Part shown: piece by piece, positions 1 to 30,645 of the stretch
Layout: the number at the start of each line of letters is the position of its first letter
Numbering within the stretch: position 1 is the stretch's first letter
From: Fibrobacter sp.
GTDB lineage: Bacteria; Fibrobacterota; Fibrobacteria; Fibrobacterales; Fibrobacteraceae
Direction: 5' to 3'
Assembly (NCBI GenBank): GCA_017550445.1
Contig: JAFZOV010000149.1
Span: forward strand, 1 to 30,645
Length of the DNA stretch: 30,645 bases
Program-made: the position numbers and the translations under genes
The notes under the pieces: generated by a model
What the model was told of the DNA's origin: nothing
The model's database searches: none
Seen by the model: the letters and a program-made list of their open reading frames with translations, nothing else

Positions 1-2
1 AA

Positions 3-86
3 AAGGATATCGACCGACTCGAAAAGGAACTCGCCGAAGTCCGCAAGCAGATGGCTCAGAAGCTGAAGGAGATAAAGAGAAAATAA
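3..86 (+). CDS. hsdM: C-terminal fragment, probably type I methyltransferase subunit HsdM
   Basis: The window opens inside a gene. The frame starting at base 3 reads 27 codons to a TAA at 84-86. The peptide is lysine- and glutamate-rich and looks like a coiled coil (IDRLEKELAEVRKQM). HsdM proteins usually end in such a helix, which packs against HsdS. The downstream hsdS and hsdR genes lie on the same strand, so the missing methyltransferase subunit is expected here. The catalytic domain (NPPF/Y motif) lies outside the window, so the name rests on context and the coiled-coil tail. Another gene ending in a coiled coil would look the same. Confidence 0.5.
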   Translation, partial: KDIDRLEKELAEVRKQMAQKLKEIKRK

Positions 87-104
87 GCGAAGGATTTAAG
101 CGAA

Positions 105-140
105 GCGTCATTGCGAGGAGCGTAGCGACGCGGCAATCTA
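105..140. repeat. Dispersed intergenic palindromic repeat (GTCATTGCGAGG type)
   Basis: Between the first gene and the AlbA_2 gene, the sequence CGTCATTGCGAGGAGCGTAG followed by CGACGCGGCAATCT forms an imperfect inverted repeat, with ATTGC pairing with GCAAT at the ends. Repeats of this form recur between genes in several bacterial genomes. This is a non-coding repeat and not a gene. Its presence inside the operon means transcription must read through a stem-loop. Confidence 0.6.
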
Positions 141-154
141 TAACAGGAAAATAA

Positions 155-1786
155 ATGCATTACGAAGAACTAGAACGCCTGATTTCAAAGGACGAAACGA
201 AAAATATCGAACTGAAGAAATCTACCGGAGAACTCCGGGAGGGCATGCACTCTGCGTGCGCCTTCTTGAACTCCGATGGCGGTATTCTAGTTTTTGGCGT
301 TACACCCTCGCTAAAAATCCTCGGGCAAATCGTTTCCGAATCGACCCGCCGCGATATCGCGCAAATGCTTGCAGGTATAGAACCTGCCGTTTCCCCAGTC
401 ATTGAATATGTTGACCTCCCGGACAAACCGAATTTACAAGTAATCGTGCTGAGGTTCAATCCGTGGGTCTATGGGCAAAAGCCTTATACATTCCATGGAA
501 AACCGTATTACAGGCTCGAAAGCATCACTAAGGCGATGCCAAGGGACATGTTTGAAGAAAGGCTTCGGCAGAATTTCCCACACCAGTTTTCATGGGAAAT
601 GCGTGTAGCGGATAAAATCACTATAGGCGATTTGGATGAAAAGAAAATTCACGGCTTGGTTCGTCTCGGAGTCGAAGAGCGAAGAATCTCAGAGGAATCA
701 CTTTCTGAACCAATCGAAGTTATTTTGGAAAAATGGGATTTGCTGGATAACGGCAAAGTGAGAAATGCAGCTGCGTTTCTGTTTTCTCGGAAAAAGCCGA
801 TTTTTTACGAGATTCGTCTAGCACGCTTTAGGGGAACGGACAAAAATTATTTTATCGACAATCAACAAGCGTTCGGAAATTTCTTTGAATTGTTGGATGC
901 TGGTATGGCATTCTTCTTCAAACATCTGTCCCTAAGTGGCGAAATCAAGGGAATAATGAGGGAAGAGCATCTCGACGTACCTGTCAAGGCCCTACGCGAG
1001 GCCTTAATCAACGCCTTGTGTCATAGAGATTACGACATTCATCAATGCTCTATTGGCATTGCCATATATGACGACCGCATTGAAATAGAAAGTCCGGGGC
1101 TGTTACCGCATCAATTGACTCCCAAAACCATCAAACGAGCACATAAGTCTTACCCACGAAACGAAGTCTTAGCAAACGTGCTGTATCAAACAACATATTT
1201 GGAAAAATGGGGCTCAGGGGTTAAGCGAATTATCGATGTCTGTAAGGAAGAGGGATCTCCAGAACCCTTCTGGACAGAAGAGGCCGGCTATACCGTGGTG
1301 ACGTTCCCGCTAGCTAGATTAAACGGCAGAATTGTCACCCAAAATGTCCCTCAACATGTCACTCAAAATGTCACCCAAAACGATAGTGACATACCTAGAA
1401 AACAAAAGGTAGAACACGTCATTTTGGTCAATTCCATGATATCGACAGATGCATTAGCAGCAATGTTTAGAGTGACGAAAAGAACTATTTTGCGCGATCT
1501 AAAAGACCTTGGATACGCCTGGGAAGGAGCTGCCAAAAACGGACATTGGAAAGCTCGAAATGTCACCCAAAATGTCACCCGAAATGTCACTCAAAATGAC
1601 GCTGGATTGTCTAGAGATCAAAAAGTGGAGCAGATTGTCTTAGTAGATTCAATGAAAACAAAAGAGTTTTTGGCAAAAATGTTTGGAGTAACTACTAGGA
1701 CTATTTTGCGTGACCTCAAAAAGTTGGGCTATGCTTGGGAAGGCGCGTCAAAAAATGGACATTGGGTGAAAAAGGATAAGGGGTAA
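155..1786 (+). CDS. AlbA_2 (Schlafen-like) ATP-binding protein with two C-terminal winged helices
   Basis: The 543-residue protein has an N-terminal AlbA_2/Schlafen AAA_4 domain at about residues 5-125 (ELKKSTGEL, LNSDGGILVFGV). A GHKL-type ATP-binding segment of the RecG-like HATPase_c_4 family follows around 280-370 (ALREALINALCHRDYD, LEKWGSGVKRI). The C-terminus is a tandem duplication. A linker of VTQN-type four-residue repeats plus a winged-helix unit (TKRTILRDLKDLGYAWEG, about 410-468) is repeated at about 469-543 (TTRTILRDLKKLGYAWEG). The family is usually annotated as a transcriptional regulator or ATP-dependent DNA-binding protein and often accompanies type I restriction loci. Its biochemical role is not established. 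The start ATG follows CAGGAAAATAA, an acceptable ribosome site. It may regulate the operon or be a defence accessory; both are inferences. Confidence 0.85.
   Translation: MHYEELERLISKDETKNIELKKSTGELREGMHSACAFLNSDGGILVFGVTPSLKILGQIVSESTRRDIAQMLAGIEPAVSPVIEYVDLPDKPNLQVIVLRFNPWVYGQKPYTFHGKPYYRLESITKAMPRDMFEERLRQNFPHQFSWEMRVADKITIGDLDEKKIHGLVRLGVEERRISEESLSEPIEVILEKWDLLDNGKVRNAAAFLFSRKKPIFYEIRLARFRGTDKNYFIDNQQAFGNFFELLDAGMAFFFKHLSLSGEIKGIMREEHLDVPVKALREALINALCHRDYDIHQCSIGIAIYDDRIEIESPGLLPHQLTPKTIKRAHKSYPRNEVLANVLYQTTYLEKWGSGVKRIIDVCKEEGSPEPFWTEEAGYTVVTFPLARLNGRIVTQNVPQHVTQNVTQNDSDIPRKQKVEHVILVNSMISTDALAAMFRVTKRTILRDLKDLGYAWEGAAKNGHWKARNVTQNVTRNVTQNDAGLSRDQKVEQIVLVDSMKTKEFLAKMFGVTTRTILRDLKKLGYAWEGASKNGHWVKKDKG
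1334..1381 (+). repeat. 12-nt tandem repeat, first block (4 units) in the AlbA_2 gene
   Basis: Four consecutive 12-mers start at 1334, 1346, 1358 and 1370: GTCACCCAAAAT, GTCCCTCAACAT, GTCACTCAAAAT and GTCACCCAAAAC. They encode the linker VTQN-VPQH-VTQN-VTQN before the first winged helix. Each unit is four codons, so gain or loss of a unit keeps the frame and changes only linker length. Confidence 0.9.
1562..1597 (+). repeat. 12-nt tandem repeat, second block (3 units) in the AlbA_2 gene
   Basis: Three 12-mers start at 1562, 1574 and 1586: GTCACCCAAAAT, GTCACCCGAAAT and GTCACTCAAAAT. They encode VTQN-VTRN-VTQN before the second winged helix. The block repeats the 1334-1381 block and marks the junction of a larger, roughly 75-residue duplication. 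Confidence 0.9.
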
Positions 1787-1799
1787 GGAATGGGATATC

Positions 1800-1815
1800 T
1801 TGTTGACATCAACAA
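1800..1815. repeat. Inverted repeat TTGTTGACATCAACAA
   Basis: This perfect dyad with 7-bp arms (TTGTTGA / TCAACAA) lies 14 nt after the AlbA_2 stop codon. It shares TTGTTG-nnn-TCAACAA with a second dyad just before the DUF3800 start, so the two bracket the gap. Confidence 0.7.
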
Positions 1816-1824
1816 AACACAAAA

Positions 1825-1873
1825 TGTCATTCCCAGCACCTGTCCTCGCTTGACGGGGATGACCGGGAATCAC
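1825..1873. repeat. Dispersed intergenic repeat (GTCATTCCC...GGGAATC type)
   Basis: The segment begins TGTCATTCCCAGCACCTGTC and ends GGGGATGACCGGGAATC. It has the GTCATTCCC/GGGAATC ends and the internal CTTGACGGGGAT core of a common class of intergenic repeats. It is non-coding, and it makes the frame that runs through it unlikely to be a gene. Confidence 0.55.
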
Positions 1874-1895
1874 CTATTCTCTTTTGATAGGAATT

Positions 1896-1923
1896 TTAAA
1901 CGTACCGAATTTGATACGTTTAA
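1896..1923. repeat. Inverted repeat TTAAACGTA-N10-TACGTTTAA
   Basis: Two perfect 9-bp arms (1896-1904 and 1915-1923) are separated by 10 nt. The spacing would suit a dimeric regulator. The sequence is unrelated to the other palindromes in the gap. Confidence 0.6.
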
Positions 1924-1945
1924 TCCAAATGCAATACAAATCAAT

Positions 1946-1972
1946 CTTGAGGTCACATTTTGTGACCTCAAG
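1946..1972. repeat. Palindrome 1 of the GTCRCAATTTGYGAC family
   Basis: The arms CTTGAGGTCACA (1946-1957) and TGTGACCTCAAG (1961-1972) are perfect over 12 bp with a 3-nt TTT loop. This is the strongest stem in the gap. An A-rich stretch rather than a T run follows, so it does not look like a + strand intrinsic terminator. Confidence 0.8.
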
Positions 1973-2011
1973 TTAGAAAACCTTCAATCAATGGCGTTTT
2001 GCTCAAAAAAT

Positions 2012-2036
2012 TGGAGGTCACAATTTGTGTCCTCCA
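2012..2036. repeat. Palindrome 2 of the GTCRCAATTTGYGAC family
   Basis: The arms TGGAGGTCACAA and TTGTGTCCTCCA surround a central T, with one mismatch in 12 bp. An AAAAAATT tract precedes it. Arm sequence and left flank closely match the copy at 6557-6581 upstream of hsdR. Confidence 0.8.
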
Positions 2037-2054
2037 TATATCAAAAATCTTTAT

Positions 2055-2071
2055 GGTCGCAATTTGCGACC
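2055..2071. repeat. Palindrome 3 of the GTCRCAATTTGYGAC family
   Basis: GGTCGCAA and TTGCGACC flank a central T, forming a perfect 8-bp dyad with the same core as the copies at 2012 and 6557. Confidence 0.8.
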
Positions 2072-2092
2072 TTGAAAATTGGAGCAGATTAT

Positions 2093-2116
2093 CATTTTGT
2101 TGGTGTCAACAAAATG
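2093..2116. promoter_or_regulatory. Perfect dyad just upstream of the DUF3800 gene, possible operator
   Basis: CATTTTGTTG (2093-2102) and CAACAAAATG (2107-2116) are perfect 10-bp arms around GTGT. The dyad lies 22 nt before the ATG at 2139 and just upstream of the ribosome site. It shares TTGTTG-nnn-TCAACAA with 1800-1815. The position suits a repressor site or an mRNA hairpin near the start; which one is unknown. Confidence 0.5.
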
Positions 2117-2138
2117 GCATCTGTGTTTGGAGGCGGAG

Positions 2139-3281
2139 ATGGCTAAATCTGTATTTCACGCCTTTATTGATGAAAGTGGGGATCCGCATTTTTCAAATGG
2201 ATCTTCCGATACCTTTTTGATTTGTGCAACCCTAATTAATGAAAATAACATTTTAGAAATTACTGACAATCTAAAATCTTTACTCGCGGAGTATAAACTT
2301 CCTGAATTAAAATCCAGCAGGATGGGCGATGATAGAAAACGATTTGAAATTTTAAACCGTATATCCAAATGGAACGTCTCTATTGTAACGATTTTTGTAA
2401 AGAAAGAGGATTTCGATAAAACTGGGCAATGGTTCAAATATCATGGAACATTCTATAAATACATCGAAAGACTTCTTGTTTCGGAAGTTGTTAGAATATA
2501 CGGCAATGTTGATTTGACTTTTGATACATTTGGAAAAGCTGATTATCGTGAGTCTTTTGTAAAATACATTGAAAAAATTGTTGCGAAAAGTAGCCAGATA
2601 GACTTGTTTACGCCAGATATAGTAATGAGCTCTCCGAAGTCAGAAATTCTTGTCCAACTTTCGGATATTTTGGCAGGCTCAATTCGTAAATATTATGAAA
2701 ATAAATTAGACAATGTGAATAATATTTTGGAGCCTATTTGGAAAGGTTCGCTGATAGTTGGTGAACCCAATTGGATGAAAATGCTCAAGTCAGATATATC
2801 CAATGAAGATTCTCAAACAGATGAGGAACTTAAGCGTGTTGCATTAAATTCTGTGAATCTGTTTATTGAAGATAATAAACGAAAAGAAGACAGAGCCGTA
2901 GCATGTGAGACATTGGATTATCTGAAAGGAACCTTATTATATGATGACCCCAATAAGTACTGCTATAGAACTGAAATAAAAGATTGGTTGAATTATAGGG
3001 GATATAAAGATTATAGTGAAGAAAAGGTTAGCCGTGAAGTGATATCTTTATTACGTGAAGAAGGGGTGATGTTGGTGTCTTCATCAGAAGGAATAAAAAT
3101 TCCATCATCGGTGAAAGATGTAAAAGATCACTATGAATTTATTTTAGGTCAGGCTATACCATCTTTAAAACGACTAAAGAAGATGCATCAAGTCATATCG
3201 GCTAGATTGTCATCGGATGCAATTAGTTTCATTGATGGTGAAACAAATAGGCTTTTGAACGATTTAAGCGATTATAGGTAA
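2139..3281 (+). CDS. DUF3800 domain protein with C-terminal accessory domain
   Basis: The 380-residue protein carries the DUF3800 signature FIDESGDPHF at residues 9-18 (acidic D11, E12, D15) and a later conserved acidic site in QLSDILAGSIRKYYE (D176). DUF3800 is thought to adopt an RNase H-like fold and is frequent in defence islands; no reaction is established for it here. The C-terminal part (about 260-380) is not the core domain and contains a helix-rich, winged-helix-like stretch (SREVISLLREEGV). I chose the start at 2139 because GGAGGCGGAG sits directly upstream. A frame extension to 2079 would translate the upstream palindrome. It ends 3 nt before hsdS with AGGTAAGG as ribosome site, so the two are probably co-translated. 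The coding is strongly AT-rich. Confidence 0.85.
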   Translation: MAKSVFHAFIDESGDPHFSNGSSDTFLICATLINENNILEITDNLKSLLAEYKLPELKSSRMGDDRKRFEILNRISKWNVSIVTIFVKKEDFDKTGQWFKYHGTFYKYIERLLVSEVVRIYGNVDLTFDTFGKADYRESFVKYIEKIVAKSSQIDLFTPDIVMSSPKSEILVQLSDILAGSIRKYYENKLDNVNNILEPIWKGSLIVGEPNWMKMLKSDISNEDSQTDEELKRVALNSVNLFIEDNKRKEDRAVACETLDYLKGTLLYDDPNKYCYRTEIKDWLNYRGYKDYSEEKVSREVISLLREEGVMLVSSSEGIKIPSSVKDVKDHYEFILGQAIPSLKRLKKMHQVISARLSSDAISFIDGETNRLLNDLSDYR

Positions 3282-3284
3282 GGT

Positions 3285-4457
3285 ATGAAGGAATGGAAAA
3301 AAATAAAGTTAGGTGATGTTTTGACAGCCGTTGATTACGGAACGGCTTCAAAATCTGATGCTAATGGAAAATATCCCGTATTGAGAATGGGAAATCTTGA
3401 AAATGGGTATTTGGTATGGGATGACCTAGTTTACACTTCTTCAGAAGAAGAATATGCTAAATATGAGTTGAATAAAGGGGATATCCTTTTTAATCGGACG
3501 AATTCTCGCGATAAAGTTGGAAAAACATCTATTTATCGTGGTGAGCGACAAGCCATTTTTGCTGGTTATTTAGTTCGTTTGAAAGTTAATAAGGAATGCG
3601 ACCCTTTCTATATAAATTATTGTCTGAATTCGAAAGAATTTGCGGATTTTTGTAGGTCCGTGAGAACAGATGCTATTGGTCAATCAAATATTAATGCTCA
3701 GGTATTGCAAACGTACTCTTTTCTTTTGCCTCCGTTAGAAGAGCAAAAAAAAATTGCGGAGACGCTTTCTGTTTGGGATGATGCCATCGAAAAAACAGAA
3801 AAACTGATAGCGTTGAAAGAAACAGAATATCAAGCGAATGTAAGTGCTTTGATTTTTGAAAATAGGAAGTTTGCTCAAAAGTGTAAAATTGGGGATGTCC
3901 TAGAAATTCGAAATATTCGTGCGACTGCGACCGATGATAGACCATTATACTCGTTAACAATAGAAGATGGCGTTACCCCCAAGAGTGAACGATATGATCG
4001 ACTGGCTCTTGTGAAGGATAAGGATTCAAAAAAGTATAAAGTTGTTTGCGATGGAGATATTGTTTTTAATCCAGCGAATTTAAGGTGGGGAGCAATAGCT
4101 CGTGCAAATTTAGATAGGGACGTGGTTGTTTCTCCAATTTATGAAGTCCTTTATGTAAAGGGCAAAGAATTTGATGCCAAATATATATCGCAGTATCTGA
4201 CATCTGAAAAAATGATTTCTTATTATGCTACGAAGACAGAAGGAACCCTAATAGAACGGAAAGAGGTTAAATTAGACGCTTTCCTTCAAATTGATATATA
4301 TGTTGAGAAAAACATTGAAAACCAGATAAAAATTGCGGATATTTTAGATTCTGCTAAGAAGGAAATCAATCTTCTCAAACAGCAACTTGGAAATTACAAA
4401 AAACAGAAACAAGGCTTAATGCAAAAACTCCTCACCGGCCAATGGCGAGTAAAATAA
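3285..4457 (+). CDS. hsdS: Type I restriction-modification specificity subunit HsdS
   Basis: The 390-residue protein has the normal HsdS layout. A first target-recognition domain (about 1-145) is followed by a central conserved helix (LEEQKKIAETLSVWDD, from residue 151). A second recognition domain (about 195-345) is followed by a C-terminal helix (NQIKIADILDSAKKEI) and the typical ending QGLMQKLLTGQWRV. HsdS binds the bipartite DNA target and scaffolds HsdM and HsdR. The target cannot be read from sequence. A run of nine A residues at 3745-3753 encodes QKKI in the central helix and could slip. It follows the DUF3800 gene by 3 nt and is separated from its presumed hsdM by two cargo genes. Confidence 0.95.
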   Translation: MKEWKKIKLGDVLTAVDYGTASKSDANGKYPVLRMGNLENGYLVWDDLVYTSSEEEYAKYELNKGDILFNRTNSRDKVGKTSIYRGERQAIFAGYLVRLKVNKECDPFYINYCLNSKEFADFCRSVRTDAIGQSNINAQVLQTYSFLLPPLEEQKKIAETLSVWDDAIEKTEKLIALKETEYQANVSALIFENRKFAQKCKIGDVLEIRNIRATATDDRPLYSLTIEDGVTPKSERYDRLALVKDKDSKKYKVVCDGDIVFNPANLRWGAIARANLDRDVVVSPIYEVLYVKGKEFDAKYISQYLTSEKMISYYATKTEGTLIERKEVKLDAFLQIDIYVEKNIENQIKIADILDSAKKEINLLKQQLGNYKKQKQGLMQKLLTGQWRVK

Positions 4458-4469
4458 GGGATTATCTTT

Positions 4470-6449
4470 ATGGAAAACGAAGGTATAATCAGACAAATAA
4501 AAGACTATGCAAGACAGCAAAAGGAATGTCGCGATGTTATAAATAATTGGCTCTGCGTGATTTATGAGCCTAATAAGAATATCATTGCAGAATGGGTAAA
4601 GGAATGTAGACCAGATTTAAAAGATTGTGAAAAAGAAATAGATGGTCTAATTCATCGTTTAAAAAAATTATGCGATTTTTATGGCAATATAGAGTTTTAC
4701 GATTCTCAAATAGATGAACAATGCGAATGGTCTAGACGTTACTTGGATTTATTGTTTAATACAATAAGCCAGTATTCGTTATCTTCTTTATCGGGTAATT
4801 TTTATGATGCCGATCTTTATGCAAAAGCATTAAATAATGAAATTTTCCGACATGATTTTGTGAATATAACCCTTCGTTTGAGGGATGAAAGTATAAGCCT
4901 TGAAAACAATAATTTGGAAAAAGCTTTTGAACATCTGAAAAATTTTACGCTTTTTAAGTCCTTAAAACATAATGTTGTCATTGTTGGTGCGAACGGTTCG
5001 GGGAAAAGCTCTTTTTCTCGAAGAACTCGCGAAATCCTTGGTGGTAATGTCGTTGTTATCGCTTCGCAGAAGGTATTTTCATATAAAAAAGTAAATGCGT
5101 TCTCGTTAGACAGCCATTGTCGTCATAATCTTCAGCAGCTTCAACTTCAAGAAAAATTATATAAAAATGAAGATTTGAGTCGATGCTTAGAAGATTTACC
5201 AAGGGTTTTGGAAGCTCTTTTTGAAGAGAAAAATGAGCTTGCAAATCTACTATATGACGGCAAAATGCCTACACGAAAAGAATCAACTCTTGAACGAGTG
5301 ATGCAACTTTGGAATAAATTGTTGCAACATCGAGAATTACTTGTAAATGGTGGTGATATTCAAGTTGGAGATGAAAATGGTAGATTGTATTCATTCAATT
5401 CTTTAAGCGATGGTGAAAAAGCTGTTTTCTATTATATAGCTCACATTTTATTGGCTAAGGAAAATAGCTATGTCATTGTTGATGAACCGGAAAATCATTT
5501 ACACTTGGCTTTAGTTACGAAATTGTGGGATGCTTTAGAGCGGGCTAGGCCAGATTGTCAATTTATTTATCTAACGCATAATCTTGAATTTGCTGCTTCG
5601 CGTAATAATGTTGAAAAAATATGGATGAAGCGATTTGTCGCTCCTGACAAATGGGAAATGGAAAAACTCCCTACAGATGATGTATTGCCTGAAATCCTAT
5701 ATATGGAGCTTCTTGGAAGCCGTAAGCCGATATTATTCTGCGAAGGGAAAAAAGATAGCTTAGATTATAAGCTATACACAAGATTATTCCCAAATTATAC
5801 AGTAATTCCTGTTGAAGGACATCTTCATGTTATAAGTTATACAAAGGCTTTTAACAATTCTTATAATGTTCATCATAATAAAGCTATCGGCATTATTGAT
5901 GGTGACTTTCATAAGCAAGAACAAAAGGATGTATGGAAAAAAGACTCCATATACTCTCTGGATGTTCAGGAGATTGAAAATATCTTATGCGATGAAAATG
6001 TGCTGAAGTGCGCTATCAATTATTTCCATGCAGACCAGAGTGTTCTTGAAAAAGCAAAGGAAAAGTTGTTTATAGAGTTACAAAAGCATATAGACAACCA
6101 GTGCACTGAATATACTGTGCAGATGATAAATAACCGATTCAAAGAAAATATGCTTAAAAATTCTAAAGATTTGACCACTCTTAAGAATAGTGTAAAGGAA
6201 TTGGCAGATAAAATGCTTGAAAATGTTGACGCTTTTGTTGATGAAAGAAAAGAGTGCTTGCAAAGGATTATAGACGCAAATGACTTTGCAGAGGGTGTAA
6301 AAAGATACAACAACAAGAGTTTGATGGCGATTCTTACAACTGATATTGAAAAAGACTATAAAAATCGTGTGTTTAAAATGCTAGATGATAATCCTGATTT
6401 GTTGGAGACCCTTAGAAATAAGTATTTCGCAGATGTTCCTCAAGGATGA
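4470..6449 (+). CDS. AAA ATPase fused to DUF4435 TOPRIM-like domain, PARIS (AriA-AriB)-like
   Basis: The 659-residue protein has two halves. An ABC/SMC-type ATPase carries Walker A GANGSGKSS (173-181), an ABC-signature-like SDGEK (313-317) and Walker B YVIVDEPENHLH (334-345). The second half (from about 420) is a DUF4435 domain with TOPRIM hallmarks: ILFCEGKKD (E425) and IGIIDGDF (D477, D479), then LDVQEIENIL near 500. In the PARIS anti-phage system, AriA is the ATPase and AriB the DUF4435 effector, and single-gene fusions are known. PARIS is triggered by phage anti-restriction proteins such as Ocr, and AriB is a toxic nuclease. Order, length and motifs fit a fusion. OLD-like or other ATP-TOPRIM nucleases are the alternative. 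It follows hsdS by 12 nt. The catalytic acidic residues look intact. Confidence 0.75.
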   Translation: MENEGIIRQIKDYARQQKECRDVINNWLCVIYEPNKNIIAEWVKECRPDLKDCEKEIDGLIHRLKKLCDFYGNIEFYDSQIDEQCEWSRRYLDLLFNTISQYSLSSLSGNFYDADLYAKALNNEIFRHDFVNITLRLRDESISLENNNLEKAFEHLKNFTLFKSLKHNVVIVGANGSGKSSFSRRTREILGGNVVVIASQKVFSYKKVNAFSLDSHCRHNLQQLQLQEKLYKNEDLSRCLEDLPRVLEALFEEKNELANLLYDGKMPTRKESTLERVMQLWNKLLQHRELLVNGGDIQVGDENGRLYSFNSLSDGEKAVFYYIAHILLAKENSYVIVDEPENHLHLALVTKLWDALERARPDCQFIYLTHNLEFAASRNNVEKIWMKRFVAPDKWEMEKLPTDDVLPEILYMELLGSRKPILFCEGKKDSLDYKLYTRLFPNYTVIPVEGHLHVISYTKAFNNSYNVHHNKAIGIIDGDFHKQEQKDVWKKDSIYSLDVQEIENILCDENVLKCAINYFHADQSVLEKAKEKLFIELQKHIDNQCTEYTVQMINNRFKENMLKNSKDLTTLKNSVKELADKMLENVDAFVDERKECLQRIIDANDFAEGVKRYNNKSLMAILTTDIEKDYKNRVFKMLDDNPDLLETLRNKYFADVPQG

Positions 6450-6485
6450 AGGAATATTTGAATGATGTTTGAGAATAATGTTTAT

Positions 6486-6521
6486 GGCAGATTATTTGAC
6501 GGATAAAGTGGCGGATTAAAA
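6486..6521 (+). repeat. 12-nt repeat block, three degenerate units
   Basis: Units GGCAGATTATTT, GACGGATAAAGT and GGCGGATTAAAA start at 6486, 6498 and 6510. One frame reads MADY-LTDK-VAD and then a stop, a four-residue pattern like the linkers of AlbA_2 proteins but no longer open. Confidence 0.55.
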
Positions 6522-6556
6522 TGCTTATAGTTAATGAAATGTTTTTGGTGAAAAAA

Positions 6557-6581
6557 TGGAAGTCGCAATTTGCGACATCCA
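6557..6581. repeat. Palindrome 4 of the GTCRCAATTTGYGAC family
   Basis: TGGAAGTCGCAA and TTGCGACATCCA surround a central T, with a single A-A mismatch in 12 bp. An AAAAAA tract precedes it, as in the 2012-2036 copy. It lies about 225 nt upstream of hsdR and is the only copy outside the first gap. Confidence 0.8.
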
Positions 6582-6592
6582 AATTTGCACAT

Positions 6593-6640
6593 GTCCCTGT
6601 AAATGCCCCTCTAAACGGCACATTAAATGGCATATTAAAA
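6593..6640 (+). repeat. 12-nt repeat block, four units
   Basis: Units GTCCCTGTAAAT, GCCCCTCTAAAC, GGCACATTAAAT and GGCATATTAAAA lie head to tail from 6593. In frame they would read VPVN-APLN-GTLN-GILK, the same x-P/T-x-N pattern as the AlbA_2 linker. Confidence 0.75.
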
Positions 6641-6684
6641 AAAGAAAATCCGCATAATAGCGGGCATAATAGTGGAAAAAGAAA

Positions 6685-6726
6685 TTTAATGTGCCATTGC
6701 AATGGCGGATTAAGTGGCACATTAAA
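6685..6726 (+). repeat. Stem-loop with 12-bp perfect arms and nested palindrome
   Basis: TTTAATGTGCCA (6685-6696) pairs perfectly with TGGCACATTAAA (6715-6726) across 18 nt. The palindrome CCATTGCAATGG (6694-6705) overlaps the left arm, so the two structures exclude each other. The right arm is part of the 12-nt repeat, so the left arm may be an inverted copy of a unit. It lies 80 nt upstream of hsdR. Confidence 0.65.
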
Positions 6727-6787
6727 CGGCACATTAAATGTCCCTAAAAATGTCCTTTTAAGAGTCCCTTTTGATGTCCCTTTAAAA
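6704..6787 (+). repeat. 12-nt repeat block, seven units
   Basis: Seven head-to-tail units start at 6704: GGCGGATTAAGT, GGCACATTAAAC, GGCACATTAAAT, GTCCCTAAAAAT, GTCCTTTTAAGA, GTCCCTTTTGAT and GTCCCTTTAAAA. They drift from GGCACATTAAAN to GTCCCTTTNAAN along the array. In frame they read GLSG-TLNG-TLNV-PKNV and on to the stop at 6800-6802. Confidence 0.8.
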
Positions 6788-6805
6788 TTTGCATCGAGGT
6801 AACTC

Positions 6806-9800
6806 ATGAGCAATGAACAGCCTGATTACAGAGAAATTCCGACATCGCAGATTCCGGCGATGCGGCTTTTGGCGAATCTCGGTTTCAAGCCGCTTACGCC
6901 CGAAGAGGTTCTTTTGCAGCGCAAAGGCGTATCAACGAATGTGTTGCTTGAAGACATCTTGCTTTCGCAGTTGCGCAAGTTGAATTCCTTTACGCACAAG
7001 GGCGTCAAGCGCGACTTTAGCGAAGAAAAGTTGCGCAATGCGGTGCTGAAACTCAAGAACATGCAGTACGACGGCTTGGTGCGCACGAACCTCAAGATTT
7101 ACGAGTTGCTCACGCTGCCGCAATCCGAAGAGGAATCGGTCGAGGGCGACCGCAAAAGTTATGATATCCGCTATATCGACTGGCAAAACCCCGAGAACAA
7201 TGTTTACCATGCTGTTGCCGAATTTGAGGTGGAACGGTCCAAGTCAACAAAGACCTGTATTCCCGATATTGTGCTGTTTGTAAACGGAATCCCTTTTGCC
7301 GTTATCGAGAACAAGTCGCCGGAAGAGGGTGTAAAGCAGGGAATCTCGCAGATGATTCGCAATCAGGGCGACGAATATATCCCTGGGTTGTTTGTTTTTT
7401 GTCAGAGCGTGCTTTCGGTAAGCATGAATGCGGCAACTTATGCGACTGTGGGGACTCCCGGAAAATACTGGAGCCTTTGGCACGAACTAGAAATTAAGGA
7501 TTCCGAAATTGTCTCGGCGGTGAATAAGAAGGTTTCTGCAGAAGACGAAGACCGTATTTTCTCGGTGCCGAAATTCAAGCCATTCCGCAAAGATAATCCA
7601 CAAACCAAGCGTGAGGTGACGGAACAGGACAGGCTTATTTATTGCCTGTGCAAACCGACGCGACTGCTCGAAATGGCGTATCGTTTTACGCTGTTCGATG
7701 AAGGCAAAAAAAAGATTGCGCGCTACCAGCAGTTCTTCGTGGTTCGTTCCGCGCTGAAACGCATTAGGAATGTCAATAAAGAAGGCAAGCGCAAGGGCGG
7801 GCTTGTGTGGCATACGCAGGGCTCGGGCAAGTCCCTTTCGATGGTCATGCTCGCTCATGGTATAGCGCTAGATGCCAAATATGACGCCGATTGTAATATC
7901 AAAGAGCCGCGTATTCTTTTGGTGACCGACCGCAAAGATTTGGATAAACAAATTCGTGATACATTTAAAAATTGCGGTGTAGAAGTTGTTAAAGCGACTT
8001 CGGGTGAAAATTTATTGACGCGTTTGGAATCAGATTCCTCTGCAGTAATAACAACTGTTATCAACAAGTTTGATAAAGCCCTAAATAAACGTCAATATGT
8101 TAATCAGTCAAACAACATTTTTTTACTAGTAGATGAAGCGCACCGCACGCAGTACAAAAACCTCCGCGCCCGTATGGAACAGATGCTTCCGAAAGCCTGT
8201 TATATCGGCTTTACGGGTACGCCTCTGATGAAAAAAGAGAAGAACAGTTTCAGCAAGTTTGGAGGAATGCTTACTCCGCAATATACGATTCGCCAAGCTG
8301 TGGAAGATGGTGCCGTTGTGCCGCTGCTTTACGAGGGGCGCCATGCCGAAATCAAGCAGGACAAGGCTGCGGTAGATTTGTGGTTTGACCGCTTTACAGC
8401 AGGACTATCGGATAAGCAAAAGGCTGACTTGAAAAAGAAATATGCTCGCGCCGAAATGCTCAACAAGGCGGAACAGGTCGTGTTTATGCGAGCCTTTGAC
8501 ATTAGCGAACATTTCCGTGCGAACTGGCAAGGAACTCCGTTCAAAGCCCAGCTTGTAGCGCCAAGTAAAGAGACCGCCATCCAATATCACGAAATTCTAG
8601 ACGAGATTGGTTTTGTGAGTTCCGAAGTCATCATTTCTGGCCCAGACGAAAGAGAGGGCTATTCCGAGGTGGATGAAGAACCAACCGACCGCGTGACAAA
8701 ATTCTGGAAGAAGATGATGGATCAGTATGGGGATGAAGAAACCTACAATAATTCCATTATCGGCAAATTTAAGTCTGCTAGCAATCCTGAAATCTTGATT
8801 GTTTGCGACAAGTTGCTTACGGGTTTTGATGCCGAGCGGAATACAGTTCTGTATCTTTGCCGCACCCTCAAAGAGCATACACTGTTGCAAGCGATTGCCC
8901 GAGTAAACCGATTGTTCGAAGAAGATGGCAAGAAGAAAGACTTTGGCTATATCGTAGACTACGCAAACGTACGTGAAAATTTGGACACGGCACTTGTAAT
9001 GTACCAAGCTCTTGAAGGATTCAATCCTGCGGATTTGGAAGGGATGCTCACAGATATGTCGGAGCAGATTGATAAACTTCCGCAGTTGCGTTCCGCAGTG
9101 TGGGACGTATTCCGGGGAGTGAAGAATAAGGCGGATCCCGAGCAAATGGAACGCCACCTTGCCAATGAAGAGCTCCGTAATAACTTTTACAAGGCTTTGC
9201 GTGATTTCGGCAAATGCTTGAGTATTGCGCTTTCATCACAGAAGTTCCTGGAGCAAACGCCCGCAGGTGATGTTACCAAACTTCGCAGAGAATTTAAAAT
9301 GTTGTCTGATATGCGGACTTCGGTAAAACACCGCTATGCCGACGATGTGGACTACAGTGAGTATGAACCAAGAATCAAGAAACTACTTGATACGCATATC
9401 CATTCGGCTTCTGTAACGCAAACAGTCGCCCCCATAGATATTTTGGGGAAGGGTTTTAGTACGCATTTGCACGATGACCAAGTCGCATATGACGGAAGAG
9501 GCAAAGCTGCTAGTGCCGATTCTATCGCCCATGCGCTTAAGAAAACCACAATTGAAAAGATGGAAGAAGATCCTGCCTTTTACGAAAAATTCTCTAAAAT
9601 GATTCAGGATGTCATTGATCAATTCCGTGCAGGCAAAATAAATGATGATGAGTACGCAAAGAAAGTCGGAGAATTGAAAGAAAAATTCCATAATAAAAAG
9701 CGTGACGATGTGCCAGAACAGATTCGTGAAAATGAAGATGCTGCGGCTTACTATGGCGTTGCTTTAACAGCCTTTATGTATGGTAATAAATGTGATGCCG

Positions 9801-10036
9801 CTCGTGCTAGGCGACTTGCTGTAAAGACTGCTTTATTTGTCTGCGAATCATTTGAGAAACATTATAAAGTTCAATTCTGGAACGATACAGATGCCCAAAA
9901 TAGGGTGCGCGATGAATTGGATAATCTTTTCTTCGACGAAATCCAGGTGCGGGAGGAATTCGGTTGGTCCAACGAAAATATTGATTCGCTTGAAAATAAA
10001 ATCATGGATATAGCGAGGCACCGTTCCCATGAATGA
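6806..10036 (+). CDS. hsdR: Type I restriction endonuclease subunit HsdR
   Basis: The 1076-residue protein is the ATP-dependent translocase and nuclease of the type I system. The N-terminal PD-(D/E)xK nuclease is visible as PDIVLFVNGIPFAVIENK (D154, E168, K170). Superfamily 2 helicase motifs follow: Walker A HTQGSGKSLS (K342), DEAH box VDEAHRTQY (443-446), motif III FTGTPL, and motif VI AIARVNRLFEE. The C-terminal third is the helical region that docks on the methyltransferase core. Length is normal for the family. The start has GAGG 7 nt upstream. Its end overlaps the next gene by 8 nt. Codon composition changes along the gene, with an AT-rich patch at about 7940-8130, which could reflect recombination. 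Confidence 0.97.
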   Translation: MSNEQPDYREIPTSQIPAMRLLANLGFKPLTPEEVLLQRKGVSTNVLLEDILLSQLRKLNSFTHKGVKRDFSEEKLRNAVLKLKNMQYDGLVRTNLKIYELLTLPQSEEESVEGDRKSYDIRYIDWQNPENNVYHAVAEFEVERSKSTKTCIPDIVLFVNGIPFAVIENKSPEEGVKQGISQMIRNQGDEYIPGLFVFCQSVLSVSMNAATYATVGTPGKYWSLWHELEIKDSEIVSAVNKKVSAEDEDRIFSVPKFKPFRKDNPQTKREVTEQDRLIYCLCKPTRLLEMAYRFTLFDEGKKKIARYQQFFVVRSALKRIRNVNKEGKRKGGLVWHTQGSGKSLSMVMLAHGIALDAKYDADCNIKEPRILLVTDRKDLDKQIRDTFKNCGVEVVKATSGENLLTRLESDSSAVITTVINKFDKALNKRQYVNQSNNIFLLVDEAHRTQYKNLRARMEQMLPKACYIGFTGTPLMKKEKNSFSKFGGMLTPQYTIRQAVEDGAVVPLLYEGRHAEIKQDKAAVDLWFDRFTAGLSDKQKADLKKKYARAEMLNKAEQVVFMRAFDISEHFRANWQGTPFKAQLVAPSKETAIQYHEILDEIGFVSSEVIISGPDEREGYSEVDEEPTDRVTKFWKKMMDQYGDEETYNNSIIGKFKSASNPEILIVCDKLLTGFDAERNTVLYLCRTLKEHTLLQAIARVNRLFEEDGKKKDFGYIVDYANVRENLDTALVMYQALEGFNPADLEGMLTDMSEQIDKLPQLRSAVWDVFRGVKNKADPEQMERHLANEELRNNFYKALRDFGKCLSIALSSQKFLEQTPAGDVTKLRREFKMLSDMRTSVKHRYADDVDYSEYEPRIKKLLDTHIHSASVTQTVAPIDILGKGFSTHLHDDQVAYDGRGKAASADSIAHALKKTTIEKMEEDPAFYEKFSKMIQDVIDQFRAGKINDDEYAKKVGELKEKFHNKKRDDVPEQIRENEDAAAYYGVALTAFMYGNKCDAARARRLAVKTALFVCESFEKHYKVQFWNDTDAQNRVRDELDNLFFDEIQVREEFGWSNENIDSLENKIMDIARHRSHE

Positions 10037-10730
10037 AGCGAGAACCATAAAGTATGGCGAACGCGAAATCCCTTATACCGTGATTTTCCGTAAACGAGAA
10101 ACTCTTGAAATCTCGGTGTTACCTGATTTATCCGTTGAAGTGGTCGCTCCTGAAAACGCCTCTATGCCTGCTATCGAACAAAGAGTGCAGAGAAAGGCTC
10201 CATGGATTGTTGAGAAACAGAACTGGTTTGCAAAATTCCCTAAAGCTCCTCCTCCAAAGCAATATTTGGGTGGAGAAACACACCTGTATATGGGCCGCCG
10301 CTATCGACTGAAAATCGAAAAAAACGAATGTTACGAAATAAAAATTGATGGCGGATTTATTCGCATTTTGACGAAAGATTTGCACCCAGCATCAGTAAAG
10401 AAAATATTGGACGAATGGTTCCGTGCCAAGGCAACGTTGCAGTTCAAAAAAATATTCGATGATTGCGTTAAGAAATATGCAAAATCGAATGCCCCGCGTC
10501 TGCAAATCCGCAATATGAAAACCCGCTGGGGTTCGCTATCGAAAAATGGCATTTTGACCCTAAACACAAAACTCATCGCTGCACCAAGGGAATGTATTGA
10601 ATATGTGGTAGTGCATGAATTGTGCCACCTAAAACACGCAAATCACGATAACAGATTTTATCGATTGCTAGAAACCCGTATGTCCGATTGGCAACGCCGC
10701 AAACAAAAGCTTGAAAATATGCAGATATAA
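10029..10730 (+). CDS. YgjP/DUF45 family zinc metallopeptidase-like protein
   Basis: The 233-residue protein has the gluzincin-type motif HELCHLKHANH: H196, E197 and H200, with H206 as likely third ligand. The segment KTRWGSLSKNGILTLN just before it is typical of the YgjP (DUF45, M48-related) family. A substrate is not known. These proteins are often encoded directly after hsdR, and here the start codon lies inside the last codons of hsdR (8-nt overlap), so translation is coupled. It may process or turn over the restriction complex, but that is only an idea from context. It is the last gene of the defence operon; no clear terminator follows. Confidence 0.9.
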   Translation: MNEARTIKYGEREIPYTVIFRKRETLEISVLPDLSVEVVAPENASMPAIEQRVQRKAPWIVEKQNWFAKFPKAPPPKQYLGGETHLYMGRRYRLKIEKNECYEIKIDGGFIRILTKDLHPASVKKILDEWFRAKATLQFKKIFDDCVKKYAKSNAPRLQIRNMKTRWGSLSKNGILTLNTKLIAAPRECIEYVVVHELCHLKHANHDNRFYRLLETRMSDWQRRKQKLENMQI

Positions 10731-10777
10731 GATGGACCATTATTCATAAAAAACACCAAATATCCCTCAACTCTAAA

Positions 10778-10800
10778 TTTTGTATATTCTTTTGCACAGA
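10778..10800 (+). promoter_or_regulatory. Promoter-like element TTTTGTATATT and ribosome site for the BatD-like gene
   Basis: TTTTGTATATT (10778-10788) lies 20 nt before the ATG at 10808, and AGAGG lies 6 nt before it. The same TTTTGTATNTT string occurs upstream of tRNA-Leu and of the polysaccharide export gene, which supports a -10 role. No convincing -35 element is visible. Confidence 0.45.
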
Positions 10801-10807
10801 GGTTTTT

Positions 10808-11806
10808 ATGTCTCGATTCTTTGGTTTATTCGCATCTGTTTTTACCGCAATCGCATTTTGTGCCACCGCCGCTCTTGCCTTCGATATTTCGGTCAAGGCG
10901 AACGTCGATAACGCCCAGGTGTTCGTGGGCGACATGTTCAACTACGAAATCCAGGTGGTGGCCCCCGAAAACGCCATCGTCGACTTGCCCAGTTTCGTAG
11001 GCAATCTCGGCAGTTTCGAAGTCAAAGAAATGAAAAACGAAAAAGTCACCGAAGGCATGCCCAAGGGTAGCGCCAAGTTCGTGTGGCTTGCAACGCTCAA
11101 CACCTTCGTGAGCGGCGACTTTCTAATCGCCCCGCAGCAAGTGAACGCGGTGGTCGGTAGCGACACCGTCAAGGTGAGCACGGACCCTGTAGCCGTGAAA
11201 GTTTCTACCCGCACCACCGGCGAAGAAGAAGACATCTTGGAAGTCGAAGACCCGCTCGATGATCCGAGGCTCCCGCAGTGGCTTTACATTGTGCTGATCG
11301 TCGTGGGGGTCGCGCTGCTCGTATTCCTCGGCTGGTTCCTGCATAAAAAGTTTGCGAAGGCTGGCGCCGCCCCGAGGCTCCCGCCGTACGAAGAAGCGGT
11401 GCTCGCCCTCAAGGAACTTCGCCAGAAGAACTACCTTGCCGAAGGCAACCAGGGCGACTACTTTATGGCACTTGGCTTCATTGCCCGCCGCTATATCGAG
11501 CGCCGTTTCGAAGTCGACATTCTGGATGCTACCGTTGCCGAACTCAAGCAGCGCATGGCACACGTGGCAGGCCTTCCTCAGGCCTACAAGGAATCGGTCG
11601 TGACGCTCGCCGTCGAAACCGAACCGGTCAAATTTGCAAAGATGAAGCTTGAAGGCGAACGTTGCCGCTTCTGGGACGAATGGGCCGACCGCCTCTTGGA
11701 AGACACCAAGCCCACGCCAGAAGAAGAACAGGCCAAGAAAGATGCGCTCAAGGCTGCCGTTCAAACCGTAAAGGCGGAACGCGCCAAGGCCAACAAAAAG
11801 AAATAG
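10808..11806 (+). CDS. BatD-like/DUF4381-type single-pass membrane protein
   Basis: The 332-residue protein begins with a Sec signal peptide (residues 1-25, ending ALAF). A single extracytoplasmic beta-rich domain follows (about 26-135: VDNAQVFVGDMFNYEIQV), then an acidic linker, one membrane helix at about 158-182 (WLYIVLIVVGVALLVFLGWF) and a cytoplasmic helical domain (185-310). The cytoplasmic part (YFMALGFIARRYIERRF, then EPVKFAKMKLEGE) resembles that of BatD/DUF4381 proteins, which belong to BatABD/MoxR stress-tolerance clusters. Ordinary BatD proteins have more periplasmic domains. No moxR or batA lies in the window after it, so it appears solitary or the last of its set. Function is inferred by resemblance only. 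Confidence 0.65.
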   Translation: MSRFFGLFASVFTAIAFCATAALAFDISVKANVDNAQVFVGDMFNYEIQVVAPENAIVDLPSFVGNLGSFEVKEMKNEKVTEGMPKGSAKFVWLATLNTFVSGDFLIAPQQVNAVVGSDTVKVSTDPVAVKVSTRTTGEEEDILEVEDPLDDPRLPQWLYIVLIVVGVALLVFLGWFLHKKFAKAGAAPRLPPYEEAVLALKELRQKNYLAEGNQGDYFMALGFIARRYIERRFEVDILDATVAELKQRMAHVAGLPQAYKESVVTLAVETEPVKFAKMKLEGERCRFWDEWADRLLEDTKPTPEEEQAKKDALKAAVQTVKAERAKANKKK

Positions 11807-11827
11807 ATGAAGCGTTCTGCTTCATCT
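11805..11827 (-). terminator. Hairpin terminator between BatD-like gene and clpX
   Basis: AGATGAAGC (11805-11813) and GCTTCATCT (11819-11827) are perfect 9-bp arms with a 5-nt loop. Read on the minus strand, a T-rich run (ATTTCTTTTTG) follows, so it is best as the terminator of the tig-clpP-clpX operon, 26 nt past the clpX stop. The same stem could stop the convergent + strand transcript. The left arm overlaps the stop codon of the BatD-like gene. Confidence 0.7.
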
Positions 11828-11852
11828 ACCTTCATTCAATCTTTAAATTGTC

Positions 11853-13136
11853 TTAAGACGCTTTCTTGCGGCTCTTCTTGGCAGATTCAGACTTCTTCTC
11901 CGAAGGAGCCTGCAAGCCGCTCTTCACAATTTCTGCAGTCACCACAAACTGCTTATTGCCAGAACCCGGCATTTCGAACATGGCCTTCTGCAAGGTCTTT
12001 TCCATCACGGAACGGAGGCCACGGGCACCTGTCTTGCGGGCCATGGTTTCGTGGACAATTTCCTTGAGGGCGTCATCTTCGAACTTCAGCTCGATACCGT
12101 CCATTTCGAACAGGCTCTTGTACTGCTTCACAAGAGCATTCTTCGGCTGAGTCAAAATATTCAGGAGAGCCGCTTCGTCGAGCTCCTCGAGAGCCACGGC
12201 GACGGGCAAACGGCCCACAATTTCGGGAATCAAGCCGAACTGGATCAAGTCATCGGGTTCCAGGAGCTTGAAAAGTTCTGTCAGGGAATTTTCTTCGGCA
12301 CTGCGGATATCGGCGCCGAAGCCCATGCCGCCCGTATTCACGCGGCGGGAAATAATCTTGTCGAGCGTTTCGAAGGCGCCACCGCAAATGAACAGGATGT
12401 TCTTGGTGTTCACCTGCACCAGCGGCTGTTCGGGGTGCTTACGGCCACCTTTCGGCGGCACTGCGGCAACCGTACCTTCCAAAAGCTTCATAAGACCCTG
12501 CTGCACGCCTTCGCCGCTCACGTCGCGAGTGATGGAGGGGTTGGCGGTCTTACGGGCAATTTTATCAATTTCGTCGATAAAGATGATACCGCGTTCGGCG
12601 CGGGCCACATCGTAGTCAGCAGCCTGCAACAGGCGCACAATGATGCTGTCCACGTCTTCGCCCACGTAACCGGCTTCGGTCAGCACGGTAGCATCGGCAA
12701 TGGTAAAGGGCACATCCAGGAATCGCGCCATCGTCTGGGCGAGAAGAGTCTTGCCCGAACCAGTGGGACCCACCAACAGCAAGTTCGACTTTTCGACTTC
12801 TTGCGCATCGGGGTGAGCCTGCTTGTAACGCAAGCGCTTGTAATGGTTGTACACCGCCACAGAAAGGGCGGTCTTTGCCTGGTCCTGACCGATCACGTAT
12901 TCGTCCAGGTGGGCCTTGATTTCGGTAGGTAGCGGGAGCGGCTTGGAAGAAGCCTCGGCAGCGGCAGATTCCTGCCTTGCGCGGGCACGGTCTTCTTCGA
13001 TAATGCGGTGACACATGGCAACGCAGTCGCTACAAATCTGAACGCCTGCGCCCGTAATCATCTTCTCGACGCGTTCTGCGGGCTTGCCGCAAAAACTGCA
13101 AACCACAGTCGGGTGATTTTTCCCGCTACGATACAT
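11853..13136 (-). CDS. clpX: ATP-dependent Clp protease ATP-binding subunit ClpX
   Basis: The 427-residue AAA+ unfoldase recognises tagged substrates and threads them into ClpP. The N-terminal zinc domain has four cysteines at 13, 16, 35 and 38 (CSFCGK, ICSDC). Walker A is GPTGSGKT (123-130) and Walker B is [10 protein letters not shown], followed by the pore and sensor motifs typical of the family. The ClpP-docking loop reads GMGFGA where E. coli has GIGFGA. Length is normal. A lysine- and serine-rich tail ([13 protein letters not shown]) extends the C-terminus. The ATG shares one base with the clpP stop (TAATG), with GAGGGA upstream, so translation is coupled. Confidence 0.98.
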
Positions 13137-13726
13137 TAAATTCCCTCTTTACGCGGAACAAAGATTTCGTCGATAACGCCGAAGGCCTTTGCTTCTTCGG
13201 GGCCCATATAGAAATCGCGGTCGGTCTTTTCGCGGACTTCGTCAATCGACTTGCCCGTATGCTTGGCGACGATTTCGGCCAAGGTTTCCTTGGTGCGTAC
13301 GATTTCTTTTGCGGTAATCTGGATATCGGTAGACTGACCGGTAGCAGCACCCGACGGCTGGTGAAGCATGATGCGGGAATGCGGGAGCGCATAACGCTTG
13401 CCCTTGGTACCTGCCGCAAGCAGCACCGCAGCCATCGAGGCGCAGTTACCAATGCAGATGGTCGCGATATTCGGGCGAACATGCTGCATGGTGTCATAAA
13501 TGGCAAGCCCTGCCGAAACATAACCACCCGGGCTGTTGATGTACAGCGTGATATCCTTTTCCGGATTCTCGTATTCAAGGAAAATCAGCTGGGCCATGAC
13601 GTTGTTCGCCACTTCGTCGTTAATCGGCGTGCCCAGGAAGATAATGCGTTCCTTGAGGAGACGGGAGTAGATATCGTAGGCGCGTTCACCGCGTCCGGTG
13701 GTCTCAATGACGGTAGGGATGATCAT
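13136..13726 (-). CDS. clpP: ATP-dependent Clp protease proteolytic subunit ClpP
   Basis: This 196-residue serine peptidase assembles as a 14-mer barrel and degrades proteins delivered by ClpX. The catalytic triad is intact: S97 in GNCASMAA, H122 in IMLHQPSG and D171 in TDRDF, at the same numbers as in mature E. coli ClpP. The N-terminus ([20 protein letters not shown]) starts directly at the mature-like sequence, so there is little or no propeptide. The gene lies 12 nt after tig, preceded by AAGAGG, and overlaps clpX by one base. Confidence 0.98.
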
Positions 13727-13738
13727 TCAATTTACCTC

Positions 13739-14998
13739 TTACTTGTTTTCTTCAGCAGTCGGGCGGATACCGACGATGAAGTCGGCAGCCATCTGAACGC
13801 GGAGTTCGTCACGGAGCTGGTTGATACGGCCGGACTGACGGAAGTGGCCCTTGAGGGTTTCGAAGTCCACATGGTAGGCGGCAGCCATCTGCTTCAGGCG
13901 TTCGTCGACGTTGGCCTGAGACGGCTTAATCTTTTCCTTGGTGGCGATGAAGTCGAGAATGCGGTGCTTCTTGATTTCGCGGATAGCTTCCGGAGTAAGG
14001 CCGTTGAGCTGTTCTTCGGTCGGTTCCACCACATCCTTTTCGCTCTGGGCGTTGCGGTTCAGGGTCCACTTGATGAGGTCGTACACGCGAGCCTTCGGCA
14101 CTTCGAACGGGTTGGCTTCGATAATCTTGTCGATAGCTTCGTTAATGGCCTTGTTCTTGGCAGCGTCCTGCTTCTGGCTAGCGAGACCTTCGGCGAGATT
14201 GCTCTTCAATTCTTCAACATCCTTCACGCCAATCTGCTTGCAGAATTCTTCGTCCATGGTCGGCGGAACAATGGCGCGCACGTCGGTGACTTCCACCTTG
14301 AACTGAGCGGTCTTGCCGCGATAGCGTTCGTCCTTGTGGTCATCCGGATACTTGAAGTTGATTTCCTTGGTTTCGCCGGCAGATGCACCAGTGAGGCCTT
14401 CGTCGAATCCCGGAGAAGCGGACTGGCCGAGGAGGCTACGGAATTCCTTGTTTTCGGGGAGTTCCTGCTTTTCGCCGTCGATAATCACTTCGAGGTAGTT
14501 ACCCACGACCACGTCGCCCTTGGCGGCAGCACGGTCCACATGTTCGTCCTTGCTCCACATCTGGATCAAACGGTCATATTCTTCCTTGACTTCTTCTTCG
14601 TGGACAGCGGTTTCCGGAACGGTAACGCCCGTGTCGGCATAGCCCTTGATATTGATTTCAGGATCCATTTCGACTTCCACCTTAAGTGCGATGTCGTTTT
14701 CCTTGTCGTCCTTGAAATCTACGACCTTCATCTGGCCAACGGGGATGATATTTGCGTTCTTGAGAGCTTCCTGAACCAGCTTGTTGACAACTTCGTCCAC
14801 GGCTTCCTGACGGATAGCGCCGCCGAACTGCTTCAGGATCATTGCCTTCGGCACCATGCCCTGGCGGAAACCCTTCATGGAGACCTGCTTCTTGTACTGG
14901 CCCAGCTTCTTTTCGAAGGGAGCAGTGAGGTCTGCCTGCGGGATGGTGATTTCGAGGGTGCGCACGGTTGCGCTTGTTTCTTTGATTTCTACGCTCAT
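13739..14998 (-). CDS. tig: Trigger factor, ribosome-associated chaperone
   Basis: The 419-residue protein binds the ribosome exit tunnel and shields nascent chains. The ribosome-binding signature GFRQGMVP lies at residues 43-50, the same place as in E. coli. A peptidyl-prolyl isomerase domain spans roughly 155-245 (NYLEVIIDGE, GFDEGLTG, YRGKTAQFKVEV). The rest is the long helical substrate-binding domain. GGAG lies just before the ATG. The upstream tRNA-Leu is 39 nt away on the same strand and may share its promoter. Confidence 0.97.
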   Translation of the reverse strand: MSVEIKETSATVRTLEITIPQADLTAPFEKKLGQYKKQVSMKGFRQGMVPKAMILKQFGGAIRQEAVDEVVNKLVQEALKNANIIPVGQMKVVDFKDDKENDIALKVEVEMDPEINIKGYADTGVTVPETAVHEEEVKEEYDRLIQMWSKDEHVDRAAAKGDVVVGNYLEVIIDGEKQELPENKEFRSLLGQSASPGFDEGLTGASAGETKEINFKYPDDHKDERYRGKTAQFKVEVTDVRAIVPPTMDEEFCKQIGVKDVEELKSNLAEGLASQKQDAAKNKAINEAIDKIIEANPFEVPKARVYDLIKWTLNRNAQSEKDVVEPTEEQLNGLTPEAIREIKKHRILDFIATKEKIKPSQANVDERLKQMAAAYHVDFETLKGHFRQSGRINQLRDELRVQMAADFIVGIRPTAEENK

Positions 14999-15037
14999 AT
15001 GAACTCCGAGAGTCTGTTAAAAAGGTATTGAAAAACA

Positions 15038-15117
15038 TGCGAGAGGAGGGAGTCGAACCCTCACACCGAAGTGCCAGATCCTAAGTCTGGTGCGTCTGCC
15101 AATTCCGCCACTCTCGC
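15038..15117 (-). tRNA. tRNA-Leu (anticodon UAG)
   Basis: Read on the minus strand, GCGAGAG (15117-15111) pairs with CTCTCGC (15045-15039), and the discriminator A is at 15038. The D arm is GCGGAATTGGCAGACGC. The anticodon arm is CCAGA-CTTAGGA-TCTGG, so the anticodon is UAG. The T arm is GAGGG-TTCGACT-CCCTC. The variable arm is a short 11-nt type II arm (CACTTCGGTGT), which supports leucine. CCA is not encoded. Confidence 0.95.
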
Positions 15118-15130
15118 GAATTTGCACCCA

Positions 15131-15142
15131 AAGATACAAAAT
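15131..15142 (-). promoter_or_regulatory. Promoter-like element ATTTTGTATCTT for tRNA-Leu
   Basis: On the minus strand ATTTTGTATCTT ends 14 nt before the mature 5' end of tRNA-Leu, the right place for a -10 element. It also matches TAnnTTTG, the -7 element of Bacteroidetes (TATCTTTG). The same string occurs before two other transcription units in the window. It probably drives tRNA-Leu, and perhaps tig-clpP-clpX by read-through. Confidence 0.5.
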
Positions 15143-15156
15143 CTCGAAGACATAGA

Positions 15157-16416
15157 TTGCGGAAACATCTATTTTATGGCACGTTGCAAGCACTTAAAAA
15201 CATTAAAATCGGCGTTTTCATATCTCTGGTCAACATCCTCATCCAGGGTGTTTCGGTCATTGTACAGAATCTTATCGCCAACAATCTAGGAATTGTCAAA
15301 TTCGGATCATTCGGAATCCTGCAGAGCGACTACACCATCTTCTGCGCACTCGCCGACTTTGGCATGGCAACCCTTATTCTCGCCTTCTTTGGCAAACGCG
15401 CCACGAGTGGCACCCTGTTTACTAACGTCTTGCAACTAAGACTCTTCATGACCGCCTTGACGGCTATCGCCATGGCCCTTTTCGCATTCACCGTACGCAG
15501 AGAAAGCGATATCTTTGAAGGCGAACTGGTACTTGCACTTGGTCTACTCTTCCAGCACGCCTTTTTTGACTGGTACTTCATTTGCGGCCAATTCTGGAAA
15601 AAACTGCTGATTTCAAAAGTCCTCCACACCCTTTCTTACTGTAGCGTCATGGGAATCGCCCTCGGCGTCCTGAAGCTGGATTCAATCCCGGCCGTAGCAC
15701 TTGCCATGGTCATCGCGGCGCTTCCCGCTTTCGGTTTCGGCGTAGGCCAGGCATTCACTTTGAAGATTTTCCACGTAGGCCTGCATACCATTCAATTCTT
15801 TAAGCTCATGTTCAAGTCGGCATGCCCATACGCGCTGTCCAGCCTAGCAAGCTTCGCCTACCTTCCCGTCGGGCTTTACACGGTGGACCACTTTGCGGAA
15901 CCAGAATTCCTGGGGGCCTACAACTTTTCGCACAAGCTGATCATACTCGCCTCCGGACTGATGGTCCACTTCATATCATCGAGCCTTATCACGCTGCACC
16001 AGAACGACAGCCGCATACTCCACCTGCGCGACCAGCTCGTGTTCACGATATTCATTGTCGCCGCCTCTTCGCCCTTCTGGCTTTTTCCGCAGTTCACGCT
16101 ACGCCTCATCTTCTTTGCTGCGCCCTGGACGCCCGATGTCCTTGAAACCAGCTGTTACTGCTTGCGCATTCTTGCATGCTCCCTGATACTCCAGGCAACC
16201 CGCATGGGCATGATTTCGACACTACTTAAAGAAAAGCGCACCTGGCTCTACGGGGCACTCATTTCCGCCGGTGGAATATTAAACATCGCCGTATGCATCG
16301 GTGGCGCGAACTTACTAAAGGCGCCCTATATTCCGCTACTCACCCTTTCCGGCGACTTGTGCCTGAGCCTATTCCTGTTCGTCTACTTTGTCAAAAACCG
16401 AAGAATCCGCTGGTAA
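15157..16416 (+). CDS. Wzx-like polysaccharide flippase (MATE/MOP superfamily)
   Basis: The 419-residue protein is almost entirely hydrophobic, with about 12 membrane helices. Its N-terminal pattern (ISLVNILIQGVSVIVQNLIA, then GIVKFGSFGILQSDYTIF) is typical of oligosaccharide flippases, which move lipid-linked repeat units across the inner membrane. The frame has no ATG before residue 70, which already lies beyond the first membrane helix. The start must therefore be a TTG, at 15157 or 15184, and 15157 is a tentative choice with a weak ribosome site. It is the only polysaccharide gene here on the + strand. Its stop codon lies 3 nt from the end of the opposing operon, so the two transcripts probably overlap. 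Confidence 0.8.
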   Translation: MRKHLFYGTLQALKNIKIGVFISLVNILIQGVSVIVQNLIANNLGIVKFGSFGILQSDYTIFCALADFGMATLILAFFGKRATSGTLFTNVLQLRLFMTALTAIAMALFAFTVRRESDIFEGELVLALGLLFQHAFFDWYFICGQFWKKLLISKVLHTLSYCSVMGIALGVLKLDSIPAVALAMVIAALPAFGFGVGQAFTLKIFHVGLHTIQFFKLMFKSACPYALSSLASFAYLPVGLYTVDHFAEPEFLGAYNFSHKLIILASGLMVHFISSSLITLHQNDSRILHLRDQLVFTIFIVAASSPFWLFPQFTLRLIFFAAPWTPDVLETSCYCLRILACSLILQATRMGMISTLLKEKRTWLYGALISAGGILNIAVCIGGANLLKAPYIPLLTLSGDLCLSLFLFVYFVKNRRIRW

Positions 16417-16419
16417 TTC

Positions 16420-16746
16420 TTACATCACGAGCATAAATGCGCCCAAGACAATAAGCGCAAGCCCTATTTTCTGCTTCTTCGAAATCCTTTCCTTCAAAAA
16501 GCTCGCCGAAAGAAGCGCCGACCACACGTAAGTCAGTGACGTAAAGGGAAGTACCACGGAATAGTCCAGGTACTTGAGAAGCGCTATATTCATCAGCGCC
16601 GTCACAAAGTAAAGACCGCCACCACCAAAGAACCAGCCGTTCCTATAGACATGGCGCAAATCCAAATTGACACACGCCTTCTTTAACAAAAGCGAGGCAA
16701 CCGCGCCAAGCAGGGTCATCGCCACAAGCGAGAGGTAAAGCATCAT
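16420..16746 (-). CDS. SMR/EamA-type small membrane protein, half-transporter 1
   Basis: The 108-residue protein has four membrane helices and the ending of the EamA/SMR fold (LKERISKKQKIGLALIVLGAFMLVM). Proteins of this size include ArnE/ArnF, which flip undecaprenyl-phosphate-linked aminoarabinose as a pair, and EmrE-like exporters. Its ATG overlaps the end of the preceding small gene by 4 nt (ATGA), so the two are made together and probably form a heterodimer. In a sugar-polymer operon, flipping of a lipid-linked sugar is more likely than drug export. It is the last gene of the operon. Confidence 0.75.
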   Translation of the reverse strand: MMLYLSLVAMTLLGAVASLLLKKACVNLDLRHVYRNGWFFGGGGLYFVTALMNIALLKYLDYSVVLPFTSLTYVWSALLSASFLKERISKKQKIGLALIVLGAFMLVM

Positions 16747-17084
16747 TCCTCATCCCCCGCTGCGACAAGGAACACCCCTGCCACGATAACGATTATCGCC
16801 ACACACTTCTGAAGCGTTACTGCCTCCCCAAGCACCATGAAGCCAAGCACGACGCTCAAACCGTAATTGATGCTAAGCACGGGCTGCAAAACCGAAAGCT
16901 TTCCAAAACGGTAGCCTACCACCATCAGAAGCGCACCGACCACGTAAAGGGCAAAGCCTGCCAGCAAAAGCAGCCAACCCTCATCGACCGATAGTTTCCA
17001 GAACAGCTGCCCCACGCAGACGCACAAGGCAGAGGCAAGCATCATCAAAATGCCCTTGCGGTTTTTCTTCAGCGACTCAAGCAT
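16743..17084 (-). CDS. SMR/EamA-type small membrane protein, half-transporter 2
   Basis: The 113-residue protein has four predicted membrane helices. They include GQLFWKLSVDEG in the first part and SVLQPVLSINYGLSVVLGFMVLGE, typical of the EamA/SMR fold. It overlaps the GT2 gene upstream by one base (TAATG) and its partner downstream by 4 nt. Two different four-helix genes in tandem suggest a heterodimer like ArnE/ArnF. The substrate is not readable from sequence; a polyprenyl-phosphate sugar made by one of the operon's GT2 enzymes is a reasonable guess. Confidence 0.75.
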   Translation of the reverse strand: MLESLKKNRKGILMMLASALCVCVGQLFWKLSVDEGWLLLLAGFALYVVGALLMVVGYRFGKLSVLQPVLSINYGLSVVLGFMVLGEAVTLQKCVAIIVIVAGVFLVAAGDEE

Positions 17085-17875
17085 TACGGATTATACGCCC
17101 CCACAAGATTCTTGAAGAGTATCTTGAGCAAAAGCCAGTTTCCCTTGAAGGGACTAATCTTTGTCGGAGTCTTTTCGTTTTTGGGATACGCCCTAGTCAC
17201 GGGAATTTCACAGGCGCGGTATTTCAGCTGCGTGGCCCGCACCGACAGGTAAGCGAGCAATTCGTATGTATTGAATACATCGCGAAACGGCGACACCCGG
17301 GCATCCTGCAAGTAACGCGTGGAATAAGCGCGGTAGGCGTTGGTCGTGTCAGTGAACCATTGGCGCGCCGTCAAGGATATCACCGGGGCATGCAACAGGC
17401 GAACCGCAACTAGACGGCTCAAAGGAGTGTTCACGGCATGGCCGCCCTTCACAAACCTCGAGCCTTGAACCAGGTCGAAACCTTCTTCCAGCTTTTCGAT
17501 AAAACGGGGAACATCCTCAATACTGTCCTTGTCATTTCCATCGATGGTTATGACTCCCTTGTAGCCGCGTTCCAGCGCCCACCAGAATCCCATACGCAGC
17601 TGGGCACCCTGCTTTCCGGCACTCTTCTTGACAAGCAACGTATTGACATCCAGCGGAACAAGTTTTTCCCTTGCAGTGCTCCCGTCGGAACTTCCGCCGT
17701 CACAGATGACAATGTCTGCCACCGTAGCTACATTAGCGGACTGCGCTCTTTTCAATTCATTTAGAATCCTGTTGCCCTCGTTAATAATCGGAATCAGGAC
17801 AACATAGTCTTTTTGGCAAGGGGAAAATTCCTCGCACTCGAAATCAGGCACGCCGGCTAAATTTTGGAACAACAT
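17084..17875 (-). CDS. Glycosyltransferase family 2, DPM1-like
   Basis: The 263-residue GT-A enzyme has the nucleotide-binding start YVVLIPIINEGNRI, the acidic motif VICDGGSSDGST (about 56-67) and a catalytic-type DGND at 112-115 (ITIDGNDKD). This is the pattern of dolichol/polyprenyl-phosphate mannose synthases and related GT2 enzymes. There is no C-terminal membrane segment beyond a short hydrophobic stretch (LLLKILFKNLVGAY). It lies between the isomerase-like gene (1 nt gap) and the SMR pair (1 nt overlap). A role in making a lipid-linked sugar for the adjoining transporter fits. Donor and acceptor are unknown. Confidence 0.85.
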   Translation of the reverse strand: MLFQNLAGVPDFECEEFSPCQKDYVVLIPIINEGNRILNELKRAQSANVATVADIVICDGGSSDGSTAREKLVPLDVNTLLVKKSAGKQGAQLRMGFWWALERGYKGVITIDGNDKDSIEDVPRFIEKLEEGFDLVQGSRFVKGGHAVNTPLSRLVAVRLLHAPVISLTARQWFTDTTNAYRAYSTRYLQDARVSPFRDVFNTYELLAYLSVRATQLKYRACEIPVTRAYPKNEKTPTKISPFKGNWLLLKILFKNLVGAYNP

Positions 17876-17876
17876 C

Positions 17877-18677
17877 TTAAACCACCATCTCCTTCACGTA
17901 AAGCATCGCCTTTCTGATTTCTTCCAGATGGTCGACTTTCCCCATTTCGATAGAGACGTAGCCTGCGTACTTCGCATCACCAAGCATCGCAAGCAGTTCT
18001 TCATGGAGTTTCCTTTTCTGGATGGGCTTTAGGTAAGGTTCGCTGATGTGCACATGATTGACCAAATGCAGCCTACCGCGCAAAATGTCCAGCGACTCAC
18101 CATTCGCAACCATCGTTCCTACATCTAGATTGAGCCGAATACCGTCCGACGCGACTTCGTCAATAAGCGACAGCGCCGATTCCGTATCGTTGATAAAATT
18201 CGTCCCGTATATCGCAGGGTTCGCCTCTATCCCGACAACCGTGCCGCAGGCTGCCGCATAGGCTCCGACTTCCCTGAAAAAATCCACGGCAATATCTTGC
18301 GCATCCCCATAAGGCATCGCCTCGGGAATTGCGCGGTTCTTGGGGCAACCGAACACCAGGTTTTTACAGCCAATCGCCTTCGCAAAATCAATAGCCGACT
18401 TGGTATACTGCGTCAATGCACTGCGTTCGTCGAAAGAACAGAACAGGTTCTCCTTACGCCCATACCAAATCGACTGCATCGATGGAATGGAAAGGCCGTA
18501 CTCCTGCAACATCTTTTCGTGCCATTCCGCGGCTTCCTGCAATTTGCCATACGGAGCATCCGGGAAAATCCGGGTCGGAGCAATTTCCAACCCCTCGTAA
18601 CCCAGCTCCTTCATTGCCGCATATACGGTTAAATCGCTTTCTGCAGTCCAGGCGATGTTTGATATCGACAGCTTCAT
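17877..18677 (-). CDS. Sugar phosphate isomerase/epimerase-like TIM barrel
   Basis: The 266-residue protein belongs to the AP endonuclease 2/xylose isomerase-like TIM-barrel family. Metal ligands are visible in the usual places: GIEANP (Glu), NLDVGTM (Asp), HVHISEP (His) and SIEMG (Glu). These enzymes isomerise or epimerise sugars or cyclitols; the actual substrate is unknown. I chose the ATG at 18677, which follows GAGGAGA and shares a base with the upstream stop (TGATG). An in-frame extension to 18716 has no ribosome site and lies inside the previous gene. In this operon it may prepare a sugar for the polymer. Confidence 0.85.
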   Translation of the reverse strand: MKLSISNIAWTAESDLTVYAAMKELGYEGLEIAPTRIFPDAPYGKLQEAAEWHEKMLQEYGLSIPSMQSIWYGRKENLFCSFDERSALTQYTKSAIDFAKAIGCKNLVFGCPKNRAIPEAMPYGDAQDIAVDFFREVGAYAAACGTVVGIEANPAIYGTNFINDTESALSLIDEVASDGIRLNLDVGTMVANGESLDILRGRLHLVNHVHISEPYLKPIQKRKLHEELLAMLGDAKYAGYVSIEMGKVDHLEEIRKAMLYVKEMVV

Positions 18678-21600
18678 CAGTCTCCTCGCAAGATTTGCAC
18701 CTTGCCTACAGCACACGCTCTACATTCCAGCCGCGCAGAATTGATGTTGTATGCAAACCAGTTGTAATCCTGGCTGGAACGGATTAGATACTTGTGGTTT
18801 CCTTTTTTCAATTTAAAGGAATATCCATACTGCGAATCAGGCCGGTCCGTTTCAAACAGCATCAACTTCGCCTCAAGGGAATCCTCCACGCTTTCAATAT
18901 CCATGGAAATGTAATTCCCCAATGAATCCAGGTCTATCCGTGAACCCCTAAAACGGAATGCACCATCAATAGGCTGCGCATCCTCCAAAACACCGTTTCC
19001 AGCCGCATTGAACTTGTCCAGGTGCGCCCACACATACGGATTCCATCTCAAGTCGAAATAATGGTAATCGCTTCCCGGCTGGTAAGCGTATTCAATAAAT
19101 TCCAGGGGCACCTTGACAGATGTCAATTTCCTTGAATACGTCTCATACCGATCCGGTATACACCAGATTACAAAATCCCCGAGACGCGCAAGCGGGCGGT
19201 AATGGGCATACAGGTATTCCGCAATCTTGTAGTAACGGATATGGTGCGGAACCTTCGCCACCGACTGCAAGTATTCCTTACCGGCGTAGCCCGTAATGGC
19301 CACGGGAACTTCATGGGACTCGATTTCTTTCAAGAACATTTCCTGCGAATACAGGTCCGTCAAAAGCCCCGGACTCTGCGCCGAATAGAAGGGGCGTTCC
19401 CTCCCGGTCAGGGCATACAGCAACGGGACATTGGCAAAATCAAGGAACGTCTCCCGTTCTAATAGGATACTCGAAAAGACAGTACCCCATTCAACGGCAT
19501 AGCGGTTCAAGGTATCATCCAGCGCATAACGCCCTGCCCCGCAAGATTCCACCCGAAGCCCATCCCTCACCAAGGCGATATTCGAAACCGCCTTGCTTGC
19601 AACAACTCCTGTCGTATCGGGCAAGAAATGGTTCGGTAGGTTGCACAGCCATACCGCAACGAAAGCGAGTGTCAGCCAGGCCATTTTTGCCACTCCCGTA
19701 GAAAAGAATTTTTTCAACAGATGGAACGCAAAAAACAGCAAGGCGAAAACGCCATAACAGAAAATCAACGAGCCGCTCCCCTGCGTATGCAAAAGGGTAT
19801 GGTAAACAAAGGCGCGCATCAAGAGGAACAAGCCAACTACAGAAAACAGCAACGAAAGCGCCGCCGATTTTTCCAGGTCCCTTTTTCTAAAACTTTCAAT
19901 AAGCACACAGAATATTACCAGCGATTCTGCAAGGGGAATAAAGTAATAGACCGCCGCATAGGCAAAACTAACCTTCATGGGGGCAAGCTGTTCAAAAGCC
20001 CAATACGGATTGGAATGGAGCGTCAGTGAGATCCATTCCTTGATACGCCCGTCAAAAGGAATCCCCCTATAGCCGCAATAGACGACATAGAACAAAAAGA
20101 GCAACAAGCCGACCGAAACTCCGGCAAGCGCAAACTTCACCAAAGAGGCCTTGTCACGCCGGCAGGCAAAAAGAACGAAAGTGGAAAAAATGGCGGCAAT
20201 CCCGAAGGCGACCCCGGTGTCATATTTATAGAACGCATTGAGCGCTACCAGCAGCCAGAACAAAAGGAACTTTGGAACGCCAATCTTCCGGTATAGCCAA
20301 AAATGCAGGGGAAGGGCGACAAGGCAGACATCGACAAACAGGAACGCATTCGATGTCAGCGGGAAAAGGCACACCAGCGAAAACGCAAAAAAGGGGCCCC
20401 ACATTTTCGACAGGGCAAAAAACAAGGCTAGCCCACCGCAGGCATAACAGATAAAATCACGGTAAGGGTCTATAAGAGCCCCGACATAGCTCCCGTGAAT
20501 CAGCCCATGCATAATCTTTGAAAAGACATCGCACAGGGCATGCGCCGAAAAATAGTCGATTACGGGGATTTCACTTTTTGCAAGGGTGTCAAGCGCCCCC
20601 AGGAAATTCCCATATTCGTAAAAGCCCTGGTAATCATCCAGAATATTCGGCAACACCTGTCCGTAAGAAATCCTGAAATACGCAAGCGCCGTAAAGCTAA
20701 GCAGGGCGCCTACATAAAAAATATCGTTCGAAATTCCGCGAGCAAAAAAACTCAAGTTTCCTTTCTTGAAAAATACCAAGGCCATAAACACAGCGGCAAT
20801 TGCATAGGCGCCATACACCGGAGCAAATCCAACCATTTCCTTTTCAATCAAGGTAAAGACCAGTTCAGAGCCCAGACAGAACACTAACGGGAACCATACG
20901 AAAAGTTCAAGGCGCCCCATTATCTCGACTTTTTTCTTCTGCACAAAAAGCAAAAGCGCCAAGGCGACTATTCCATTCAACACCACGGGAATCGGCATCA
21001 ATAGCGAAAGCGTTATGGAAACAAACAAGAAGGTGACAAAGGCTCGGTACACATCGCAGGATTCCTTCCTCACCAAATACCAGACATACAGAAGCGCCAA
21101 CAACACAAGAAACATTGCCGATGTATCGGACAATACAAACCCAAACCTGTCGGCGTACTTTTCGAACCAGACCGAATGCCCAGCAAAAAAGGGAACCGCA
21201 AATTTCGAATAAAGTGCCGTAACCAGGAGAATCAAGGAAAAAGCGCCCATGACGCAGAACCTATCTAGCCCCCGTGCACTCAACCCCTCTGCAACGGCAT
21301 CCAAAAAAGGTCCCGCCCGCTTCGGCTTCACCAGTTCCTGCCTACGGCAAGAGAACGCAACCACAACCCACAACCCCACAAAAGTGGAAACGGCAAGGAC
21401 CTGCGCTACAATGCCACAAACCAAAGAACCTTCGCGCAGGGCATACGCCATGAACAACGAGACAAAGAAAATCCCGAAAGAAATTCCAAACCGGAAAATT
21501 TCCCTCTTCTTGAGTAGCGCCGAAATGGCAAGCGCAAACACGCCGCAAAGACAGGGGAAATACACCAAGTAAAGCCTGTAAAAATGCGAAACGCGCCTAG

Positions 21601-21778
21601 ACGGGTCAATCCCCGCGAGGGACGCATCGCAAAAGGAGCGGTCCCAAGACGCAATCCCGAGTCCCGATAACGGATCATAAAACAGCAGCAACGACAAAGC
21701 CATCAGGGCGGCGATGGCAACGGACTGCGGCGTGATCGACTGCACCGGCAACAGGGAAACAAGCTTCCGACGAATCAC
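18677..21778 (-). CDS. Large polytopic membrane protein, possible GT-C glycosyltransferase
   Basis: The 1033-residue protein has many hydrophobic helices over roughly residues 15-730 and then a soluble C-terminal domain of about 250-300 residues. The segment after VLPNILDDYQGFYEYG (IPVIDYFSAHALCD, then ALIDPYRDF) recalls the first periplasmic loop of GT-C enzymes, where acidic residues bind lipid-linked sugar. The last 120 residues (SLGNYISMDIESVEDSL, KLKKGNHKYLIRSS) look like a beta-sandwich, possibly carbohydrate-binding. I do not recognise a named family. It overlaps its upstream neighbour by 4 nt and its downstream neighbour by 1 nt. A GT-C role is inferred from topology and context. Confidence 0.6.
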   Translation of the reverse strand: MIRRKLVSLLPVQSITPQSVAIAALMALSLLLFYDPLSGLGIASWDRSFCDASLAGIDPSRRVSHFYRLYLVYFPCLCGVFALAISALLKKREIFRFGISFGIFFVSLFMAYALREGSLVCGIVAQVLAVSTFVGLWVVVAFSCRRQELVKPKRAGPFLDAVAEGLSARGLDRFCVMGAFSLILLVTALYSKFAVPFFAGHSVWFEKYADRFGFVLSDTSAMFLVLLALLYVWYLVRKESCDVYRAFVTFLFVSITLSLLMPIPVVLNGIVALALLLFVQKKKVEIMGRLELFVWFPLVFCLGSELVFTLIEKEMVGFAPVYGAYAIAAVFMALVFFKKGNLSFFARGISNDIFYVGALLSFTALAYFRISYGQVLPNILDDYQGFYEYGNFLGALDTLAKSEIPVIDYFSAHALCDVFSKIMHGLIHGSYVGALIDPYRDFICYACGGLALFFALSKMWGPFFAFSLVCLFPLTSNAFLFVDVCLVALPLHFWLYRKIGVPKFLLFWLLVALNAFYKYDTGVAFGIAAIFSTFVLFACRRDKASLVKFALAGVSVGLLLFLFYVVYCGYRGIPFDGRIKEWISLTLHSNPYWAFEQLAPMKVSFAYAAVYYFIPLAESLVIFCVLIESFRKRDLEKSAALSLLFSVVGLFLLMRAFVYHTLLHTQGSGSLIFCYGVFALLFFAFHLLKKFFSTGVAKMAWLTLAFVAVWLCNLPNHFLPDTTGVVASKAVSNIALVRDGLRVESCGAGRYALDDTLNRYAVEWGTVFSSILLERETFLDFANVPLLYALTGRERPFYSAQSPGLLTDLYSQEMFLKEIESHEVPVAITGYAGKEYLQSVAKVPHHIRYYKIAEYLYAHYRPLARLGDFVIWCIPDRYETYSRKLTSVKVPLEFIEYAYQPGSDYHYFDLRWNPYVWAHLDKFNAAGNGVLEDAQPIDGAFRFRGSRIDLDSLGNYISMDIESVEDSLEAKLMLFETDRPDSQYGYSFKLKKGNHKYLIRSSQDYNWFAYNINSARLECRACAVGKVQILRGD

Positions 21779-22698
21779 ACGGAACCCTTCACAAAAGTCT
21801 TGATCTGTTCCATGACCGACATCTTGTCTTCGATATACCCGGCATGGCCTCCAAACAGTTCCGCATGCACCGTCTTGTAATCATAATTCGCAGGAGTGCC
21901 CTTCAGTTCATTTACAAAGGGTTTCCCCGTAATAAACTCGTGCAGCTCCCCCGCCGAAACAGGTTCTGTAGCCGGATGCCACAAGTTGATTCCAGATTCC
22001 AGTGCCTTTTCTATATCGCCCCACAGGCGATCCAAATTATAAAACTGATAGCAAGCCCTGCTATCGGTAAAGTTCAATGCGCTGAAACCAAGTCCCAGGA
22101 ACGTTTTCTTCAATGCGGTTCGAGCGTCATCGGAAAGCGGTTTCAACTTGTAGAATCCGTTGTCCTGCAAATCGTAGCATTCCTTCAAGGAACTTTCGCG
22201 CAAAGAAAGTTCCGTGAACTTCTCCGCCTTCAACATCGAAGGAATCACGTTGATCAAGTCAAATACAAAATTCTTCTTGATCTTCTTGCCGAAGAGTCCC
22301 GGAAGTCTCACGATCAGGGCATCCCTATAATTTTCCCTAGCCCACGTTTCAAGCCTGTAACGGTTGAACCCATAAGCGTTCAGCCCGTCCGTCTCGATTT
22401 CGCTATTCTCGTCCACATCCACGGGGGTCTTGAACACATCAATCGTCGAAATCAGCACCAGGCGCTTCGGCTTTATCCGTTCGATATTTTTCTCGGCTTC
22501 CAAGACCAGGTCATAATCGCGATCCGGGTTCGCATTCGCCAAAAACTTTTCAGCGCGCATCCCTGCATACACGAGCAAATCCGGGCACGTCCCATATGCA
22601 TCACCGATATTCTTGGTATTGTAAGGCGCATCAAAGTCACCCGCCGAATAGATGTTGCTCCCGACAAAACCGGTATAGCCGACAATCGCCTTCTTCAT
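21775..22698 (-). CDS. SDR-like NAD(P)-binding epimerase/dehydratase homologue
   Basis: The 307-residue protein starts with a Rossmann motif GYTGFVGSN (G7, G10, G13), has the strand-4 pattern LVLISTIDVF and the PGLFG segment of extended SDRs. The catalytic YxxxK is replaced by YGFNR (Y109, R113), so the usual lysine is missing. It may be a divergent reductase or a non-catalytic binding protein. Substrate is unknown; nucleotide sugars are typical. I chose the ATG at 22698. A GTG at 22707 adds three residues and cannot be excluded. The GT2 gene ends 15 nt upstream. Confidence 0.8.
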   Translation of the reverse strand: MKKAIVGYTGFVGSNIYSAGDFDAPYNTKNIGDAYGTCPDLLVYAGMRAEKFLANANPDRDYDLVLEAEKNIERIKPKRLVLISTIDVFKTPVDVDENSEIETDGLNAYGFNRYRLETWARENYRDALIVRLPGLFGKKIKKNFVFDLINVIPSMLKAEKFTELSLRESSLKECYDLQDNGFYKLKPLSDDARTALKKTFLGLGFSALNFTDSRACYQFYNLDRLWGDIEKALESGINLWHPATEPVSAGELHEFITGKPFVNELKGTPANYDYKTVHAELFGGHAGYIEDKMSVMEQIKTFVKGSV

Positions 22699-22713
22699 AA
22701 GCCTCACCCGCCT

Positions 22714-23643
22714 CTAGGTCAGTTTCTCGATGCTTTCGAAATTATAGGTCTTGCGCTTGAAAATCAAATCCACAATAATCTGCAAATACTTGATTATCAC
22801 CGTAAGGACACTGAACAACCCGAAAAATGCAAAGGATAGGAACAGGATAGTGGTCGTCCAGCCTTCTACCGGGTTTCGCGTCAGGTAAATGACCACCGAA
22901 TAAGTGACCATCGATATGGCGATACACATCATGATGACCGCCATGTAAATCGAAAACTTGTAACCCACATCCGTAAAAAGAATCAACGAGTTAATGGCAA
23001 GCCCGCGACGGTAGGAACGCTCCCCCTTGTCCACGCTCCTGGAGGAATCCATTCGCTGGTATACAATGCGCGCCGTACGAAGTCCGCTGCTCGCATAAAT
23101 CGCCTTGCGATAAGGGATCGTCTTGCTCATGCTGCTCACACGGTTGATGGTGCGGCGGCTCAATATGCGCACGGTCTCTGTAGAAATCTTCTGCGGGTAA
23201 TTCGAGAAAACGTTGAACAGCTTATAGAACACCCGCGAAAAAAAGCCATTCCCCTTGTCCGGCGTAAGGCTTACGATATCAAAGCCTTCCTGGGTCCTGT
23301 AATACAGATCCATTATACGGGACGGTTCGTAATCCATGGCGACCGAATCGAATTCAAACACGAAATCGCCTATCGACAAATCTACTCCGGCGTTCATGGA
23401 AAGCTCAATCCCATGGAAGTAGCTCATGTTCAAAACCGAAATGCTAACGGAAGAACCTGCCTTACAGAATTCCCTAATCTTTGCAAGGCTATCGTCCGAC
23501 GAAAAATCGTTCACGCAAATAATTTCGGAATGTTCGAAATTCCCTTCCAGAACACCGGTCAGCATCGAAAGGAATTCAGAGATATGCGCATCGTCGTTAC
23601 GCACATACACAACCGCCGAAATGAAATTTTTTTCTTTAGCCAT
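22714..23643 (-). CDS. Membrane-anchored glycosyltransferase family 2 (GtrB/DPM1-like)
   Basis: The 309-residue protein has a GT-A domain (ISAVVYVRND, IICVNDFSSDDS at about 41-52) and two C-terminal membrane helices (SIYMAVIMMCIAISMVTYSV and TILFLSFAFFGLFSVLTVII). That layout is the one found in polyprenyl-phosphate glycosyltransferases such as GtrB. The usual DxD site is altered: the segment GDFVFEFDSVAMDYEP has D99-S-V where relatives have D-A-D, so metal use or activity may differ. Its first 8 nt overlap the FAD oxidoreductase gene, so translation is coupled. Confidence 0.82.
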   Translation of the reverse strand: MAKEKNFISAVVYVRNDDAHISEFLSMLTGVLEGNFEHSEIICVNDFSSDDSLAKIREFCKAGSSVSISVLNMSYFHGIELSMNAGVDLSIGDFVFEFDSVAMDYEPSRIMDLYYRTQEGFDIVSLTPDKGNGFFSRVFYKLFNVFSNYPQKISTETVRILSRRTINRVSSMSKTIPYRKAIYASSGLRTARIVYQRMDSSRSVDKGERSYRRGLAINSLILFTDVGYKFSIYMAVIMMCIAISMVTYSVVIYLTRNPVEGWTTTILFLSFAFFGLFSVLTVIIKYLQIIVDLIFKRKTYNFESIEKLT

Positions 23644-24781
23644 TGCTCAGTACCTCGTCCAGGTCATAGACGGTGTTGATTTTTCCCGAAAGTACGCTTA
23701 CAAACGTAGGCTTCTTGGACTGCACCTTGATTACGGTCGGCCTTGAATCGTCAATTTCGGATGCAACCAAAATAGGCTTCATGGAAAACAGCGACTCGAC
23801 ATAATCAAAACCGAACTCGTCGTTCAGATACTTGTGTGCAAGACTTTCCATGTAAGGGAACGCTGTTTTCGGTCTTGCCGGACAATCATTGCAGTTCCCC
23901 AGTTTTTCAGGCGAACAGTACCCGCCGCTTTTTCCCTGGCACAAAAAGCGAGGCAGGTTTTCACCATGGCATGTCACGTGAGGCGTGAAAGTCACCGATG
24001 TCAAGGAATGGTAAGGAGTCTTTCCAAACGGCATGATCGAGAAAAACGGTCCATCCATCACGGTAATGCCGTAGGGTTTCAGCCGCTCATTTACATTGCA
24101 CAAGATAATTTCGCACAATTCGTACTTTATCTTGAATCCGTCAAACCCAAGCATATTCTGAACCTGGTTTGTCGAAGCGTAAGTGGCATTCAGCAAGAAG
24201 GGCGCCAAGGCGCAAGATTCCGCCTTACCCGGGCAATTGAATTCCACGGCGTAGTTTTCGCCATCGCCATAGATCCTACAGACATCGGCATTGTAGCATA
24301 TTTCCACGTTGCTCAGCTTACCGAGTTCTTCGACAAAGTAATCTCTCAATATCTTGGCGTCGTAAGTATATTCCCGCGTAAGGAAGGCACCATCGCACAT
24401 GTCCTTCTTAAAGAATTGCCCCGGATGCAACTCGCGGCAAGGAATGCTGGCCGCCTTGCAGAAAGAAATAAACTGCTCGCGGTCCGACCACGAATACTTC
24501 GCAGAAGTCGCATAGACCTTCTCGAATTCACGATGGATGCAAAAATCGAAATCCCTGTTGAAACGTTCAAAATAGTAGGCAGACTTCAGTGCCGTCGAAA
24601 GGCTTCGCGGGTAATGGTAGCCCTGGTGGATTCTAGCCTGGTTAATGTAGGTCGCCCGCATGAACGAGGCGCCATCTTTTTCCAGCACCAGCACGCGGCG
24701 CCCAAGCCTTGCAGAAAACAAGGCGGCATAAAGTCCATAAAGACCAGCCCCTAAAACGATACTGTCGAACGAATCCTTCAT
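23636..24781 (-). CDS. FAD-dependent oxidoreductase (DAO/GlpA-like)
   Basis: The 381-residue protein begins with the FAD-binding motif SIVLGAGLYGLYAALFSARL and a following LVLEKD (adenosine ribose-binding acidic residue), as in DAO-type flavoenzymes. Near the C-terminus there is a four-cysteine cluster C281-x7-C289-x7-C297-x2-C300 that could bind a metal or an iron-sulphur centre. It lies 6 nt after the polymerase and overlaps the GT2 by 8 nt, so it belongs to the polysaccharide operon. Substrate is unknown; oxidation of a sugar or a sugar-linked group is an inference. Confidence 0.82.
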   Translation of the reverse strand: MKDSFDSIVLGAGLYGLYAALFSARLGRRVLVLEKDGASFMRATYINQARIHQGYHYPRSLSTALKSAYYFERFNRDFDFCIHREFEKVYATSAKYSWSDREQFISFCKAASIPCRELHPGQFFKKDMCDGAFLTREYTYDAKILRDYFVEELGKLSNVEICYNADVCRIYGDGENYAVEFNCPGKAESCALAPFLLNATYASTNQVQNMLGFDGFKIKYELCEIILCNVNERLKPYGITVMDGPFFSIMPFGKTPYHSLTSVTFTPHVTCHGENLPRFLCQGKSGGYCSPEKLGNCNDCPARPKTAFPYMESLAHKYLNDEFGFDYVESLFSMKPILVASEIDDSRPTVIKVQSKKPTFVSVLSGKINTVYDLDEVLSNG

Positions 24782-24787
24782 AGAAAC

Positions 24788-26071
24788 CTAGGCCTCCGCC
24801 AATTTTTTCCGCTGGATGCACACTGTCGACACAAAGAAGATGAACAACGACCAGACCCAGTAAATGCCCTGCTTGTAGCCCGGCGTAAAGAACCACCACC
24901 CAATAAAGTAAATGAAGAAGGTATAAAAAAGAATCTGGCGCGGCGTGAACGGAAGACAAAGGCGCAAGTGCAAAACCGAAAGCATCAGCCCGCAAAAGAA
25001 CGGCAATAAAATCACCCCCGGGAAGTACAGGTCCTTGTAGACTTCCCACAGGTAGCTTGCCGTGTTGAATCCCCTTATCTTCTCAATGCGCTCGTTGAAA
25101 AGGCCATCCCAGTGGAAGCTGTTCCTGAAACTAGACGAAACCCTCAGGTATTCGAACATCCCGAAAAAAAAATCTATTCCGTAGGTATGGGGGTGATACT
25201 CGCGATCCGGTGGAGGGTTCACCGCGTAGTCCAGGTTCCAGTAGTTGTTCGATACGTACTTGTAAGGGAGCTCCATCACGGCCTCTGCGGCCATCTTTTC
25301 TACCTGGTTTCCGCCATACTGGTCGCGCAAGCTACTGATACCAACAAAAGCACTTATCGCAAGCGCCAGGCATACCATAATCCAGATTGCCGAAATTCGC
25401 TTGTGCAAGTAGTTATAAAGAATAACCAAAAAGCCCACACTGAAGAACAGCGTACCACGGCTTGGGTAGGCGAGCAGGTTCAAGGCGATCGTCAGGACAA
25501 TGACCACGCGCGCAAGAATCCGGAGCCCCTTGTGCGGGTTGAACTTCTTGAATGCCGCCACGCCAAACATGAGCACAATCAAGGGTCCCCCGCCAAACAG
25601 CACCGGGTAAAAACCATAGTTCGTTTCCTTGGTCATGTACTTCGCCGGGTTCCCCGTCAAGAGCAGGAGGTTTCCCGCCACCTGGACAATGCCGTAAATC
25701 CCGATCAAGAAAAAGACGATGGGGATAAAGCTCAATATAATGTGGAGCTTCCAGTTATAGTCCCTCGCCTCAGCAGGAACCTCAATATGCGTCGGGAGCC
25801 CCTTCTGCTTTGCAACCAGCCTCGAAAGAAAGGAGCCGCCACAAAAACCCGCCATGGCCCCCAGCCAAATCATCCATGTCATGGGCTTGAAATCCGACAT
25901 GGCGTAATCCAGCTGGAAATAGGCAATACCTAGCGTAATGCACTGCGAAAAACAATAGACAGTCGGCGGACTGAAGAAATCCTTTTTCAACCACCATGCC
26001 TGGAAAAGACAAAACAGGACAACCAGGAAAAGGGTGAAACTTACCGGATATTCGACTATCCACGAAAACAT
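24788..26071 (-). CDS. Wzy-like oligosaccharide repeat unit polymerase
   Basis: The 427-residue protein has about ten or more membrane helices spread over the full length and a large non-membrane loop in the second half (about 265-340). That is the layout of O-antigen/exopolysaccharide polymerases, which join lipid-linked repeat units on the outer face of the inner membrane. Sequence is poorly conserved in this family, so the call rests on topology and place: directly after the Wzz-like gene (8 nt) in an operon with Wza-like export and with a flippase nearby. Confidence 0.75.
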   Translation of the reverse strand: MFSWIVEYPVSFTLFLVVLFCLFQAWWLKKDFFSPPTVYCFSQCITLGIAYFQLDYAMSDFKPMTWMIWLGAMAGFCGGSFLSRLVAKQKGLPTHIEVPAEARDYNWKLHIILSFIPIVFFLIGIYGIVQVAGNLLLLTGNPAKYMTKETNYGFYPVLFGGGPLIVLMFGVAAFKKFNPHKGLRILARVVIVLTIALNLLAYPSRGTLFFSVGFLVILYNYLHKRISAIWIMVCLALAISAFVGISSLRDQYGGNQVEKMAAEAVMELPYKYVSNNYWNLDYAVNPPPDREYHPHTYGIDFFFGMFEYLRVSSSFRNSFHWDGLFNERIEKIRGFNTASYLWEVYKDLYFPGVILLPFFCGLMLSVLHLRLCLPFTPRQILFYTFFIYFIGWWFFTPGYKQGIYWVWSLFIFFVSTVCIQRKKLAEA

Positions 26072-26079
26072 CGCTATTC

Positions 26080-27276
26080 CTAGGACTTCTTGAAAAATCT
26101 CTTGAAGCTATTCCATTCGCCGGCAACCGAGGAACCGCGAGCCTTCTCGGCTTCCAGGAATCCAAGAAGGTTGCACACAATCGTCGCAAAGATGAACGAG
26201 ACCGATATCGCAAACAGAAGCGTCACGCCACGGAGCGGGTAGACCTTCTTGTCGTTTTCCCAAGGCGGAACCAATATATGCAGGTTCGTAAGCATCTTCG
26301 CCTCTTCAAGGCGCATTTCCTCGTTCTGCTGGCGGAGCAGCCTATATAAAGTCTCCTGGATGCGGATTTCAGCTTCGCGGCGGAAGTATTCGGCAGAAAG
26401 TTCTGGCGACTTCTTCAGGGCCACCATGCCTAACGACTCGTGACGCCCCTTCAGCGTTCCACTCAAGGCGGTATTCACCCCCTGGTAACGCTTCAAAAGT
26501 TCATCGTAACGCTTGCTGTTTTCGCCGCGGTCCGCCTTTTCAAAGGCCATCTCGATCGACACTTCCTCACGCTTCGCCTGCAAGGCGCTCAGGTACTTGA
26601 GCGTAGACGCCATCTGGGCTTCGGGTTCATAGAAATTGTTGTCCACCTGGAACTTCACGAAATCCTGCAGCAGCGAATCCAGCTTGCGTTCGCAGGAATC
26701 CAGCCTACTCTGGAAGTACAGTCTCGACTGCCTCGCCTGCGCCGTCTTGAAGGCGTTAAATGCCGAGTCCGCCTTTTCCAGCATGAACGACACCATCTTT
26801 GCCGCAAGCTTATAATCCCTGTCCTCGACATAAATAACGAACATGTCTTCCTTGTTCATCTCGATGCCGAAATTCTTGCGGAACATCTTCAACAAATCCG
26901 CATGGAAACGCCCGTCGAACTTGTAGTGCTCAGCCAGGTTGAATTCCTTGATGACCTTGTCGTGCAGTTCCCACGAATTGAATATGGTCCATACCGCATT
27001 TGCTTCTTCGTCGCCACCCGAAAGGCCAAGCAGCGACCCCATTCCGGTACCACCGCCCAGCATCGCCCCAATGCCGCTCAGACTCCCCTGCGACGATGCA
27101 GGAGGCGTCACCACCGCAGTCGCCGCATAGGCGGGCTTGATCACCCACATCACAAGCACGAACGCAAAAAGTGTCGGCAAAAGCAAAATGGCAAGAAACA
27201 ACTTGAAATGTTTCAAGTTGTTGTTCAGCAAACGAAGGCAGACTTCAACGATACCAGCAGATTCCTGATTTTGCAT
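26080..27276 (-). CDS. Wzz-like polysaccharide chain length regulator
   Basis: The 398-residue protein has an N-terminal membrane helix (FKLFLAILLLPTLFAFVLVM), a periplasmic domain with a glycine-rich stretch (GIGAMLGGGTGMGSLLGL), long coiled-coil helices (about 180-310) and a C-terminal helix after VYPLRGVTLLFAISVSFIF. This is the PCP/Wzz layout that sets polymer length. No tyrosine kinase domain is fused to it. I favour the ATG at 27276, 4 nt after the stop of the export gene. An ATG at 27300 would overlap that gene by 20 nt and has a poor ribosome site. Confidence 0.88.
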   Translation of the reverse strand: MQNQESAGIVEVCLRLLNNNLKHFKLFLAILLLPTLFAFVLVMWVIKPAYAATAVVTPPASSQGSLSGIGAMLGGGTGMGSLLGLSGGDEEANAVWTIFNSWELHDKVIKEFNLAEHYKFDGRFHADLLKMFRKNFGIEMNKEDMFVIYVEDRDYKLAAKMVSFMLEKADSAFNAFKTAQARQSRLYFQSRLDSCERKLDSLLQDFVKFQVDNNFYEPEAQMASTLKYLSALQAKREEVSIEMAFEKADRGENSKRYDELLKRYQGVNTALSGTLKGRHESLGMVALKKSPELSAEYFRREAEIRIQETLYRLLRQQNEEMRLEEAKMLTNLHILVPPWENDKKVYPLRGVTLLFAISVSFIFATIVCNLLGFLEAEKARGSSVAGEWNSFKRFFKKS

Positions 27277-27280
27277 AGGC

Positions 27281-28450
27281 TTACTTGTTGTAGTTGACAT
27301 AAATAATGAAGGCCGAAGAAACCACGGTCAAGAGCGATGCGAGGAACAGCGTGAAATCCTTGAATGCCTCATAGTGGCTCTTCGGAATCTCGATGTAGTC
27401 GCCCGGCACAATCTGGTCTTCGGTCACACTCAGCGAGAGCGCTTTGGGGTCCTTGCCACGCCAGACCTTCACCTGGTTCCATGTTCCCGTAATCGTGTTG
27501 ATGCCCGCTGCGGCAATGTAGTCCAACGCGTGCCACGAAGGATTATAGGGGTAACGTCCAATATAGTTCACGGCACCGCCCACGTACACAAGCATTTCCT
27601 GCACCGAGAACTCCACCTCGGTATTAGGAGCGACCTTCGTCACCGCCATCTCGGAAAGCGTAATCCAACGCGGGGGTTGTCCCGGTTCACGAATGCAGGC
27701 GGCCTTGTAGCCGAAGTTGTGCATGCGAGCCGCACCCGACAACTCGTAGTAATCCTGAACCGTGCGGTCCTTGCTATAGGCAACGCTGCTCCTGAAGCCA
27801 GGGAAAATCATCGCGACATTGTCACTCATCGCCACATAGGGCACGAATACGCGGTCGCCCTGCTCAAGCATCACGTCGTCTTCGAAATTACCCTTGTTCG
27901 ACATGGCGGAAAAATTCACATGCAACGTGTCCTTGCCACGGATTACCTGCACGTCTTCGGTATTTGCATTCGACAGGAATCCTCCCAGCTGGCGAATAAA
28001 GAAACTCAGGCGCGTCTGCGGGTCCACCAGTTGCTGCCCCACCACAACAACGGCGCCCATCGCATTCACCCTGAACTTCTTGAGTGCCGAAAGCTGTACA
28101 AAGCACTGGTCACGTTTGTAACGCTTCGCGGCAAGGTCCAAAATCATTTCGCGGGCCTCGGACAGGGGCTTCCCGCCGACAAAGACAACACCACATTCCT
28201 CAATGCCAATGGAACCGTCGGGCGCCACCTGGACAGACAGGTAATTGTCCTCGAGCATCAAGTCTAAAAAGTCACCCGGACCAAGCTGATAGCTGGAATC
28301 CACCGGTACTTCAGAAGAGGCTGGTTCCAAGGCAATCATGCTACGGGATGCAATGCCACCCCGGTTCGACATCATCGAAGCCTTGAACAAATCTTCATCG
28401 GCAAAAAGGGATGAACTCAAAAATAGGACTAATAAAAATAAATAGCGCAT
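27281..28450 (-). CDS. Wza-like polysaccharide export protein (SLBB domains)
   Basis: The 389-residue protein has a Sec signal peptide (MRYLFLLVLFLSSSLFA) without a lipobox cysteine. The polysaccharide export domain starts at YQLGPGDFLDLML. One or two SLBB-like segments follow (VNAMGAVVVVGQQLVDPQ; MLVYVGGAVNYIGRYPYNP), with a C-terminal membrane-like helix (LFLASLLTVVSSAFIIYV). It should form the outer-membrane exit channel, though the missing lipoprotein cysteine is unlike classical Wza. I chose 28450 because it opens with a clean signal peptide. A frame extension to 28519 would translate the terminator of the ribosomal operon. It is the first gene of the polysaccharide operon. Confidence 0.88.
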   Translation of the reverse strand: MRYLFLLVLFLSSSLFADEDLFKASMMSNRGGIASRSMIALEPASSEVPVDSSYQLGPGDFLDLMLEDNYLSVQVAPDGSIGIEECGVVFVGGKPLSEAREMILDLAAKRYKRDQCFVQLSALKKFRVNAMGAVVVVGQQLVDPQTRLSFFIRQLGGFLSNANTEDVQVIRGKDTLHVNFSAMSNKGNFEDDVMLEQGDRVFVPYVAMSDNVAMIFPGFRSSVAYSKDRTVQDYYELSGAARMHNFGYKAACIREPGQPPRWITLSEMAVTKVAPNTEVEFSVQEMLVYVGGAVNYIGRYPYNPSWHALDYIAAAGINTITGTWNQVKVWRGKDPKALSLSVTEDQIVPGDYIEIPKSHYEAFKDFTLFLASLLTVVSSAFIIYVNYNK

Positions 28451-28458
28451 GTCTCTAT

Positions 28459-28469
28459 AAAATACAAAA
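28459..28469 (-). promoter_or_regulatory. Promoter-like TTTTGTATTTT before the polysaccharide operon
   Basis: On the minus strand the T-run of the rplQ terminator continues into TTTTGTATTTTATAG. This matches the TTTTGTATNTT element seen before two other units. The ATG of the export gene is 8 nt further on, so a transcript started from this -10 would have almost no leader. This is a pattern match only. Confidence 0.35.
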
Positions 28470-28500
28470 AAAAGAGGGGACCGACTTGCGTCGGGCCCCA
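28466..28500 (-). terminator. Rho-independent terminator of the ribosomal alpha operon
   Basis: On the minus strand GGGGCCCGAC (28499-28490) pairs with GTCGGTCCCC (28485-28476), with a single C/T mismatch and a four-base GCAA loop. A run of eight T residues follows within a few bases. It begins 27 nt after the rplQ stop codon and separates the ribosomal genes from the polysaccharide operon on the same strand. Confidence 0.9.
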
Positions 28501-28526
28501 TCTTCAATCTTTTTTGCAAAGATCAA

Positions 28527-28991
28527 TTATGCCTTGCTTTCGCCTTCAACCATGCTCACGGCTTCGGACTTGGCAGGTTCGGCAGCCTTCTTGGTCTTCA
28601 CGACGATTTCGTCTTCGACGAGACCGACGAGAGCCATTTCGGATGCGTCACCAGCGCGGTTCGGGCCGAGCTTGATGATGCGGGTGTAGCCGCCGTTACG
28701 GCCAGCGTAGCGAGGACCGATCGTTGCGAACAGATCCTGCACAGCCTTCGGGCTCATCACGAAGCGAGAAGCTTCACGACGTGCAGAAAGGTCACCCTTC
28801 TTTGCATAAGTGATCATGCGATCCACGCAGCTGCGGACGAGCTTAGCCTTGTGGAGAGTAGTGCGCACGTAGCGGTTGCTCTGCTCGGCTTCCATGCCCT
28901 TCTCAAGAATAGAAGTGGTAAGAGCGCGGAGGATGGCACGCTTGTGCTGAGCGTTAACGCCCAATTTCTTGTTTTTTACACCGTGTCTCAT
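28527..28991 (-). CDS. rplQ: 50S ribosomal protein L17
   Basis: The 154-residue protein has the L17 start MRHGVKNKKLGVNAQHKRAI and the conserved core (AKKGDLSARREASRFV; GYTRIIKLGPNRAGDASEMA). It is longer than the 127-residue E. coli protein because of a C-terminal tail rich in Lys, Ala and Glu (VVKTKKAAEPAKSEAV). L17 sits near the exit tunnel of the large subunit. The gene follows rpoA by 2 nt, with GAAGGAT as ribosome site, and is the last of the operon. Confidence 0.98.
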   Translation of the reverse strand: MRHGVKNKKLGVNAQHKRAILRALTTSILEKGMEAEQSNRYVRTTLHKAKLVRSCVDRMITYAKKGDLSARREASRFVMSPKAVQDLFATIGPRYAGRNGGYTRIIKLGPNRAGDASEMALVGLVEDEIVVKTKKAAEPAKSEAVSMVEGESKA

Positions 28992-28993
28992 TT

Positions 28994-29968
28994 TTAATCC
29001 TTCAAGTAGTCATCGACGTCCATGCCAAAAGAGAGGCCCATGGAGGTCAACACCTCGTTAAGTTCCACCAAGGACTTCCGACCGAAGTTCTTGTATTTAA
29101 GCATATCGTTTTCCTTGTTGCGCACAAGTTCGCCAACGGTATGGATGTTAGCCATACGGAGGCAGTTGCTGGAGCGAACGGAGAGTTCCAGATCGTCCAC
29201 GCGGGTGCGCAGGAGCTGGGCGATACGCTGACGTTCTTCATCCATTTCAAGTTCTTCGGGGCTTTCGAGATCGCCTTCGAAGTTGATGAAGATTTCCAAG
29301 TGGTCCATGAGGAGCTTTGCAGCATATGCAAGAGCGTCTTCCGGATCGATGGAACCGTCAGTCGTGATTTCCAGTTCCAGACGGTTGTAGTCCGTCTTCT
29401 GGCCAACGCGGGTATCGCTGATGTGCATCGCGACTTTCTGCACCGGGTTGAAGTTGGCGTCCATAGCGATCACGCCAATCGGAGCGTCCTTGTCCTTCAA
29501 TTCGTCGGCAGTGACGTAGCCGCGACCGCTGGAAATCTTCACTTCCAGGGAGAGCGATGCGTTACCGTTCAAAGTAGCGATATGGACATCCGGAGTCAAG
29601 ATGGCGACATTCGGATTATCCATGAAGTCCTTGGCCGTGACTTCGCCTTCGCCGGACATGTCCAGGCGGAGCGTTTCGTCGTGGTCAGACAGGAGCTTCA
29701 CGCGGATGCTCTTGAGATTCAGGATAATGTCAGTGACATCTTCCTTCACACCCGGAATCGTCGAAAATTCCTTATCGACGCCTTCAATTTTCACGGAGAC
29801 AATAGCCGCACCCTGCAGAGAGGAAAGGAGCGAGCGACGGAGGGCGTTACCGAGGGTAATACCCCAGCCACGTTCCAAAGCCTCTACGACAAACTTGGCG
29901 TAGCGACCATCTTCGCCGGTTTCCACTTTCTGGAAGCTGCGCGGCATCTGAAGTGATTTCCACATCAT
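28994..29968 (-). CDS. rpoA: DNA-directed RNA polymerase subunit alpha
   Basis: The 324-residue protein has the alpha N-terminal dimerisation domain (ERGWGITLGNALRRSLLSSL, the usual ALRRxLLSS motif). After an acidic linker comes the C-terminal domain (LELSVRSSNCLRMANIHTVG; KNFGRKSLVELNEVL) that touches UP elements and activators. Length is normal. The start ATGATG follows AGAGG with 8 nt spacing. It lies 18 nt after rpsK with no rpsD between them, unlike the E. coli alpha operon. Confidence 0.98.
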   Translation of the reverse strand: MMWKSLQMPRSFQKVETGEDGRYAKFVVEALERGWGITLGNALRRSLLSSLQGAAIVSVKIEGVDKEFSTIPGVKEDVTDIILNLKSIRVKLLSDHDETLRLDMSGEGEVTAKDFMDNPNVAILTPDVHIATLNGNASLSLEVKISSGRGYVTADELKDKDAPIGVIAMDANFNPVQKVAMHISDTRVGQKTDYNRLELEITTDGSIDPEDALAYAAKLLMDHLEIFINFEGDLESPEELEMDEERQRIAQLLRTRVDDLELSVRSSNCLRMANIHTVGELVRNKENDMLKYKNFGRKSLVELNEVLTSMGLSFGMDVDDYLKD

Positions 29969-29986
29969 TGGCGATACCTCTTTTAA

Positions 29987-30427
29987 TTAGACTCTTCTCT
30001 TCTTTTTAGGACGGCAACCATTGTGCGGAACGCCCGTCACGTCTCGAATAGAGAGAACTTCGAGGCCCGCATTCTTGATAGCACGGACAGCGGATTCACG
30101 ACCGCCACCTGCGCCCTTGACGCGGACATCTACCTTGCGCATACCGAGGTCGAATGCCTTGTGGGCAGCGACTTCAGCGGCGAGCTGGGCAGCAAACGGA
30201 GTGCTCTTGCGAGAGCCCTTGAAACCGGAGTTACCCGGAGAGCCCCAAGCTACCACGTTGCCGCGAGCATCGGTGATAGAAACGATTGTATTGTTGAAGG
30301 AAGCGAACACGCAGGCAATGCCCTGCACGTCAATACGCTTCTTGCCCTTCTTGACCTTTTCTTCTGTAGCGGCAGCAACCGGAGCTTCGGCAGCGGCAGC
30401 AGTTTCCTTAATTTCTTCTTCAGCCAC
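29987..30427 (-). CDS. rpsK: 30S ribosomal protein S11
   Basis: The 146-residue protein has the S11 core ([40 protein letters not shown]) and the conserved ending [14 protein letters not shown]11 lies on the small-subunit platform and contacts mRNA. The start is GTG, with AAGGAG directly upstream. The N-terminus is unusual: about 24 residues rich in Ala and Glu ([20 protein letters not shown]) precede the basic segment, where most S11 proteins start with a short basic tail. Confidence 0.98.
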
Positions 30428-30438
30428 GATGAATCTCC

Positions 30439-30645
30439 TTACTTCTTCTTGTTAGCCACAGTCTTCTTGGGGCCCTTACGAGTGCGGGCGTTGGTACGGG
30501 AGCGCTGACCGCGGACCGGAAGGCCCTTGCGGTGGCGGATGCCACGATAGCAACCAATATCCTGCAGACGCTTAATGTTCAAGGTGATTTCTGCGCGGAG
30601 CTGACCTTCCACAGAGTATTCGTCTTCGAGAAGATGGCGAATCTT
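30439..30645 (-). CDS. rpsM: 30S ribosomal protein S13, C-terminal part
   Basis: The last 68 codons of S13 are present; the start lies beyond the window. The sequence shows [20 protein letters not shown] followed by [17 protein letters not shown], the conserved C-terminal signature of S13, and a lysine-rich tail. The stop lies 11 nt before the GTG of rpsK. S13 forms intersubunit bridges and contacts the P-site tRNA. Confidence 0.97.

Follow-up and report, generated by a model that had tools for sequence, protein, structure and literature searches.

A single-chain PARIS (AriAB) gene as probable exchangeable cargo in the hsdS-hsdR gap of a Fibrobacter type I restriction operon

PARIS, which in E. 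coli consists of the two proteins AriA and AriB, is reported to be triggered there by an anti-restriction protein (PMC9122126). The founding paper also describes a fused form, which, counted jointly with the two-gene form, occurs in 5.2% of genomes (PMC9122126), and the fused form is mentioned again in 2025 (PMC12409363). The original prediction for our locus, made from the DNA sequence by itself, held that reports of PARIS usually concern satellite and prophage hotspots. That generalization has an exception in print, since a Salmonella BREX locus is described as containing a two-gene PARIS, with no trigger found there (PMC11341690). PARIS modules in BREX loci are also described in another paper, which notes that R-M-like systems with nucleases linked to OLD-type ATPases had been reported before (PMC12839542).

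A second set of precedents comes from type I restriction loci. The EcoprrI locus is reported to have the gene order hsdM-hsdS-prrC-hsdR, with PrrC kept latent by EcoprrI (PMC3014915) until Stp, an anti-restriction peptide, triggers it (PMC3014915, PMC12707154). Both PrrC and E. coli AriB are reported to target tRNA-Lys (PMC3014915, PMC12707154). PrrC is said to be invariably linked to type Ic R-M systems, and type I loci of C. jejuni are described as carrying rlo genes as inserts (PMC2610378). In the RRDM island of EPEC, DarTG2 is reported between hsdS and hsdR, with an M48 peptidase downstream (PMC12255303). In a literature search that was thin on subscription papers and ran without the two PARIS papers published in Nature in 2024, we found none that places PARIS between hsdS and hsdR.

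The window (the whole stretch of DNA analyzed here, 30,645 nucleotides from a Fibrobacter sp. contig) begins within a type I operon, all of whose genes lie on the + strand. The last 28 codons of hsdM, including the stop, occupy positions 1–86 (codons from position 3), the remainder of the gene preceding the window; this end is 93.5% identical over 77 nt to the hsdM end of a related locus, L001 (itself located via N6_Mtase matches), and is supported by translation. Two cargo genes lie between hsdM and hsdS, with a 118-aa ORF without a match between them. The first (155–1786) encodes an AlbA_2/Schlafen plus HATPase_c_4 protein (Pfam E-values of 2.2e-16 and 8.9e-25), homologues of which are found directly 3' of hsdM in loci L002, L092, L137 and L138. 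The second (2151–3281; listed ORF start 2079) encodes a DUF3800 protein (Pfam 5.2e-12), a homologue of which lies directly 5' of hsdS in L001 and L135. The hsdS gene (3285–4457; 390 aa) matches Methylase_S (1.4e-23) and PADLOC Specificity_I (1.3e-83), and its conserved 3' end encodes KQKQGLMQKLLTGQWRVK. The hsdR gene (6806–10036; 1076 aa) scores 429.5 bits against TIGR00348 (cut-off 284.55; E = 2.4e-128) and 8.2e-187 against PADLOC REase_I. Its end is overlapped by a gene for a YgjP-like metallopeptidase (10029–10730; Pfam YgjP-like, 3.5e-58). On the + strand from hsdS to the end of hsdR we found no terminator-like sites, and promoter-like sites occurred at chance level.

Several repeats were seen in the same region. 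Two 208-nt direct repeats, 71% alike, lie within the 3' portion of the AlbA_2 gene (1342–1549 and 1558–1765), and their units resemble the 12-nt units of the spacer before hsdR. In the region of the 118-aa ORF, a 32-nt element holding the palindrome GAGGTCAC occurs twice within 1946–2045, with a 12-pair stem at 1946–1972; this element is possibly a regulator site.

Between hsdS and hsdR lies the gene of interest (4470–6449, + strand, ATG to TGA). It encodes a 659-aa protein with a helical N-terminal domain (residues 1–158), an OLD/ABC-type ATPase (residues ∼160–400) and a DUF4435/AriB-type TOPRIM nuclease (residues ∼411–659). The original prediction had described an ABC-type ATPase joined to a DUF4435 domain with intact acidic residues, encoded 12 nt after hsdS and before hsdR. 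The motifs are as it stated and are conserved in relatives, and the gene does start 12 nt after the end of hsdS; on its other side a 356-nt spacer (6450–6805, + strand), which holds 12-nt repeats and a 93-codon ORF (6521–6802), precedes hsdR. That ORF is repeat-rich and of low complexity, has no Pfam, PADLOC or NCBIfam match, and may be what is left of a former cargo gene. The protein's motifs are GANGSGKSS (173–181), SDGEK (313–317), IVDEPENHLH (336–345), E425, D477 and D479, and the Walker A, signature, Walker B and H-loop of the ATPase half are all intact. Residues E425, D477, D479, K179, S313 and E339 are invariant across close relatives (a 29-row alignment). In a wider set (the window protein and 51 relatives) D477, D479, E501, S313, E339 and H370 are kept in all 52 sequences, E425 in 51, and K179 also in 51, the remaining one having a gap.

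Profile comparisons refine the assignment from PARIS-like to, more exactly, fused AriAB. The whole protein matches the PADLOC model of that form (PDLC02982) with an E-value of 5.7e-123, far beyond chance, over residues 164–640 (positions 43–549 of the 570-position profile), and Pfam matches are to AAA_21 (2.9e-16) and DUF4435 (4e-17; 63.2 bits, cut-off 27). Each half alone also matches AriAB best: residues 1–410 have AriAB as their best PADLOC profile (5.9e-67), and for residues 411–659 the sole PADLOC matches at E ≤ 0.01 are AriAB models (1.8e-51 and 5.3e-10) and AriB (1.2e-15). The four Pfam matches of the C-terminal half to an E-value of 1 include no PrrC-type family, and DUF4435 is over its cut-off there. 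By its sequence, then, the protein is a fused PARIS, a member of a known family, and the assignment is not new in that the fused form is already published. Like the fused model, it joins an ATPase and DUF4435 in one gene with intact ATPase and TOPRIM residues; unlike the profile, it has an extra helical N-terminus and sits in a type I operon. Those ∼160 N-terminal residues are all-helical in a predicted model, lie outside the profile match and are missing from short family members.

Comparison of the predicted model with solved structures upheld the expected resemblance to AriA-AriB for one half of the protein and left it divided for the other. In the fold ranking of the nuclease half AriB comes ahead of OLD and GajA, while the ATPase core is equally near PtuA and AriA. 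The model is like the E. coli two-protein PARIS (8ux9, 8v46) in its AriB-like nuclease fold and AriA-like ATPase core. Unlike that system it is a single chain, and ∼200 residues of E. coli AriA are without a counterpart in the structure alignment, in which AriA residues 9–444 correspond only to window residues 155–391 (199 aligned). With these AriA residues missing and a helical N-terminal domain added, the protein may well respond to another trigger than E. coli PARIS does.

The gap that holds the gene extends from the hsdS stop to the hsdR start (4458–6805, + strand), as defined by operon junctions and by blastn against two related loci: the flank shared with L135 runs to 4460 and begins again at 6816, and that shared with L138 runs to 4460 and begins again at 6701. 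With the window HsdR as query against 167 genomes of the Fibrobacter phylum (that of L001), 22 loci match at E ≤ 1e-100, and the junctions are readable in 18 (L141, L142, L151 and L152 being cut by a contig end). Four of these 18 junctions hold AriAB (one with a Bro-N gene), 11 hold other genes and three hold nothing, with at least seven kinds of cargo in the 15 that are occupied. The other contents comprise AlbA-type cargo, alone or with unknown genes (4/18), YhcG (2/18, one with RhuM), RhuM by itself (1/18), an ATPase-methyltransferase fusion (2/18, one with AlbA), DUF3800 (1/18) and an ATPase with a 181-aa protein (1/18). A second variable stretch, between hsdM and hsdS, carries AlbA_2, KAP ATPase, helicase, DUF3800 and Bro-N genes.

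Comparison of individual loci provides direct evidence that AriAB is exchangeable cargo, swapped at a fixed place between near-identical hsd genes. The HsdR of L091, a locus with AriAB, shares 98.2% identity with its counterpart in L146 (cargo an ATPase-methyltransferase fusion and AlbA), 98.0% with that of the empty L148 and 91.8% with that of L147, which carries RhuM. The reverse case also occurs: L001 and L091 have AriABs of 89.3% identity beside HsdRs of only 40.4% identity. The hsdS ending of the window group (QWRVK) is present in L091 and L146, and a different ending in L147 and L148; judged from these sequences, the 3' end of hsdS appears to travel with the cargo. Since the gap acts as a general cargo slot, linkage alone is no proof of a guard specific to PARIS.

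An island of similar organization is RRDM, which is described as having the same slot with contents that vary among genomes and a metallopeptidase after hsdR (PMC12255303). It is also described as differing in that its cargo is a toxin-antitoxin pair and a gene for the regulator RptR lies upstream (PMC12255303). Where RRDM has RptR upstream, the Fibrobacterota operons have a short hsdS-like gene before hsdM. This gene (∼200 aa) lies directly 5' of hsdM in 16/16 loci that show hsdM, one copy being edge-cut (sites include L001 1513–2133, L002 2197–2787 and L092 599–1219). Its match to Methylase_S is weak (1.4e-4 in L001), and it may encode a half specificity subunit or a regulator. We considered whether proteolysis by the YgjP-like protein could free the AriAB nuclease, and rejected this: a YgjP homologue lies 3' of hsdR in 22/22 compared loci whatever the cargo, so nothing ties it to AriAB.

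Other contents of the two variable stretches were noted in passing. The OLD/AAA_21-type ATPase-methyltransferase fusions (Pfam) in the hsdS-hsdR gap of L138 (12336–14216) and L146 (4783–6675, − strand) have AriA as their best PADLOC match, at only 3.9e-22 and 1.1e-18, and are possibly an undescribed effector. Four cargo genes of that gap are without a Pfam match at an E-value of 0.001 (L137 4405–5667 and 6539–7297, both − strand; L139 12860–13690; L150 4080–4622, − strand) and are candidates for new defense genes; the first matches the PADLOC candidate PDC-M34B (4.2e-9), and the other three have no PADLOC match. Between hsdM and hsdS, a 677-aa protein followed by one of 331 or 332 aa recurs in L135 (6350–9375) and L136 (4152–7180), and also, turned, in L146 (5416–8441) and L091 (444–3472). 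The 677-aa protein of L135, the one copy scanned, is a helicase-phosphoribosyltransferase by Pfam.

We then surveyed the fused family more widely. A genome scan seeded with two conserved words yielded 64 loci, many in metagenome bins, of which 42 (L001–L042, E ≤ 2e-33) were strong; the other 22 (L043–L064), weak and mostly covering the ATPase part, were kept outside the counts. A protein search scored 7993 candidates sharing most words, and the best 120 of its 983 matches were listed. With seeds counted, AriAB is present in 5/167 genomes of the Fibrobacter phylum (E ≤ 1e-20) and, at E ≤ 1e-30, in 13/397, 1/398 and 6/392 of the phyla of Helicobacter didelphidarum, of a Selenomonadaceae locus and of Treponema. 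Among the matches listed, a protein 69% identical to the window AriAB (P0024) is filed under Candidatus Saccharibacteria, a record that reflects either transfer or mis-binning.

Of 61 loci examined, L042, L102 and L103 were dropped as short. The remaining 58 comprised 16 that are hsd-linked, 26 without hsd (at least 4 kb visible on both sides), 15 at a contig edge and one unclear. The linked fraction is 16/42 among scoreable loci, a value inflated because edge loci were set apart solely when hsd was unseen, and 16/58 overall; hsd genes were called by profiles built from the loci themselves, and divergent ones may hide among the 26. The set also contains near-copies (L009/L010, L026/L108 and two groups within L094–L100). 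Among the 16 linked loci AriAB lies between hsdS and hsdR in six (L001, L002, L008, L018, L091, L092), between hsdM and hsdS in four (L023, L025, L028, L040), after hsdS in two (L019, L039), and next to hsd genes or in their vicinity in four (L007, L017, L101, L107). AriAB therefore recurs in several related type I loci, with the hsdS-hsdR position found in 6/58 relatives. As a rough chance yardstick, 41 genomes (∼118 million bases, summed from rounded sizes) hold 80 N6_Mtase matches that reach 100 bits, which puts such a gene in ∼1% of random 12-kb stretches; this is too easy a control because defense genes cluster.

In the tree, the window protein and those of four Fibrobacter-phylum loci form a clade (support 100/100) whose five rows are all hsd-linked. 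The sister group consists of three Treponema proteins, none of which has an hsd gene nearby. The hsd label changes 11 times over the tree, ten of these changes being forced by well-supported branches, as compared to a mean of 15.0 changes with shuffled labels; 3/500 shuffles were as low, and near-copies contribute to this clustering. The suggestion that the arrangement marks a distinct, hsd-specific lineage did not hold up, as linkage is scattered across the branches of the fused family. We also looked for carriage on mobile elements. Four loci are in viral contigs, two of them strong (L108 and L109), and the L108 protein is identical to that of L026 from Clostridium ljungdahlii. Two records from phages, each of them Oenococcus phage phi9805, and 53 from plasmids also belong to the family; identity is below 60% throughout. 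Mobile carriage thus occurs in the wider family, but nothing near the window protein is found there, and we set aside a phage or plasmid origin for it.

Taken together, we consider it probable that the gene belongs to the PARIS family, in single-chain form, and that it occupies the hsdS-hsdR gap of a type I operon as exchangeable cargo. Both halves belong to that family by profile, the catalytic residues are intact, and cargo is replaced at this operon position. It is a known family in a position known for other effectors; the location is the point of interest, and the evidence for cargo exchange is clear. Anti-restriction proteins attack the restriction enzyme, and here a well-studied anti-anti-restriction system sits within that enzyme's own operon, at the position made famous by PrrC. 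In being embedded in a modification-based defense locus it is like the Salmonella BREX PARIS, with type I in place of BREX. That AriAB guards the restriction enzyme is a good hypothesis, suggested by analogy with PrrC and DarTG2, which hold the same position in E. coli.

On the preferred reading, AriAB would be co-transcribed with the hsd genes, and its ATPase half would sense either a product of the phage or lost restriction, and would then switch on the nuclease half. The latter might then cut tRNA as E. coli AriB does, and the infected cell would stop growing; the hsd link would amount to a second line of defense travelling with the first. The fused form raises the question of how a nuclease gets switched on when it stays tied to its sensor. 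Because ATPase and nuclease form one chain, activation cannot be the simple release of AriB from AriA used by the two-protein system, and the likeliest route would be a rearrangement by which the nuclease domains become free for pairing. A bolder extension, which we regard as a long shot, is that the gap is a slot dedicated to guards. Fused PARIS here, E. coli PrrC and DarTG2, and perhaps the ATPase-methyltransferase fusions, although unrelated as suicide effectors, would have been recruited to it because they all read the state of one and the same restriction complex, and the helical N-terminal domain of the long form, a protein in which part of AriA is missing, would read the Hsd complex or its inhibitor.

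Two other explanations concern the meaning of the hsd link and are compatible with the family assignment, so their likelihoods and that of the preferred reading are not meant to add up to certainty. The stronger is that the gap is a recombination-tolerant landing site where a stand-alone AriAB gains operon expression without any functional tie to restriction. We hold this to be a real possibility while leaning against it. The variety of unrelated genes in the slot, and its emptiness in some loci, fit it well, as does the excess of scoreable relatives without hsd (26) over those with it (16). On the other hand, linkage recurs, and is more clustered on the tree than in all but a few shuffles (near-copies again contributing); a same-strand hsd gene lies within 200 nt in 13/58 relatives; and the reported trigger of E. 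coli PARIS is itself an anti-restriction protein (PMC9122126).

The other explanation, which we find unlikely, is that AriAB is docked inactive on HsdRMS, as EcoprrI is reported to keep PrrC latent (PMC3014915), and comes free once the complex is disturbed by an anti-restriction protein. The window AriAB resembles PrrC in its place in the hsdS-hsdR gap and in joining an ABC-type ATPase and then a nuclease (an RNase in PrrC) in one chain, and its own clade is hsd-linked throughout. But its nuclease half is DUF4435 rather than the PrrC/RloC nuclease, and AriAB is not invariably hsd-linked, as PrrC is said to be. The 89%-identical AriABs beside HsdRs of 40% identity, together with the Treponema sisters that lack a nearby hsd gene in 3/3 cases, imply no fixed Hsd partner. 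These same pairings constitute natural experiments (near-identical HsdRs with and without AriAB, and near-identical AriABs beside very different HsdRs), which make the question of whether guards need their guarded enzyme directly testable.

An OLD-, Gabija- or Septu-type DNA nuclease in place of PARIS is very improbable: the ATPase core is structurally as near PtuA as AriA, and the best 50 Foldseek matches of the whole model show PtuA and GajA but no AriA, yet the best GajA profile reaches only 6.1e-10 (against 5.7e-123 for AriAB), the C-terminal half has no GajA or OLD profile match in PADLOC, its fold is nearer AriB, and the eight neighboring ORFs scanned include no GajB-like helicase or PtuB-like HNH gene. 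We therefore rejected that reading on the profiles and the nuclease-half fold, neither half being nearer OLD or Gabija than AriAB by profile. The Foldseek lists of best 50 matches contained no AriA or AriB chain, and a second-look aligner did recover both; sequence searches of the PDB that started from the full-length protein, from its profile or from that of the C-terminal half likewise had no AriA or AriB chain among the matches listed. The neighboring ORFs with a match were to Hsd proteins, DUF3800, AlbA_2, YgjP and, weakly, BatD.

Just past the hsd operon, genes for clpX, clpP and trigger factor occupy 11853–14998 on the − strand. The HsdR of EcoKI is reported to be degraded by ClpXP (PMC12255303), so the closeness of these genes to the hsd operon may be worth a look.
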